Origin: an uncultured Oscillospiraceae bacterium
GTDB lineage: Bacteria > Bacillota > Clostridia > Oscillospirales > Oscillospiraceae
Direction: 5' to 3'
NCBI GenBank assembly: GCA_947627735.1
Contig: CANQXG010000007.1
Coordinates: 1 to 64,000 of the forward strand
Length of the DNA: 64,000 bases
How positions within the stretch are numbered: position 1 is the stretch's first letter; each line of letters opens with the position of its first letter. The notes beneath the pieces are model-generated. The model worked only from the letters and a program-made list of their open reading frames with translations, was not told the DNA's origin and ran no database searches. Below, piece after piece: positions 1 to 64,000 of this stretch. The translations under genes and the position numbers were made by a program.

Positions 1-77
1 CCTTTTTGTCGTGCCCTTTCCTCCGCTGTACTTTTTCTTCATTTTGGGCTTGACTTTTTATTCGCAGGCTCCTGTTA

Positions 78-692
78 TCACAGACACGTCCGGCAATACG
101 CCGCCGCGTCGAAGCTGTCCAGACCGCTGTCGCTGCGCAGATACAGCGGATGATGGGGGTGGCCCCGCTTGGACCTGGGTCCGGCGGTATACCACACCGC
201 GCCGTGGCGCCGGCCCACCTCGATCATATCCGCCAGGCACCGGCGCAGATAGGGCCTGCTCTCGATCACGTTCCCCCAGGCGGCCCACACCGCCGGGGCC
301 GGTCCGCCCCGCTCCAGCGCCCAGTCGAAGGCGGCCATGTTCTCCCGGTGCAGCGCCGGGTTCATCTCCCGCTCCATGTCCTTCGGCCTGGTGGCCCGCT
401 GGGCGTAGACGTTGAACATGATGAAGCTGTCGAAACCGTTGCCCAGAGCGATGCGCTCCACGCTCTTCAGCGTGGGGTCCAGATTCCCCGGCTCCGCCGT
501 GGAGGGGTTGACGCCGATGCAGATGATGGGCCGCTCCCCCCGGGTGCCCAATATGTACCGGTAATCGGCGTAATGATCCGGCACGTACAGCCACCGGTCC
601 GTGTCGTATCCGACCGGGCCGCCGGAGCCGGCCAGGGCCTGGTCAAAGGACAGGACGGACTGCTCCGTGGTGGGCGCGGATGGGATGTGCAT
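78..692 (-). CDS. DUF1643 domain-containing protein
   Basis: 204-aa ORF; ICIGVNPSTAEP...DPTLKSVERIA...FDSFIMFNVYAQRATRPKDM pattern typical of DUF1643. Confidence 0.8.
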   Translation of the reverse strand: MHIPSAPTTEQSVLSFDQALAGSGGPVGYDTDRWLYVPDHYADYRYILGTRGERPIICIGVNPSTAEPGNLDPTLKSVERIALGNGFDSFIMFNVYAQRATRPKDMEREMNPALHRENMAAFDWALERGGPAPAVWAAWGNVIESRPYLRRCLADMIEVGRRHGAVWYTAGPRSKRGHPHHPLYLRSDSGLDSFDAAAYCRTCL

Positions 693-787
693 GCCACCAT
701 CTCCTTTCTCTCTGCATTATAATTGACAGAACGGCAAAAGGGAAGTAAAATCAACAAAATAACACCTTGGAAAGGCAGGTGCGCGCC

Positions 788-2815
788 ATGGCGACGCCGG
801 AGATCCTGGCCCCCGTGGGGGGAGAAGAACAGCTCCTGGCCGCGGTCCGCTGCGGGGCGGACAGCGTGTACCTGGGCACCACCGCCTTCAACGCCCGGCG
901 CAGCGCCGCCAATTTCGGCCCGGAAGCCCTGGCTAAGGCCGTGAGCTACTGCCGCGCCCGCGGGGCAAAGGTCTATGTGACCGTGAACACCCTGGTGATG
1001 GACGGCGAACTCGCCGCCCTGGAGGCGACGGCGGACGCCGTGGCCGCCGCCGGGGCCGATGCCGTGATACTGCAGGACATGGCCGCGCTGCGGCTGTTCC
1101 GGGACAAGTACCCCTCCCTGCGCCGGATAGCCTCCACCCAGACCGCCGTCCACAGCGCCGACGGCGCCCGCTTTTTGCAGGACGCGGGCTTCGACGGCTT
1201 CGTGCTGGCCCGGGAGCTGACCCTGGGGGAGATGGAGAAGATATGCTCCGCCGTCACCATCCCGGCGGAGGCCTTCGTCCACGGGGCACACTGCATGAGC
1301 CTGTCCGGTGCCTGCTACCTGTCCGCCATGCTGGGAGGCCGCAGCGGCAACCGGGGCCTGTGCGCCCAGCCCTGCCGGCTGGACTGGCGCTGCGGCGGGG
1401 CGGACCATGTGCTGAGCCTGAAGGACATGAGCCTCATCGGCCACATCCGCGCCCTGGCTGACGCCGGGGTGGCGGCGCTGAAGATCGAGGGCCGGATGAA
1501 GCGTCCGGAGTATGTGGCGGCGGCGGTGACCGCCTGCGTGAACGCCCGGGCGGGCCGGCCCTATGACGGCCGGACCCTGGCCGCCGTGTTCTCCCGCAGC
1601 GGCTTCACCGACGGCTACCTCACCGGAAAGCGGGATAAGGCCATGTTCGGCTTCCGCACCAAAGAGGACGTGACCGGCGCCGAGCAGGTGCTGCCCCGGC
1701 TGGCGGCCCTGTACCGGAAAGAAACGCCCCTCGTGCCGGTGGACATGGACTTTTCCATGGACGGCGCCGGCGCACGCCTCACCGTCACCGACGGGAACAA
1801 CACGGTCACCGCGGACGGCCCCGTCCCGGAGGCCGCCCTCACCCGCCCCCTGGACCCGGACCGGGCTGGGGAGAGCCTGTCCCGGACCGGCGGGACGCAA
1901 TATTATGTCAACTCTTTCCGCGCTGGCATCGCCCCCGGCCTGACCCTGCCCGCCGCGGCCCTGAACGGCATGCGCCGCTCGGCCCTGGCGGAGCTGGATG
2001 CTCTCCGGAGCGCAGCGCCGGCCATCGCCCGGGGCACTTACGCCCCCGTCGTCCCTGTACGGCGCGATCACCCTTCCCCCGCCCCCCTGTGGGCGCGGTT
2101 TTATACGGCGGACCAGATCACCGGCGGGGAGGCCCTGGAGCGGATCATCCTGCCCCTGAACCAAGTCACCCCCGCCCTGCTGGAACGGTATGGGGACAAG
2201 CTGACGGGCCAGCTGCCCGCGGTGTGCTTCCCGGAGGACGAGCCGGCCCTGGAGCGGCAGGTGCGCGCCCTGGCCGGTCAGGGGCTGGGCCAGCTGTGGA
2301 CGGACAACATCTACGGCATCCAGCTGGGCCGTCGCCTGGGCCTCACCGTCCGGGGCGGCTTCGGCCTGAACATCGCCAACGCCCAGGCCATGGATTTTTA
2401 TGTAAACCATCTCGCCAGCCTGACGGTGTCCTTCGAGCTGCCCATGGGGGCCGTCAAGGCCCTGGACGGCCCCCTGCCCTGGGGGATCGCGGCCTACGGC
2501 TATCTGCCGCTGATGCGCTTCCGCAGCTGCCCCGTCCGGGCACACCTGGGCTGCGAAAAGTGCGGCGGCCTGGGCAGCCTCACCGACCGGCGGGGGGTGA
2601 GCTTCCCCGTGGAGTGCGGCGGCCGGCGGTATGCCACATTGCTCAACAGCGTGCCCCTGCACATCGCCGGCCGGGAGGGGGCGGGGGATTTCCGGCTGCT
2701 GTGGTTCACCCGGGAGAGCCGGGAGGACTGCGGCCGGGTCATCGACGATTTCCTGACCGGCCGCCCGGCCGCCGGCCCCCGGACAGGTGGGTTATACTAC
2801 CGCAAACTTCTGTAA
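788..2815 (+). CDS. U32 family peptidase
   Basis: MATPEILAPVGGEEQLLAAVRCGADSVYLG and GNRGLCAQPCRLDW / KIEGRMKRPEYV motifs; start at ATG 788 preferred to 767. Confidence 0.9.
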   Translation: MATPEILAPVGGEEQLLAAVRCGADSVYLGTTAFNARRSAANFGPEALAKAVSYCRARGAKVYVTVNTLVMDGELAALEATADAVAAAGADAVILQDMAALRLFRDKYPSLRRIASTQTAVHSADGARFLQDAGFDGFVLARELTLGEMEKICSAVTIPAEAFVHGAHCMSLSGACYLSAMLGGRSGNRGLCAQPCRLDWRCGGADHVLSLKDMSLIGHIRALADAGVAALKIEGRMKRPEYVAAAVTACVNARAGRPYDGRTLAAVFSRSGFTDGYLTGKRDKAMFGFRTKEDVTGAEQVLPRLAALYRKETPLVPVDMDFSMDGAGARLTVTDGNNTVTADGPVPEAALTRPLDPDRAGESLSRTGGTQYYVNSFRAGIAPGLTLPAAALNGMRRSALAELDALRSAAPAIARGTYAPVVPVRRDHPSPAPLWARFYTADQITGGEALERIILPLNQVTPALLERYGDKLTGQLPAVCFPEDEPALERQVRALAGQGLGQLWTDNIYGIQLGRRLGLTVRGGFGLNIANAQAMDFYVNHLASLTVSFELPMGAVKALDGPLPWGIAAYGYLPLMRFRSCPVRAHLGCEKCGGLGSLTDRRGVSFPVECGGRRYATLLNSVPLHIAGREGAGDFRLLWFTRESREDCGRVIDDFLTGRPAAGPRTGGLYYRKLL

Positions 2816-2863
2816 TCGAGCGTGTCCGCATAGTCTGCTGATAGGTGCAAAGGAGGTGTATCC

Positions 2864-3427
2864 GTGAGTCTTTGGGAGCTGTTCATCCTGGCGCTGGGCC
2901 TGTCCATGGACGCCTTCGCCGTGAGCATATGCAAGGGCCTGAGCCTGGGCCGGCGCATCGGGGCGCGGCACATGGCCCTGGCGGGGGCCTGGTTCGGCGG
3001 GTTCCAGGCGCTGATGCCGCTGCTGGGCTACTTCCTGGGCCGGTTCTTCGCGGAGATGATCACCGCCTACGACCACTGGATCGCCTTCATCCTGCTGGCT
3101 TTCATCGGCGGGAAGATGGTCTGGGAGGCCCTGGACCCCAAGGAGGAGAAGGTGGACGACGCCATGGACGGCAGGACCATGTTCATCCTGGCGGTGGCCA
3201 CCAGCATCGACGCGCTGGCGGTGGGCGTCACCTTCGCGTTCCTGGCGGTGGATATCCTGCCGGCGGTGCTGTTCATCGGCGCCACCACCTTCCTCTGCTC
3301 GGCGGCGGGGGTGAAGATCGGCAGCGTGTTCGGCGCCCGCTACAAGCAGAAGGCGGAGCTGGCCGGCGGGATCGTGCTGGTACTAATCGGCCTAAAGATC
3401 CTGCTGGAGGGCCTGGGCATTTTGTGA
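2864..3427 (+). CDS. mntP: Manganese efflux pump MntP family protein
   Basis: 187 aa; LALGLSMDAFAVSICKGL and ATSIDALAVGVTFAFL motifs, multiple TM segments. Confidence 0.88.
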   Translation: MSLWELFILALGLSMDAFAVSICKGLSLGRRIGARHMALAGAWFGGFQALMPLLGYFLGRFFAEMITAYDHWIAFILLAFIGGKMVWEALDPKEEKVDDAMDGRTMFILAVATSIDALAVGVTFAFLAVDILPAVLFIGATTFLCSAAGVKIGSVFGARYKQKAELAGGIVLVLIGLKILLEGLGIL

Positions 3428-3507
3428 GATTTGCCGGGGGCGTGCCCGGTTGTAAAAAAACGCAAAAATGTGTATAATCTGGTATACTGTAAAAAATGCA
3501 CCGTTTT

Positions 3508-3618
3508 GCGCGGGGGAGCTCGAGGGGGACGTCAGTCCCGCCTCGAATAGGATCTGACGCCCCGCGCGGAGCGCGGCGAGCGGCGCGAGGACTTTTTTGC
3601 CGTTTACGGCAAAAAAGT
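3508..3618 (+). ncRNA. Candidate structured leader upstream of glnS
   Basis: Nested pairings 3508-3515/3560-3567 (gcgcgggg/ccccgcgc), 3520-3530/3535-3546 (tcgagg+gggac / gtccc+cctcga), and 12-bp hairpin 3591-3602/3607-3618 (acttttttgccg/cggcaaaaaagt). Confidence 0.5.
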
Positions 3619-3649
3619 ACCGGCGTCATTAAGAAGAGAGGCGCTTTTC

Positions 3650-5311
3650 ATGGACGAGAACGCGAAAAACTTTATTCTGGACTTTGTCGCCGAGGACATC
3701 GCCCCCGGCGGGCGCTTTGAGGGCCGGCAGGTACACACCCGCTTCCCGCCGGAACCCAACGGCTATCTGCACATCGGCCACTGCAAGGCCCTGTGCATCG
3801 ACTTCGGCACCGCGGAGCGCTTCGGCGGCATCACCAACCTGCGCATGGACGACACCAACCCCGCCAAGGAGGATACCGAGTACGTGGACGCCATCAAGGA
3901 GGACATCCACTGGCTGGGCTTCGACTGGGGCGACCGGTTCTTCTATGGCAGCGATTACTTTGAAAAGACCTATGAGCTGGCGGAGGGCCTCATTAAGAAG
4001 GGCCTGGCCTATGTCTGTGAGCTGACCCCTGAGCAGTTCAGGGAGTACCGGGGCGACGTGGGCACCCCCGCCCGCAGCCCCTGGCGGGACCGGCCCATCG
4101 AGGAGAGCCTGGACCTGTTCCACCGGATGCGGGACGGCGAGTTCCCCGAGGGCAAGTACACCCTCCGGGCCAAGATCGACCTGGCCAGCGGCAACTTCAA
4201 CATGCGCGACCCGGTGCTGTACCGCATCCGGTACATCGAGCACCACCGCCAGGGCACCAAGTGGTGCGTCTTCCCCATGTACGACTTCGCCCACCCCATC
4301 CAGGACGCCCTGGAGGGCATCACCCACAGCCTGTGCTCCCTGGAGTATGAGGACCACCGTCCCCTGTACGACTGGGTCATCAACAATGTGGACGTGCCGT
4401 CGAAGCCCCGGCAGATCGAATTCAGCCGCCTGGGCATCAACTACACCGTCATGAGCAAGCGCAAACTGCGCAAGCTGGTGGAGGAGCACTACGTTTCCGG
4501 CTGGGACGACCCCCGCATGCCCACCCTGTGCGGCCTGCGCCGCCGGGGCTACACCCCCACCGCCGTGCGCACCTTCATCAGCCGCATCGGCGTCAGCAAG
4601 GTCACCAGCACCGTGGAGTACTCCTTCCTGGAGCACTGCCTGCGGGAGGAGCTGAACCTGTCCGCCCCTCGGCGGATGGCGGTGCTGCGGCCTGTGAAGC
4701 TTCTCATCACCAACTACCCCGCCGGCCAGACGGAGACCTTCCAGGTCGAGAACAACAACCTGGACCCCGCCGCCGGCACCCGTCCCGTGACCTTCTCCCG
4801 GGAGCTGTGGATCGAGGCGGACGACTTCCTGGCCGAGCCGGTGCCCAAGTATAAGCGCCTCACCCCCGGCGGCCCCGAGTGCCGGCTGAAGGGCGCGTAC
4901 CTCATCCGCTGCACCGGCTATGAGACCGCCCCCGACGGCACCGTCACGGTCCTGGCCGAGTACGACCCGGACTCCCGGGGCGGCGACCCTGCCGACGGGC
5001 GCAAGGTGAAGGGCGGCACCCTCCACTGGGTGAACGCCGCCGACTGCGTGGACGCGGAGGTGCGCCTGTACGACAACCTCTTCGCCGACCCCGAGCCGGA
5101 CGCGGCGGAGAACTTCCTGGACTGCCTGTCCGACCACTCCCTGGAGGTGCTCACCGGCTGCAAGCTGGAGCGGTCCCTGGAAAATGCCCTGGCCCCGGAG
5201 AGCTTCCAATTCCTGCGCACCGGCTACTTCGCCGTGGACAACAAGGACTCCGCCCCCGGCCACCTGGTGTTCAACCGCTCCGTGGCCCTGAAGGACAGCT
5301 TCAAACCCTGA
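3650..5311 (+). CDS. glnS: Glutamine--tRNA ligase
   Basis: HTRFPPEPNGYLHIGHCKA, VMSKRK motif; full-length GlnRS. Confidence 0.95.
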   Translation: MDENAKNFILDFVAEDIAPGGRFEGRQVHTRFPPEPNGYLHIGHCKALCIDFGTAERFGGITNLRMDDTNPAKEDTEYVDAIKEDIHWLGFDWGDRFFYGSDYFEKTYELAEGLIKKGLAYVCELTPEQFREYRGDVGTPARSPWRDRPIEESLDLFHRMRDGEFPEGKYTLRAKIDLASGNFNMRDPVLYRIRYIEHHRQGTKWCVFPMYDFAHPIQDALEGITHSLCSLEYEDHRPLYDWVINNVDVPSKPRQIEFSRLGINYTVMSKRKLRKLVEEHYVSGWDDPRMPTLCGLRRRGYTPTAVRTFISRIGVSKVTSTVEYSFLEHCLREELNLSAPRRMAVLRPVKLLITNYPAGQTETFQVENNNLDPAAGTRPVTFSRELWIEADDFLAEPVPKYKRLTPGGPECRLKGAYLIRCTGYETAPDGTVTVLAEYDPDSRGGDPADGRKVKGGTLHWVNAADCVDAEVRLYDNLFADPEPDAAENFLDCLSDHSLEVLTGCKLERSLENALAPESFQFLRTGYFAVDNKDSAPGHLVFNRSVALKDSFKP

Positions 5312-5331
5312 TAAAAACCTCACCAAATACA

Positions 5332-5359
5332 GGCGGCGCGGCCAAGTGGCCGCGCCGCC
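5332..5359. terminator. Bidirectional terminator between convergent glnS and pcp
   Basis: ggcggcgcggcc-aagt-ggccgcgccgcc, perfect 12-bp stem between convergent genes. Confidence 0.75.
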
Positions 5360-5376
5360 GATTTCATTTGTCCGCC

Positions 5377-5982
5377 TCAGGCGCCGAAGATGGCCCCCAC
5401 GGCTGCCGTCAGGCCCCGGACCATGTCCTCCAGGGCCATGCTGGGCGTGCCCGGCTTGTCCCGGACCTGCTCCGGGGCGTAGGGCACGTGCATGAACCCC
5501 GCCCGCACCCCGGGCCGCTCCCGGGCCAGCAGATGCAGCAGGCTGTACAGCAGATGGTTGCACACGAAGGTACCCGCGGTATAGGACACCGCCGCCTCCA
5601 CCCCGGCGGCCCGGATGGCCTCCGCCATGGCCTTCACCGGCAGCGTGGCGAAGTAGGCCGCCGGCCCCTCCGGCGCCACCGGCCTGTCCACGGGCATGTC
5701 CCCGGCGTTGTCCGGCATGCGGGCGTCGTCCAGGTTCACCGCCACCCGCTCCGGGGTCATGGCGCTCCGCCCCCCGGCCTGGCCCAGGCAGAGCACCGCG
5801 TCCGGCGCATAGGTCCGTATGGCCTCCGCCACCGGCGCGAAACACCCGGTGAAGGTCACCGGCACCGTCACCTTCACGATCTCTATCTCCCCCACCCGGT
5901 CCGGCAGGCGCCTCATGGCCTCCAGGGCCGGGTTCATGCTCTCGCCCCCGAAGGGTTCAAAGGCCGTCAGCAGCAGCTTCAT
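5377..5982 (-). CDS. pcp: Pyroglutamyl-peptidase I
   Basis: MKLLLTAFEPFGGESMNPALEAM...VLCLGQAGGR...TAGTFVCNHLLY; start at CAT 5980-5982. Confidence 0.9.
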   Translation of the reverse strand: MKLLLTAFEPFGGESMNPALEAMRRLPDRVGEIEIVKVTVPVTFTGCFAPVAEAIRTYAPDAVLCLGQAGGRSAMTPERVAVNLDDARMPDNAGDMPVDRPVAPEGPAAYFATLPVKAMAEAIRAAGVEAAVSYTAGTFVCNHLLYSLLHLLARERPGVRAGFMHVPYAPEQVRDKPGTPSMALEDMVRGLTAAVGAIFGA

Positions 5983-6043
5983 CACGCTCTCCTCCCCTGG
6001 CCCGCTCCCGGGCACGACAAAAGTATAGCACCCTCTTTCCCTG

Positions 6044-6072
6044 TTGACAAGCGCCGCCGGGACGGGTAAGAT
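6044..6072 (+). promoter_or_regulatory. Sigma-A-type promoter (TTGACA-N17-TAAGAT)
   Basis: ttgaca 6044-6049, 17-bp spacer, taagat 6067-6072; -10 ends 6 nt before ATG 6079. Confidence 0.7.
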
Positions 6073-6078
6073 GGCGGC

Positions 6079-6624
6079 ATGAACGTTTACGATTTTGACA
6101 AGACCATCTATCCCCGGGACAGCACCGCCCAGTTCTATCTGTGGTGCCTGCGCCGCTATCCCGCCGCGTGGCTGACCCTGCCCTGCACGGCATGGGCATT
6201 TTTCTGCATAGGCCTGAAGCTGAAGAAAAAGACCGCCTGCAAGCAGATCTTCTACCGCTTCCTGCGCCATGTGCCCGCCGACGCGCCGGAGATATTCTGG
6301 CGGGAGCACATCGGCGATATCTGCCCCTGGTACCTGGCCCAGCGGCGGCAGGACGATCTGGTGATCTCCGCGTCGCCGGAATTTCTGCTGGCCCCCGCCG
6401 CCCGGCGGACGGGCTTTGCCCTGATGGCCTCCCCCGTGGACCAGGCCACCGGCGTATACGCCGGCGAGAACTGCCACGGCGAGGAAAAGGTCCGCCGTTT
6501 CCGGGAAAAGTACGGAAACGCCCCCGTGGAGGGCTTCTGGTCCGACTCCCGGTCCGACGCGCCCATGGCCGCCCTGGCCCAGCACGCCTGGCTGGTCACA
6601 AGGGATGGTATCGTCCCCTGGTGA
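6079..6624 (+). CDS. HAD family phosphatase
   Basis: MNVYDFDKTIYPRDST (DxDxT), SASPEF, FWSDSRSDAPM. Confidence 0.8.
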   Translation: MNVYDFDKTIYPRDSTAQFYLWCLRRYPAAWLTLPCTAWAFFCIGLKLKKKTACKQIFYRFLRHVPADAPEIFWREHIGDICPWYLAQRRQDDLVISASPEFLLAPAARRTGFALMASPVDQATGVYAGENCHGEEKVRRFREKYGNAPVEGFWSDSRSDAPMAALAQHAWLVTRDGIVPW

Positions 6625-6805
6625 GGGCTTTTCCCCGCCCTCCAGATATTGGGATTTACATAACGCTTTTCCCTTGTAGAAGTGCATAAAAGAAACCAGA
6701 ATTTTGGAAAAACATCGGAAGATTCGTCCATTGTAAATCCGACGCTGTGCGTAGTAGAATGTATGGTATCAAGGGAAGTATTTCCCACTGCTGGAGGGCA
6801 CGGCC

Positions 6806-7378
6806 ATGAGAGTTCTGGAGCAGCGCATCCTGCGGGACGGCAAGGTCCGCCCCGGCGGCGTGCTGAAGGTAGACGGCTTTCTGAACCACCAGATGGACGT
6901 GGAGCTGTTCGGCCAGCTGGCAAAGCAGTGGCACGCCGCCTTCGCCGGCGACAACGTGAATAAGATCCTTACCATAGAGGCATCCGGCATTGGGCTGGCC
7001 TGTATCGCCGCCCAGGAGTTCGGGTGCCCTGTTTTATTCGCTAAAAAGTCAAAGACAAAAAACATCGACGGCTCGGTCTACACCACACGGGTGGAGAGCT
7101 TCACCCACGGCAACGTCTATGACGTGATCGTGGCACGGGAGTATCTGCTGCCCACGGACCGGGTCCTTCTTATCGACGATTTCCTGGCCAACGGCGCGGC
7201 CCTGGAGGGGCTGTGCGACCTGGTGCGCCAGGCCGGCGCCACCCTGGTGGGCGCGGGCATCGCCGTGGAGAAGTGCTTCCAGCCCGGCGGGGCGCGGCTG
7301 CGGGCCGCGGGGCTGCGCATCGAATCCCTTGCCCGGATAAAGTCCATGTCCGACAGCGCTCTGGAGTTCATGGACTGA
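6806..7378 (+). CDS. xpt: Xanthine phosphoribosyltransferase
   Basis: MRVLEQRILRDGKVRPGGVLKVDGFLNHQMDV, VLLIDDFLANGAALEGL PRPP motif. Confidence 0.93.
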   Translation: MRVLEQRILRDGKVRPGGVLKVDGFLNHQMDVELFGQLAKQWHAAFAGDNVNKILTIEASGIGLACIAAQEFGCPVLFAKKSKTKNIDGSVYTTRVESFTHGNVYDVIVAREYLLPTDRVLLIDDFLANGAALEGLCDLVRQAGATLVGAGIAVEKCFQPGGARLRAAGLRIESLARIKSMSDSALEFMD

Positions 7379-7442
7379 CCTCATTCCTTCGCGCGTAACA
7401 ACATCTGCACATAGAAAAAGAAAAAATTTAGGAGGACGAATC

Positions 7443-8744
7443 ATGAAAAAGCTTCTCGCTCTGCTTCTGGCCCTGATGATGGTGCTGTCCCTGGCCGCCT
7501 GCGGCGGCAGCGGCAGCGACTCGCCCGCCGCCGACGAGGGCGGCGCCATGGAGATGCCCACTGCCCCCGCGCCCCGGGATCTGGACCCCATCGACCCCGC
7601 CGAGCTGAAGATCGGCATGGTCTGCATCGGCGACGACAACTCCGGCTATGACGTGGCCCACCTGACCGGCCTGCGCGCCGCCTGCGAGGCCCTGGGCGTG
7701 CCCGCCGAGAACGTGATCTACAAGTACAACACCCCCGAAACGGAGCTGGCTTACGACGCCTGCGTGGACTGCGCCGAGCAGGGCTGCCAGATCATCTTCA
7801 CCGACTCCTACGGCCATCAGGAGCACACCCTCCGGGCCGCCCAGGAGTACCCCGACGTGACCTTCTTCGCCATGACCGGCGACCAGGCTCTGCTGGAGGG
7901 CCTGCCCAACCTGAAGAACGCCTTCAACCACACCTTTGAGTCCCGCTACGTTTCCGGCGTGGTGGCCGGCATGAAGCTGCAGGAGATGATCGCCAACGGC
8001 GAGCTGACCGACGCCAACTATGACGCCGACGGCAACGCCAAGATCGGCTACGTGGGCGCTTACCCCTACGCCGAGGTGGTTTCCGGCTACACCGCCTTCT
8101 ATCTGGGCGTGCGCTCCATCGTGGAGAACGTGGTCATGGACGTGCAGTACACCAACTCCTGGTTCGACCAGACCGGCGAGGGCGCTGCCGCCGAGGCCCT
8201 GATGAGCAACGGCTGCTGCATCATCAGCCAGCACGCCGACTCCACCGGCGCCCCCTCCGCCGTCCAGGCCGCCCATGAGGCCGGCTCCAACGTCTACTGC
8301 GTGGGCTACAACATCGACATGCGCTCCGTGGCTCCCGACACCGCCCTGACCTCCGCCGCCAACGACTGGAGCGTGTACTACACCTTCGCCATCCAGTCCC
8401 TCATCAACGGCGAGGACGTGAACGTGGACTGGTCCGCCGGCTATGCCGAGGGCGCCAACAAGATCTTCGACCTGAATGAGTCCATCGTGGCCGACGGCAC
8501 CGCCGAGAAGGTGGCCGAGGTGGAGGCCGCCATCGCCGACGGCTCCCTGCAGGTGTTCGACTGCTCCACCTTCACCGTGGGCGGCGAGCATCCCACCTCC
8601 TTCCTGGCCATCGACCTGGACGGCGACTTCAACGGCGATGTGGGCGAGGCCATCGTGGACGGCGTGTTCCAGGAGTCCACGCTCCGCTCCGCGCCTTACT
8701 TCTCCCTGCGCATCGACGGCATCACCGAGCTGAACGCCGGCTGA
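7443..8744 (+). CDS. BMP family ABC transporter substrate-binding lipoprotein
   Basis: Lipoprotein signal MKKLLALLLALMMVLSLAACGGS; BMP-type domain; followed by matching ATPase and permeases. Confidence 0.9.
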   Translation: MKKLLALLLALMMVLSLAACGGSGSDSPAADEGGAMEMPTAPAPRDLDPIDPAELKIGMVCIGDDNSGYDVAHLTGLRAACEALGVPAENVIYKYNTPETELAYDACVDCAEQGCQIIFTDSYGHQEHTLRAAQEYPDVTFFAMTGDQALLEGLPNLKNAFNHTFESRYVSGVVAGMKLQEMIANGELTDANYDADGNAKIGYVGAYPYAEVVSGYTAFYLGVRSIVENVVMDVQYTNSWFDQTGEGAAAEALMSNGCCIISQHADSTGAPSAVQAAHEAGSNVYCVGYNIDMRSVAPDTALTSAANDWSVYYTFAIQSLINGEDVNVDWSAGYAEGANKIFDLNESIVADGTAEKVAEVEAAIADGSLQVFDCSTFTVGGEHPTSFLAIDLDGDFNGDVGEAIVDGVFQESTLRSAPYFSLRIDGITELNAG

Positions 8745-8754
8745 TAAGCACTGC

Positions 8755-8795
8755 AAAAAGGCGCTGTCCCACAGACAGCGCCTTTTCCTTTTTTT
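8755..8795 (+). terminator. Intra-operon terminator/attenuator between substrate-binding protein and ATPase genes
   Basis: aaaaggcgctgtc-ccaca-gacagcgcctttt followed by ccttttttt. Confidence 0.8.
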
Positions 8796-8825
8796 GATCC
8801 AACCATTCCCACGAAAGGAGAACCC

Positions 8826-10379
8826 ATGGCAGAAGAATTTGCCGTCCGCATGGTGGACGTCACCAAGTCCTTCGGGCAGGTGCTGGCCAACAACAAGGTC
8901 TACCTGGAGCTGAGAAAGGGCGAGATACTGTCCCTGCTGGGCGAAAACGGCAGCGGCAAGACCACCCTGATGAACATGCTCTCCGGCATCTATTTCCCCG
9001 ACGCGGGTCAGATCTACATCAACGGCCGGGAGGTGACCATCTCCTCCCCCCACGACGCCTACGCCCTGGGCATCGGCATGGTGCACCAGCACTTCAAGCT
9101 GGTGGACGTGCTCACCGCCGCGGAGAACATCGCCCTGGGCCTGCCCGGCGGCGCGGTGGTGGACCGGAAGTCCATCGCCAAAAAGGTCCGGGAGATATGC
9201 GGCCGGTACGGCTTCGACGTGGACCCGGACAAGAAGGTCTACGACATGTCCGTGTCGGAGAAGCAGACCCTGGAGATCGTCAAGACCCTCTACCGCGGCG
9301 CGGACATCCTCATCCTGGACGAGCCCACCGCCGTGCTCACCCCCCAGGAAACGGAGAAGCTGTTCGCGGTCATGCGCAACATGCGCTCCGACGGCAAGAG
9401 CATCATCATCATCACCCACAAGCTGGCGGAGGTGCTGGCCATCTCCGACCGGGTGACGGTGCTCCGGAAGGGGGAGTACATCGGGGACATGGACACCGCC
9501 AAGGCGGACGCCCGTGCCCTGACGGACATGATGGTGGGCCGGACCGTGACGCTGAACATCCAGCGGGATCAGCCGGAGCGGCCCCAGCGGCGGCTGGAGA
9601 TACGCAACCTGACCGTGAAGGACTCCGACGGCGTGGTGCGTCTGGACGACATCAACCTGGACGTGTACGCCGGGGAGATACTGGGCGTGGCGGGCATCTC
9701 CGGCTGCGGCCAGAAGGAGCTGCTGGAGGCCATCGCTGGCCTGCAGCCGGCTGTGTCAGGCTCCAGCGTGAAATACCGCCCCACCGGGCCGGACGGCCCC
9801 GCCGAGGAGCTGCTGGGTCTGGGGCCTCGGGCCGTCAGCGACAGGGGCATCCGCCTGGCCTTCGTGCCGGAGGACCGGCTGGGCATGGGCCTGGTGGGCA
9901 GCATGGACCTGGCGGACAACATGATGCTCAAGAGCTACCGCACCCTGGGCAAGGGCATGTTCACCCAGCGCCGCCAGCCCTATGAGCTGGCCCGGGAGGT
10001 GGTCCGGGAGCTGGAGGTGGTGACCCCCAGCATCGAAACGCCGGTGCGCAAGCTGTCCGGCGGCAACGTGCAGAAGGTCCTGGTGGGCCGGGAGATCGCC
10101 ATGCACCCCTCGGTGCTGATGAGCGCCTACGCGGTGCGGGGGCTGGACATCAACACCTCCTACACCATCTACCGGCTGCTGAACGAGCAGAAGAAGGCCG
10201 GTGTGGCGGTGATCTACGTGGGGGAGGATCTGGACGTGCTGCTGCAGCTGTGCGACCGGATCGCGGTGCTGTGCTCCGGCCGGCTCAACGGCGTGCTGGA
10301 TGGCCGCACCGCCACCAAAGAAGAGGTAGGCTACCGCATGACGGCCATGGCGGACAGCGGAAAGGAGGCCCGGGTATGA
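8826..10379 (+). CDS. ABC transporter ATP-binding protein (dual NBD, BMP/nucleoside type)
   Basis: LLGENGSGKTTL Walker A, LILDEPTAVLTPQE Walker B, second NBD with KLSGGNVQKVLVGREI. Confidence 0.9.
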   Translation: MAEEFAVRMVDVTKSFGQVLANNKVYLELRKGEILSLLGENGSGKTTLMNMLSGIYFPDAGQIYINGREVTISSPHDAYALGIGMVHQHFKLVDVLTAAENIALGLPGGAVVDRKSIAKKVREICGRYGFDVDPDKKVYDMSVSEKQTLEIVKTLYRGADILILDEPTAVLTPQETEKLFAVMRNMRSDGKSIIIITHKLAEVLAISDRVTVLRKGEYIGDMDTAKADARALTDMMVGRTVTLNIQRDQPERPQRRLEIRNLTVKDSDGVVRLDDINLDVYAGEILGVAGISGCGQKELLEAIAGLQPAVSGSSVKYRPTGPDGPAEELLGLGPRAVSDRGIRLAFVPEDRLGMGLVGSMDLADNMMLKSYRTLGKGMFTQRRQPYELAREVVRELEVVTPSIETPVRKLSGGNVQKVLVGREIAMHPSVLMSAYAVRGLDINTSYTIYRLLNEQKKAGVAVIYVGEDLDVLLQLCDRIAVLCSGRLNGVLDGRTATKEEVGYRMTAMADSGKEARV

Positions 10380-11473
10380 ATCACGAATCCCTGCTGCACA
10401 TCTCCAAGCGGGACGGGCTGGTCTGGTGGCGGGCCTGGCTGATCCGGCTGGCCGGCCTGCTGCTGGGCATGGCCGTGAGCGCCGTGGTCATCTACGCCAT
10501 CACGAAGCTGAACCCGGTGCGGGTGTACGCGGCCATGTGGGACGGCGCCTTCGGCACCACCCGCCGGGCCTGGGTCACCACCCGGGACACCATGATGCTG
10601 CTGTGCATCGCCGTGGGCCTGGCCCCCGCGTTCATGATGCGGTTCTGGAACGTGGGCGCCGAGGGCCAGATCCTCATGGGCGGCTGCGCCACGGCGGCGG
10701 TGCTGCTGTATGTGGGCAACGCCTGCCCCACCTGGCTGCTGCTTCTGATGGGGGCGGCGGTGAGCCTGCTGGCCGGCGCCATATGGGGCCTGATCCCCGC
10801 GCTATGCAAGGCCCGCTGGAACACCAACGAGACCCTGTTCACCCTGATGATGAACTATATCGCCATCCAGATCACCTGCTTCCTGGTGGCCAAGTGGGAG
10901 AACCCCAAGGGCTCCAACTCCGTGGGCATCATCAACTCCCGCACCCAGGCCGGCTGGTTCCCCAGCCTGTTCGGCCAGCAGTACGTGCTGAACGTGATCC
11001 TGGTGCTGGCGGCGGCGGTGCTCATGTTCCTGTACCTGCGCTACACCAAGCAGGGCTATGAGATCTCCGTGGTGGGCGAGAGCGAGAACACCGCCCGCTA
11101 CGCCGGCATCTCCGTGCGGCGGGTCATCATCCGCACCATGGCCATCTCCGGGGCGGTGTGCGGCTTCTCCGGCTTCATCGCCGTGTCCGGCTCCGGCCAC
11201 ACCATCTCCGTGGACACCGCCGGCGGCCGGGGCTTCACCGCCATCATCGTGGCCTGGATGGCCAAGTTCAACACCATGGTGATGATCCTGATCGCGCTGC
11301 TGCTGGTGTTCCTGGAAAAGGGCGCCATCCAGATCGCCTCCCAGTTCCATCTGAACGACTACGCCTCCAACGTGGTGGAGGGCATCATCCTGTTCTTCCT
11401 GCTGGGCAGCGAGTTCTTCATCCAATACTCCGTCCGGTTCCGTCACAGCCACAAAAAGGAGGTGGAGGCATGA
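10376..11473 (+). CDS. ABC transporter permease (BMP/nucleoside type)
   Basis: Hydrophobic; MRFWNVGAEGQILMGG motif; ATGA overlap with upstream ATPase. Confidence 0.88.
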   Translation: MNHESLLHISKRDGLVWWRAWLIRLAGLLLGMAVSAVVIYAITKLNPVRVYAAMWDGAFGTTRRAWVTTRDTMMLLCIAVGLAPAFMMRFWNVGAEGQILMGGCATAAVLLYVGNACPTWLLLLMGAAVSLLAGAIWGLIPALCKARWNTNETLFTLMMNYIAIQITCFLVAKWENPKGSNSVGIINSRTQAGWFPSLFGQQYVLNVILVLAAAVLMFLYLRYTKQGYEISVVGESENTARYAGISVRRVIIRTMAISGAVCGFSGFIAVSGSGHTISVDTAGGRGFTAIIVAWMAKFNTMVMILIALLLVFLEKGAIQIASQFHLNDYASNVVEGIILFFLLGSEFFIQYSVRFRHSHKKEVEA

Positions 11474-12453
11474 CACAGCTCATCTCCCTGCTCACCGGCG
11501 CCATCGTGTTCGGCACGGTGATCCTCTACGGCGCCGTGGGCGAGATCATCACGGAGAAATCCGGCAACCTCAACCTGGGCGTGCCCGGGATCATGTACCT
11601 GGGCGGCATCGCGGGCCTGGCGGCGGCATTCCTCTACGAAACTCACGCGGCGGCGCCGGTGGGGATCGTGGGCCTGGCCGTGAGCTTCCTGGCGGCATTG
11701 GCCGCCTCCGCTCTGGGCGGGCTTATCTACGCCTTCCTCACCATCACCCTGCGGGCCAACCAGAACGTCACCGGCCTGACCCTGACCATCTTCGGGGCGG
11801 GCCTTGCCAACCTGTTCGGCGGCAGCCTCAACGCCATGGCCGGCGGCGTGGGCCAGATCCATGTGGCCCTCACCAGCCAGTCCTACCGGGCCTATATCCC
11901 GGCCCTGGCCGGCCTGGGCGGCGTGGGAAAGCTGCTGTTCTCCTTCGGCTTCATGGCCTACCTGGCCATCCTCATCGCCCTGGCAGCCAGCTGGTTCCTT
12001 GGCCGGTCCCGGGTGGGGCTGAACCTGCGGGCCGTGGGCGAGGACCCGGCCACCGCCGACGCCGCCGGTGTGAACGTCACCCGCTACAAGTACCTGGCCA
12101 CCTGCGTGGGCGCGGCCATCTCCGGTCTGGGCGGGCTGTACTACGTGATGGACTACATCAAGGGCACCTGGACCACGGACAGCACCATCGAGGCCCTCGG
12201 CTGGCTGGCGGTGGCGCTGGTGATCTTCGCCACCTGGCGGCCCGCCCGGGCCATCTGGTCGGCCTATCTGTTCGGCGTGCTCTACTGGGCCTACAACTAC
12301 ATCACCGGCCTGAGCCGGGCCAGCATAGAACTGTTCAAGATGCTGCCCTATGTGGTCACCATCATCGTGCTGGTGGCGGTGAGCATGCGCCGGTCCCGGG
12401 AGTCCCAGCCGCCCCACAGCCTGGGCCTGAGCTACTTCCGCGAGGAACGATGA
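11470..12453 (+). CDS. ABC transporter permease (BMP/nucleoside type)
   Basis: GEIITEKSGNLNLGVPGIMYLGG motif; ATGA overlap with upstream permease. Confidence 0.88.
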   Translation: MTQLISLLTGAIVFGTVILYGAVGEIITEKSGNLNLGVPGIMYLGGIAGLAAAFLYETHAAAPVGIVGLAVSFLAALAASALGGLIYAFLTITLRANQNVTGLTLTIFGAGLANLFGGSLNAMAGGVGQIHVALTSQSYRAYIPALAGLGGVGKLLFSFGFMAYLAILIALAASWFLGRSRVGLNLRAVGEDPATADAAGVNVTRYKYLATCVGAAISGLGGLYYVMDYIKGTWTTDSTIEALGWLAVALVIFATWRPARAIWSAYLFGVLYWAYNYITGLSRASIELFKMLPYVVTIIVLVAVSMRRSRESQPPHSLGLSYFREER

Positions 12454-13100
12454 TGCGCTTTGAACACATCTTTTTCGACCTGGACGGGACGCTGACGGAC
12501 CCGGGCACAGGCATCACCAACGCCATCATGTACGCCCGGAAAAAACGGGGGCTTGACCCGGGCCGGAATGAGGATTATTATAAGTTCATCGGCCCGCCCA
12601 TGCCCCAGAGCTTCGTGGAGTACTGGGGCGTGAGCCTGGACGAGGCCAAGGCCATCCTGGCCGATTACCGGGAATACTACGCGCCGAAGGGCATCTTTGA
12701 AAACAGCGTGTATCCCGGCATCCCCCAGGCCCTGGCGGCCCTCAAGGCCGCAGGATGCAAGCTCTATGTGGCCACCTCCAAGCCCACGTTCATGTCCGAG
12801 CAGATCGTGGAGCGCTTCGGCCTGGCGCCCTATTTCCTGACCGTGTCCGGCAGCGACCCGAACCGGTCGGACAGCACCAAGGCGGAGGTGATCCGCGCCG
12901 CCCGGGACCGGTTCGGCATAGATATAGCCCGGGCCGTGATGGTGGGCGACCGGAGCTACGACGTGGCGGGGGCGCTGGAGTGCGGCATCCCCTGTGTGGG
13001 CGTGGCCTACGGCTACGGCTCCCGGGAGGAACTCACCCAGGCCGGGGCGGTATACGTGGCCGACACGCCCGCCGACCTGGCGGCCTGGCTGCTGGGCTGA
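12450..13100 (+). CDS. HAD family hydrolase (phosphoglycolate phosphatase-like)
   Basis: HIFFDLDGTLTDPGTGITNAI; MVGDRSYDVAGA. Confidence 0.85.
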   Translation: MMRFEHIFFDLDGTLTDPGTGITNAIMYARKKRGLDPGRNEDYYKFIGPPMPQSFVEYWGVSLDEAKAILADYREYYAPKGIFENSVYPGIPQALAALKAAGCKLYVATSKPTFMSEQIVERFGLAPYFLTVSGSDPNRSDSTKAEVIRAARDRFGIDIARAVMVGDRSYDVAGALECGIPCVGVAYGYGSREELTQAGAVYVADTPADLAAWLLG

Positions 13101-13116
13101 TACAGATTTTGGATCG

Positions 13117-13244
13117 AAGCCGCCTGACGCGGCATCGCGGGAACAGACCCCCTGACAGATCTCAGCGAGGGATGTTTTCGCGAGGCGAGAAAGGCGGCGC
13201 AGGGAATACTTTGTGTATTGCCAAGCCGCCTGACGCGGCATCGC
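13117..13244. repeat. Intergenic palindromic repeat with flanking 22-bp direct repeats
   Basis: aagccgcctgacgcggcatcgc at 13117-13138 and 13223-13244; central hairpin 13191-13231 (aggcggc...gaatac ttt gtatt...gccgcct). Confidence 0.65.
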
Positions 13245-13298
13245 AAAAAAAGACCCGCTGAGAAAGGAGATGGAATGATGGACGCTGGCGATAGTACC

Positions 13299-13365
13299 GG
13301 CACAAAACGGGGCCGAACCGCGCGGGCGTCCGTCGCCCGCTAGCTTTTCACGGCCTCTTTGTGCC
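13299..13365 (+). ncRNA. Candidate structured leader upstream of mgtE
   Basis: Three nested helices: 13299-13306/13358-13365 (ggcacaaa/tttgtgcc), 13311-13315/13351-13355 (ggccg/cggcc), 13322-13328/13334-13340 (gcgggcg/cgcccgc). Confidence 0.5.
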
Positions 13366-13395
13366 TTCCGAATACCCATATAAGGAGGAAGGACG

Positions 13396-14775
13396 ATGGC
13401 TGAACGCACCCTTACCCTGGACCAGACCGTTCTGGCCCTGGTCGAGCAGAAAAAATACGCCACCCTGCGGGACATCCTGGTGACCATGATCCCGGCGGAC
13501 ATCGCCGCCCTGTTCGAGGAGATGGACGACGAGCGCTCCCTGCCGCTGCTGTTCCGGCTGCTGCCCAAGGACATGGCGGCGGAAACCTTCGTGGAGATGG
13601 AGCCAGAGTTCCAGGAGCTGCTCATCCGCGGCTTTTCCGACAGCGAGCTGAAGGAAGTGGTGGATGAGCTGTACGTGGACGACGCGGTGGACCTGGTGGA
13701 GGAGATGCCCGCCAACGTGGTCCGGCGCATCCTGAAGCAGGCGGACGCGGAGACCCGCAAGCTCATCAACAACATCCTCCAGTACCCGGACGACTGCGCC
13801 GGGTCGCTGATGACCACGGAGTTCGTGGACCTGCAGCCCACCATGACCGTTGCCGACGCCGTCAAGCGCATCAAGCGCACCGGCACCGACAAGGAGACCA
13901 TCAACATCTGCTACGTCATCGACGACGGCAGGCACCTTCTGGGCACGGTGTCCATCCGCACCCTGATCCTGTCCGACGACGAGGCGGACATCGCCGACAT
14001 CATGTCGGAGAACGTCATCAGCGTGGGCACCCTCACCGACCAGGAGGACGCCACGGCGCTGTTTTCCAAGTACGACCTGACGGTGCTGCCGGTGGTGGAC
14101 AACGAAAACCGCCTGGTGGGCATCATCACCGTGGACGACGCGCTGGACGTGCTGGAAACGGAGACCACCGAGGACATCGAGATCATGGGCGGCATGACGC
14201 CCACCGACAAGCCCTATCTGAAGACCAGTGTCCGGGAGACCTTCAAGGCCCGGTTCCCCTGGCTGCTGCTGCTGATGATCTCCGCCACCTTCACCGGCCA
14301 GATCATCGCCAGCTTTGAAAATGCCCTGGCCGCCGCGGCGGTGCTCACCGCCTACATCCCCATGCTCATGGACACCGGCGGCAACTCCGGCTCCCAGGCC
14401 AGCGTCACCGTCATCCGCGGCATCTCCCTGAACGACATCGAGTTCAAGGACTATTTCCGGGTGCTGTGGAAGGAGATCCGGGTGGCCGTGATCTGCGGCG
14501 TGGCCCTGGCCGTGGCCAATTTCGTGAAGCTGATGCTGGTGGACCGGATGCTTTTCCACAACCCGGAGGTGACGGTCACCGTGGCGGCGGTGATCTGCAT
14601 CACGCTGGTGTGCACGGTGCTGTGCGCCAAGGTGGTGGGCTGCACCCTGCCCATGCTGGCGGAGAAGCTGGGCTTCGACCCGGCGGTGATGAGTTCGCCG
14701 TTCATCACCACCATCGTGGACGCCCTGAGCCTGCTCATTTACTTCCGCTTCGCGGTGGCCATATTGAAGCTATAA
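13396..14775 (+). CDS. mgtE: Magnesium transporter MgtE
   Basis: MgtE N domain, CBS pair, C-terminal MDTGGNSGSQASVTVIRG motif. Confidence 0.94.
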   Translation: MAERTLTLDQTVLALVEQKKYATLRDILVTMIPADIAALFEEMDDERSLPLLFRLLPKDMAAETFVEMEPEFQELLIRGFSDSELKEVVDELYVDDAVDLVEEMPANVVRRILKQADAETRKLINNILQYPDDCAGSLMTTEFVDLQPTMTVADAVKRIKRTGTDKETINICYVIDDGRHLLGTVSIRTLILSDDEADIADIMSENVISVGTLTDQEDATALFSKYDLTVLPVVDNENRLVGIITVDDALDVLETETTEDIEIMGGMTPTDKPYLKTSVRETFKARFPWLLLLMISATFTGQIIASFENALAAAAVLTAYIPMLMDTGGNSGSQASVTVIRGISLNDIEFKDYFRVLWKEIRVAVICGVALAVANFVKLMLVDRMLFHNPEVTVTVAAVICITLVCTVLCAKVVGCTLPMLAEKLGFDPAVMSSPFITTIVDALSLLIYFRFAVAILKL

Positions 14776-14786
14776 AGCCGAGAAAA

Positions 14787-14816
14787 GCAAGAGCGCGGCA
14801 AACGCCGCGCTCTTGC
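14787..14816. terminator. Bidirectional terminator (mgtE / acyltransferase)
   Basis: gcaagagcgcggc-aaac-gccgcgctcttgc perfect 13-bp stem between convergent genes. Confidence 0.75.
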
Positions 14817-14829
14817 ATTATGATTTTCC

Positions 14830-15888
14830 TCACACGATGGACTTGAACACCGGCACCTTTTTCATCACCATGTCGGTGACGTAGGCCGCCGCGAAGGCGA
14901 AGGCCACCACCGCGATCAGCCCGGGGATGCCCCCCAGGCCCAGGGTGAAGGGGTCGAAGTGCAGGTACTTGTACAGCAGCCGCACATAGGCCATGTGGAT
15001 CAGATACACGCCGAAGGAGTGGCCGTCGATATTGCCCAGCACCCGCTTCACGCCGGCAAAGCCCTCCCGCTTCAAAGAGAAAAACCACCCGGCGATGCCC
15101 GCCGCCTGGACGATCACCAGCGGCGAGGTGTAGGAAAACAGCATCTCCGGCACCGGCCAGCCCCGCCGCATCTGCAGCCAGGTCAGCGCCGCCACGGCCA
15201 GGGTGCCCGCCACCGCCATGGCCCCGTAGGCCCGGCGGGGCAGCCTGTCGCCCCAGCGGCGGATGTAGTGGCCCAGAAACAGCCAGAAGGGGTAGATGGT
15301 GCTCACGTGGATATAAAACCCGCAGGGGATGTTCCATATGCCCAGCATGGGCAGCAGGGACTCGAACGCCCCGTACACGATCAGCAGATACCGGATGTCC
15401 CGCTCGTCGGAGGCAGCCGCCACCTTCTTATAGGCCGGCAGCAGCAGATAAAGCCCCACCAGGCAGTACAGGTACCACATGTGGGACCAGGTGTTGCCGG
15501 TGAACACCTCCGCCACGCCCCCCAGAAACACCCGCCAGGTGCGCATGGCGGGGTTGAAGATGGCCTCCAGCACCGCGAACAGCACCCCGAACACCACGAT
15601 GGCCTTCACCACCCGGGCGATATAGCGGCTGAACAGCTTCTTGTAGCCGATCTCACGCTCCGGCGCCAGCAGCAGCGCCCCGGTGACCATGATGAAGCAG
15701 GGCACCGCCCAGTACTGGGCGTTCAGCGCCACCTGGCAGACCGCCGTCTGCACCGCCGTCATGGACGGGCCGTACATCAAAATGGTGGAGTAGGCGGTGT
15801 GCATCAATATGATGCATAGGCACGCCGCCGCCCGCAAGCAGTCATAACCGGCGTCCCGCCGTCCGCTCCCCAGGGCCGCCTCGCTCAC
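14830..15888 (-). CDS. Acyltransferase family protein (acyltransferase 3, multi-TM)
   Basis: DCLRAAACLCIILMHTAYS..., SFGVYLIHMAYVRLLYKY. Confidence 0.85.
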   Translation of the reverse strand: MSEAALGSGRRDAGYDCLRAAACLCIILMHTAYSTILMYGPSMTAVQTAVCQVALNAQYWAVPCFIMVTGALLLAPEREIGYKKLFSRYIARVVKAIVVFGVLFAVLEAIFNPAMRTWRVFLGGVAEVFTGNTWSHMWYLYCLVGLYLLLPAYKKVAAASDERDIRYLLIVYGAFESLLPMLGIWNIPCGFYIHVSTIYPFWLFLGHYIRRWGDRLPRRAYGAMAVAGTLAVAALTWLQMRRGWPVPEMLFSYTSPLVIVQAAGIAGWFFSLKREGFAGVKRVLGNIDGHSFGVYLIHMAYVRLLYKYLHFDPFTLGLGGIPGLIAVVAFAFAAAYVTDMVMKKVPVFKSIV

Positions 15889-16556
15889 CAGAACAGGCCT
15901 CCCGTGATGCAGCCGTCGCTGCCGCTGTTGTAGGTCTGCTGGGCGGCAGCCGCCGCGGCGGCCTCCTCCTCGGCCTTGCGCTGCAGCTCCGCCTCATGGA
16001 AGTCGATCTCCGCCTGACTGGTGTCCACGCTCTCGCCGTCGGCGTCGGTATAGATCAGATACACCAGTTCCTCGTCGGTCAGGGCGATCTGCCCCTCCAC
16101 GAAGTCACCGGCGGGCACGTCGTGCATGGTCAGGCCCGCGCCGTCCGCCAGCTTCACCCACACGTCCACTGGCCCGGCGGCCGGGAAGAACATCTGCCGG
16201 CGCTCCTCCGCCAGGAACGGGCCGTCCTCCCCCAGCAGCTCCTCGGACCAGTCCTCGCCCTCGTACTGGGTGTACACCTCGGTGATATCCTGGCCGGTGG
16301 TGTTGACCAGCTCCGCCGCGCAGCCGTCCTCGGCCTCCTGGCCGATCACGGGCAGCGGCTCCGGGGTGGGTTCCGGGGTAGGCTCCGGGGTGGGTTCCGG
16401 CGTCGCCTCCGGCTCCTCCTCGGCCAATATCTCCTCCTCAGGCTCCTCGACGGGGGCCGGCTCCTCGGTGGGAGCGCTCTCCGCCGCCTGGCCGCCGCAT
16501 CCGGCCAGCAGGCCCGCCGCCAGCACCAGCGCCAGGGCCAGGGTCAGCTTTCTCAT
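15885..16556 (-). CDS. Putative lipoprotein with Glu/Pro-rich (TPEP) repeats
   Basis: MRKLTLALALVLAAGLLAGCGG lipobox; EATPEPTPEPTPEPTPEP; overlaps the downstream acyltransferase gene by 4 nt. Confidence 0.75.
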   Translation of the reverse strand: MRKLTLALALVLAAGLLAGCGGQAAESAPTEEPAPVEEPEEEILAEEEPEATPEPTPEPTPEPTPEPLPVIGQEAEDGCAAELVNTTGQDITEVYTQYEGEDWSEELLGEDGPFLAEERRQMFFPAAGPVDVWVKLADGAGLTMHDVPAGDFVEGQIALTDEELVYLIYTDADGESVDTSQAEIDFHEAELQRKAEEEAAAAAAAQQTYNSGSDGCITGGLFW

Positions 16557-16599
16557 ATCTCTCCTCCTGTCTGTCTTCCCAAAAACCGCTCAGGCCGCC

Positions 16600-18372
16600 T
16601 CAGTCCGCCCGGGCGTAGTTCTTATACTGCCAGGTCCCTCTCTGGCCGTAGCGGATCTGATAGCCGTTCAGGCCGGTCTCATTGGTGAAGTTGGGGTCGA
16701 ACACGTACAGCTGCCCGTCCAGGATGATCTCGGTCCAGCCGTGGTCAGCGCCTATGGCGGACCAGCGGCTGCCCACATGGCCCTCCACGAAGTATACCTC
16801 ATAGCCCAGCAGCCGTGCCATCTGGTAGAAGGTGCTGGCCATGACGTAGCAGTTGCCGGTCTTCCTGGTGAAACCGTAGTTGGCGTAGAAATCGGAGTGG
16901 ATGGACCCCTTGGTGGCCCGCAGGTACCGGTTGGAGTAGGGCAGGGACTTGGACCAGTTGAAGGCCGCCCGCAGGTTCCAGCCCACCTTGTTCAGCACCT
17001 CGATGGCCTGGGCGCTGGTGGCGGTGAGATAGCCCTCGATGACGCCGTTTTCATCCACATGGAAGGTCTTGCCCAGAAGCTGCCTGTCCTCGTTGGTGAC
17101 CAGGAATCCGTCGGCATCCAGCAGGTACATATCCCCCTCCCAGTACTGGGGTCCCGTGGCCATGACGCCGCTGGATTTGAAAAACCGCGTCGCGCCCTCC
17201 ACGCTCTGCCAGCCGGTGAGCATGGCGCCGCCGTTGGCCGGGTCCAGGTAATAGGTCGCGCCGTTTATGTATCTGAGGCCGGTCTCCACCGCGCCGGTGT
17301 CGTCGGCGTGATACCAGGTCCCGCCGATCTGCAGCCATCCGGTGCGCACGGCGCCGAAGGTGCCGTCGTGACTGTCACTGAAATAATAGGTCTTCCCGTC
17401 CAGCACCTGGGTGCCGGAGAGCATCTTCCCGTCCGCGCCCATGTAGAAAAGGCGCTTTCCGTCGGAGTACCAGCCAAAGACCTGCCTGCCCGCGCTGTCG
17501 AAGCAGTACCAGTCCCCGCCGTCGTACAACCACCCGGTGTGCGCGGCGCCGAAGGTGCCGTCGTGGCTCTCATTGAGATAATAGGTCTCCCCGTCCAGCA
17601 CCTGGACACCGGAGAGCATTTTGCCCTCGGCGTCCATATAGAAGAGGTGCCTGCCGTCATTGTACCAGCCGGTGACCATGGCGCCGCTGCCGTTGAAGCA
17701 GTACCACGCCCCGTCCTGATACAGCCACCCGGTGTGCATGGCCCCGTCCGGCTCCAGGTAGTAGCGCGCGCCGCCCTCGTCCAGCCAGCCGGTGGCCATG
17801 GCCCCCGCGGCTGTCGGATCCAGATAGTACCACTTCCCGGCCACCCACTGCCAGCCGGTGACCTGCGCGCCGCTGTTTTTGAACCAATACCACGCCCCGT
17901 CCAGCTTCTGCCAGCCGGTGCGCATGGCGCCTGTGGCGTCCAGGTAATACCGCGCGCCGCCCAGGTCCTGCCAGCCGGTGAGGTAACCGCCCTTGCCGTC
18001 GCCGTAATACCAGACGCCCTTTTTCTTCACCCAGCCCGCCTGCAGGCTGTCCGCCGGCTCCTCGCCGTCCTGAGCGGCCTCGCCGTCCTCCGCCGGCTCG
18101 GCAGGCTCCTCCTCCGGATCGGACTGTTCCGGCTCGACAGGCGCCTCCGGTTCCTCAGAAGCCTCCGGCTCCGCCGGGACCTCCGCCGTTTCATCCTCCT
18201 CCGGCTCCGCCGGCTCGTCGGGCGTTTCCGCCTCATCCCCCGGCAGGGCCAAACTGTCGGTCGATACGCTCCCCTCCGGCTCCACCGGCTCTTCCGGCGC
18301 CCCGCTCACGGGGATGCTCAGGCCCGTGGCCATCAGCGCCGCCAGGAGGAAACTCAACAACCGTCTCATCAT
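16600..18372 (-). CDS. Secreted cell-wall-binding repeat protein with C-terminal transglutaminase-like domain
   Basis: Signal MRRLLSFLLAALMATGLSIPVSG; about 13 GW-type repeats (TGWQKLDGAWYWFKNSGAQVTGW...); C-terminal TGNCYVMASTF...DHGWTEI...YVFDPNF Cys-His-Asp pattern. Confidence 0.85.
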   Translation of the reverse strand: MMRRLLSFLLAALMATGLSIPVSGAPEEPVEPEGSVSTDSLALPGDEAETPDEPAEPEEDETAEVPAEPEASEEPEAPVEPEQSDPEEEPAEPAEDGEAAQDGEEPADSLQAGWVKKKGVWYYGDGKGGYLTGWQDLGGARYYLDATGAMRTGWQKLDGAWYWFKNSGAQVTGWQWVAGKWYYLDPTAAGAMATGWLDEGGARYYLEPDGAMHTGWLYQDGAWYCFNGSGAMVTGWYNDGRHLFYMDAEGKMLSGVQVLDGETYYLNESHDGTFGAAHTGWLYDGGDWYCFDSAGRQVFGWYSDGKRLFYMGADGKMLSGTQVLDGKTYYFSDSHDGTFGAVRTGWLQIGGTWYHADDTGAVETGLRYINGATYYLDPANGGAMLTGWQSVEGATRFFKSSGVMATGPQYWEGDMYLLDADGFLVTNEDRQLLGKTFHVDENGVIEGYLTATSAQAIEVLNKVGWNLRAAFNWSKSLPYSNRYLRATKGSIHSDFYANYGFTRKTGNCYVMASTFYQMARLLGYEVYFVEGHVGSRWSAIGADHGWTEIILDGQLYVFDPNFTNETGLNGYQIRYGQRGTWQYKNYARAD

Positions 18373-18444
18373 TTTTCCGCTACCTTCTTCCGCTTCCGCG
18401 CCCCCAAACAGGCGCATACAATATTCGTGAAACAAACCTAAAAA

Positions 18445-18474
18445 ATTATAATACCCCCCCCCCGGGTATTGCAA
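18445..18474 (-). promoter_or_regulatory. Promoter with G10 tract in the -35/-10 spacer
   Basis: Minus strand TTGCAA (18469-18474) - 18-bp spacer containing G10 (18454-18463) - TATAAT (18445-18450). Confidence 0.75.
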
Positions 18475-18489
18475 GCAGATGGGCAAAAA

Positions 18490-18505
18490 TGTAAACAAAA
18501 TGTAA
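18490..18505 (-). promoter_or_regulatory. Tandem TGTAA-N6-TGTAA (TTACA-N6-TTACA on coding strand) motif
   Basis: tgtaa at 18490-18494 and 18501-18505, 11-bp period, just upstream of the -35. Confidence 0.5.
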
Positions 18506-18546
18506 TCCCGGCGCCCCCTGCCGGCCCTGTCTAAGGCCCCCGCCGA

Positions 18547-18575
18547 TTGACAATCCCGCCGGGGTGTGGTATCAT
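18547..18575 (+). promoter_or_regulatory. Sigma-A promoter TTGACA-N17-TATCAT
   Basis: ttgaca 18547-18552, tatcat 18570-18575. Confidence 0.75.
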
Positions 18576-18599
18576 GCACTTGCCCGGGAGGTGGACGCC

Positions 18600-18803
18600 A
18601 TGGCTTCTTACAACACCCAACGGCGCATCCTGCGGGACGCGCGGAAGATCGTCCGCGGGGAGATGGTGGCGGACTTCGTCAACGACCCCAAGCAGTTCTT
18701 CCACCGCCGCCGGGTGGGCTATTACAGCGACCGGCTGGCCTATGCCGCCCGCTGGCTCATCAACGACGAGCAGCAGCAGATCGACGAGTATTATGGCCGC
18801 TGA
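18600..18803 (+). CDS. Small hypothetical protein (67 aa)
   Basis: MASYNTQRRILRDARKIVRGEMVADFVNDPKQFFHRRRVGYYSDRLAYAARWLINDEQQQIDEYYGR; has its own promoter and a downstream terminator. Confidence 0.7.
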   Translation: MASYNTQRRILRDARKIVRGEMVADFVNDPKQFFHRRRVGYYSDRLAYAARWLINDEQQQIDEYYGR

Positions 18804-18813
18804 CCGGCGGCGC

Positions 18814-18848
18814 AAGACGGACGAGGACACATCTTCGTCCGTCTTTTG
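18814..18848 (+). terminator. Terminator
   Basis: aagacggacga-N10-tcgtccgtctt followed by ttg. Confidence 0.65.
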
Positions 18849-18873
18849 ATACCTTCCCCCAAAGGAGGACACG

Positions 18874-20106
18874 ATGGACATCGCCATCATCGGCGGCGGC
18901 GCGGCGGGCCTGGCGGCGGCGCTGGCCGCCCGGGAGAGCCTGGACAACGCCGTCACCGTATTCGAGCGGCAGAACCGGGTGGGCAGAAAGCTGCTGGCCA
19001 CAGGCAATGGCCGGTGCAATCTGACCAACCTGAACGCCTCGCCGGAGAATTATCACGGCCATGACCCGGACTTCGCCGGGCCGGCCCTGTACCGCTTCGG
19101 CCCGGAGCGGACGCTGGAGTGGTTCCGCTCCCTGGGGCTTATCACCCGCGCGGAACCCTCCGGGCGGGTCTACCCCCTGTCGGACACGGCGGGGAGCGTG
19201 GTGGACGTGCTGCGCCTGGCCCTGGAGGCCCGGGGCGGCGCGGTGCAGTGCGCCCTGCCCATCGCCCGGGCGGAGAAGCGCGGGGAGAAGTTCCATCTCA
19301 CCGGCCCCCTGGGCGAGAGCTTCACCGCGGACAGGCTGATCGTGGCCTGCGGCGGCGCCGCCGGGGCGCGGGTGGGGGGCGTCCGCTCCGGCTACGACAT
19401 CCTCCGCTCCTTCGGCCACGGCTGCACGGACCTGCGCCCGGCCCTGGTACAGCTGAAGACGGACAACACCTGGACCCGGGCCATGAAGGGCGTGCGCACC
19501 CAGGCGTCTGTGACCCTGGAGCGGGACGGGACCGTCCTGGCCCGGTCCGCCGGGGAGGTGCAGTTCGCCGACTACGGCGTCACCGGCCCGGCCATTTACG
19601 ACGTCTCCCGCGCCGCCTCCCTCCAGGGGGAGGGCGCGGTGATATGGCTGCGGCTGCTGCCGGAGCTGGATAAAGTTGACATAATTGAATATATGAAGAA
19701 CAAACGGGACAGTTTTTCCAATAACAAAGCGGAAAATCTCCTGAGCGGTATTTTACATAATTCCATCGCCCGGACGGTCCTCCGCCGGGCGCTGATCCCC
19801 CTGGAGGCCCGGCTGTGGGCGCTGTCGGACGGGGCGCTGGAGCAGATCGCGGACGCCCTGTGCCGGTTCTCCCTGCCCCTGACCGGCACATTGGGCTTCG
19901 ACGACGCCCAGGTCACCGCCGGGGGCACGGAAACCGCCGGCTTCGATGCGGAAACGCTGGAAAGCCGCCTTGTCCCGGGGCTGTACGCCTGCGGCGAGGT
20001 GCTGGACGTGGACGGGGACTGCGGCGGGTATAACCTCCAATGGGCCTGGGCCAGCGGCCGTCTGGCGGGCCTGGCCGCCGGCGGGCTGCTGGAGGCGGAG
20101 ATATGA
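18874..20106 (+). CDS. NAD(P)/FAD-dependent oxidoreductase (HI0933/BaiN-like family)
   Basis: MDIAIIGGGAAGLAAALAAR; VGRKLLATGNGRCNLTN; GEVLDVDGDCGGYNLQWAW. Confidence 0.9.
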   Translation: MDIAIIGGGAAGLAAALAARESLDNAVTVFERQNRVGRKLLATGNGRCNLTNLNASPENYHGHDPDFAGPALYRFGPERTLEWFRSLGLITRAEPSGRVYPLSDTAGSVVDVLRLALEARGGAVQCALPIARAEKRGEKFHLTGPLGESFTADRLIVACGGAAGARVGGVRSGYDILRSFGHGCTDLRPALVQLKTDNTWTRAMKGVRTQASVTLERDGTVLARSAGEVQFADYGVTGPAIYDVSRAASLQGEGAVIWLRLLPELDKVDIIEYMKNKRDSFSNNKAENLLSGILHNSIARTVLRRALIPLEARLWALSDGALEQIADALCRFSLPLTGTLGFDDAQVTAGGTETAGFDAETLESRLVPGLYACGEVLDVDGDCGGYNLQWAWASGRLAGLAAGGLLEAEI

Positions 20107-21671
20107 TCCGGCTGCGGAACGTGGCCCTGGCCCTGGACGAGCCGGAGAGCCTGCTGGCGGAAAAGGCGGAGCGGACCCTGGGCTGCCCGGTGAGGCAGGT
20201 GACTCTGGCCCGGAAGGCGGTGGACGCCCGGCGCAAGGCGGACGTGCACTTCGTCTGCACCCTGGACCTGACTGTGGCCGACGAGGCAGCCGCCCTTGCC
20301 AGGTGCCCGGACGCCTCCCCCGCCCCGGCCAGCGATTACGCCCCGCCCACGGCGGCGGCCCTGCCGGCGGAGCAGCCTGTGGTGGTGGGCTTCGGCCCGG
20401 CGGGGATGTTCGCGGCCCTGGCCCTGGCCATGGCGGGGCTGCGGCCCCTGGTGCTGGAGCGGGGCGAGGACGCCGCCCGCCGCACGGAAAAAGTGGCTCG
20501 GCTGCGCCGGGAGGGCGTGCTGGACCCGGAGAGCAACATCCAGTTCGGCGAGGGCGGCGCCGGGGCCTTCTCCGACGGAAAGCTGTCCACCGGCGTGAAG
20601 GACCGGCGCATCCCCTGGGTCCTCCGCCAGCTGGTGGATGCCGGCGCGCCAGCGGACATCCTGACCGACGCCAAGCCCCACATCGGCACGGACCTGCTGC
20701 CCGGCGTGTGCGCGGCCCTGCGCCGGCGCATCGAGGCCCTGGGCGGCGAGGTGCGCTTTTCCACCCGCCTTGATGCCCTGGAAAGCCGGGGCGGACGGCT
20801 GACCGCCGCCGTCACCGCCGCCGGGGAGCGCATCCCCTGCCCGGCGCTGATCCTGGCCTGCGGCCACAGTGCACGGGACACCTTTGAAATGTTATGTAAA
20901 CTTATCCCCATGGCCCCCAAGCCCTTCGCCATGGGTGTGCGCATCGAGCATCTGCAGTCGGACACCGACGCGGCCCAGTACGGCCCCTTCGCCGGCCACC
21001 CGGCCCTGCCCCCTGCGGACTACGCCCTGGCCTGTCAGCTGCCCGATGGGCGGCGGTGCTACACCTTCTGCATGTGCCCCGGAGGCGAGGTGGTCCCCGC
21101 CGCCAGCGAGCCGGGGATGGTGTGCACCAACGGCGCCAGCCCCTATAAAAGAAATTATGTAAACTCCAATGCCGCCCTCCTGGCGGCCCTCTCCCCGGAG
21201 GACTTCCCCCATCCCGGCCCCCTGGGGGGCGTGGCATGGCAGCGGGAGCTGGAGCGCCGGGCCTATGAGATCGCCGGCGGCGGGTACCGCGCCCCGGTGC
21301 AGACCGTGGGCAGCTTCCTCCGGGGCGGGGCCTCCCGGTTTGGCCGGGTGCGCCCGTCCTACGGTCCCGAGGTGACGGCCGTGGACCTGCGCGACATCCT
21401 CCCGCCTGTCATCGCCGACACCCTGGCGGGGGCGCTGCCCCTGTTCGACAGGAAGCTGAAGGGCTTCGCCGCCCCCGACGGGGTGCTCACCGGCCCGGAG
21501 ACCCGCTCCTCCAGCCCGGTGCGGATGCTGCGCACGGACGCTCTCCAATCCCCCGCCCTGTCGGGGCTGTACCCCTGCGGGGAGGGCGCCGGCTGGGCCG
21601 GCGGCATCATGTCCGCCGCCGTGGACGGCCTTAAATGCGCCGAGGCGCTGATCGCCTCCCTCTCCCCCTGA
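20103..21671 (+). CDS. FAD-dependent protein / NAD(FAD)-utilizing dehydrogenase
   Basis: VVVGFGPAGMFAALALA; ESNIQFGEGGAGAFSDGKL; GEGAGWAGGIMSAAVDG; ATGA overlap with upstream gene. Confidence 0.88.
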   Translation: MIRLRNVALALDEPESLLAEKAERTLGCPVRQVTLARKAVDARRKADVHFVCTLDLTVADEAAALARCPDASPAPASDYAPPTAAALPAEQPVVVGFGPAGMFAALALAMAGLRPLVLERGEDAARRTEKVARLRREGVLDPESNIQFGEGGAGAFSDGKLSTGVKDRRIPWVLRQLVDAGAPADILTDAKPHIGTDLLPGVCAALRRRIEALGGEVRFSTRLDALESRGGRLTAAVTAAGERIPCPALILACGHSARDTFEMLCKLIPMAPKPFAMGVRIEHLQSDTDAAQYGPFAGHPALPPADYALACQLPDGRRCYTFCMCPGGEVVPAASEPGMVCTNGASPYKRNYVNSNAALLAALSPEDFPHPGPLGGVAWQRELERRAYEIAGGGYRAPVQTVGSFLRGGASRFGRVRPSYGPEVTAVDLRDILPPVIADTLAGALPLFDRKLKGFAAPDGVLTGPETRSSSPVRMLRTDALQSPALSGLYPCGEGAGWAGGIMSAAVDGLKCAEALIASLSP

Positions 21672-21753
21672 CACAGCGGCCGGTCCCCTTCAAAATACAA
21701 CAGCGCAGCCATCATTTTACTTAATGGCTGCGCTGTTTTTCTCTTTTTCGATA

Positions 21754-22146
21754 TCAAACGTAGTAGGGATTGGGCTTGCACAGCAGTACGATGAGATCGA
21801 CTAACACGCCCACTCCAAAAAGGCCCATCGTAAATAGGTACAGGATACCCATCCCGACCTTCCCCTCATAGAATTTGTGCGCCCCAATGAAGCCCAAAAA
21901 CAGGCAGAGCAGGAACGCCACCCACTTGTTTTTGGGATTGCCGCCTCTTCCGCCGGCGTTGACGTTCGTGTTGATATTGGAATTTGTGTTGCTGTTATTT
22001 ATCACCACGCTTGGCTGTGCGGCCTCGCTCTTAACAGCCTCCACCTGCCTTCCGCACACGGTACAGATGACCGCGTCCTCCGGTATCTTTGCCCCGCAAT
22101 GCCGGCAAAACTTCATCTTTTCTTGTTCCTTTACTTCCTGATCCAT
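21754..22146 (-). CDS. Zinc-ribbon and TM2 domain-containing protein
   Basis: [21 protein letters not shown] ribbon; [37 protein letters not shown]2; start approximate (ORF opens at 22176). Confidence 0.85.
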
Positions 22147-22184
22147 TTTTCTTCCCTCCAGCCTTGTTATGGCCATATAACTCT

Positions 22185-22218
22185 AACACATAAGTATTCA
22201 TTTGTCAACATATGTGTT
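22185..22218. promoter_or_regulatory. Inverted-repeat operator candidate spanning the divergent promoter region
   Basis: aacacata (22185-22192) N18 tatgtgtt (22211-22218), containing minus-strand TTGACA (22203-22208). Confidence 0.45.
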
Positions 22219-22258
22219 CATAGCACGCCGCTGTGGGCCATAGAATGTCCATAGGGGT

Positions 22259-22504
22259 GTGACTATGTATATTCCAATGCTCGACCCTGTGGCCGTAGGA
22301 AGGGTCATTGCCTATTATAGGCAGCGAAGCGGCGTATCCCAGGAAGTCCTGAGCGGGCTGGCGGACATCGGGCGCAGCCATTTGAGCGCCATCGAGCGCG
22401 GCGAGCGAAAGCCGACACTGGAAACATTTTACAGGATATGCACGGCGCTGGACGTGAAGATGAGCGTCGTCATCGCGACGCTGGAAGAGGAGCTGGAAAA
22501 ATAA
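22259..22504 (+). CDS. XRE-family helix-turn-helix transcriptional regulator (small)
   Basis: VIAYYRQRSGVSQEVLSGLADIGRSHLSAIERGERKPTLETFYRICTALDV. Confidence 0.88.
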   Translation: MTMYIPMLDPVAVGRVIAYYRQRSGVSQEVLSGLADIGRSHLSAIERGERKPTLETFYRICTALDVKMSVVIATLEEELEK

Positions 22505-22552
22505 AGAGGGACGCGGAGCGATCCGCGTCCCTTCCACATATGCGCTTGTTAT

Positions 22553-24697
22553 TTACTCGTCGCCCCGGTCGATGGGCAGGCCGGCCTGCTGGCGCTCCTT
22601 GATGGCGTCCTTGCGGCTCAGGTTGACCCGGCCCCGGTCGTCGATCTCGGTGACCTTGACCCAGGTCCAGTCGCCCACATTGATGCAGTCCTCCACCTTC
22701 TCGGTGCGCTTGAACTCCAGGTCCTTGATGTGGACCATGCCGTCCTTGCCGGGCACCAGCTCGATGAACGCGCCGATGGGGATGATACGCACGCACTTGC
22801 CGTAGTACAGCTGCCCCACCTCGGGCACGAACACGATGTTGTCGATGGTCCTCTTGGCGGCGCGGCAGGCCTCGATGTCCTCGGAGGCGATATAGATGGT
22901 GCCGTCGTCCTCGATATCGATCTTGCAGCCGGTGTCGGCGGTGATCTTCTGGATCACCTTGCCGCCGGAGCCGATGACCTCCCGGATCTTGTCAGGATCG
23001 ATGGTCATCTTTATCATCTTCGGCGCGCTGGCGGCCAGCTCATGGCGCGGCTCGCTGATGACGGGCAGCATGATCTCGTCCAGGATCTGCACCCGGGCCT
23101 CATGGGTGATCTCCAGGGCGTTCTTGACGATCTCGTGCTTCAGGCCGTCATTCTTCAGGTCCATCTGAATGGCGGTGATGCCCTTCTTGGTGCCGGCCAC
23201 CTTGAAGTCCATCTCGCCGTGGAAGTCCTCCACGCCCTGGATGTCGATGAAGGTGGTGAAGTCGTCGCCGTCCTGGATCAGGCCGCAGCTGATGCCGGCC
23301 ACGGGGGCCTTGATGGGCACGCCGGCGGCCATCAGGCTCAGAGTGGTGCCGCAGATGGAGCCCTGGGAGGTGGAGCCGTTGGAGGACAGGACCTCGCTGA
23401 CCACGCGGATGGCGTAGGGGAACTCCTCCACGGGCGGGATGACGGCCTCCAGGGCCTTCTCCACCAGAGCGCCGTGGCCGTACTCACGGCGGGAGGTGGA
23501 GCGGCTGGCGCGGGCCTCGCCGGTGGAGTAGCTGGGCATGTTGTAGTGGTGCATGAACCGCTTCTCGTCCTCCTCCCAGATGGTATCCAGCTTCTGGGCG
23601 GCGGAGAGGGTGTTCAGGGTGGTGATGGACAGCACCTGGGTCTGGCCGCGGGTGAACAGGGCGGAGCCGTGGACCCCGGGGATCACGTCCACCTGGCTGT
23701 CCAGGGGCCGGATCTCGTTCATGGCCCGGCCGTCCACGCGCTTGCCGGCCAGCAGCCACTTCTTCACGACCTTCTTCTGCAGCTTGTAGAGGATCTCGTC
23801 CATGTAGTTCATCATGTCGGGATGCTCCTCGCCGTACTTTTCCTGCATGGCGGTGACCCACTCGTTGACCCGGGCCTCCCGGACGTTCTTGTCGTCGGTG
23901 TCCATGCAGTACTCCATGCCCTCGAACTCGTTGGCCACCAGCTTTTCGAACAGCTCGTCGTCGAAGGCGGCGTGCTCATACTCGAACTTGGGCTTGCCCA
24001 CCTCGGCCACCATCTGGTCGATCAGGTCCAGCACGCCCTGCAGCTTCTCATGGGCCTGGACGATGCCCTCGTACATCACGTCGTCGGGGATCTGGTTGGC
24101 CTCGGCCTCGATCATGACGATCTTCTTGTGGGTGGCGGCCACGGTGACGGTCATCTGGTTGACGGCCTTCTCGGCATGGGTGGGGTTGAACAGGTACTTC
24201 TCCCCGTCCCAGCCCAGCACGATGCCGGCGATGGGGCCGTTGAAGGGCACGTCGGAGATGGACACGGCGGCAGCCGCGCCGATCATGGCGGTGATCTCGG
24301 GAGAGCAGTCCCTATCCACGTTCAGCACCTCGCAGGCGATGACCACATCGTTGCGCAGGTCGGAGGGGAACAGGGGCCGCATGGGCCGGTCGATGAGCCG
24401 CCCGGCCAGCACCGCGGGCAGGGAGGGCCGGCCCTCACGGCGCATGAAGGAGCCGGGGATGCGGCCCACGGCGTAGAGCTTCTCGTTGAAGTCCACGGCA
24501 AGGGGGAAGTAATCGATGCCGTCCTTGGGACGGGCGGAGGCGGTGACGGTGCACAGCACGGTGGTGTCGCCGTACTGGGCCAGCACGGCGGCGTTGCACA
24601 GCTCCGCCATCCGGCCCACCTCCAGCTTCAGGGGCCGGCCGCAGAAGTCCATCTCCCAGCGGTGCAGGTTGTCGAATGTCTTGTGTTTGATGATCAT
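22553..24697 (-). CDS. pnp: Polyribonucleotide nucleotidyltransferase (PNPase)
   Basis: Two RNase PH domains, KH (GSGGKVIQKITADTGCKIDIEDDG) and S1 domains. Confidence 0.97.
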   Translation of the reverse strand: MIIKHKTFDNLHRWEMDFCGRPLKLEVGRMAELCNAAVLAQYGDTTVLCTVTASARPKDGIDYFPLAVDFNEKLYAVGRIPGSFMRREGRPSLPAVLAGRLIDRPMRPLFPSDLRNDVVIACEVLNVDRDCSPEITAMIGAAAAVSISDVPFNGPIAGIVLGWDGEKYLFNPTHAEKAVNQMTVTVAATHKKIVMIEAEANQIPDDVMYEGIVQAHEKLQGVLDLIDQMVAEVGKPKFEYEHAAFDDELFEKLVANEFEGMEYCMDTDDKNVREARVNEWVTAMQEKYGEEHPDMMNYMDEILYKLQKKVVKKWLLAGKRVDGRAMNEIRPLDSQVDVIPGVHGSALFTRGQTQVLSITTLNTLSAAQKLDTIWEEDEKRFMHHYNMPSYSTGEARASRSTSRREYGHGALVEKALEAVIPPVEEFPYAIRVVSEVLSSNGSTSQGSICGTTLSLMAAGVPIKAPVAGISCGLIQDGDDFTTFIDIQGVEDFHGEMDFKVAGTKKGITAIQMDLKNDGLKHEIVKNALEITHEARVQILDEIMLPVISEPRHELAASAPKMIKMTIDPDKIREVIGSGGKVIQKITADTGCKIDIEDDGTIYIASEDIEACRAAKRTIDNIVFVPEVGQLYYGKCVRIIPIGAFIELVPGKDGMVHIKDLEFKRTEKVEDCINVGDWTWVKVTEIDDRGRVNLSRKDAIKERQQAGLPIDRGDE

Positions 24698-24771
24698 GTT
24701 TTTCTTCCTTTCGTACACATCCAAATTCTATCCAGAAAATCCGCCGAAACGGATAAACTTTTCAAAAAAGA

Positions 24772-24804
24772 TCAGGAGGGACAGTATGAACTTGTCCCTC
24801 CTGA
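24772..24804 (-). terminator. rpsO-pnp intercistronic terminator/processing hairpin
   Basis: tcaggagggaca-N9-tgtccctcctga, 12-bp stem; minus strand continues into tcttttttg. Confidence 0.75.
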
Positions 24805-24838
24805 AAAACCTTCATACCCCTCAGTGTAAGCGGAATGC

Positions 24839-25105
24839 TTACTTACGGATGCCCAGCTTGGCGATGATGGCGCGGTAGCGCTCGATGTCGTTCTTGGCCA
24901 CGTAGTCCAGCAGACGGCGGCGCTTGCCGATCATCTTGAACAGGCCCATGCGGCTGTGATTGTCCTTCTTGTGCACCTTCAGGTGCTCGGTGAGCTGATT
25001 GATGCGCTCGGTGAGGATGGCGATCTGGACCTCCGGGGAGCCGGTGTCGCCCTCGTGAGTCTTGTTGGCCTCGATGATGTTGGTCTTCTGTTCCTTGGTG
25101 ATCAT
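24839..25105 (-). CDS. rpsO: 30S ribosomal protein S15
   Basis: [43 protein letters not shown], 88 aa. Confidence 0.97.
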
Positions 25106-25328
25106 GGTTTTTGCCCTTCCTTTCGGTTTTACTATACCCTGCGCCTGAGTGGGGGGCTGCGCCCCGGACCAAGGACCGCGGGTTACCAAGCTATGGTACT
25201 ATACCATACATTGCCCCGTTTGTCAAAAATTATTTTGCCATCGCCCGCCTGCCCTTGCGGCGCGGGAGGCGTTGGACTATAATATGCCCATAAGGCGATA
25301 AGCCGGCATCCGGACAAGGAGGTGCCCT

Positions 25329-25532
25329 ATGGACTTGAAAGACTCGCCGCTGTTCCATTTTATCGTCGGGACCTTATGGTCCGCAGCAGCAGCCGTGACC
25401 GCGTACGAACACCGAACATTTTCAGGCCCCGTCTACTGGCCGCCCATCCTTTTGGGTATAGCAGGAGCCGGTTATTACGTCCGGTGGATTTATTTGATAG
25501 CAAAAAACCGGCAGCATGATAAAAACCATTGA
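25329..25532 (+). CDS. Small hypothetical membrane protein
   Basis: 67 aa with RBS-like aaggaggtgcc upstream and two hydrophobic stretches. Confidence 0.5.
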   Translation: MDLKDSPLFHFIVGTLWSAAAAVTAYEHRTFSGPVYWPPILLGIAGAGYYVRWIYLIAKNRQHDKNH

Positions 25533-25578
25533 GCGCGGCCGGCAAATTCCCTTCACCGCGCCGATGGCACAACCGCTT

Positions 25579-25875
25579 GGAAAGCCTCCCCTGTGCAAGG
25601 GGAGGTGCCGAGCAAAGCGAGGCGGAGGGGTTGTTACCAGTCTTGAAATATATTCCAGCTTGGTAACAATCCCTCAGTCTTGTCGTCGCGGCGTTCGCTG
25701 AGCTGCGCCGTCGCAAGCGCCGGCATCCGCCCGCTCCCGCGCTCCTCCTCTCCCCAAAAGGCATGCGTGCCTTTTGGGGACCCCGAAAGCGCTGCCAGCT
25801 CCCTTTACACAAGGGAGCCTCCAATAATGTGCGCCTTGCGCCGGAGCCACCTCCCTCGTCAGAGGGAGGCTTTCC
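25579..25875. repeat. MITE-like composite palindromic element
   Basis: 12-bp terminal inverted repeats GGAAAGCCTCCC (25579-25590)/GGGAGGCTTTCC (25864-25875); internal palindromes 25631-25639/25661-25669 and 25752-25763/25768-25779; no credible ORF. Confidence 0.65.
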
Positions 25876-25912
25876 GTAAAGAATGGGCCTGTTTGCTAAA
25901 CAGGCCCACATT

Positions 25913-27724
25913 TTATTTCCTGAACTGGTTCTTCATTCGCTTTTCGTGGTTGAGGATGGCCTTGCGCAGCCGGAGGTGCTCCGGCGTGACCTCCAAAAGC
26001 TCGTCGTCCGCCATGAACTCCAGGCACTGCTCCAGGCTCATCTGCTTGGGCGGGATGAGGCGCAGCGCCTCGTCGGAGCCGGAGGCCCGGGTGTTGGTCA
26101 GGTGCTTGGACCGGCACACGTTCACCACGATGTCCTCTTTCTTGGGGCTTTCCCCCACCACCATGCCGGCGTACACCGCCGTGCCGGGGCTGATGAACAG
26201 CGCGCCCCGGTCCTGGGCGTTCCACAGGCCGTAGGCCACCGCCTCGCCTGTTTCAAAGGCGATAAGGGAGCCGGTGTTGCGACGCTTCACGTCCCCCTTC
26301 AGGGGGGCGTAGGAGTCGAACACGCTGGCCATGATGCCCTCGCCCCGGGTGTCGGTGAGAAATTCGCTGCGGTAGCCGAACAGGCCCCGGGTGGGGACAA
26401 GGAACTCCAGCTTCATCCGCTCGCCCACCGGCGTCATCTGCACGAACTCGCCCTTGCGCTGGCCCAGCTTCTCCATCACCGGCCCCACGCACTCGCCGGG
26501 CACGTCCAACACCACCCGCTCCATAGGTTCGCACTTCTTCCCGTCGATGTCCCGGTAGAGCACCCTCGCCGGGGACACGGAGAACTCGTACCCCTCCCGG
26601 CGCATGGTCTCGATGAGGATGGACAGGTGCATCTCGCCCCGGCCCGCCACGTTGAACGCGTCGGTGGTGTCCGTTTCGGTCACCCGCAGGGACACGTCCT
26701 TGAGGGTCTCCTGCTCCAGCCGCTGGCGGATGTTCCGGCTGGTGACCCACTTGCCCTCCCGGCCCGCGAAGGGGCTGTCGTTGACGGAGAAGGTCATCTC
26801 GATGGTGGGCGCGGAGATCTTCACGAAGGGCAGCGGCTCCACCGCCTCGGGAGCGCATATGGTGTCGCCGATGGTCACGTCGCCGATGCCGCTCATGGCG
26901 ATGATATTGCCCGCCTCCGCCGCCGTCACCGGCGCCCGGCCCAGAGGCTCGTATTCATACATGCTCACGGCCTTGGCGTGGCGCACCGGCCTCTCGTCGT
27001 GGTAGTCGCACACCACGATCTCCTGGTTCTGGGTCACCCGGCCCCGCTCCACCCGGCCAATGGCGATGCGGCCTACGTACTCGTTGTAGTCCAGGGAGCT
27101 GACCAGCATCTGGAACGGCTCATCCAGCCGCCGCTCCGGGGCGGGGATGTAGTTGACGATGGCCTGGAACAGCGGCTCCAGGTCCGTCCCGGCGCTGTCG
27201 GGGCTGACGGAACAGGTGCCCTGGCGGGCGGAGGCGAACAGCATGGGGCTGTCCAGCTGCTCGTCGGTGCAGCCCAGGTCCATCAGCAGCTCCAGTATCT
27301 CGTCGATGACCTCATAGATGCGCTGGTCGGGCCGGTCGATCTTGTTGACCACCACGATCACCTTGTGGCCCAGCTGCAGCGCCCGCTCCAGCACGAACCG
27401 GGTCTGGGGCATAGGCCCCTCCGCCGCGTCCACCAGCAGAAGAACGCCGTTGACCATCTTCAGGATGCGCTCCACCTCGCCGCCGAAGTCGGCGTGGCCC
27501 GGGGTGTCCACGATGTTGATCTTCACGTCGTGGTAGTGGATGGCGGTGTTCTTGGCCAGGATGGTGATGCCCCGCTCCCGCTCCAGGTCGCCGGAGTCCA
27601 TGATCCGCTCCTGGACCTGCTGGTTGGCGCGGAAGGCGCCGGACTGGCGGAGCATGGCGTCCACCAAGGTGGTCTTGCCGTGGTCCACGTGGGCGATGAT
27701 GGCGATGTTTCTAAGCTCTTGCAT
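25913..27724 (-). CDS. typA: Translational GTPase TypA/BipA
   Basis: [36 protein letters not shown]. Confidence 0.96.
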
Positions 27725-27802
27725 AGCTGTCACTCTTTTCCTTGATATGCACACATTTGGTTATTTTATCACGGCCCGCCGCCGATTGCAACCGCCGGGA
27801 CA

Positions 27803-27837
27803 AAAAAACGCCGGGGCCTCCGCCCCGGTGTTTTTGT
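27803..27837 (-). terminator. Terminator
   Basis: aaaaacgccggggc-ctcc-gccccggtgttttt. Confidence 0.7.
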
Positions 27838-27861
27838 TCGTTTTGATGGGTATTGGCCCGC

Positions 27862-28470
27862 TCAGTAGTCCTCCACGTCGAAGGGCTTGTCTTTATAATA
27901 GTACCTCCGGTCCTCCTCCGTGATCCGCCGCAGCACCCGGCAGGGGTTGCCCACGGCGATCACGTCGGCGGGGATGTCCTTCGTCACCACGCTGCCCGCG
28001 CCGATGACGGCGTTGTCGCCGATGGTGACCCCCGGCAGGAGGATGACGCCGCCGCCCAGCCACACGTTGTCGCCGATGGTGATGGGCAGGCCGTACTCAT
28101 AGCCGGAATTGCGGCTCACCGGGTGGATGGGGTGGCCGGCGGTGCTGATGAGCACGTTGGGCGCGATCTGCACGTTGTCACCGATGGTCACCTTCCCCAC
28201 GTCCAGCACGGTCAGGCCGTAGTTGGCGAAGAAGTTCTCCCCCACCTCGATGTTCCAGCCGTAGTCACAATGAAACGGCGGCTCGATCCACACATTCTCC
28301 CCGGTCTTTCCGAACAGCTTTTTCAGGATCTCGGGGATACGGTCCCGCTCCTCAGGCCGCAGCTGGTTCAGCTCATACACGGCGGCCTTGCAGGCCTCCC
28401 GCTCCTCCTCCAGCCCGTCCAGCCATGCCTTATAGGGCAGGCCCCGCAGCATCCGCTCCTTCTGGTCCAT
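27862..28470 (-). CDS. Sugar O-acetyltransferase (maltose/galactoside acetyltransferase-like)
   Basis: Left-handed hexapeptide repeats: PPFHCDYGWNIEVGENFFANYGLTVLDVGKVTIGDNVQIAPNV. Confidence 0.9.
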   Translation of the reverse strand: MDQKERMLRGLPYKAWLDGLEEEREACKAAVYELNQLRPEERDRIPEILKKLFGKTGENVWIEPPFHCDYGWNIEVGENFFANYGLTVLDVGKVTIGDNVQIAPNVLISTAGHPIHPVSRNSGYEYGLPITIGDNVWLGGGVILLPGVTIGDNAVIGAGSVVTKDIPADVIAVGNPCRVLRRITEEDRRYYYKDKPFDVEDY

Positions 28471-28485
28471 GATACTTCCTCCCTC

Positions 28486-29862
28486 TCATCCGGCCTTGGC
28501 CGGCCAATTCTCCTCCCACCGGCTGAACCGGTAGCACAGGCTGATGACCACCGCGCATATGACCCACCCCATGGGGTAGGCGATGGCCACGGCATACACG
28601 TTCCCGGGCAGCGCCCGGCTGGCCACGAACAGGAACGCCTGCCGGAAGAACACGTGGGTGCACAGCGTCACCACCATGGGCACCCGGCTCTTCCCCGCGC
28701 CCCGCATGGCCCCGGAGAACACCTGGTTGAAGCTGCACAGCGCCGCGAAGGGCGTGCACAGCCGGATGAACAGCACCCCGAAGGCGGTGGCCTCCTCGTG
28801 GTCGATGAACAGCCGCACCAGCGGCCCGGGGAAGGCGCATATCACCGCCGCGGCGGCCCCGGCCACCCCCAGGCTCATCCACAGCGCCGCCCACACGCCC
28901 TTCTTCGCCCGATCGGGCCGCCCGGCCCCCAGGTTCTGGGCCACGAAGGTGGTGGCGGCCTGGCCCATGCTCTGCATGGGCAGCATCAAATACTGGTCCA
29001 GCTTCCTGTAACAGCCCCACCCGGCGATGGCGGCGGTGTCGAAGGCGTTGATATAGGCCTGGACGAACACGTTGGAGAAGGCCACCACGGCCTTCTGCAG
29101 CCCCACGGGCAGGCCCACGCCCATGATCCGCCCGGCCAGGGACCGGTCGAGGCGCATCATTTCCCGCCACCGGAAGGCGCACCCCGGCTCGGGCAGCCGG
29201 CTCAGCACGATCAGCACCAGCACCGCGCTCACCGCCTGGGACGCCACGGTGGCGGCGGCCACCCCGGCGATGCCCCACCTAAACGCCAGCACGAACACCA
29301 GGTCCAGTATCACGTTCATCACGCTGCTGACCACCAAAAACAGGGTGGGCCGGCGGGTATCCCCCAGCGCCCGGAGGATGGAGCTGCCCATGTTGTAGAT
29401 GAGCAGTCCCCCGATGCCGGCGAAGTAGATGTGCAGGTACAAACTCGCCTCGGCGAACACGTCCTCCGGCGTGGCGGTGGCCCGGAGCATCCAGTCGCAG
29501 CTGGCCAGGCCCAGGGCGGTCATGGCTGCGCACCCCAGGAAGGTGAGAGCCATGGTGGTCTGGATGGACCCGTGGAGCTTTTCCGTGTCCCGGGCGCCGA
29601 AGCACTGGCTGATGACGGCGCTGGCCCCCACCCCCAGGCCGGTGAAGAAATTCACCAGGGTCTTGCAGATGTGGTTGGTGGCGCTCACCGCCGCGAAGGC
29701 CTCCAGTCCCACGAACTGGCCCACCACGATGGAGTCCACCGTGTTGTACATCAGCTGGAACAGGTCCCCCAGCAGCAGGGGTATGGAGAAGGACACCAGC
29801 ACCGGCCATATGGCCCCCTGGGTCATGTCCACGGTCCTGCCCCGCACGGCCTGTCTGGCCAC
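28486..29862 (-). CDS. MATE family efflux transporter
   Basis: 12-TM-like; MTQGAIWPVLVSFSIPLLLGDLFQLMYNTVDSIVVGQFVG. Confidence 0.93.
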   Translation of the reverse strand: MARQAVRGRTVDMTQGAIWPVLVSFSIPLLLGDLFQLMYNTVDSIVVGQFVGLEAFAAVSATNHICKTLVNFFTGLGVGASAVISQCFGARDTEKLHGSIQTTMALTFLGCAAMTALGLASCDWMLRATATPEDVFAEASLYLHIYFAGIGGLLIYNMGSSILRALGDTRRPTLFLVVSSVMNVILDLVFVLAFRWGIAGVAAATVASQAVSAVLVLIVLSRLPEPGCAFRWREMMRLDRSLAGRIMGVGLPVGLQKAVVAFSNVFVQAYINAFDTAAIAGWGCYRKLDQYLMLPMQSMGQAATTFVAQNLGAGRPDRAKKGVWAALWMSLGVAGAAAAVICAFPGPLVRLFIDHEEATAFGVLFIRLCTPFAALCSFNQVFSGAMRGAGKSRVPMVVTLCTHVFFRQAFLFVASRALPGNVYAVAIAYPMGWVICAVVISLCYRFSRWEENWPAKAG

Positions 29863-29946
29863 GGCTGCGCCTCCTCTCGAAAAAATGTGCCGGCCCCGGG
29901 GCCGGAAAAGGCGGGACCGGGCTGTCAGGTCCGGTCCCGCGGAAAC

Positions 29947-32526
29947 TTACTGCTTCTCCCGGGCCTTCAGCTGGTGGCTGATGACCTCGATGAGCTTCTG
30001 GACATTGATGGGCTTGGCGATGTGGTCGTTCATGCCGCACTCCAGCGCCAGCTTCCGGTCCTCCTCGAAGGCGTTGGCGGTCATGGCCACGATGGGGATG
30101 CCGGCCAGGGCCGGGTCCGGCAGGGCGCGGATGGCCCTGGTGGCCTCGTAGCCGTTCATGATGGGCATCTGCACGTCCATGAGGATCAGGTCATACTGCC
30201 CCGGCGCGGCGGAGCGGACCTTGTCCACCGCCACGGTGCCGTCCTCGGCCTGGTCCACCTCGAAGCCGCTCTCGGTGAGCAGCTCCACGGCGATCTCCCG
30301 GTTCAGCTCGTTGTCCTCCACCAGCAGGAGCCTGCTCCCCTTCAGCTCCTCCGCCGGGTCGGGCAGCGCGGCTGCCGCCGCCGCGGCAGGCTCCGCCTTG
30401 CCCAGGGCGCTGACCAGGGTGTCCCGCAGCTCGGACAGGAAGATGGGCTTGTTGCAGAAGGCGGTGACCCCCGCCTGCTTGGCCTCCTCCTCGAAAGCGG
30501 TCCAGTCGTAGGCGGTGAGGATGATGATGGGCACGTGCTCCCCCACCACGGCCCGGACCTGCCGGACCACCTCCAGCCCGCTCAGATCGGGCAGCGCCCA
30601 GTCCACGATGTAGGCGTAAAACTCGTCCCCCATCTCCACGGCCTGGCGCGCCCGGAGCACCGCCTCCCGGCCATGCATGGTCCACTCGGCCCGCATGCCG
30701 ATCTGGGTGAGCATCTTCGTGACGCTGTCGCAGGTGGAGAAGCTGTCGTCCACCACCAGGCCCCGCATGCCCTTCAGCTCGCCGATCTCCGGACTCTGAT
30801 GGGCCTCGGACTGGAGGCGGAACTGCAGCTCGATGATGAACTCCGTGCCCTCGTTGGGGGCCGACTCCACCCGGATGGTGCCGCCCATGGTGTCCACGAT
30901 GCTCTTGGTGATGGCCATGCCCAGACCGGTGCCCTGGATGCCGCTGACGGTGGAGGTGCGCTCCCGCTCGAAGGGTTCAAAGATGTGCTCGACGAACTCC
31001 GGACTCATGCCGATGCCCGTGTCCTTCACCCGGATCTCATAGGAGCCGTACCCCTTGGGGGCGCCGGGCTTCTGGCGGATCATCATAGACACGGACCCGC
31101 CGGCGGGGGTGAACTTGATGGCGTTGGACAGCAGGTTCAGCAGCACCTGGTTGACGTGCAGCTTGTCGCAGTATATGTTCTCGTCCACCACATCCATGGT
31201 GTCCATGAAGAAGTTGAGCTGCTTGGCGTGCATCTGGGTCTGGATGATGTTGCGCATATCCCGGAAGATGTCCGAGATGGAGCAGGGCTTCTCCTCGATG
31301 TTCAGCTTCCCCGACTCGATGCGGCTCATGTCCAGCACGTCGTTTATCAGGCTCAGCAGGTGGTTGCTGGACGAGAGGATCTTGGCCAGATACTCCTGCA
31401 CCCGCTCCCGGTTGTCCAGGTTCGTCTCCGCCAGGGTGGTGAAGCCGATGATGGCGTTCATGGGCGTGCGGATATCGTGGCTCATGTTGCTGAGAAAGAC
31501 GGTCTTGGCCCGCTCGGCGGCCTCGGCCTTGTGGAGCTTCTCCTCCAGCACGGCCCGCTCCACCGCCCGGTCCCGCTCCTGCACGGCATAGCGGCGCACC
31601 AGGATATAATAGACGGCCACGGCCAGCACCAGCACCGCCGCCAGCACCAGGCACACCTCCCGCAGGGCGAAGGAGCTGGCGAAGGCCTCCCTCTCCGGCA
31701 CGGACACGGCGATGGACCACTCGTTGATGCCGGCGGGGGCGTAGTACATGTACTGCCAGCCGTCGGTGATGTCGGTGCGGTAGATGACGTACCCGGTGCC
31801 CTGGGCCAGGATATCCTCGGTATACGCATCCCAGGTCTGTTCGCCCTTGGTCTGCCTTCCGTCCACGCCGTCGGTGTAAGTGTTCACGTTGCCCAGCTCG
31901 TCGTGCCAGGTGTCCAGGATGAAGTCGCCGTTGTGGGTGTCGATGATATACACGGTAGCGGTGCCGTTATAGATATTGTTGATGTTCAGGCTCTTTGGCA
32001 GATCCTCCAGCCGGGTCAGGCCGTACAGCAGCGCCACCGTTTCGCCGTTCTGGACCACGGGCACATAGTGGCGCACCACCGGCGTGCGGTTGGTCAGACT
32101 GTGGCTGCGGTTGGTCACGTGCTCCCCCAGCGGCGCCTCCTCGGCGTAGGACACGTCGTCCACGTCGGACACGTCCGTCACCCTCCCGTCGGCGGTGATG
32201 ACGGTCTCGTCCGGCATGAGCAGCCGCACGTTCATGGTGTCCAGCAGCGGCGCGACGGAACCCATGGTCTCGATGGCGGATTCGGTGTCCAGCTCTCCCG
32301 CGGCGATGATCTGGGCGGTGGCGTTGAGGATGTCGCTGTCCCGCTGGAACTTGCTGATGACCTCCTCCATGACGGTGTCCACGCCTTCCTCCAGCCGGCC
32401 CAGGCTCCGTGCCCGGAGCACGCCCGCCACGTGGATGTAGGTCAGGATCAGCCCCACGGCGATGATAAGGATCAGGACCAGCGTCGCCATGAAGGTCCTG
32501 TTGCGCGCTATGCGCTGCTTTTTCAC
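29947..32526 (-). CDS. Hybrid sensor histidine kinase/response regulator (extracytoplasmic sensor, HisKA-HATPase, two REC domains)
   Basis: FLSNMSHDIRTPMNAIIGFT; GTGLGMAITKSIVD; two receiver domains (GLVVDDS..., LLLVEDNELNREIA...LILMDVQMP). Confidence 0.93.
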   Translation of the reverse strand: MKKQRIARNRTFMATLVLILIIAVGLILTYIHVAGVLRARSLGRLEEGVDTVMEEVISKFQRDSDILNATAQIIAAGELDTESAIETMGSVAPLLDTMNVRLLMPDETVITADGRVTDVSDVDDVSYAEEAPLGEHVTNRSHSLTNRTPVVRHYVPVVQNGETVALLYGLTRLEDLPKSLNINNIYNGTATVYIIDTHNGDFILDTWHDELGNVNTYTDGVDGRQTKGEQTWDAYTEDILAQGTGYVIYRTDITDGWQYMYYAPAGINEWSIAVSVPEREAFASSFALREVCLVLAAVLVLAVAVYYILVRRYAVQERDRAVERAVLEEKLHKAEAAERAKTVFLSNMSHDIRTPMNAIIGFTTLAETNLDNRERVQEYLAKILSSSNHLLSLINDVLDMSRIESGKLNIEEKPCSISDIFRDMRNIIQTQMHAKQLNFFMDTMDVVDENIYCDKLHVNQVLLNLLSNAIKFTPAGGSVSMMIRQKPGAPKGYGSYEIRVKDTGIGMSPEFVEHIFEPFERERTSTVSGIQGTGLGMAITKSIVDTMGGTIRVESAPNEGTEFIIELQFRLQSEAHQSPEIGELKGMRGLVVDDSFSTCDSVTKMLTQIGMRAEWTMHGREAVLRARQAVEMGDEFYAYIVDWALPDLSGLEVVRQVRAVVGEHVPIIILTAYDWTAFEEEAKQAGVTAFCNKPIFLSELRDTLVSALGKAEPAAAAAAALPDPAEELKGSRLLLVEDNELNREIAVELLTESGFEVDQAEDGTVAVDKVRSAAPGQYDLILMDVQMPIMNGYEATRAIRALPDPALAGIPIVAMTANAFEEDRKLALECGMNDHIAKPINVQKLIEVISHQLKAREKQ

Positions 32527-32551
32527 AGCTCTCCCTCCCGTCGCGCTTATT

Positions 32552-32914
32552 TTACAGCCCGGCGCTCTGCTTGAAGGTCAGGATGGTCCCGGCGGTCTGG
32601 GCATAATCCGCCTTCACCTGCTCCAGCAGGCCGTCCGCCGCCGGGCTTTTCCCGCCCCGGAGGGCCTCGGTCAGGTCGTGGCTGGACTGGCCCAGCTTGG
32701 TGAAGCCAAGGTTCTGGCACATGCCCTTGATGGTGTGGCTGGCCCGGAAGGCCTCCTCGATGCGGCCCTCGGCCATGGCGTCGCACAGCAGCTGGAAGCT
32801 GCCGTCGTCCAGGAATTTCAGCACGAACTTCTGCACCAGCCGCTCGCTGCGCAGCCGGCCCATCACGTCGTCGTAGTCGGCCCCCATGGCCTTGTAGCAC
32901 TCCTGCAGGGTCAT
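32552..32914 (-). CDS. Hpt domain-containing phosphotransfer protein
   Basis: 120 aa; EAFRASHTIKGMCQNLGFTKLGQ Hpt histidine motif. Confidence 0.88.
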   Translation of the reverse strand: MTLQECYKAMGADYDDVMGRLRSERLVQKFVLKFLDDGSFQLLCDAMAEGRIEEAFRASHTIKGMCQNLGFTKLGQSSHDLTEALRGGKSPAADGLLEQVKADYAQTAGTILTFKQSAGL

Positions 32915-35001
32915 TGTGTTTCTCCTCCTTTTTCGTCAATCCTGGTCATGCTGCCCTGCACCGTACCCAGCAGATCGTGCAGGGAGTCGTCATAGAACCG
33001 GAACCGCCCGCCGCCGGAGCGCTTGACGCTGTAAAGCGCCGCGTCCGCCGCCTGGAGCAGCTGCTCGTATGTACTGCCGTCGTTCTCGCCTCCCAGGGCC
33101 ACGCCCATGGACAGGCGGATGGGGAACTGCTCAAAGTCCTCGCATATGTTGTTGTAGATACGTTCCACCGTCTTCTCGATGTCCGTCTTGTACTCCAGAA
33201 ACAGCAGGAACTCATCGCCCCCCGCCCGGCAGCATATATCGGTCTGACGGACGCTGCCGTGCAGCTTTTCCGCCACCCGGATGAGCACCTGGTCGCCGAA
33301 CATGTGGCCGAACACGTCGTTTGCGTACTTGAACCGGTCCACGTCGAAGAACACCAGCGCGTACCGGGCCTCCGGCCTGTCCTGCATCCGCAGCTCGATC
33401 TGCTCCTGGGCGCTGGAGCGGTTGAGCAGCCCCGTCATGGCGTCGGTGGACGCCCTGTCCTCCAGCTCCTGCAGCCGCACCCTAGACTCGTGCACGTCCA
33501 CGGCCTTGCCCAAAGCGCCCTCGAACTGGGGCGGCGTATCCGCCGACCACACCGCCCGGGATATGACCCGGTGCCACCGGGTGCCCCCGTCATAGTGCAG
33601 CGCGCACTCCATCTGCACGTCCGGCTCCTTGGGCGTGGTGGCCCGCAGCTTCGCAGACAGCTCCTCCCACACCCCGGGTCCCAGCACGGCCTGCAGCTTC
33701 GGGTCATTGACCGGGTCCATGACGATCTCGTCCACGCCCAGCTTTTTCGCCCCCCAGGGCGACAGGGTGATCATGGGCGGGGACACGGTGAACTCGAACT
33801 GGATATCCTCCGTCAGGGCGGCGAAGAAGCTGAACTTGTCCCGCTCATAATCCAGCAGCCGCAGCGTGCGCGTGCTCACGCCGCTGTGCAGCGACTCGTC
33901 GGCGATGGCCTGGATCTCCCGGCGGGTACCCTTGCTGACGCTGCCGCCGGCCAGCTGGCCCCGGATCTGCCCCGCGCTCTCCCGCAGGCACTCCAGCAGC
34001 AGCGGATTAAAGGTCCCGCACTTCCCGTCCAGGATCATCTGCACCGCCGTTTCATGGGGGATGGGGTCTTTATACACCCGTGGGCTGGTCAGCGCGTCGT
34101 ACACATCCGCCAGCGCCACCACCTGTGCGCTGATGGGGATATCGTCCCCCGCCAGCCCGTCGGGATAGCCCCGCCCGTCGTACCGCTCATGGTGCCACCG
34201 GCATATCTCATAGGCCGTGCGCACCAGCGGATCGTTCTGGTGCACCGGCAGCTCATCCAGCATCCGCGCGCCCACCATGGCGTGGGTCTTCATCACCTCG
34301 AACTCCTCGGCGGTGAGCCGGCCCGGCTTGTTGAGGATATGCTCGTCGATGGCGATCTTGCCGATATCATGCAGCGCCGAGCCGGTGCTGATCCGGGAAA
34401 TATCGCCGGCGGTGAGGTGGTACTGATCGGTCTTCTGCATCAGCAGCCGCAAAAAGAAGTCGGTCAGGGTCCGCACGTTCAGGATATGCTGTCCGCTCTC
34501 GCCGTTGCGGAACTCCACGATATGGCTGAGGATATCGATCATCATGCCGCTGCGGCGTTCCTTCTCGTATATCTGCTCCTCCACCATGCTCACCAGCCGC
34601 CGCTGCTTTGCGTACAGCAGCAGGGTATTGACCACCCGCCGCCGCACGATCAGCGCGTCGAACGGCCGCATGATGAAGTCGGTCACGCCCATATCATAGG
34701 CCCGCTCCACCTGGGGCGAGCCGCTCTCGGCGGAGACCATGATCACGGGCGTTGCCTCGATCCACCCGTTCTGGTTCATCACGCCCAGCACATCGAACCC
34801 GTTCATCCTGGGCATGACGATGTCCAGCAGCACCAGATCGATCTCGTCGCTCTTTTTCTGCATGATGGACACGGCTTCCAGCCCGTCCTCCGCCTCCAGG
34901 ATATCGTACTCGTCCCCCAGCATATCCGCCAGGATGGAACGGTTCATCTCCGAGTCGTCCACCACCAGGATGGTCTGTCGTTTGCTGCTTGCTTTTTCCA
35001 C
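32911..35001 (-). CDS. Response regulator with REC, HD-GYP and GGDEF domains
   Basis: ILVVDDSEMNRSIL...LVLLDIVMPRMNG; ALHDIGKIAI...HHERYDGRGYPDGL; CRAGGDEFLLFLE. Confidence 0.92.
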   Translation of the reverse strand: MEKASSKRQTILVVDDSEMNRSILADMLGDEYDILEAEDGLEAVSIMQKKSDEIDLVLLDIVMPRMNGFDVLGVMNQNGWIEATPVIMVSAESGSPQVERAYDMGVTDFIMRPFDALIVRRRVVNTLLLYAKQRRLVSMVEEQIYEKERRSGMMIDILSHIVEFRNGESGQHILNVRTLTDFFLRLLMQKTDQYHLTAGDISRISTGSALHDIGKIAIDEHILNKPGRLTAEEFEVMKTHAMVGARMLDELPVHQNDPLVRTAYEICRWHHERYDGRGYPDGLAGDDIPISAQVVALADVYDALTSPRVYKDPIPHETAVQMILDGKCGTFNPLLLECLRESAGQIRGQLAGGSVSKGTRREIQAIADESLHSGVSTRTLRLLDYERDKFSFFAALTEDIQFEFTVSPPMITLSPWGAKKLGVDEIVMDPVNDPKLQAVLGPGVWEELSAKLRATTPKEPDVQMECALHYDGGTRWHRVISRAVWSADTPPQFEGALGKAVDVHESRVRLQELEDRASTDAMTGLLNRSSAQEQIELRMQDRPEARYALVFFDVDRFKYANDVFGHMFGDQVLIRVAEKLHGSVRQTDICCRAGGDEFLLFLEYKTDIEKTVERIYNNICEDFEQFPIRLSMGVALGGENDGSTYEQLLQAADAALYSVKRSGGGRFRFYDDSLHDLLGTVQGSMTRIDEKGGETQ

Positions 35002-35092
35002 GCGTATTAGCTCCTTCCGGCGGTCCGACCGCCATCATACAATGATATAATAACCCCCGGTTTTTGTCAATCGCGTTTCCGGCGTGATGAAA

Positions 35093-35122
35093 AGACCGGA
35101 CGTGGTCTCCCACGTCCGGTCT
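35093..35122 (-). terminator. Terminator of the surface-protein/small membrane protein unit
   Basis: agaccggacgtgg-tctc-ccacgtccggtct, 13-bp stem. Confidence 0.7.
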
Positions 35123-35129
35123 GCGCGTT

Positions 35130-35309
35130 TTATTGGCGGTCCTTGCCTTCCTTTGCGATCTTCTCGCTCAGCTCATCCTCGAAGTCCCTCTGGCGCTTCT
35201 TCTGCTTGGCCACGTGCACCGCCAGCACGACGATCATCGCCGCCAGCGCCGCCAGCGCGCCCAGGTCCCACAGGCAGAAGCCGAAGTGTGTGTGAAAGTA
35301 TTGATGCAT
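35130..35309 (-). CDS. Small single-pass membrane protein (59 aa, absent from supplied ORF track)
   Basis: MHQYFHTHFGFCLWDLGALAALAAMIVVLAVHVAKQKKRQRDFEDELSEKIAKEGKDRQ*, immediately downstream of the surface-protein gene. Confidence 0.6.
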   Translation of the reverse strand: MHQYFHTHFGFCLWDLGALAALAAMIVVLAVHVAKQKKRQRDFEDELSEKIAKEGKDRQ

Positions 35310-35756
35310 GTCTTATGCCTCCCTTGTCCGGCTCAGTGAGCCAGCTCCGAGCGCACCTCGAACTCCTGCTCCTGCCGGCGCTTGCGGTCGTGGGTGTAAT
35401 ACACCGTCACCGCCAGGGCGCACATCATGATAAGGAAGTGCAGGATGCAGCACCGGACCTCGGTCATGCCTGCCAGCGGGGTGTCGTTGTCAGCGATCTC
35501 CGCCTCCTCGTTCACCACGTAATCCTGCTGGGCGGCAGCCGCCTGGGAGGGCAGGCTGGCCAGGGGCACGCCTTCGTCGTCGATGTTCACCTCATCCTGG
35601 GGTCCCTCGGGCGCGTCGGGGCCGCCGGGGCCGGCAGGGTCATTGGGACCGGCGGGATCGGCGGGGCCGGCGGGATCGTCCGGGCCGCCGGGGTTGTCGG
35701 GGTTCACCGGCGCGGGCGGGGTGGGAGGATCGTCCGGGTCATCGGGGTCATCGGGG

Positions 35757-35958
35757 TCAGTGGGATCGGTGCCCGGGTCGGTGGGATCGGTGCCCGGATC
35801 GGTAGGATCGGTGCCCGGGTCGGTGGGATCGGTGCCCGGATCGGTGGGATCAGTACCCGGATCGGTAGGATCAGTGCCCGGATCGGTAGGATCGGTGCCC
35901 GGATCGGTGGGATCAGTGCCCGGATCAGTGGGATCAGTGCCCGGATCGGTGGGCTCAG
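35757..35958 (-). repeat. Tandem 18-nt repeat array encoding (PTDPGTD)n
   Basis: about 11 copies of ggatcggtgcccggatcggt-type units. Confidence 0.9.
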
Positions 35959-38456
35959 TGGGAGCAGTGCTGGTGTTCACCGCGAAGCTGGCGGTAAAGG
36001 TATAGGTCTTGCCGGCCCCGACGGTGATGCTCTGGCCCAGCGCGGCCTCAGCGCCCTCAACAGCTTCGCCCTCGTAGGTCCAGCTATCGAAGTGATAGCC
36101 GTCCTTCGCGCTGGCGGTGCTCTCAGCGGTCACCTCTTTGGTGGTTTCCTCACCCTCGAAGGTGAACTTCTCAAAGCTCGGGTCCACGGTGCCGTTTTCC
36201 TCAGCCACGTAGTAGATGACCGCCTCGTCCTTGTCGGGGGTCCCGTCGGGCTGCTTGCCGTCCTCGCCGCCGCCGATGTTGTCCAGGGTGTAGACCACGG
36301 TGATCTCCACGCCGTCCTTGGTCATCGTGCCTTCGGTGGTGCCTTCCGTGCTCACATAGATGTAGTTGTCACTGTCATTTTTGATAGCATCGGGGATTAT
36401 CGTCTTGTTGTTGACATTGTAGCTCTCGCCCTCTGCAAAGACCTGAACGTAAGACTCCTTGATCGGCTCGTTGCTCTCGTTCACATACTTGACAGTGAGC
36501 ACGCCCTCGCCTTCGCCGACCTCGGTCTTTTTCCAGCTGCCGGTGATGGTCACATCCGCGCCGTCGATCTCGCCGCTCTTGGCGTCCCAGCCCTCGAAGT
36601 TATAGACTGCGACCGTATCGCCGTTTTCATCCTTCTCGTAATAGACCGCGACATCCGGGGTCTTTACCGTATACGGCTGATGGTTCACATACTCGGTGTC
36701 GTCCACAGGCGCAGCCGGCACACCCTCGCCCTCGGGCAGGCCCGTGTATTCATAGGTCACATGATACTTGTCAAGCTCTTTCGCTTCATAGGTCCAGGAG
36801 CCGGTGTAAGTCACATCTTCCATGCCCATGACCTGATCGCCGCTGACGGTGTTGCCCTCAGCATCCTTCCAACCGTCGAAGGTCCACGTACCGGTCACAT
36901 TGTGGTAATCATCTTCGGTGTTGATAGGCCCAGGCGCAGGCTCCACGTTGTAGTGCTGCTTCTCAGCATAGGTCTCGGTTTCGGGAACGTTCCAGCCCTC
37001 GGGCTTTGCTTCACTATTCAAGACATAGCTGACGGTGTGCTGATACTCGCTCTCCGCGTGGCTCTCCGTCAGCTCCCAGGTACCGGTGACCACAACGTCC
37101 TCGTTGTCTATCGTGCCGCCGTTATTGTCCCAGCCGGAGAATTTGTACTCCTTCAGCAGGTTGCCGTAATCGTCCAGCACCTGATAAACAGTATCCTTGG
37201 CCGGGGTTTCAGACACGGTGTAGGAAGCGCCCAGCTTGTATTCCTTGTTGTCCACGGGCGCCGTCGGCAGAGGCTCGCTCTTCCCGCCAGGCTGCTCCTC
37301 GGGCAGGCCGGACCACTCATAGCGCACATTGTAGGTCTTTTCCCGATAGTGGGCAATGATCTCCACGTCCGCGCCGGCGATGTTGCCGCTGGTTGCCTCG
37401 CCCGTCACTTCGTACCTCTTGTAAATCCGGCCATCCTCATCCGTGATGGTCTGAGGGATTTGCGCGGATACATCATAGGATTCACCGTAGGCAACTTCTT
37501 CCTCGTAAGGATTCTTGATGCTCGTGCCACTCTCGTCGTAAGGCTCCTTAATAGGCTGTCCATCTTCGTCCACATAGTGAACGGTGACCGTGCTCTCGCT
37601 CTTGATGGTATATGTACCATCGTAATGGTAGCAGCTCTGGGTAGAGGGAAGATAATCGTCGGCGCCGGCAGAATGAGCAAGTTTGCCGTTCGTCCACACG
37701 ATATCATTTCTGTTGAACCCGGGCAGCTTCCAAATCGTATTGTCCTTAAACTGGATCTCTTCTTTATGACTGTTGATATAGTCACCCACGCCATAAGTAT
37801 CCGTGATGTATCCAGCATCACCGGAGGGAGTTTCGGACAAACCCTTTACCGCGGACCGGGGAATATCGATATAACCATACGTCACATATCCGTGATCGTT
37901 GTAGTCCTTCTTGAACCGCTCCAGCACGGCAGCGTTGTCGCTCTTCAGCTCCACGTACAGATATACTCTGACACTCCCGGTAACTCTTTCGACTGTGACA
38001 GTGAAGGTTTCGGTACGCTTCCCAACGAACCCAGTGGTATAATCATTGACATCATATGTGTGGGTAATAGTCACTTTCCCGGGCTTAATCCCAGCCACAG
38101 TAGCCTTGTTCCAATCACCAGTCACAGTGGCAGTAGTATCGTCACTGCTGCTCCACACGTGATTGAGTGAACCAATCGCACCGCCGCCGACCAATGGGAT
38201 AGAATCGCCCTCATTAACACTAAGGTTGGTCGTCTGCTGCTCCGGGCCGAACCCGCCGCCGGCGATCGGATCGATGCCGTAGCTCTCGTCCGCGATCTCG
38301 GGACCCATGCCGCCCTCGGGAGCGCTCTCGACGACCGCATCGCCGCCCTCGACCGTCTCGCCGTCGCCCTCCTCTACCTCGTCGGAGGAATGAATATTAT
38401 TCATTTCGTCCTGGGCGGCGGGATCGTCACCCTGGGTGCCCTCTTGTGCACTCTCA

Positions 38457-38497
38457 GTGCCCTTTACTGCACTTTCTGTGCCTTTACTGCATACTCA
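38457..38497 (-). repeat. 21-nt tandem repeat with a 1-nt deletion
   Basis: tgccctttactgcactttctg (21 nt, 38457-38477) versus tgcctttactgcatactcac (20 nt, 38478-38497); a further diverged 21-nt copy precedes them. Confidence 0.85.
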
Positions 38498-38868
38498 CTG
38501 CCCTCGGGATCGGCGTTATCCGCGCCCGGCCCGTCGCCGGTCACGGTTTCGTCGATACCTATAATAGTATCGTCGTCGCCGTTCTCGATGACATCATCAG
38601 CCTCAGTCCCCTGAGGCTGCACCGCAGAGGCCTCTGCGGTCGCGCCCTGGTCCGCCGCGTCCTCGCCGCTGTCCGCCAGAGCGATCACGCCCAGGCTGTT
38701 GACCGCGAACAGGAGCACCAGCGCCAGTGCCAGCATCCTCTTCCACATCTTCATTGCTCTTCCTCCAGTATCCTTAATTTTTCTTTTTTACACATCTTCT
38801 GCTGGGCCTTTCCCGGCCCTTTTGACTATTAAGACGGTTTTTAGCTCAATTTTGGCTCAAAAAATCGC

Positions 38869-38890
38869 ATTTTGTAACCATTTTGTAACC
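38869..38890 (-). promoter_or_regulatory. Perfect 11-bp tandem repeat ATTTTGTAACC x2 (TTACA-N6-TTACA on coding strand)
   Basis: attttgtaaccattttgtaacc about 115 bp upstream of the surface-protein start. Confidence 0.5.
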
Positions 38891-39062
38891 TTTCCGCAGG
38901 AAAGTATCACGTTTCCCGCCCGATTTTGCCCCTATTTTACCCCTATTTCCCGCCCCTGATCCCCGCCTCCCTCTCCCCCTCTCTGCCCCTTTGCAGCTCC
39001 GCTCTTCACACCCCTTCACACCCCTTCAAAGTCACCCAGAAAACATTTTTCCCCCTGGGTCG

Positions 39063-39091
39063 TTGACGAACGCCCTCTTCGGCGATATAAT
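39063..39091 (+). promoter_or_regulatory. Sigma-A promoter TTGACG-N17-TATAAT
   Basis: ttgacg 39063-39068, tataat 39086-39091. Confidence 0.8.
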
Positions 39092-39261
39092 AGGATGAAC
39101 TTTTGTCTTCCCCTCCTTTTTCCGCCGATTTCGGCCTGTTTCCAGGGATATTCATTAGTTTTCATAGTTTTTCATACATATTCATTACCATATTCACAGT
39201 TTATTCATTCTCATTTCAGACCGTTCACCCACTCTTCCAGCCCATTGAAAGGTGGATATTT

Positions 39262-39993
39262 ATGCCATTATCGCGAAAAAATGTGAATAATCCTACGCCC
39301 GTGCCGCCTATGGACCGTGGCCAGGCGGAGGAACTGTACCAGCAGATCATGCCGGAGCTGGGCCTGGAGGCCAAAGACGAGAGCAGCCGCCGGACCTACC
39401 ATACCTTCTCCGTGGTCCGCTATCGGACCCCCAAGGTGGTGAAGGTTTTGATCGTGGTGCTGGTGCTTATCATGACGCTGATGATGCTGATCTTCCCCTC
39501 CCCCGTGACCCGCATCAGCGTCAACTATGCCGACGCCAGCGAGGTGCTGGTGAACTTCAATAATGGTCCCCTGGGCTTTTTTAACCGGGTGACGGCCCTG
39601 CTCAACGGCATCCCCGTGGACCTGATCCACGGCGACGACAGGAGCTACTCCGTGTCGCTGAAGAAAAACGGCGAGCTGTCCCTCATCTCCGAGAGTCCCG
39701 TTGGCATCTCTGACACCCAGACCGTCACCATCCAGGGCCTGGACGACGTGGCCCCCCAGGTGGTCCGCCACCTCCGGGACGGCGACGACATACATATATA
39801 TTTTTCCGACAACGACTCCGGCGTGGATTGGGACGCCCTGTCCGTCACCGGCGCCGACGGCGAGCCGGTGGATTTTGACGTATTTCCCGACGAGGGCTAC
39901 GTTTCCGTCCGCTTCCCGGAGGACGCCCTGACCCTCCATGTCCCGGACAAGGCCGGCAACGCCCTGTCCGTGGTGGTGAATCTGGCGGGCTGA
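39262..39993 (+). CDS. Membrane-anchored protein, anti-sigma-like topology
   Basis: About 60-aa cytosolic N-terminus, one TM (VVKVLIVVLVLIMTLMMLIF), about 165-aa extracellular domain; directly upstream of ECF-type sigma gene. Confidence 0.6.
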   Translation: MPLSRKNVNNPTPVPPMDRGQAEELYQQIMPELGLEAKDESSRRTYHTFSVVRYRTPKVVKVLIVVLVLIMTLMMLIFPSPVTRISVNYADASEVLVNFNNGPLGFFNRVTALLNGIPVDLIHGDDRSYSVSLKKNGELSLISESPVGISDTQTVTIQGLDDVAPQVVRHLRDGDDIHIYFSDNDSGVDWDALSVTGADGEPVDFDVFPDEGYVSVRFPEDALTLHVPDKAGNALSVVVNLAG

Positions 39994-40048
39994 GCGCCGC
40001 CAATTTCGACAGAAACTCCGGCCCTTGGGGCCGCGTGGGGTAAATGTG

Positions 40049-40642
40049 ATGGCCAAAGGCATGGATTACCGCTATTTTGAATATCTGGCGGGCCGTATCC
40101 GCGCGGGCGACAACGACGCCTTCACGGAGCTCTATGAGCAGACATACGACACCATGTACCGCTATGCCTACTATTTCCTGCAGGACCCGGACCAGGTCCT
40201 GGACGCGCTGCAGGAGATCTATATCGCCATATTCAAGAACATCCACACCCTGAAGGTGGACCGGCTGCTGCCCTCCTGGATGCGGCAGATCGCCTACCAC
40301 ATCTGCTGCGACATGGCCGAGGAGCAGAAGCGGGACCGGGAGCGGTCCGTGGCTCTGACCACCGACGAGTACGACCTGCAGGACCACGTGGTCCACACCG
40401 AGGCCGACGCCTACCGGTCCGTGTACGACAAGGACACCCAGTTCCGGCTCCATGACGCGCTGCGCAAGTGCTCGTCCAAGGAGCGGCAGGCCTTCACGCT
40501 GTGGTATAAATTCGACCTGACCCCGGCGGAGATCGCCGACTTCATGGACGTGAGCGTGGCCAGCGCCAAGCGCTATATCGCCTCGGCGCGGGCGACGCTG
40601 AGCAAGGAAACGGCCACCATCTCCGCCACGGTGAAGAGCTGA
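40049..40642 (+). CDS. RNA polymerase sigma-70 family (ECF-type) sigma factor
   Basis: NDAFTELYEQTYDTMYRYAYYFLQDPDQVLDALQEIYI sigma2; FTLWYKFDLTPAEIADFMDVSVASAKRYIASARATL sigma4. Confidence 0.88.
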   Translation: MAKGMDYRYFEYLAGRIRAGDNDAFTELYEQTYDTMYRYAYYFLQDPDQVLDALQEIYIAIFKNIHTLKVDRLLPSWMRQIAYHICCDMAEEQKRDRERSVALTTDEYDLQDHVVHTEADAYRSVYDKDTQFRLHDALRKCSSKERQAFTLWYKFDLTPAEIADFMDVSVASAKRYIASARATLSKETATISATVKS

Positions 40643-40653
40643 GAGGCGGCGCC

Positions 40654-41604
40654 ATGACGAGATACAGGAAAATGCTGATCGTCTGCGCCGTCGCGCTGAT
40701 GTGTCTGGCCGGATGCGGCGGCGGCAGCCCCCAGTCCGCCCAAACCCAGTCCCCCGCCCAGACCGCCCCGCAGAGCGGTCCCGCCCGGCCCAGCGAGCCG
40801 ACGGTATATCTCCCCGAGGCCCCGGGCACGGATGTCATCGGCGCGGAGCCGCTGATCGTGGACGTGTCCAACGCCCGCCAGGGCTATGTGATGGCCCGCT
40901 ACTCCGGCACCGCCGCCAAGGCCAACATCCAGCTCACCGGCGCCGACGGCATCACCTACAAATACTTCCTGCCCCCCTCCGAGGACTATGTGCCCCTGCC
41001 CCTCACCGGCGGCGACGGCAGCTACGCCGTGGACGGGTATGAGAACATCGAGGGCACCCGCTACGCGGTGCTGTTCAAGGAGTCGCTGGACGTGACGCTG
41101 GACAGCGAATTTCTGCCCTACCTCTACCCCAACCAGTACGTACTGTTCGACGAGGACACCGAGGCCGTGGCCGTGGCCGCCGATGCGGCCCGCTCCGCCG
41201 CGGACGATCTGGGGGCGGTGGAGGAGATATACCACTACGTGGTGGAGAACGTGGTCTACGACACGGAAAAGGCCGCCACGGTGACGGCGGGCTATCTGCC
41301 GGTGGTGGATGATACGCTCCATTCCGGCAAGGGCATATGCTTCGACTACGCCGCCCTCACCGCCGCCATGCTCCGCAGCCAGGACATCCCCACTCGGCTG
41401 GAGATCGGCTACGCCGGGGAGGCATACCACAGCTGGATCAGCGTGTACATCGAGGACGTGGGCTGGATCGACAAGCTCATCGAGTTCACCGGCGACGACT
41501 GGACCAGGATGGACCCCACCTTCGCCTCCTCCGGCGGCAGCAGCTCCGCCATCCTCAAGTACATCGGCGACGGGTCCAACTACAACCTGCAGCAACTGCA
41601 CTGA
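40654..41604 (+). CDS. Lipoprotein with transglutaminase-like domain
   Basis: MCLAGCGGGS lipobox; GKGICFDYAALTAAMLRSQDIPTRLEIGYA...HSWISVYIEDVGWIDK. Confidence 0.85.
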   Translation: MTRYRKMLIVCAVALMCLAGCGGGSPQSAQTQSPAQTAPQSGPARPSEPTVYLPEAPGTDVIGAEPLIVDVSNARQGYVMARYSGTAAKANIQLTGADGITYKYFLPPSEDYVPLPLTGGDGSYAVDGYENIEGTRYAVLFKESLDVTLDSEFLPYLYPNQYVLFDEDTEAVAVAADAARSAADDLGAVEEIYHYVVENVVYDTEKAATVTAGYLPVVDDTLHSGKGICFDYAALTAAMLRSQDIPTRLEIGYAGEAYHSWISVYIEDVGWIDKLIEFTGDDWTRMDPTFASSGGSSSAILKYIGDGSNYNLQQLH

Positions 41605-41623
41605 CAAGAAAGGAAGCTTGCCA

Positions 41624-42661
41624 ATGAAACCGCTCACCAACGCCGAGCTGTCCACCTTCTGCGGGCAGCTGGCCATGATCCTCCGGTCCGGCATCTCCGC
41701 GCTGGAGGGGCTGTCCATCATGGCGGAGGACGCCCCGGAGGGAGAGGGAAAGGCCCTGCTGCGCCAGATGCTGGAGCAGATGGAGACCGGCAGCGGCGTC
41801 GCTGACGCCGTGGAGGAGGCCGGCTGCTTCCCGGTGTATATGTGCAGCATGGTCCGGCTGGGGGAGCAGTCCGGCCAGCTGGACGACGTGATGGCCTCCC
41901 TGGCCGCCTACTACCGGCGGGAGGAGCAGCTGTCCCGGAGCATAAAAAGCGCCGTCACCTACCCCCTGGTGATGCTGGGGATGATGGTGGCGGTGATGCT
42001 GGTGCTGATCGTAAAGGTCCTGCCCGTGTTCAACCAGGTGTTCCAGCAGCTGGGCACCGGGCTTACCGGCGTGTCCGGGGCTATCCTGCGCATGGGCCAG
42101 GCCATGAACCGGTACAGCGTGGCGCTGGTGGCGGTGATCGCCGCGGCGGCGGCGCTGTGCCTGTATTTCTTCTGCACCCGGCGTGGCCGGGAGCAGATCC
42201 GGCGGTTCTCCTCCCGTTTCTTCGGCACGAAAAAGCTGTCCGAGCAGATCGCCTGCGCCCGCTTCGCCAGCGGCATGCACCTGGCCCTCCGCAGCGGACT
42301 GAACATCGACGAGAGCCTGGACACCGTGTCCCGGCTGGTGGAGCACCCCACGGTGGGCCAGAAGGTCCAGAACATCCGCCGGGCCGTGGCCGAGGGCGGC
42401 AGCCTTGCCGACGCCATCGACCAGGAGCAGATGTTCTCCGGGGTGTACGCCCGCATGGTCCGCATCGGCGTGAAGGCCGGCGCCGTGGACGAGGTGATGG
42501 ACCAGATCGCCCGGCAGTACGACGACGACATCGAGCGGCGCATGTCCTCCCTCATCGCCAAGCTGGAACCCACGCTGGTGGCCATCCTGTCCGTGGCGGT
42601 GGGGATGATCCTGCTGAGCGTCATGCTCCCCCTGATGGGGATCATGTCCAACATTGGCTGA
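41624..42661 (+). CDS. Type II secretion system F / PilC-like inner membrane protein
   Basis: Duplicated T2SSF domain with TMs; start at ATG 41624 after aaggaag. Confidence 0.88.
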   Translation: MKPLTNAELSTFCGQLAMILRSGISALEGLSIMAEDAPEGEGKALLRQMLEQMETGSGVADAVEEAGCFPVYMCSMVRLGEQSGQLDDVMASLAAYYRREEQLSRSIKSAVTYPLVMLGMMVAVMLVLIVKVLPVFNQVFQQLGTGLTGVSGAILRMGQAMNRYSVALVAVIAAAAALCLYFFCTRRGREQIRRFSSRFFGTKKLSEQIACARFASGMHLALRSGLNIDESLDTVSRLVEHPTVGQKVQNIRRAVAEGGSLADAIDQEQMFSGVYARMVRIGVKAGAVDEVMDQIARQYDDDIERRMSSLIAKLEPTLVAILSVAVGMILLSVMLPLMGIMSNIG

Positions 42662-42673
42662 GCGGGAGGGCGT

Positions 42674-43000
42674 ATGAACCGGTTCGAAAGACATCACGCC
42701 GGCCCGGGCCTGTGGAAAAAACTGGCCTCGGCGGCCTTCTTCCTGGGGGTGCTGGCCCTGTTCTGGATGGGGCTGGACAGCCTCTCCGGCGTCACCGCCC
42801 GCCAGGAGGCGGAGGGGCTGAAAAACTCCATCCTCCAGAGCGCCGTGCACTGCTATGCCCTGGAGGGGTTCTACCCCGACAGCCTGGACTACCTGCGGGA
42901 GCACTACGGCCTGACCTACGACACCGACAAGTACATCGTCGCCTATGAGATCATAGGCTCCAACCTGATGCCGGACGTGTCCGTCATCGCCAAGTCCTGA
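42674..43000 (+). CDS. Pseudopilin-like membrane protein
   Basis: N-terminal TM then EGLKNSILQSAVHCYALEGFYPDSLDYLREHYGL (GspG/pilin-like). Confidence 0.6.
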   Translation: MNRFERHHAGPGLWKKLASAAFFLGVLALFWMGLDSLSGVTARQEAEGLKNSILQSAVHCYALEGFYPDSLDYLREHYGLTYDTDKYIVAYEIIGSNLMPDVSVIAKS

Positions 43001-43013
43001 CGGGAGGCCAGCC

Positions 43014-43502
43014 ATGGGAAAGACCCGCTCCGGCCAGAGCCATACCACGGACCTGCTGTTCACGGTGGGGCTGTTCTGCCTGTTCGCCGCCGCCGCTTTC
43101 ATCCTGGTGATGATCGGCATCGGCGCGTACCAGCATACTGTGGAGCAGATGCAGGATACCTACTCCACCCGCACCGCCGTCTCCTACGTGGCGGAGAAGC
43201 TCCGCCAGCACGACGAGAGCGGCGGCGTCAGCCTGGGCCAGGTGGAGGACTACCCTGCCCTGGTGCTCCTGGACGACGTGGACGGCACGCCCTACGTCAC
43301 CTACATCTACTCCGACGGCGAGACCCTCTTTGAACTCACCGTCCGGGAGGGCACCGCCGTCACCGCCAATCTGGGCGAACCCATCCTGGCGGTGAAGGAC
43401 TTCACCATATCCGACGCCGGGAACGGCTTTTATGAATTTTCCGCCTCAGCCGCGGACGGGAGCACCGTCCGCTATCTGACTCACCCGCGCGCCGGCGCGT
43501 GA
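43014..43502 (+). CDS. DUF4860-like pilus-cluster protein
   Basis: TTDLLFTVGLFCLFAAAAFILVMIGIGAYQHTVEQM, in pilus cluster; DUF number from memory. Confidence 0.6.
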   Translation: MGKTRSGQSHTTDLLFTVGLFCLFAAAAFILVMIGIGAYQHTVEQMQDTYSTRTAVSYVAEKLRQHDESGGVSLGQVEDYPALVLLDDVDGTPYVTYIYSDGETLFELTVREGTAVTANLGEPILAVKDFTISDAGNGFYEFSASAADGSTVRYLTHPRAGA

Positions 43503-43539
43503 ACGGCTCCGACCGATCCGAACGAAAGGAGGGGACATT

Positions 43540-43980
43540 ATGGGCCAGGACAACAGCGCCCGCTCCAGCCTGTTTCTCATCGAGCTTATCATCGCCATAC
43601 TGTTCTTCTCCCTGGGGGCAGCCGTGTGCGTGCAGGCCTTCGTGAAGGCCCACACCGTCAGCGCCCAGGCCCGGGATCTGGCCTTCGCCTCCTCCACCGT
43701 GTCCAGCGCCGCCAACGTGCTGCGCTGTTCGGACGCCTCCCCGGAGCAGTTCACGGCCTATTTCCCCGGGGCCGTCCAGGACGCAGACGGCGCGCTCTTC
43801 GTCTGCTATGGCGAGGACTTCGCCCCCTGCGGCGAGGACGAGGCCGCCTATGTCCTGCGGGCGGAGACCGCCGCGGACGGCGCGGTCCGCGCCTGCCATA
43901 TCACCATGGGCGGCCAGGCCGGCGTCATCTATGAGCTGGACCTGCGATGGCCCGGACAGGAGGCGGCCCATGGACAGTAA
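43540..43980 (+). CDS. Prepilin-like protein
   Basis: SSLFLIELIIAILFFSLGAAVCVQAF hydrophobic N-helix with E at +5. Confidence 0.6.
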   Translation: MGQDNSARSSLFLIELIIAILFFSLGAAVCVQAFVKAHTVSAQARDLAFASSTVSSAANVLRCSDASPEQFTAYFPGAVQDADGALFVCYGEDFAPCGEDEAAYVLRAETAADGAVRACHITMGGQAGVIYELDLRWPGQEAAHGQ

Positions 43981-44428
43981 CCGCTCCCACCGGCCTATCA
44001 TCAGCACCGGCACCACCTCCATCGTGCTCATCTTCGTGATGCTCTCGCTGCTGACCTTCGCGGTGCTGAGCCTGGTCAGCGCCCAGGCCAATCTGCGCCT
44101 GAGCGAAAAGAGCGCCCAGCGCACCACCGACTATTACGCGGCGGAGAACGCCGCCAACGATCTGCTGACAGATATCCTCTCCGCCGTGGACGCGGGCGAG
44201 GCCCCCGACACGGTCCGGGGCGTGCGCCTGACCGCCGACGGCCACGCCGCCTATGAGGTCCCCCTGGGGGAGGACCAGCTCCTGGCGGTGGAGGTGGCGC
44301 TCTATCCCCAGGGCGGCCCGGACGGGCGCGCCTATGACATCGTGGCCTGGAAGGCCGTATCCGAATACGACTGGTCCCCTGACGACTCGCTGCATCTGCT
44401 GGACCCGTCCAGCCTTCCCATCGGCTGA
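43970..44428 (+). CDS. PilX-like/pilus-cluster membrane protein
   Basis: TTSIVLIFVMLSLLTFAVLSLVSAQANLRLSEKSA; overlaps upstream gene. Confidence 0.6.
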   Translation: MDSNRSHRPIISTGTTSIVLIFVMLSLLTFAVLSLVSAQANLRLSEKSAQRTTDYYAAENAANDLLTDILSAVDAGEAPDTVRGVRLTADGHAAYEVPLGEDQLLAVEVALYPQGGPDGRAYDIVAWKAVSEYDWSPDDSLHLLDPSSLPIG

Positions 44429-44440
44429 CAGGAGGAACAC

Positions 44441-45493
44441 ATGACCATACTGGAATTTCTCACCGACACCACCCATATGGGCGCCAGCGACCTGTTCGTC
44501 GTGGCCGGCCGGCCCCTCAGCTATAAGCTGGGGGGAAAGCTGCTGGAGATCAACGACGAGCGGATCATGCCCGACCAGTCGGAGGCGCTGGTGACGGAAC
44601 TGTACGCCCTGGCCCACCGGGACATCGACCGGCTGCGCCAGACGGGCGACGACGACTTCTCCTTCGCCATCGCCGGCCTGAGCCGCTACCGGGTGAGCAC
44701 CTATATCCAGCGAGGCTCCCTGGCGGCGGTGATCCGCGTGATAACCTTCGACCTGCCCGACCCGGTCAAGCGGGGCATCCCCGAGGCCGTCATCGGCCTG
44801 AGCGGGCTGAAAAAGGGCCTTGTGCTGGTCACCGGCCCCGCCGGCAGCGGCAAATCCACCACCCTGGCCTGCATCATCGACCGGATCAACCAGACCCAGG
44901 AGAAGCACATCATCACCCTGGAGGACCCCCTGGAGTACCTGCACCGGCACCAGAAGAGCATCATCTCCCAGCGGGAGATCAGCTCCGACACCGCCAGCTA
45001 CAACGTGGCCCTGCGGGCGGCGCTGCGCCAGAGCCCGGACGTGATCCTGCTGGGGGAGATGCGGGACTATGAGACCATCTCCATCGCCATGACCGCCGCC
45101 GAAACGGGCCATCTGGTGCTGTCCACCCTGCACACCCTGGGCGCGGCCAACACCATCGACCGGATCATCGACGTGTTCCCCTCCAGCCAGCAGCGCCAGA
45201 TCGCCGTGCAGCTGGCCAGCGTGCTCCAGGCCGTGGTGAGCCAGCAGCTGGTGCCCAACACCGCCGGAGGCGTCACCGCCGCCTTCGAGCTGATGTGCGC
45301 CACCACCGCCGTGCGGAACATGATCCGGGAAAACAAGATCCACCAGATCGACGGCCTGATCTACTCCTCGTCCAGCGACGGCATGTTCTCCATGGACGCC
45401 AGCCTTCTTAGGCTGTACAAGGAGGGCAGGATCGGCCGGGACGAGGCCCTGGCCCACAGCTCCAACCCGGATATGCTGGCCCGGAAGATGTGA
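44441..45493 (+). CDS. PilT-like twitching motility/pilus retraction ATPase
   Basis: GASDLFVVAGRPLSYKLGG; TGPAGSGKSTTLACIIDRIN; ITLEDPLEYLH; AAETGHLVLSTLHT. Confidence 0.9.
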   Translation: MTILEFLTDTTHMGASDLFVVAGRPLSYKLGGKLLEINDERIMPDQSEALVTELYALAHRDIDRLRQTGDDDFSFAIAGLSRYRVSTYIQRGSLAAVIRVITFDLPDPVKRGIPEAVIGLSGLKKGLVLVTGPAGSGKSTTLACIIDRINQTQEKHIITLEDPLEYLHRHQKSIISQREISSDTASYNVALRAALRQSPDVILLGEMRDYETISIAMTAAETGHLVLSTLHTLGAANTIDRIIDVFPSSQQRQIAVQLASVLQAVVSQQLVPNTAGGVTAAFELMCATTAVRNMIRENKIHQIDGLIYSSSSDGMFSMDASLLRLYKEGRIGRDEALAHSSNPDMLARKM

Positions 45494-45563
45494 GCCGGCG
45501 ACAAAACGCCCCCTTTCCTCCCGAGCACACCGGGAGTTTTCCTCCGCGCCTGAGGACATCTGA

Positions 45564-45600
45564 AAACGGCGGTTTTGCGTTACTATCAAAACCGCCGTTT
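45564..45600. terminator. Terminator of pilus-like operon
   Basis: aaacggcggtttt-N11-aaaaccgccgttt. Confidence 0.7.
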
Positions 45601-45769
45601 CCATCTTCATGCCCGACACCCCATGTGAATCCCCGCCGGGATCCGCATGGGGTGTCGTTTTATATCCAGCGCGCCGCCCCTTAGAGATCTCCCTCCCCGC
45701 CCGCAGAGGCGAATATACCCGCTTTTCGGCTTACACTGACACGGCATACTATCATCGGGAGGGATCGTT

Positions 45770-46408
45770 ATGAGCAGATCATACGGATACGTCCGCGTAT
45801 CCAGCCGGGAGCAGAACACGGACCGGCAGACCATCGCCATGCATCAGTTCGGCATCGCCGACGAGGACGTGTTCACAGACAAGCAGTCCGGCAAGGACTT
45901 CGACCGGCCCGCCTACCGCCGGCTGATGCGGAAGCTGAAGCCGGGGGACACGCTGGTTATCAAGAGCATCGACCGGCTAGGGCGCAACTACGACGAGATA
46001 TTGGAGCAGTGGCGGCTGCTGACGAAGAAAAAGAACGTGGCCATCGTGGTGCTGGACATGCCGCTGCTGGACACGCGAAGGGACCGGGATCTGACGGGGA
46101 CGCTGATCGCGGACATCGTGCTGCAGCTGCTGTCCTATGTGGCCCAGACGGAGCGGGAGTTCATCCGCCAGCGCCAGGCGGAGGGCATCGCGGCGGCCAA
46201 GGAGCGGGGCGTGCGCTTCGGCAGGAGGCCAAAAGAGCGCCCGGAGGCGTTCGAGGCGGTCCTCCGGGAGTGGGAGCAGGGCATGCTCACGGCCAGAAAA
46301 GCGGCGGAACGCCTCGGCGTTGCGCACAAGACGTTCCTGAAGTGGGCATCCACGGGCCTCAGTGGTGAAAAAAGTAGAGATTTCTCCCCGCCTGCGGAGA
46401 GCCTCTGA
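45770..46408 (+). CDS. Serine recombinase (small resolvase/invertase family)
   Basis: SYGYVRVSSREQNTDRQ catalytic Ser motif; IKSIDRLGRNYDEI; C-terminal HTH GMLTARKAAERLGVAHKTFLKW; 212 aa. Confidence 0.93.
   Translation: MSRSYGYVRVSSREQNTDRQTIAMHQFGIADEDVFTDKQSGKDFDRPAYRRLMRKLKPGDTLVIKSIDRLGRNYDEILEQWRLLTKKKNVAIVVLDMPLLDTRRDRDLTGTLIADIVLQLLSYVAQTEREFIRQRQAEGIAAAKERGVRFGRRPKERPEAFEAVLREWEQGMLTARKAAERLGVAHKTFLKWASTGLSGEKSRDFSPPAESL
46364..46389 (+). repeat. Inverted repeat site a (candidate recombination site)
   Basis: GGTGAAAAAAGTAGAGATTTCTCCCC; 22/26 identical to the reverse complement of 46481-46506; overlaps 3' end of recombinase ORF. Confidence 0.6.
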
Positions 46409-46442
46409 ACGCTCCCGCAGCAGGCTAAAATCACTCTTTAAT

Positions 46443-46471
46443 ATTATAACAGAATCCTTTTATCAGCGCAA
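46443..46471 (-). promoter_or_regulatory. Sigma-A promoter inside the putative invertible segment, facing the minus strand
   Basis: Minus-strand TTGCGC (46466-46471) N17 TATAAT (46443-46448). Confidence 0.65.
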
Positions 46472-46480
46472 GATGTATAT

Positions 46481-46506
46481 GGGGATAAAACTCTACCTAT
46501 TTCACC
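46481..46506 (-). repeat. Inverted repeat site b (candidate recombination site)
   Basis: Reverse complement GGTGAAATAGGTAGAGTTTTATCCCC. Confidence 0.6.
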
Positions 46507-46513
46507 AGACGAT

Positions 46514-46539
46514 GGGGATATTTCTCTACTTTAGGTGAC
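46514..46539 (-). repeat. Related site c (third copy)
   Basis: Reverse complement GTCACCTAAAGTAGAGAAATATCCCC; direct orientation relative to site b. Confidence 0.5.
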
Positions 46540-46580
46540 AACGGCGACGAGCCGGAGCGCGGAGAAAAGGGGCGGAAAGC

Positions 46581-47384
46581 GTGACCTGCAAGGACCTGAC
46601 CGGTATGCGGTTCGGTCGGCTCACTGTCCTCCGCCGGGCGGAGGATGACGGCAGCGGCCGGCCCCGCTGGCTGTGCCGCTGCGACTGCGGCGAGCTGTGC
46701 GTGGCGGCGGGCCGGAACCTGCGCAGCGGCAACACGAAAAGCTGCGGCTGCGCCAGGAAGGACGGCTCCCGCAGCCGCCGGGACCTGACTGGCATGCGCT
46801 TTGGCCGGCTCACGGCCCTGTGCCCCGTGGAGGGCGAGCGGCATAACAAGACCGCCGGGGCGATGTGGCGGTGCCGGTGCGACTGCGGACAGGAAACGGA
46901 GGTATCCGCCGCCTGCCTGCTCTCCGGGCGGACCCGGAGCTGCGGGTGCCTGAACCGGGAGCAGATGGCCCGGATGCACGAGCACATGCACTACGAAAAC
47001 GACACCTGCCTGGAGCAGCTGGCCCGGGCGCAAACGGACCGGGGGACCAACAAGGCGGGCTTCCGGGGCCTGTTCCGGACGAAGGACGGACGGTTCCGGG
47101 TGACCATCAACTTCCGGAAAAAGCGCTATAACCTGGGCTACTTCCGGGACTACGACGAGGCGGTGCAGGCCCGGCTGGATGCCGAGCAGACCCTGCACCA
47201 GGGGTACATAGACGCCCGGAGCGCCTATCGGCGGCGGGCGGAGGCGGACCCGGCCTGGGCGGAGAAAAATCCCTTTGTCTACAACGTACAGCGGATCGAC
47301 GGCGCATTTTACGTCACGACCAACGGCACAGCACGGAGCTTTGATGAGCGCCGCCCCCGGTCGGACGCGGCGGCACTGCGCTGA
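46581..47384 (+). CDS. Zn-finger (2x CxCDCG...SCGC) and AP2-like DNA-binding protein
   Basis: GTG start; two DLTGMRFGRLTxL...WxCRCDCG...SCGC repeats; C-terminal GFRGLFRTKDGRFRVTINFRKKRYNLGYFRDYDEAVQARLDAE (AP2-like). Confidence 0.75.
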   Translation: MTCKDLTGMRFGRLTVLRRAEDDGSGRPRWLCRCDCGELCVAAGRNLRSGNTKSCGCARKDGSRSRRDLTGMRFGRLTALCPVEGERHNKTAGAMWRCRCDCGQETEVSAACLLSGRTRSCGCLNREQMARMHEHMHYENDTCLEQLARAQTDRGTNKAGFRGLFRTKDGRFRVTINFRKKRYNLGYFRDYDEAVQARLDAEQTLHQGYIDARSAYRRRAEADPAWAEKNPFVYNVQRIDGAFYVTTNGTARSFDERRPRSDAAALR

Positions 47385-47450
47385 ATGAATATATAACCTG
47401 GCGGGCGCCGGAGACCAGAAAGACGCCCGACGGAAAGGAGACCCAAGACA

Positions 47451-50400
47451 ATGAAGAGGAACAGGATGGTATGCAGGACCCTGGCGCTGGCATTGTGTCT
47501 TACCCTGGCGCTGGGACTGATCTCCGGCATGGCCATGCAGGAGGACGAGGCATACGCCTCCGAGTCCGCGCTCCCGTCGGAGACGCCTCTGCCCGAGGAA
47601 ACGGCTCTGCCCGAAGGGGTGGAGCTGCCCGAGGAAACGGCCCTGCCCGAAGGGGTGGAGCTGCCCGAGGAAACGGCCCTGCCCGAAGAAACGGCGAGCG
47701 CGTCCGAGCTGCCCGAGGAGGAACCGACCCCGGAAACGGAGGACGAACCTGCGCCGGCGACGGAGCAGAACTACGCCTGCCAGTCCGGTGACGGCGTGGC
47801 GGTCAGCGCCATCGCGGCGGCGGACAGCGGCATCCCGGCGGACGCCACGCTCCATGCGGACAAGGTGGACGAGGGCACCGAGGCCTACGCCCAGGCGTAC
47901 GACGCCCTGTGGCAGGCCCTGGGCCTGACGGAGGGCGACCAGCTCTATTACCTGCCCTATGACGTGTACTTCACCGACGCCGAGGGCGGCCGGCTGGAGC
48001 CGGTGAGCGGCCTGGTGACCGTCACCATGCAGTTTGCCTCCGACCCCTTCGCGGCGATGGTGCCCGCGGAGGACGGCGACGAGGCGGATACCATCTCCGC
48101 CGACGTGGCCCTGGACGGTCCCAGCCTGGAGGAGCCGGAAGCGGACAACTCTGAGCCGGAAGCGGATATCCCCGACGCTGCGGAGCCGGTGATGGTGGAG
48201 GAGCGGTTCGTGGCCCACATCCTGGCCGACGGCACCGTGGAGCAGCTGACGCCGGAAACGGCGGACGACGGCACGGTGACCTTCTCCGTCGGTTCCTTCT
48301 CCACGATGGGTCCCGCGAAGATCCTGAGCGAGGCAGGGCCGGAAACGGTCATCAACGTCCCCACGGAGGCCGGCACCATTGCCGACGCGCTGGCGAGGCT
48401 GGCCGGCGGCGACGGCGTCATCTGCCTGACCCAGGACGTGACCGTAGACACGACGGTGGCCGTGACGGGCGGGAACGTGACCATCCGATCCCAGGAGGGT
48501 TCCGCCTTTACCATCCGCACATCCGGCAGCAGCGAGAACATGTTCGCCCTCACCGGCGGCGCGGCGCTGACGCTGGAGAACGTGAAGGTGGACGCCTCGG
48601 CCAACACCCTGGGCCGGACCGTGACCGCCAGCGAGGGCGCGACCCTGACCCTGGACGAGGGCGCGGAGCTGACGGGCAACACCGCCTTCGGCGCGGTGTA
48701 TCTGGACGGCGCTGCTATCGAGATCAGCGGCGGCACGATCACCGGCAACAGCGCGGGGAAGAACGAGGCGACGCTGCTCCAGAAAACATACGGCACCGCG
48801 GCCCGCTTTATCTATAACGCAGAAAATGCCGGCAATCAGAGCCTGGGCGGCGCGGTCCTCATGGTGAACGGCTCCACCCTCACCATGACCGCCGGCGAGA
48901 TCAGCGGCAACAGCGCCGTCTGCGGCGGCGGCGTGTACGCTTTCGATTCCGCCGTGTCGATCAACGGCGGCGCGCTCTCCTATAACATAGCGGACACGGA
49001 TACTGCCGACCAGGCCTACGGCGGCGCGCTCCATGTGGACGGCCCGGCCTCCTCGGTCCAGATCGGCGGCAGCGCCCAGATCACGGGCAACACCGCCCAG
49101 CGCGGCGGCGCGATCGGTTTCGGCATCGACGCGGATGCGGTCGCCCTGAACATAACGGGCGGCTCCTTTACGGGCAACACCGCGAAGACCTATGGCTCCA
49201 TCGCCTTCATCTCTTCCATGAACACCAGCATCGACATCAGCGGCGCTGAGTTCCGTGAAAACAGCGCGGCCAAAGAGGGCGGCATCTACAAGGCGGCAAA
49301 CGCCTCCATGACGCCGGGCGGGAGCGGCAAGATCACGATCCATGGCGGCGCCCAGTTCATCGACAACACGGCCCTGAAAGGTCCCTGCCTCTATGTCACC
49401 AAGGACAACGCGGGTGCGATCAAAGAATTTCTGGTGGAGGACGCGACCTTCAAGGGCAACAGCGCCACCAACAACGCCGGCGTGATCCAGTACAACGTCC
49501 CCAACTCCACCTTCAAGGTCACCAAAAGCACGTTTGAGAACAACCGCACAGACAGCAGCGGCGGCTGCTTCTACGTGGCGATAGACGCCAAGGGAACGAC
49601 CTTCACCCTTGAAAACTCCGTCTTCACCAACAACTACGCCAAGCAGCAGGGCGGCGTGTGGCGCGGCTTCCCGCCCGACGCCGATATCACGATCACAGGC
49701 TGCACCTTCACCGACAACAAGGCCGAGCTGGGCGACGGCGGCTGCTTCTACTTCCCCGGCGACGGCACGAACTCCAACATCACCATCAACGGCGGCAGCT
49801 TCACCGGCAACTTCTCCGGCAGCTCCGGCGGCGCGTTCCGGGCCAACCTGGACGGCGGCGCGGTGACGGTCACCGGCGGCGCGATGTTTTACGGCAACAG
49901 CGCCGATGTGAACGCCGGCGCGTTCTCCGTCCGCCGGAGGGGCGGGGACTATTACGGCACCGTCTACCTCCTGTCCTGCACGGTGGAGGGCAACTGGTGC
50001 AACGCCAACTTCTCCCGGTACACCGAGGCCGACCGGGACCCCACGATGCACTACAACACCGGCGGCGTGTACATCGGCGAGAACATCACCTGCTACATGT
50101 ACGACGCGCTGGTTTCCGGCAACAGCGTCAACGGCGGCTACACCGGCGGCACGGTGGGCAACGGCATCGGCCTGTGCCCCAACGCCCAGGTGTTCCTGTA
50201 CCCGGAGCACGGCGCCACCATCTACGGCAACGGCAACAACGGCGGCATGGACATCCTGGCCGTTCCCGCCGACCCGGTCATCACCTATGAGACCCCCGCC
50301 AAGCTGTATGTCAGCCCCATCGCCCCCGACGGCCGGGCCTACAACTGGACCGACCTGTCCGGCGGCGAGGCCCGCACCGGCGAGTACGACTGGACCAACA

Positions 50401-52796
50401 TCCGCAACGGCATCGCCCCGGCGGCCCTCGGCCCCGCCGGCGGTGAGACCACTCTGACCCCCGTGGGCTTCAAGTCCCATATCTCCGACGCCGGGATCGC
50501 GACCATTGCGGCCGGCGGAAGCGGCGGCGACTACGCCGTGCAGATCATCGACAACTTCACGAAGAGCGCGCTCTACGGCGGCGGCGGCATGATGGTCAAT
50601 GGCACGGTCATCTCGGGCACGTTCACCGTTAACGTGAAGAAGACGGTCGAAGTCAAGGGCGCGAGCGCGGAAAAGGAAAGCTATCTCAAAAACGGCCAGG
50701 AGTATGAATTCCGGCTCAGCATCATTGATACGACAAGCAAAGATCCCAACAGCAGTGGACTTAAGGAACCGAGTAAAGCCACGTACTACACTGTAGGTAA
50801 TGACACTAATCGACAGCCGCTGAACTTTGATCTGGGCACGTATCAACCCCTTAACCCCGAGGATCTGAACTATAAGATTTACGATGGAAATGCAGCCCTC
50901 ATCTGCGAGTTCTCGGTAAAGGGCCAGAACACGGTGAAATTCAGCGACATCAAAGGGGAAGATGTCGGTTTCAAGGAAAACACAGATTATGTGTTCGTGC
51001 TGGAGGAGATCGACAGCGGCGGCGCCCATGAGGTGAAGATCGAACCGGAAAACAATTCTTGGGGAAGCAGCTCTAAACCTGCGAAACAAGAAGAAACGAT
51101 CGAATTCAAATTCACCGTCACCAACACCTTCAATTTCGGCCATTTGAAGCTGGAAAAGATAGTGGGCGCCGGCGGCAACACGACCCGGGAGTGGACGTTC
51201 AATATCAAGCTGACGCCGCCTGAGAATATCACGCTGGACAATTTGTTCCACTACACCATCACCCGCAACGGCGGCGGCCAAGAGACCGGCAGACTGACGC
51301 GCGGTGCAGACAACACCCTCCAGGTCAAGATCAAGGCCGGGGACAGCATCGTCATCGACGACCTGCCCGCGGGCACGGGATATACGGTCGAGGAGGTCCC
51401 GGTCACAGGCTACACGCCCTCCAGCGATGACAATACCGGCGAAATCGTGGTCGACCTCACTAAAACCGTCACGTTCACGAACACCCCCCTGCCCGGGGAC
51501 CTGAAGGTCGTCAAGACCGTGACGGGCGATCTGGGCGACAAGGAAAAGGATTGGACGTTCGAGATCAAGCTGTCCGCGCCCGATGGCAAGGAGCTGGTGG
51601 ACGACACATACGCCTACACGATCTATGGCGTCGGCAACGACGTGAAAGAAACCGGCAAGGTGAAGCTCGACGGGACGGAAGACCCGAAGACCGTCCAGCG
51701 TGCAGACGGCGGCATCATCACCCTCAAGGACAGCGAATCCATCGTCATCTATGGCCTGCCCGCCGGCACCACCTACACCGTGACGGAGGCCGAGGCCAAC
51801 AAGGACGGCTATTCCACCCGGTATGATGACCCCCAGAACGGGTCGATCCCCGCCGGCGGCATGGCCGAGGTGGAGGTCATCAACGACAAGTCCTCCTCTC
51901 CCCCTCCCGACACGCCGACCACCGGCGGTCTGCGGGTGACCAAGACCGTGACGGGCGACCTGGGCGACAAGTCGAAGCTCTGGCACTTCCGCGTGGAGCT
52001 GGGCGACACGTCCATCAGCGGCGCCTATGGCACCATGACCTTCTCCGCCGGCGTTGCGGAATTTACCCTGCAGCACGGCCAGAGCGCCCTGGCCACGGGC
52101 CTTCCCGCGAACACGGCCTATACCGTGACGGAGACCGAGGCCAACCAGGACGGCTACTTCACCCGCTACACTGGCCGGACGGGGACGATCCCCGCCGGCG
52201 GCATCGCCGATGCGGCGGTCACCAACAGCACGGAGGACGGCGGCCCCCATAAGCGGGAGACCGATCCCGGCAGCGGGAAAGAAGTGCTGGTCGGCCAGAT
52301 CATCACCTATGAGATCGACTGGGAGAACTACCGCTCCGAGCAGGCGACCGTGACCATCCGCGACCGGCTGGACGACGGCGTGGACTTCTTCTCCGCCAGC
52401 GACGGCGGGGCATATGACCCGGCCACCCACACGGTCACGTGGGAGCTTGGCCCGAAGAACGCCGGCGAGAAGGGTTCGGTGACCCTGCGCGTGACGGTCA
52501 CGGAGCGGGCCGCGGCGGACGACTACACCGTCTATAACCAGGCGTTCGTCCAGGTCAACGGCGACCCGGAGCAGGAGACCGAGATCCCCGAGAACCCCCT
52601 GCACACCCCCGGTCCCAGCCCCACGCCCGGACCCGACTCCACGCCTCAGCCCGGCACCACCCCCAAGCCCGGCGAGCCTACCGCTCCGGACACCGGGGAC
52701 GGCCACTCCGCCGGCCCCTGGGCCATGCTGCTGAGCCTGTGCGCCGCCGGCCTGGCCGCGGTGCTGGTGCTCCGCCGGAGGAAGGGCGCCAACTAA
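47451..52796 (+). CDS. Large cell-surface adhesin-like protein (1781 aa): signal peptide, ELPEE repeats, beta-helix/Pmp-like repeats, Cna-B-like domains, C-terminal anchor
   Basis: MKRNRMVCRTLALALCLTLALGLISGMAMQ; many GGxI/GN-T parallel beta-helix repeats; DLKVVKTVTGDLGDKEKDWTFEIKLS repeats; APDTGDGHSAGPWAMLLSLCAAGLAAVLVLRRRKGAN tail. Confidence 0.88.
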   Translation: MKRNRMVCRTLALALCLTLALGLISGMAMQEDEAYASESALPSETPLPEETALPEGVELPEETALPEGVELPEETALPEETASASELPEEEPTPETEDEPAPATEQNYACQSGDGVAVSAIAAADSGIPADATLHADKVDEGTEAYAQAYDALWQALGLTEGDQLYYLPYDVYFTDAEGGRLEPVSGLVTVTMQFASDPFAAMVPAEDGDEADTISADVALDGPSLEEPEADNSEPEADIPDAAEPVMVEERFVAHILADGTVEQLTPETADDGTVTFSVGSFSTMGPAKILSEAGPETVINVPTEAGTIADALARLAGGDGVICLTQDVTVDTTVAVTGGNVTIRSQEGSAFTIRTSGSSENMFALTGGAALTLENVKVDASANTLGRTVTASEGATLTLDEGAELTGNTAFGAVYLDGAAIEISGGTITGNSAGKNEATLLQKTYGTAARFIYNAENAGNQSLGGAVLMVNGSTLTMTAGEISGNSAVCGGGVYAFDSAVSINGGALSYNIADTDTADQAYGGALHVDGPASSVQIGGSAQITGNTAQRGGAIGFGIDADAVALNITGGSFTGNTAKTYGSIAFISSMNTSIDISGAEFRENSAAKEGGIYKAANASMTPGGSGKITIHGGAQFIDNTALKGPCLYVTKDNAGAIKEFLVEDATFKGNSATNNAGVIQYNVPNSTFKVTKSTFENNRTDSSGGCFYVAIDAKGTTFTLENSVFTNNYAKQQGGVWRGFPPDADITITGCTFTDNKAELGDGGCFYFPGDGTNSNITINGGSFTGNFSGSSGGAFRANLDGGAVTVTGGAMFYGNSADVNAGAFSVRRRGGDYYGTVYLLSCTVEGNWCNANFSRYTEADRDPTMHYNTGGVYIGENITCYMYDALVSGNSVNGGYTGGTVGNGIGLCPNAQVFLYPEHGATIYGNGNNGGMDILAVPADPVITYETPAKLYVSPIAPDGRAYNWTDLSGGEARTGEYDWTNIRNGIAPAALGPAGGETTLTPVGFKSHISDAGIATIAAGGSGGDYAVQIIDNFTKSALYGGGGMMVNGTVISGTFTVNVKKTVEVKGASAEKESYLKNGQEYEFRLSIIDTTSKDPNSSGLKEPSKATYYTVGNDTNRQPLNFDLGTYQPLNPEDLNYKIYDGNAALICEFSVKGQNTVKFSDIKGEDVGFKENTDYVFVLEEIDSGGAHEVKIEPENNSWGSSSKPAKQEETIEFKFTVTNTFNFGHLKLEKIVGAGGNTTREWTFNIKLTPPENITLDNLFHYTITRNGGGQETGRLTRGADNTLQVKIKAGDSIVIDDLPAGTGYTVEEVPVTGYTPSSDDNTGEIVVDLTKTVTFTNTPLPGDLKVVKTVTGDLGDKEKDWTFEIKLSAPDGKELVDDTYAYTIYGVGNDVKETGKVKLDGTEDPKTVQRADGGIITLKDSESIVIYGLPAGTTYTVTEAEANKDGYSTRYDDPQNGSIPAGGMAEVEVINDKSSSPPPDTPTTGGLRVTKTVTGDLGDKSKLWHFRVELGDTSISGAYGTMTFSAGVAEFTLQHGQSALATGLPANTAYTVTETEANQDGYFTRYTGRTGTIPAGGIADAAVTNSTEDGGPHKRETDPGSGKEVLVGQIITYEIDWENYRSEQATVTIRDRLDDGVDFFSASDGGAYDPATHTVTWELGPKNAGEKGSVTLRVTVTERAAADDYTVYNQAFVQVNGDPEQETEIPENPLHTPGPSPTPGPDSTPQPGTTPKPGEPTAPDTGDGHSAGPWAMLLSLCAAGLAAVLVLRRRKGAN
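47591..47696 (+). repeat. 36-nt tandem repeats encoding (LPEETALPEGVE)n
   Basis: ctgcccgaggaaacggccctgcccgaaggggtggag-type units. Confidence 0.8.
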
Positions 52797-52876
52797 GACC
52801 CATCAACAAACGACGATAATAAGCGCAGACGGCGGACGGGACACCCTGTCCGCCGCCTTGCACAAGGAGGCGGCAC

Positions 52877-53815
52877 ATGAACGACGATCTGATAGGCCGG
52901 CGCTTCGGCCTGCTGACGGTGGCGGAGGACTCCGGCCAGCGGACGAGGGGCGGCTCCGTCCGCTGGCGGTGCAAATGCGACTGCGGCGGCGAGACCCTGG
53001 TCACCCGCCGGCAGCTTATCAGCGGCGGCGCCGCCAGCTGCGGGTGCGTGCCGAAGGAGCATGCCCCCAAGGGCCGGCTCGAGGACCTGACGGGCCGGCA
53101 ATTCGGCGCGCTGACCGTCCTGCGCCGGGGGGAGAATGACGACCGCGGCCATGTCCGATGGCTGTGCCGCTGCGACTGCGGCAAGGAGCTGCTGGTGCCG
53201 GCCATACAGCTGAAGACCGGCAAGACCCGCAGCTGCGGCTGCCGGCGGCACGCCGCCGCCCGCAACCGCCGGGACCTGGCGGGCCAGCGCTTTGGCCGGC
53301 TGACGGCCCTGTACCACGTCACCCGGCCCGACCGGGTCCGGGACAGCTATTGGCACTGCCGCTGCGACTGCGGCAGGGAGCTGGACGTGGCCGCCGGCAG
53401 CCTCCTGGGAGGCCGGAGCAAGAGCTGCGGCTGCTGGGACCGGGAGCAGAGCGGGCGGATGCACGAGCACATGCACTACCAGGACGACACATGCCTGGAG
53501 ATCCTCCGCCGCGCCTGCCAGGATACGGGCCGGAACAAGTGCGGCTTTCGCGGGCTGTTCCTGCTGCCCAGCGGCAAATACCGCGCGTCCATCACCTTCC
53601 AGGGCAAGCACTATGACCTGGGCCGCTACGCCTCCTTCGACCGGGCGGTGCAGGCCCGGCTGGACGCGGAGCAGGTGATGCACCAGGGGTATATCCAGGC
53701 CCTGGAGGCCTATGGGCAGAAGGCCGAGGCCGACCCCGCCTGGGCGCGGCGCAACCCGTTTTTCTACCGGGTGACCCGCTCGGACGGCAAGTTCCAGGTC
53801 ATGACGAACGCCTGA
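52877..53815 (+). CDS. Zn-finger (3x CxCDCG...SCGC) and AP2-like DNA-binding protein, paralog of 46581-47384
   Basis: Three R/QFGxLTVL...WxCxCDCG...SCGC repeats; REQ(M/S)(A/G)RMHEHMHYxxDTCLE and AP2-like tail shared with first copy. Confidence 0.75.
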   Translation: MNDDLIGRRFGLLTVAEDSGQRTRGGSVRWRCKCDCGGETLVTRRQLISGGAASCGCVPKEHAPKGRLEDLTGRQFGALTVLRRGENDDRGHVRWLCRCDCGKELLVPAIQLKTGKTRSCGCRRHAAARNRRDLAGQRFGRLTALYHVTRPDRVRDSYWHCRCDCGRELDVAAGSLLGGRSKSCGCWDREQSGRMHEHMHYQDDTCLEILRRACQDTGRNKCGFRGLFLLPSGKYRASITFQGKHYDLGRYASFDRAVQARLDAEQVMHQGYIQALEAYGQKAEADPAWARRNPFFYRVTRSDGKFQVMTNA

Positions 53816-53822
53816 ACGAAAA

Positions 53823-53879
53823 AAACACCGCCAAATGGCGGTGTTTGAAAACGCCCGGAGGATCTTCCTCCGGGCGTTT
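53823..53879. terminator. Two consecutive terminator hairpins
   Basis: aaacaccgccaaatggcggtgttt and aacgcccggaggatcttcctccgggcgtt between convergent transcription units. Confidence 0.75.
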
Positions 53880-53892
53880 ATTTGGTGTGGGA

Positions 53893-54246
53893 TCAAAGCG
53901 CGGCCTTGGCCTTCTCCACCAGAGCGGTGAAGGCGGCGGGATCGTTGATCGCGGTCTCGGAGAGCATCTTCCGGTTCATGTTGACGCCGGCGACCTTCAG
54001 CCCGTGCATAAAGGTGGAGTAATTCATGCCGTTGAGCTTGCAGGCGGCGCTGATGCGGGCGATCCACAGCTGGCGGAAATCGCGCTTGCGCTGCTTGCGG
54101 CCCACATAGGCGTAGCGCAGGCTCTTCATCACGGCCTGATTGGCCATTTTATAATGACGGGACTTGCTGCCCCAATAACCCTTGGCCATGCCCAGGATCT
54201 TGTTTCTTCTCTTGCGCGTCATCATCGCGCCCTTGATACGTGCCAT
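53893..54246 (-). CDS. rplT: 50S ribosomal protein L20
   Basis: [33 protein letters not shown]. Confidence 0.98.
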
Positions 54247-54261
54247 CTTTCGTTATCCTCC

Positions 54262-54465
54262 TTATTTGTACGGGATCATGCGCTTGACGGTGGCGGCGTT
54301 GGTGCTGTCGGCGTAGGCGCCCTTGCGCAGGCCGCGCTTACGCTTGGTGGTCTTGCCGTGGCCGTTGAGCAGATGGCTCTTGAAGGCGTGGGCACGCTTG
54401 ACCTTGCCGTTCTTGGTCAGAGAGAAACGCTTCTTGGAAGCGCTGTGGGTCTTCAGTTTCGGCAT
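54262..54465 (-). CDS. rpmI: 50S ribosomal protein L35
   Basis: MPKLKTHSASKKRFSLTKNGKVKRAHAFKSHLL. Confidence 0.98.
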   Translation of the reverse strand: MPKLKTHSASKKRFSLTKNGKVKRAHAFKSHLLNGHGKTTKRKRGLRKGAYADSTNAATVKRMIPYK

Positions 54466-54466
54466 T

Positions 54467-55021
54467 TCAGTTCGTCTCCTTTGATTTTTCTTGCTTGGGC
54501 TGTTTCTTTTGCGGGGCCTGGGCCTTCGGCGAGAGGAACTCCGTCATCAGACGGCCCTCCAGCTTTGCGCCCTTATCTACCTTCGCGATCTCGGCGCACT
54601 CCGCCGCATACCGCTCCAGCAGCTGCTTTCCCAGCTCGGTGTGCGCCATCTCACGGCCGCGGAACCGCACCGTTACCTTCAGCCGGTCCCCGTCGGCCAG
54701 GAATTTCTGGCCGTTGCGAAGCTTGACCAAAAAGTCGTTCTCGCCGATGGACGGCGACATACGGATCTCTTTGACCTCAATGACATGCTGGTTCTTCTTG
54801 GCCTCTTTTTCCCTCTTGGACTGCTCAAAGCGGTATTTCCCGTAGTCCATGATCTTGCACACAGGCGGCTTCGCCTGGGGGGAGATCATCACCAGGTCCA
54901 TTTCCCGCTCCTCCGCGATCCGAAGGGCTTCCTCCGAGGTCATGATGCCCAGCTGCTCACCGTCATCGCCGATCAGGCGTACCTGCGGCTCCCGGATGTC
55001 CTCGTTGAGAGGATGAGTCAT
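54467..55021 (-). CDS. infC: Translation initiation factor IF-3
   Basis: NEDIREPQVRLIGDDGEQLGIMTSEEALRIAEEREMDLVMISPQAKPPVCKIMDYGKYRFEQ. Confidence 0.97.
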   Translation of the reverse strand: MTHPLNEDIREPQVRLIGDDGEQLGIMTSEEALRIAEEREMDLVMISPQAKPPVCKIMDYGKYRFEQSKREKEAKKNQHVIEVKEIRMSPSIGENDFLVKLRNGQKFLADGDRLKVTVRFRGREMAHTELGKQLLERYAAECAEIAKVDKGAKLEGRLMTEFLSPKAQAPQKKQPKQEKSKETN

Positions 55022-55054
55022 GTTCGCTATTGCCAGAACACCTCCCTTTCAGCA

Positions 55055-55154
55055 TAACAAAAGCGCGGATACAGGACGTATCCGCGCAAAAACACTCAAA
55101 AAAGGTCTTGCGGCCGCGGCGCGCTCCTAAGGCGGCCGGGCGAGGACGGATACC
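55055..55154 (-). promoter_or_regulatory. infC-rpmI-rplT leader attenuator
   Basis: Terminator gcgcggatac-aggac-gtatccgcgc (55063-55087) followed on minus strand by TTTTGTT; upstream GTATCCG (minus sense, 55147-55153) can pair with the CGGATAC arm. Confidence 0.55.
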
Positions 55155-55243
55155 ACTGCGTCCTGCTTTGTGCTCAATTAATATACCAGCCCCGGCGGGC
55201 TTTGTCAAGTCTATTTTTCCCCGAAAGGGGGAAATATCCGTGT

Positions 55244-55627
55244 ATGACGGTTTTGGAAGCGATATGCGTGTTCGCCCTGGGCGGCGGGGCCTACGGGCTG
55301 ATCGAGCTGGCGTGGCGGGGCCGCACCCACTGGACCATGGTGCTGACCGGGGGCGCGTGTTATATAATGGTATACGCCATCGCCGGCACGGCCCTGGGCC
55401 GGCTGGAGCAGTATCTGCTGTGCGCGGCGGTGATCACCGCGGCGGAGTTTCTCGCCGGCGCCGTGGTGAACGTGGCCATGGGCTGGCAGGTGTGGGACTA
55501 CTCCGACCGGCGCTGGAACCTGTACGGGCAGATATGCGCCGGGTATACGGCGCTGTGGTTTCTGCTCAGCATCCCCGCGTGCGCCTTGGCAAGGGCGCTG
55601 CGGGCATCAGTATTCCGTGGACTCTGA
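55244..55627 (+). CDS. Putative ABC transporter permease (ABC_trans_CmpB-type small membrane protein)
   Basis: FALGGGAYGLIELAWRGRTHWTMVLTGGACY...GWQVWDYSDRRWNLYGQIC. Confidence 0.75.
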   Translation: MTVLEAICVFALGGGAYGLIELAWRGRTHWTMVLTGGACYIMVYAIAGTALGRLEQYLLCAAVITAAEFLAGAVVNVAMGWQVWDYSDRRWNLYGQICAGYTALWFLLSIPACALARALRASVFRGL

Positions 55628-56422
55628 GGTTTCCGGGGCGGGCGCCTCCGCCGGCGCCTCGGGGGCGGGCGCCTCCGCCGGCGCCTCGGGGGCAGGCTCT
55701 TCCACCGGCACGGGTTCCACGGGGACCGGCTCCGGCACAGGCTCGGGGATGGGCGCCGGGGCGGGAGCGTTCTCCATCTCGATGGCCAGCTTCACGATCC
55801 GGCTGGTGCCCAGCCGGTCGGCGCCCAGGGCGATCATGTCCTCGGCGTCCTGCATGGTCTTGATGCCGCCGGCGGCCTTCACCTTCACGTGGGGGCCGCA
55901 GTGCTTGCGCAGCAGCGCCACGTCCTCCCGGGTAGCCCCGCCGGTGGAGAAGCCGGTGGAGGTCTTGATATAGTCCGCGCCGGAGGAGCTGACCAGCTCG
56001 CAGAGCTTGATCTTCTCCCCCTCGGTCAGCAGGCACGTTTCGATGATGACCTTCAGGATATATCCCTGGGTGGCGTCCCGGACGGCGATGATCTCCCGGA
56101 GCACGTCGTCCCAGCAGCCGTCCTTCACCATGGCCAGATTGATGACCATGTCGATCTCGGCGGCGCCGGCGGCGATGGCGTCCCGGGCCTCCTGGACCTT
56201 CACGGCGGTGGTGTTGTAGCCATTGGGGAAGCCGATGACCGTGCAGATGGGCAGCTTTCCGCCCACGTAGCGCTTGGCGCCGGCCACGTGGCAGGGCGGG
56301 ATGCACACGCTGGCGCAGTTGTAATGGATGGCCTCGTCGCAAAGCTGACGGATCTGCTGCATGGTGGCGTCCTGGCGCAGAAGGGTGTGGTCGCAGCGGC
56401 GCAGGATCTCACTGATTTCCAT
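55607..56422 (-). CDS. deoC: Deoxyribose-phosphate aldolase with C-terminal Pro/Ala/Glu-rich extension
   Basis: MVINLAMVKDG, VIIETCLLT, IKTSTGFSTGGAT, VKAAGGIKT; tail PIPEPVPEPVPVEPVPVEEPAPEAPAEAPAPEAPAEAPAPETSESTEY. Confidence 0.92.
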   Translation of the reverse strand: MEISEILRRCDHTLLRQDATMQQIRQLCDEAIHYNCASVCIPPCHVAGAKRYVGGKLPICTVIGFPNGYNTTAVKVQEARDAIAAGAAEIDMVINLAMVKDGCWDDVLREIIAVRDATQGYILKVIIETCLLTEGEKIKLCELVSSSGADYIKTSTGFSTGGATREDVALLRKHCGPHVKVKAAGGIKTMQDAEDMIALGADRLGTSRIVKLAIEMENAPAPAPIPEPVPEPVPVEPVPVEEPAPEAPAEAPAPEAPAEAPAPETSESTEY

Positions 56423-56522
56423 AGATAGACCTCCTCATGCGGGCGGAAGCCCGCGTTTTTTGTGTTCATATCGGCCCGTCCGGGCGCATAGGCTTGGGTA
56501 TCAACGCTTGCGAGGTGCGCCA

Positions 56523-57125
56523 ATGGACGAGGTATTCGCCGCCAATCGGGCGGAGCTGTGCGGGACCGTGACCGCCCTCCCCCGCTATTCCCACGAGAGC
56601 CGGGGCATCCGGTTCTACACCTTTCCCCTGCAGACCCGCCGGCTCAGCGGCACGGCGGACACGGTGAACATCGTCATCCGCCAGAGCATGCTTCCGGCGG
56701 AGGACACGCTCCTGGCCGGGCCGGTGCGCATCACGGGGGAGCTGCGCTCATACAACAACAAGTCCGGCGTGGGCAACCGCCTGGTGCTCACCATCCTGGC
56801 CCGGGAGATCGGCCCCGGGGGCGCGGACGACAACCGCATCCTCCTCACCGGCACGGTGTGCAAGCCGCCCACGCTGCGCGTCACGCCCATGGGCCGGGAG
56901 ATATGCGACGTGATCCTGGCGGTGTCCCGCCGGTACCGGCGCAGCGATTATATCCCCGTCATCGCCTGGGGCCAGCAGGCCCGGGACATCGCCGACGTGC
57001 CCGTGGGCACCCAGCTTTCCGTCCGGGGCAGGCTCCAGAGCCGGGCCTATACAAAGGTCATCGACGGGGAGAGTTTCCAGCGTCTGGCCTTCGAGGTGTC
57101 CGCGGCGGATGTGTTCGCCTTGTGA
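56523..57125 (+). CDS. Single-stranded DNA-binding protein-like (two OB-type halves)
   Basis: NRAELCGTVTALPRYSHESRGIRFYTFPL...RILLTGTVCKPPTLRVTPMGREICDVILAVSRRYRRSDYIPVIAWGQQA. Confidence 0.8.
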   Translation: MDEVFAANRAELCGTVTALPRYSHESRGIRFYTFPLQTRRLSGTADTVNIVIRQSMLPAEDTLLAGPVRITGELRSYNNKSGVGNRLVLTILAREIGPGGADDNRILLTGTVCKPPTLRVTPMGREICDVILAVSRRYRRSDYIPVIAWGQQARDIADVPVGTQLSVRGRLQSRAYTKVIDGESFQRLAFEVSAADVFAL

Positions 57126-57172
57126 GAATTGACAACTTTTATTTTATTATATCTTTCCGGCTCTGTCAATTA

Positions 57173-57201
57173 TTGAAAAAAATCCCCGGATAGTTTATGA
57201 T
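57173..57201 (+). promoter_or_regulatory. Sigma-A promoter TTGAAA-N17-TATGAT upstream of glgB
   Basis: ttgaaa 57173-57178, tatgat 57196-57201. Confidence 0.65.
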
Positions 57202-57231
57202 AGGGATATAGGATCATCCGGGGGTGAGCAT

Positions 57232-59106
57232 ATGAGCTGGCTGAACGACTGTACATACCGCGCCCAGGACTATCTGGGCTGTCACCGGGCGGAGGACGGC
57301 TACGTCTTCCGGGTATGGGCGCCCAACGCCCAGGCGGTGTCCGTGGTGGGGGACTTCAACTTCTGGGACGACACCGCCGACCCCATGACCAGGGACTGGG
57401 AGGGCTACTGGACCGGCACGGTGAAGACCGCGCGCCAAGGCCAGGTGTACAAATACGCCGTCACCGGCCCCGACGGCCGGCGGGTGCTGAAGGCGGACCC
57501 CTTCGCCTTCCATGCCGAGACCGGCCCCGCCACCGGCTCGAAGATCTGGCAGCTGGGGTCTTACAAGTGGGGCGACAGCACCTGGATGCGGGGCCGGCGC
57601 CAGAAAAAATGGCTGTCCAGGCCCATGAACATCTACGAGATGCACCTGGGCTCCTGGCGGATCGCCGAGGGGGAGGTATTCCCCAACTACAAAAACATCG
57701 CGCCCGTCCTGGCGGAATACTGCCGGAAGATGGGCTACACCCATGTGGAGCTGCTGCCCATCACCGAGTACCCCTTCGTGGGCAGCTGGGGCTACCAGGT
57801 GACGGGCTATTTCGCCCCCACCAGCCGCTACGGCACGCCGGAGGACTTCATGGCCTTCGTGGACATCCTCCACCAGGCGGGCATCGGTGTTATCATCGAC
57901 TGGGTGGCCGCCCACTTCCCCCGGGACGAGCACGGCCTGGCCCGGTTCGACGGCACCCCCCTGTACGAGTACGCCGACCCCCGCATGGGGGAGCACCCGG
58001 AGTGGGGCACGCTGGTGTTCGATTACGCCAGCCCCGACGTGCGGGGGTTCCTCATCAGCTCCGCGCTGTTCTTCCTGGAGGCCTACCATGTGGACGGACT
58101 CCGGTGCGACGCGGTCACCAGCATGCTCTACCTGGACTACGCCCGCAAGCCGGGCGAGTGGGTCCCCAACGCCGACGGCGGCAACATCAACTATGACGCC
58201 CGCAGCTTCTGGCAGCAGCTCAACTGGGCCGTCCATGAGCGCTGCCCCGGGGCCATCACCGTGGCGGAGGAGTCCACCGCCTATCCCGGCATCACCGCCC
58301 GGGTGGAGGACGGGGGCCTGGGCTTCAGCTTCAAGTGGGACATGGGCTTCATGCACGACACTCTGGACTACTTCAAGCTGGACCCCTATTTCCGCCGCTT
58401 CCACCACGACAAACTCACCTTCTCCATGATGTACACCTTCAACGAGCACTACATCCTGGCCTACTCACACGACGAGGTGGTCCACGGCAAGTGCTCCATG
58501 GTGCAGAAGATGGCGGGGCTGTACGAGGACAAGTTCGCCTCCCTGCGGGCGCTGTACGGCTACCAGTTCGCCCACCCGGGCAAGAAGCTCACCTTTATGG
58601 GCAGCGAGTTCGCCCAGTTCATCGAGTGGGACTACAAAAAAGAGCTGGACTGGCTGCTGCTGCTCTATCCCAAGCACAAGATGTTCCAGGACTATACCGC
58701 CGCCCTGGGCAAGCTCTATCTGGCCAAGCCGGCCCTGTGGCAGATCGAGGACAGCTGGGAGGGCTTCTCCTGGCTGAACGCCGATGACGCCGACCACAGC
58801 GCCATCGCCTTCATCCGCTGGCCCCGGACACGGAAGACCGCCAAGCCGGTGGTGTGCGTGTGCAACTTCACGCCCATGTACCTGGACGATTTCGTCATCG
58901 GGCTGCCCGCTAAGGGCAAGCTGCGCCCCCTGCTCAACTCCGACGAGGCCCGCTTCGGCGGGTGGGGCTGTCTGCTGCCTCCCATCGTATACGAGGCCGA
59001 GGGCTTCCGGGAGTTCTCCCATCGGGCCCATCTGGCCCTGCCGCCGCTGTCGGCACAATATTTTGAGTTTACGGAGGATAAAACGCCATGCAAATCGACG
59101 AGCTGA
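57232..59106 (+). CDS. glgB: 1,4-alpha-glucan branching enzyme
   Basis: GYVFRVWAPNAQAVSVVGDFNFW; GFSFKWDMGFMHDTLDY; EFAQFIEWDYKKELDW. Confidence 0.96.
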   Translation: MSWLNDCTYRAQDYLGCHRAEDGYVFRVWAPNAQAVSVVGDFNFWDDTADPMTRDWEGYWTGTVKTARQGQVYKYAVTGPDGRRVLKADPFAFHAETGPATGSKIWQLGSYKWGDSTWMRGRRQKKWLSRPMNIYEMHLGSWRIAEGEVFPNYKNIAPVLAEYCRKMGYTHVELLPITEYPFVGSWGYQVTGYFAPTSRYGTPEDFMAFVDILHQAGIGVIIDWVAAHFPRDEHGLARFDGTPLYEYADPRMGEHPEWGTLVFDYASPDVRGFLISSALFFLEAYHVDGLRCDAVTSMLYLDYARKPGEWVPNADGGNINYDARSFWQQLNWAVHERCPGAITVAEESTAYPGITARVEDGGLGFSFKWDMGFMHDTLDYFKLDPYFRRFHHDKLTFSMMYTFNEHYILAYSHDEVVHGKCSMVQKMAGLYEDKFASLRALYGYQFAHPGKKLTFMGSEFAQFIEWDYKKELDWLLLLYPKHKMFQDYTAALGKLYLAKPALWQIEDSWEGFSWLNADDADHSAIAFIRWPRTRKTAKPVVCVCNFTPMYLDDFVIGLPAKGKLRPLLNSDEARFGGWGCLLPPIVYEAEGFREFSHRAHLALPPLSAQYFEFTEDKTPCKSTS

Positions 59107-60569
59107 GAGATTCTCTGGCGGCGATGGCCGCAGAAAAGGGGCTGGACCGGCCGGCCAGGATACTGCTGACCGCCGCCGAGTGCGCCCCCCTGGCCAAGAC
59201 GGGCGGTCTGGCGGACGTGGTGGGCACGCTGCCCAAGTACCTCAACGCCTTGGGCATGGACGCCCGGGTGATGGTCCCCTACCACAGCGTCATCAAGGCC
59301 AAGTACGGCGAGCAGGTGGAGTACCTGTTCTCCTTCACCGTCAGCATGGGCTGGCGGACCAAGTTCGTGGGCGTGAACCGGCTGACCCTGGACGGGGTGT
59401 GCATCTGGCTGATCGAGAACGAGGAGTATTTCGGCGGGCCTATCTACCTGCCCGACCGGGAGGGCGAGCAGTACGCCTTCTTCACCCGGGCGGTGCTGGA
59501 GAGCCTGTTCCGGCTGGACTTCATCCCCGACGTGATCCACTGCAACGACTGGCACACGGGCATGCTGCCCCTGCTGCTGAAGACCCAGTACATAAACTCC
59601 CCCCTGGGCCAGACCCGGACCCTGCTCACCATCCACAACATCGCCTACCAGGGCCTGTGCAACTTCGACTTCGTCCAGGACTACCTGGGCATCCAGGAGG
59701 GCAGCCTTGGTCTGATGGAGCGCTACGGCATGGCCTCCTTCCTGAAGGCTGGGTGTGTCATGGCAGACCGGGTGAACACCGTCAGCCCCTCCTATGCCCG
59801 GGAGATATGCACCTGGGAGTACGGCGAGGGCCTGGACCCGGTGCTGAGCCTGCGGGGCGACGTGGGCGGCATCGTCAACGGCATCGACCGGGCGGTGTGG
59901 GACCCGGCCTCCGACCCCAAGATCCCCGCCAACTTCACCGCCGACGACCGGGAGGGCAAGATCGCCTGCAAGGCCGCGCTCATGGAGGAGACCGGCCTGG
60001 AGGTGGCCCTGGACCGGCCCCTGATCGGCATGGTCACCCGCCTTGTGGAGCAGAAGGGCCTGGAGCTGGTGATGGCCGCCATGGACGAGCTGCTGTGGCA
60101 AAACGACTGCGCCTTCGTGCTGCTGGGCAACGGCAACCGGAAGTATGAGGGCTGGCTGAAGGGCCTGGAGGAGCGCCACCCAGGCCGGGCCTGCGCCTGG
60201 ATCGGCTACGACGACGATCTGAGCCACCACATCTACGCCGGGTGCGACTTCTTCCTGATGCCCTCCCGGTTCGAGCCCTGCGGCATCTCCCAGCTCATCG
60301 CCATGGCCTACGGCACCCTTCCCATCGTCCGGGAGACCGGCGGCCTGCGGGACACCGTGCAGCCCTACAACCAGTATACCGGCGAGGGCACCGGCTTCTC
60401 CTTCGCCCGGATGGACGGGATGGACTTCGCCGACGCGGTCCGCCGGGCACTGGCCGCCTATTCGAACCCCGACGCCATGAACGGCCTCATCCACCAGGCC
60501 ATGGCCGTGGATTACAGCTGCGACAACTGGGCCTATGAGTACGGCCAGCTGTACCTGTCCATGCTGTGA
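59088..60569 (+). CDS. glgA: Glycogen synthase
   Basis: AECAPLAKTGGLADVVGTLPK; DVIHCNDWHTGMLPL; PSRFEPCGISQLIAMAYGTLPIVRETGGLRDTV. Confidence 0.96.
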   Translation: MQIDELRDSLAAMAAEKGLDRPARILLTAAECAPLAKTGGLADVVGTLPKYLNALGMDARVMVPYHSVIKAKYGEQVEYLFSFTVSMGWRTKFVGVNRLTLDGVCIWLIENEEYFGGPIYLPDREGEQYAFFTRAVLESLFRLDFIPDVIHCNDWHTGMLPLLLKTQYINSPLGQTRTLLTIHNIAYQGLCNFDFVQDYLGIQEGSLGLMERYGMASFLKAGCVMADRVNTVSPSYAREICTWEYGEGLDPVLSLRGDVGGIVNGIDRAVWDPASDPKIPANFTADDREGKIACKAALMEETGLEVALDRPLIGMVTRLVEQKGLELVMAAMDELLWQNDCAFVLLGNGNRKYEGWLKGLEERHPGRACAWIGYDDDLSHHIYAGCDFFLMPSRFEPCGISQLIAMAYGTLPIVRETGGLRDTVQPYNQYTGEGTGFSFARMDGMDFADAVRRALAAYSNPDAMNGLIHQAMAVDYSCDNWAYEYGQLYLSML

Positions 60570-60593
60570 TACCATCTTATATAATGGACCTCG

Positions 60594-60621
60594 AAAAGCC
60601 CCCGGATCTCCGGGGGCTTTT
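60594..60621 (+). terminator. Terminator after glgA
   Basis: aaaagcccccggatctccgggggctttt. Confidence 0.85.
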
Positions 60622-60636
60622 TGGCAAAATTCCCTC

Positions 60637-60665
60637 TTGTACAGCGGCGGCTGATGATGTACAAT
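60637..60665 (+). promoter_or_regulatory. Sigma-A promoter TTGTAC-N17-TACAAT
   Basis: ttgtac 60637-60642, tacaat 60660-60665. Confidence 0.65.
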
Positions 60666-60711
60666 GGCGCCCTGATGAAGATCGTCTCACCCACTGTGAA
60701 AGGACTTTTGC

Positions 60712-62652
60712 ATGCAGACCAATTATTACGCCGAAGCCCAGAAACTGGCCCAGAAGGAATTTCGCCGCTGCACCGCGGAGGGGCTGCACCCCTATCCCCC
60801 CGCCCTGGAGGTGATCGTGCCGGAGGACCGGCTGATGACCGGGGTAGACCTGGGCACCGTGCAGATCCCCATGGAGTACATCGTGGGCACCCGCACCACC
60901 GCCCGGGCCAGCGCCTTCGCCCGGAACATGATGCCCCTCATGCCCCAGAACACCGAGTTCTCCGATAAGTGGCAGCGGCTGTGCCAGGCCCATGTGGAAG
61001 AGGGTATCCGGGACCCCATCAAGGTCTGGGAGTATATGCACCGGTACTACGTGGAGGAGGGCAACAAGCGTGTCAGCGTGCTGCGCTTTTTCGGCGCGGA
61101 CACCGTGGACGCCCGGGTCATGCGCGTCATGCCGGAGCACCGGGAGGACCCGGAAACGGAGCTGAATTATGAATATGTGGAGTTCAACCGGGCCAGCCGG
61201 GTGAACTATATCGAATTTTCCAAGCCCGGCAGGTATGCCCGGCTGCAGCAGCTGCTGGGCAAAAGCCCCGGCCAGATGTGGTCGGACGACGACCGGGTGG
61301 CCTTCCGGGCCGCCTATTACAACTTCCGCTCCGCCTATGAATCCAACGGCGGCGGCCGCCTGTCCACCACCGTGGGGGACGCCATGCTGGCGTACATGGA
61401 GGTGTTCGGCTTCCAGCAGCTCACCAGCATGACCGGCGCGGAGATGAAAAAGTCCGTCGCCCAGGCCTGGGAGGAGATCACTCTCCAGCAGGAGCCGGAC
61501 CCCATCGACGTGAAGCTGGACCCGGAGGCGGAGAAGCCGGAGGGCCTGCTGGCCAAGGTGCTGCCCAAGAGCGAAAAGCCCCTGGCGGTGGCCTTCGTCC
61601 ACGACAAGGACCCGGCCCTGTCCGGCTGGACCTATGCCCATGAGCTGGGCCGGGAGTATGTCCAGCGGGTGTTCGGCGACGGCATACGCACCAGCGCCTA
61701 CTTCAACGCCCTGGTGGGCGACGCCGACCAGGTCATCAGCCAGGCCATCGCCGACGGCAACACCGTCATCTTCACCACCTCCCCCCGGCTGCTGCCCGCC
61801 AGCCTCCGGGCCGCGGTGGCGGCGCCCAAGGTCACCATCCTCAACTGCGCGCTGAACATGTCCCACCGGTACATCCGCACCTACTACGCCCGGATGTATG
61901 AGGCCAAGTTCATCGCCGGCGTCATCGCCGGCTCCCTGGCCGGGGGCGAGGACGTAGGATACATGTGCGACTACCCCATCTACGGCCAGGTGGCGGGCAT
62001 CAACGCCTTCGCCCTGGGGGTGCAGACCGTCAGCCCCAAGTCCGAGGTGCGCCTGGAGTGGTCCTCCGTTGCCGGCGCGGAGAGCGCCCTGGGGCGTCTG
62101 ACCGAGCGGGGCATCCGGCTCATCTCCTCCCAGGACACCACCCGCCTCACCGACCGGGGCCGGACCCCCTTCGGCCTGGGCCTGGTCAACCCCGACGGCA
62201 GCCAGGTGAACCTGGCCATGCCGGTGTGGCGCTGGGGCGTGTACTATGAGGCGCTGCTGCGCCGCATCCGGGACAAGAGCTTCCAGGCCGAGAGCGCCGG
62301 CAGCGCCAAGGCCCTGAACTACTACTGGGGCATGTCCGCCGGGGTGGTGGAGATGCGCTACTCCGACAAGCTGCCCCTGGGGGTGCGCAAGATGGCGGGC
62401 GTGCTGGAAAAGAGCATCCGCGCCGGGCTGTGCCAGCCCTTCACCGGGCCGCTGTACGACCAGACCGGCCAGCTGATCCTGGACAAGGGCAAGGCCCTGC
62501 CCCCGGAGCAGATCATCGATATGAACTGGCTGAACGAGAACGTGTCCGGCGCCATCCCCTCCTACGAGGAGCTGACGGAAACGGGCAAGGCCACCGTGTG
62601 GATCGCCGGCGTGACCGGCGCCCGGCCCTCCGCCGGAGAGGAGGCGCCATGA
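60712..62652 (+). CDS. ParB-like N-terminal domain fused to BMP-type ligand-binding domain, no signal peptide
   Basis: N-term DLGTVQIPMEYIVGTRTTARA...GIRDPIKVWEYMHRYYVEEGNKRVSVLRFFGA (ParB/Srx-like); C-term VAFVHDKDPALSGWTYAHELGREYVQ...FIAGVIAGSLA (BMP-like). Confidence 0.8.
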   Translation: MQTNYYAEAQKLAQKEFRRCTAEGLHPYPPALEVIVPEDRLMTGVDLGTVQIPMEYIVGTRTTARASAFARNMMPLMPQNTEFSDKWQRLCQAHVEEGIRDPIKVWEYMHRYYVEEGNKRVSVLRFFGADTVDARVMRVMPEHREDPETELNYEYVEFNRASRVNYIEFSKPGRYARLQQLLGKSPGQMWSDDDRVAFRAAYYNFRSAYESNGGGRLSTTVGDAMLAYMEVFGFQQLTSMTGAEMKKSVAQAWEEITLQQEPDPIDVKLDPEAEKPEGLLAKVLPKSEKPLAVAFVHDKDPALSGWTYAHELGREYVQRVFGDGIRTSAYFNALVGDADQVISQAIADGNTVIFTTSPRLLPASLRAAVAAPKVTILNCALNMSHRYIRTYYARMYEAKFIAGVIAGSLAGGEDVGYMCDYPIYGQVAGINAFALGVQTVSPKSEVRLEWSSVAGAESALGRLTERGIRLISSQDTTRLTDRGRTPFGLGLVNPDGSQVNLAMPVWRWGVYYEALLRRIRDKSFQAESAGSAKALNYYWGMSAGVVEMRYSDKLPLGVRKMAGVLEKSIRAGLCQPFTGPLYDQTGQLILDKGKALPPEQIIDMNWLNENVSGAIPSYEELTETGKATVWIAGVTGARPSAGEEAP

Positions 62653-63239
62653 GGATACTGGCCGTGTCGGATGTCCCCTCGGCGCTGTACTACGACAACT
62701 ACCAGCCCGGGTGCCTGGACGGGTTCGACCTGATCCTGTCCTGCGGCGACCTGCGGCGGAACTATCTGGAATTTCTGGTCACCATGGCCCGCTGCCCGCT
62801 GATCTACGTCCCGGGCAACCACGACGACGCCTTCCTGAAAGACCCGCCGGAGGGGTGCCTGTGCGCCGACGGCAAGGTCCTGGTCGTCGACGGCGTGCGC
62901 ATCCTGGGCCTGGGCGGCTCATATAAGTACAAGCCCGGCCAGTGTATGTACACCGAGCGGCAGATGGCCCGCCGGGTGCGGCATCTGGCGCTGGAGATGC
63001 GCCTGCACAAGGGCTTCGACATCCTGCTGACCCACACCCCCGCCCGGGGGCTGAACGACTTCGACACTCTCCCCCACCGGGGTTTTGCCTGCTTCAACGA
63101 TCTGATGGACCGGTACGAGCCCCAGTACTTCATCCACGGCCACATCCACCGCTCCTACGGCCCCTTCATCCCCCAGCGCACCCAGCGGGGGGACACCACG
63201 GTCATCAACGCCTTCGACCACTGTATCATCGAGATATGA
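62649..63239 (+). CDS. Metallophosphoesterase family protein
   Basis: MRILAVSDVPS; ILSCGDLRRNYLEFL; YVPGNHDD; LLTHTPARGLND; FIHGHIHRSYG. Confidence 0.88.
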   Translation: MRILAVSDVPSALYYDNYQPGCLDGFDLILSCGDLRRNYLEFLVTMARCPLIYVPGNHDDAFLKDPPEGCLCADGKVLVVDGVRILGLGGSYKYKPGQCMYTERQMARRVRHLALEMRLHKGFDILLTHTPARGLNDFDTLPHRGFACFNDLMDRYEPQYFIHGHIHRSYGPFIPQRTQRGDTTVINAFDHCIIEI

Positions 63240-63241
63240 AA

Positions 63242-63268
63242 GACCGGCGTCCCAAGGGACGCCGGTCG
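63242..63268. terminator. Bidirectional terminator
   Basis: gaccggcgtccc-aag-ggacgccggtc between convergent genes. Confidence 0.7.
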
Positions 63269-63285
63269 GCTTATGTTCTTTTCTC

Positions 63286-63870
63286 TCAGTACAGGCTGGC
63301 GATGATGTCCACGCACCGGTCGATGCCGAAGCGGGCGCTGTCCAGGGCGATGTGGTAGTGCTGGACCTTGCCCCACTCCATGTCGGTGTAGAACTGATAG
63401 TACGCCGCCCGGCGCCGGTCCTTGTCCCGCAGGCGCTTTTCCGGGGTGTCGCTGGTCTCGCCGTAGAGCTTCACGATCCGCTCCTCCCGGGCGGCCATGG
63501 GGGCGTAGATGAACACCTTCAGCAGATCCGCCTTCCCCTGCAGAATGTAGTCGGCGCACCGGCCTACGATGACGCAGTCCTCCTGCTCCCCGATCTGGAG
63601 GATCAGGCGGCGCTGCACCGTCCACAGATAGTCCTGCACGCTCAGTCCGTTCACGGAGCGGTCGGCGAAGGCGGTGGCCAGCCAGCCGCCCCGGGGGGTG
63701 TATTCGCCCCGCTCGGCGATATATTCCTTGGCCAGGCCGCTCTCCTCGGCGATCTTCTCCAAAAGCTCGTTGTCGTAACAGGGGATGCCCAGCTTTTCCG
63801 CGGTCTGCCGGCCGATGGTACGGCCGCCGCTGCCGAACTCCCGGCTGATGGTAATGATCCTGTGTGCCAT
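63286..63870 (-). CDS. Cytidylate kinase-like family protein
   Basis: MAHRIITISREFGSGGRTIGRQTAEKLGIPCYDNELL; CVIVGRCADYIL; start CAT 63868-63870. Confidence 0.9.
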   Translation of the reverse strand: MAHRIITISREFGSGGRTIGRQTAEKLGIPCYDNELLEKIAEESGLAKEYIAERGEYTPRGGWLATAFADRSVNGLSVQDYLWTVQRRLILQIGEQEDCVIVGRCADYILQGKADLLKVFIYAPMAAREERIVKLYGETSDTPEKRLRDKDRRRAAYYQFYTDMEWGKVQHYHIALDSARFGIDRCVDIIASLY

Positions 63871-64000
63871 ATCTCGCTCCTTTCCCCGGCGGCGGTGGCC
63901 GCCCGGTGATTTACTGTAATAAATAATACCAGAAAATGCCGCCGCCGTCAACGCATCGGGGGCAAATTCGTCCTCCGCCCTTGCATCCGTCCGGGCTTTT

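Follow-up and report, generated by a model that had tools for sequence, protein, structure and literature searches.

Ten Gs between the promoter hexamers of a surface-protein gene

Does a run of ten G between the -35 and -10 hexamers of a promoter from a Gram-positive gut bacterium act as a repeat that tunes transcription by slippage, or is it part of a binding site for a regulator? In host-adapted Gram-negative bacteria, switching by poly-G spacers is textbook knowledge. A sequence-only reading of the window, i.e. the whole 64-kb stretch of DNA that was analysed (contig 7 of an assembly with 72 contigs and 86% completeness), had proposed such a mechanism for the present locus and named porA of Neisseria meningitidis as the precedent. 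This precedent is genuine: poly-G between the -35 and -10 hexamers of porA sets the expression level, with G11, G10 and G9 giving high, intermediate and low expression (PMC3639595).

The arrangement that had been read from the window, TTGCAA, G10 and TATAAT with an 18-bp spacer, was confirmed on the minus strand. The complete order of elements from 18474 to 18445 is TTGCAA, TACCC, G10, TAT and TATAAT, written CTTGCAATACCC-G10-TATTATAAT in the form used for comparison; a G tract of more than the eight units taken as a minimum thus separates the two hexamers (Table 1). No other G/C run longer than 6 is present in the window. The 2.36-Mb genome assembly holds four tracts of G≥9, among which only the G10 lies between promoter hexamers, and our survey of the genus found a single member of the poly-G-spacer promoter class in this genome. 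The length of the tract by itself is unremarkable, since a simple dinucleotide chain predicts about one run of ≥10 per 64 kb. What is remarkable about the tract is its position and its conservation, rather than its length.

Table 1. Position of the promoter elements and genes in the window.
Feature	Position	Strand	Remark
-35 hexamer TTGCAA	18469..18474	minus	TTGACA in sister species
ATACCCGGGGGGGGGGTAT, CsoR-type operator-like palindrome	18451..18469	minus	19 bp instead of 17 (TAC-X11-GTA)
G10 homopolymer, in spacer	18454..18463	minus	C10 on plus strand; G8 at equivalent position in G021
Second -10-like hexamer TATTAT, overlapping TATAAT	18453-18448	minus	spacer 15
-10 hexamer TATAAT	18445..18450	minus	spacer 18 bp
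Secreted choline-binding-repeat (GW-like) protein, transglutaminase-like C-terminal domain, 590 aa	16600..18372	minus	
Lipoprotein-like gene, 223 aa, downstream	15885..16556	minus	gene order conserved in G030 (L115)
Acyltransferase-3 family membrane protein, downstream	14830..15888	minus	gene order conserved in G030 (L115)

The start codon and the nature of the gene product had also been read correctly. The first ATG (18372-18370) is preceded by GAAGAAGG and followed by another ATG codon, and both the signal peptide and the ribosome-binding site begin there. A GTG ORF upstream (18579), which would place the tract inside an N-terminal extension of the protein, was rejected for this reason. The 590-aa protein shows an obvious signal peptide, a Glu/Pro-rich stretch, at least seven choline-binding/GW-like repeats and a transglutaminase core, and thus belongs, as expected behind a porA-type promoter, to the exposed or exported proteins (Sec-exported, with cell-wall-binding repeats). 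Aligned relatives share conserved Cys, His and Asp residues, within GNC, DHGW or PHGW, and D-NF, and from the family these residues probably represent the expected transglutaminase catalytic triad. The three genes are apparently co-transcribed with the surface-protein gene in first position.

Orthologous promoters in the genus

Orthologs of the gene were compared in 35 genomes of the genus, including the window's own genome (G000) and that of the sister species (G021). The relatives are rabbit (Lapin) metagenome assemblies labelled as uncultured Oscillospiraceae. In the sister species the promoter of the ortholog reads CTTGACAACATACCC-G8-TATTATATT, so that for the window gene the tract differs in length with kept flanks between species only (G10 versus G8), and homopolymer lengths in short-read assemblies may err by one base. 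Tracts with shared ATACC...TAT flanks are also present upstream of the orthologs in G030 (C3G9) and G026 (C2G10). Here they follow a conserved TTGCAT-17-TATAAT promoter at a distance of about 18 nt, where a change in tract length would leave the spacer of that promoter unaltered. In most other species of the genus the ortholog has no tract. In the protein tree G000 pairs with G021 while G026 and G030 stand apart, which requires two changes.

Resemblance to the operator of the copper repressor CsoR

The G10 tract is also the centre of a palindrome, ATACCC...GGGTAT, that resembles the CsoR operators of the genus, a feature absent from the sequence-only reading. A CsoR operator was suspected first, because these half-sites frame the tract and 17-bp CsoR operators of this form occur in the cop promoters of the genus. 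The tract would then be the incidental G-rich core of a CsoR-type operator (ATACC...GGTAT) between the hexamers, and repressor binding rather than the length of the tract would control the gene. As in type 2 operators of the CsoR family (DUF156/PF02583), a TAC...GTA dyad surrounds G/C tracts (ATACCCG10TAT), and the inverted half-sites with the G tract lie inside the -35/-10 spacer, just as in the cop promoter of the same genome (TTGACAAATACCCTTGGGGGGTATATAGT; another 17-bp site follows 26 bp further on). This genome encodes PF02583 proteins at C19 and C25, and the cop operon at C19 carries two 17-bp sites. Throughout the genus, 17-bp operators ATACCCN5GGGTAT are found inside the spacer of the cop (copZ-csoR-copA) promoters; sites of this kind are nearly all 17 bp long and, besides tRNA-Ser and chance coding matches, comprise the cop promoters and the sister-species ortholog of the window promoter. 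Matches to ATACCCCAAAAGGGTAT were rejected as operators, as they are located in tRNA-Ser. The pattern ATACC-N7-9-GGTAT within 300 bp upstream arose in only 2-24 of 20,000 dinucleotide shuffles per species, and it was retained in two lineages despite a different place relative to the core promoter. In addition, a second CsoR-family gene precedes the ortholog by about 1.7 kb in G030 and G026.

Published CsoR operators have the spacing TAC-X9-GTA, and the symmetry of the GTA dyad is needed for CsoR binding (PMC3902906). The site in the sister species fits this canonical spacing (X9, 17 bp), whereas the dyad is X10 (18 bp) in G030 and G026 and X11 (19 bp) in the window, both of which deviate from the fixed spacing. 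Where a -10 hexamer starts with TAT, a poly-G tract in front of it gives the right half-site automatically, and the left ATACC half-site is missing from most of the other poly-G promoters in the genus. Moreover, the window has a single site as against two at the cop loci, and its gene is not a copper-handling one. Judged from the sequence, the resemblance to a CsoR operator is genuine, yet the window site fails the spacing test, and we regard control by such an operator as rather unlikely. A general CsoR regulon was rejected as the overall explanation, as other poly-G promoters lack the ATACC half-site and the spacing in the window is off.

It is quite improbable that both mechanisms are combined, in which case slippage in the G-homopolymer centre of a CsoR-type operator would toggle repressor binding (X9 at G8 versus X10-X11) along with the spacer. 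The four observed lengths of 17, 18, 18 and 19 bp do bracket the canonical 17 bp, and CsoR requires the dyad symmetry for binding, but such a site is restricted to the ortholog group of the window gene and the promoter class described below is explained without it.

Apart from the tract, we noted the element CAAGCCGGGTGGGGGGATA, which directly precedes the start codon of the second, His-rich CsoR paralog and is conserved across the genus (L215, paralogs L212-L234); L215 gave no match in Rfam. In G030 a gene for a monomeric [FeFe] hydrogenase lies behind this regulator.

A recurrent class of poly-G-spacer promoters

Screening the genus for G8 or longer followed by TATNNT gave about 50 rows among the matches listed, compared to 14 for the reversed control; exported proteins lie behind many of these promoters. 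A total of 78 distinct G≥8 tracts lay in the loci that were fetched, which are not a full census, and 24 of these (G8-G11) are straddled by a -35/-10-like pair with spacers mostly of 16-19. A signal peptide is encoded downstream of 17 of the 24 straddled tracts and of 7 of the 54 others (Fisher P = 8e-7); this count is slightly low, since the crude hydrophobicity test used for the call missed at least one signal peptide (L298). Genome G006 alone contains seven TTGACA-N10-G8/9-TATGAT promoters of surface proteins (e.g. MSKRVLSLLLAALMLLSMVPMAYAE...) and an eighth with TTGATT, and further members of the class were identified in G005, G012, G017, G020, G002, G026 and G030. We did not count the very long G runs of G004, G031 and G027 as evidence; they were set aside as possible sequencing artefacts because several are located near contig ends or in G-rich stretches. 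In a region of G017 (C12, about 1500-7300; L306, L291) several G8-G10 tracts stand a few bases before TATAAT, and the adjoining genes are unlike the surface-protein family.

At the level of the order, the pattern TTGA-N4-12-G8-N0-6-TATNNT was matched 80 times across 21 genera (28 of the 394 genomes), a number in which some sites are counted twice and which is inflated by multi-copy families, while the reversed pattern yielded 3; without the two largest families about 40 matches remain versus 3. With C8 in place of G8 we obtained 11 matches versus 4 reversed. A phylum-wide sample, in which multi-copy families were absent, gave 15 versus 4. The promoter class is seen consistently in many independent assemblies, despite possible one-base errors in homopolymers. 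That the G10 is a chance homopolymer is unlikely, as the tract is kept in the sister species and the promoter class recurs.

Tract length among promoter copies within one genome

In two genomes the tract was found to vary among promoter copies whose flanks are kept. The promoter TTGACAC(C)-Gn-TATGTTATGAT occurs 23 times in G377, and its tract is G8 in 13 copies, G9 in 8 and G7 in 2. The DNA downstream of the tract is identical and that upstream near-identical in the 14 copies that were read, and wherever the gene is readable the copies precede MKLKKIASLALAGIMAVSML...C lipoproteins. Many of the 23 copies lie within about 100 bp of contig ends, where the repeated lipoprotein-gene promoter appears to break the assembly. 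In G302 six related promoters of signal-peptide proteins have tracts of G7, G7, G9, G10, G10 and G11, with spacers of 14, 14, 15, 16, 17 and 18. Such differences are predicted by a slippage-prone tract and not by a fixed protein site. It is very improbable that the tract serves exported-protein genes as a fixed element of the promoter or of regulator recognition (an A-form spacer, the target of a G-tract-binding regulator or a sigma-factor preference) instead of a mutable repeat: it tends to adjoin the -10 hexamer and has a strand bias (80 G8 versus 11 C8 matches), but the number of G ranges from 7 to 11 among copies with identical or similar flanks and the spacers from 13 to 20.

Proposed mechanism

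We favor, with a probability of roughly 0.7, the reading that the G10 tract is a slippage-tuned repeat in a porA-type, putatively phase-variable promoter of the surface-protein gene, belonging to a recurrent class of promoters of exported proteins. The phase-variable promoter proposed by the sequence-only reading gains support from the comparison, namely from the G8 in the sister species, the class in genus and order and the different G numbers within single genomes. Polymerase slippage at the mononucleotide repeat would add or remove G residues and thereby shift the distance between the -35 and -10 hexamers, the TATAAT spacer being 18 bp at G10, 17 at G9 and 16 at G8. At G11-G13 the overlapping TATTAT would stand 16-18 bp from the -35 hexamer. 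Because of this overlap, and with TATTAT coming into range at G11-G13, graded expression, as known from porA, would be likelier than a strict on/off switch, and the overlapping hexamers may buffer the effect of tract length. Transcription, and hence the amount of the exported cell-wall protein, would differ among cells of one clone, a heterogeneity that might be of use towards phage, host or diet. We infer reversible slippage in the window species, and its effect on transcription, from the comparison of genomes. Points against a slippage promoter include the -35 hexamer TTGCAA, which agrees with the consensus in only 4 of 6 positions, the likeness of the left flank ATACCC to a CsoR half-site, the place of the tract in G026 and G030, its lack in most other orthologs, and the single member of the class in the window's own genome.

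Intragenic G tracts

G tracts were also noted inside genes. In G032 (C27, L073; 1501 and 2053) a G10 and a G9 lie in two neighboring genes, which we take to be DUF362-like and CapA-like; the first tract runs into the stop codon, and translational phase variation is possible. Three tandem small peptide genes in G007 (C9, L280; 1501, 1698 and 1900; MKEKYESPEVEIVEIAGGG...) each have a coding G9 and are possible phase-variable peptide precursors. In the window's own genome, a small ORF (MSEEKTIKSQELGKVRGGGCEDL...) not far from a contig end has a G11 close to its start (G000:C10:71725-71735, L005), possibly an intragenic contingency tract.

Relation to known systems

Like porA, the window locus has a tract of the G10 class in the promoter spacer of a surface protein, where one-base changes move the hexamers relative to each other. 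It differs from porA in that the host is an unrelated Gram-positive gut bacterium, the protein is unrelated, switching and its effect on expression are predicted from sequence, and the tract is enclosed in an operator-like palindrome and followed by overlapping -10 hexamers. Replication slippage in G tracts (G9-G12) has been reported for pilus loci of Bifidobacterium breve in mice (PMC9187656). There, too, a Gram-positive gut commensal diversifies a surface structure within its population through G tracts; however, the tracts are intragenic and switch the reading frame, and promoter-spacer tracts are mentioned only in passing (PMC9187656). We found no earlier description of a Clostridial poly-G promoter class in the open-access literature, and the class is apparently undescribed in Clostridia.

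Somewhat less firmly than for the single promoter, though still with the balance in its favor, we propose a promoter phasome in members of this order of gut Clostridia, including the uncultured rabbit-gut Oscillospiraceae: families of exported proteins and lipoproteins, up to about two dozen per genome, would each have their own G7-G11 tract, and slippage would generate combinatorial surface diversity, replacing invertible promoters or acting alongside them. Since the assemblies already contain promoter copies that share their flanks but not their tract length, the idea is directly testable on existing metagenome reads. If true, a recurrent class in gut Clostridia would show a way in which commensals may vary their surface that needs no invertible promoters.
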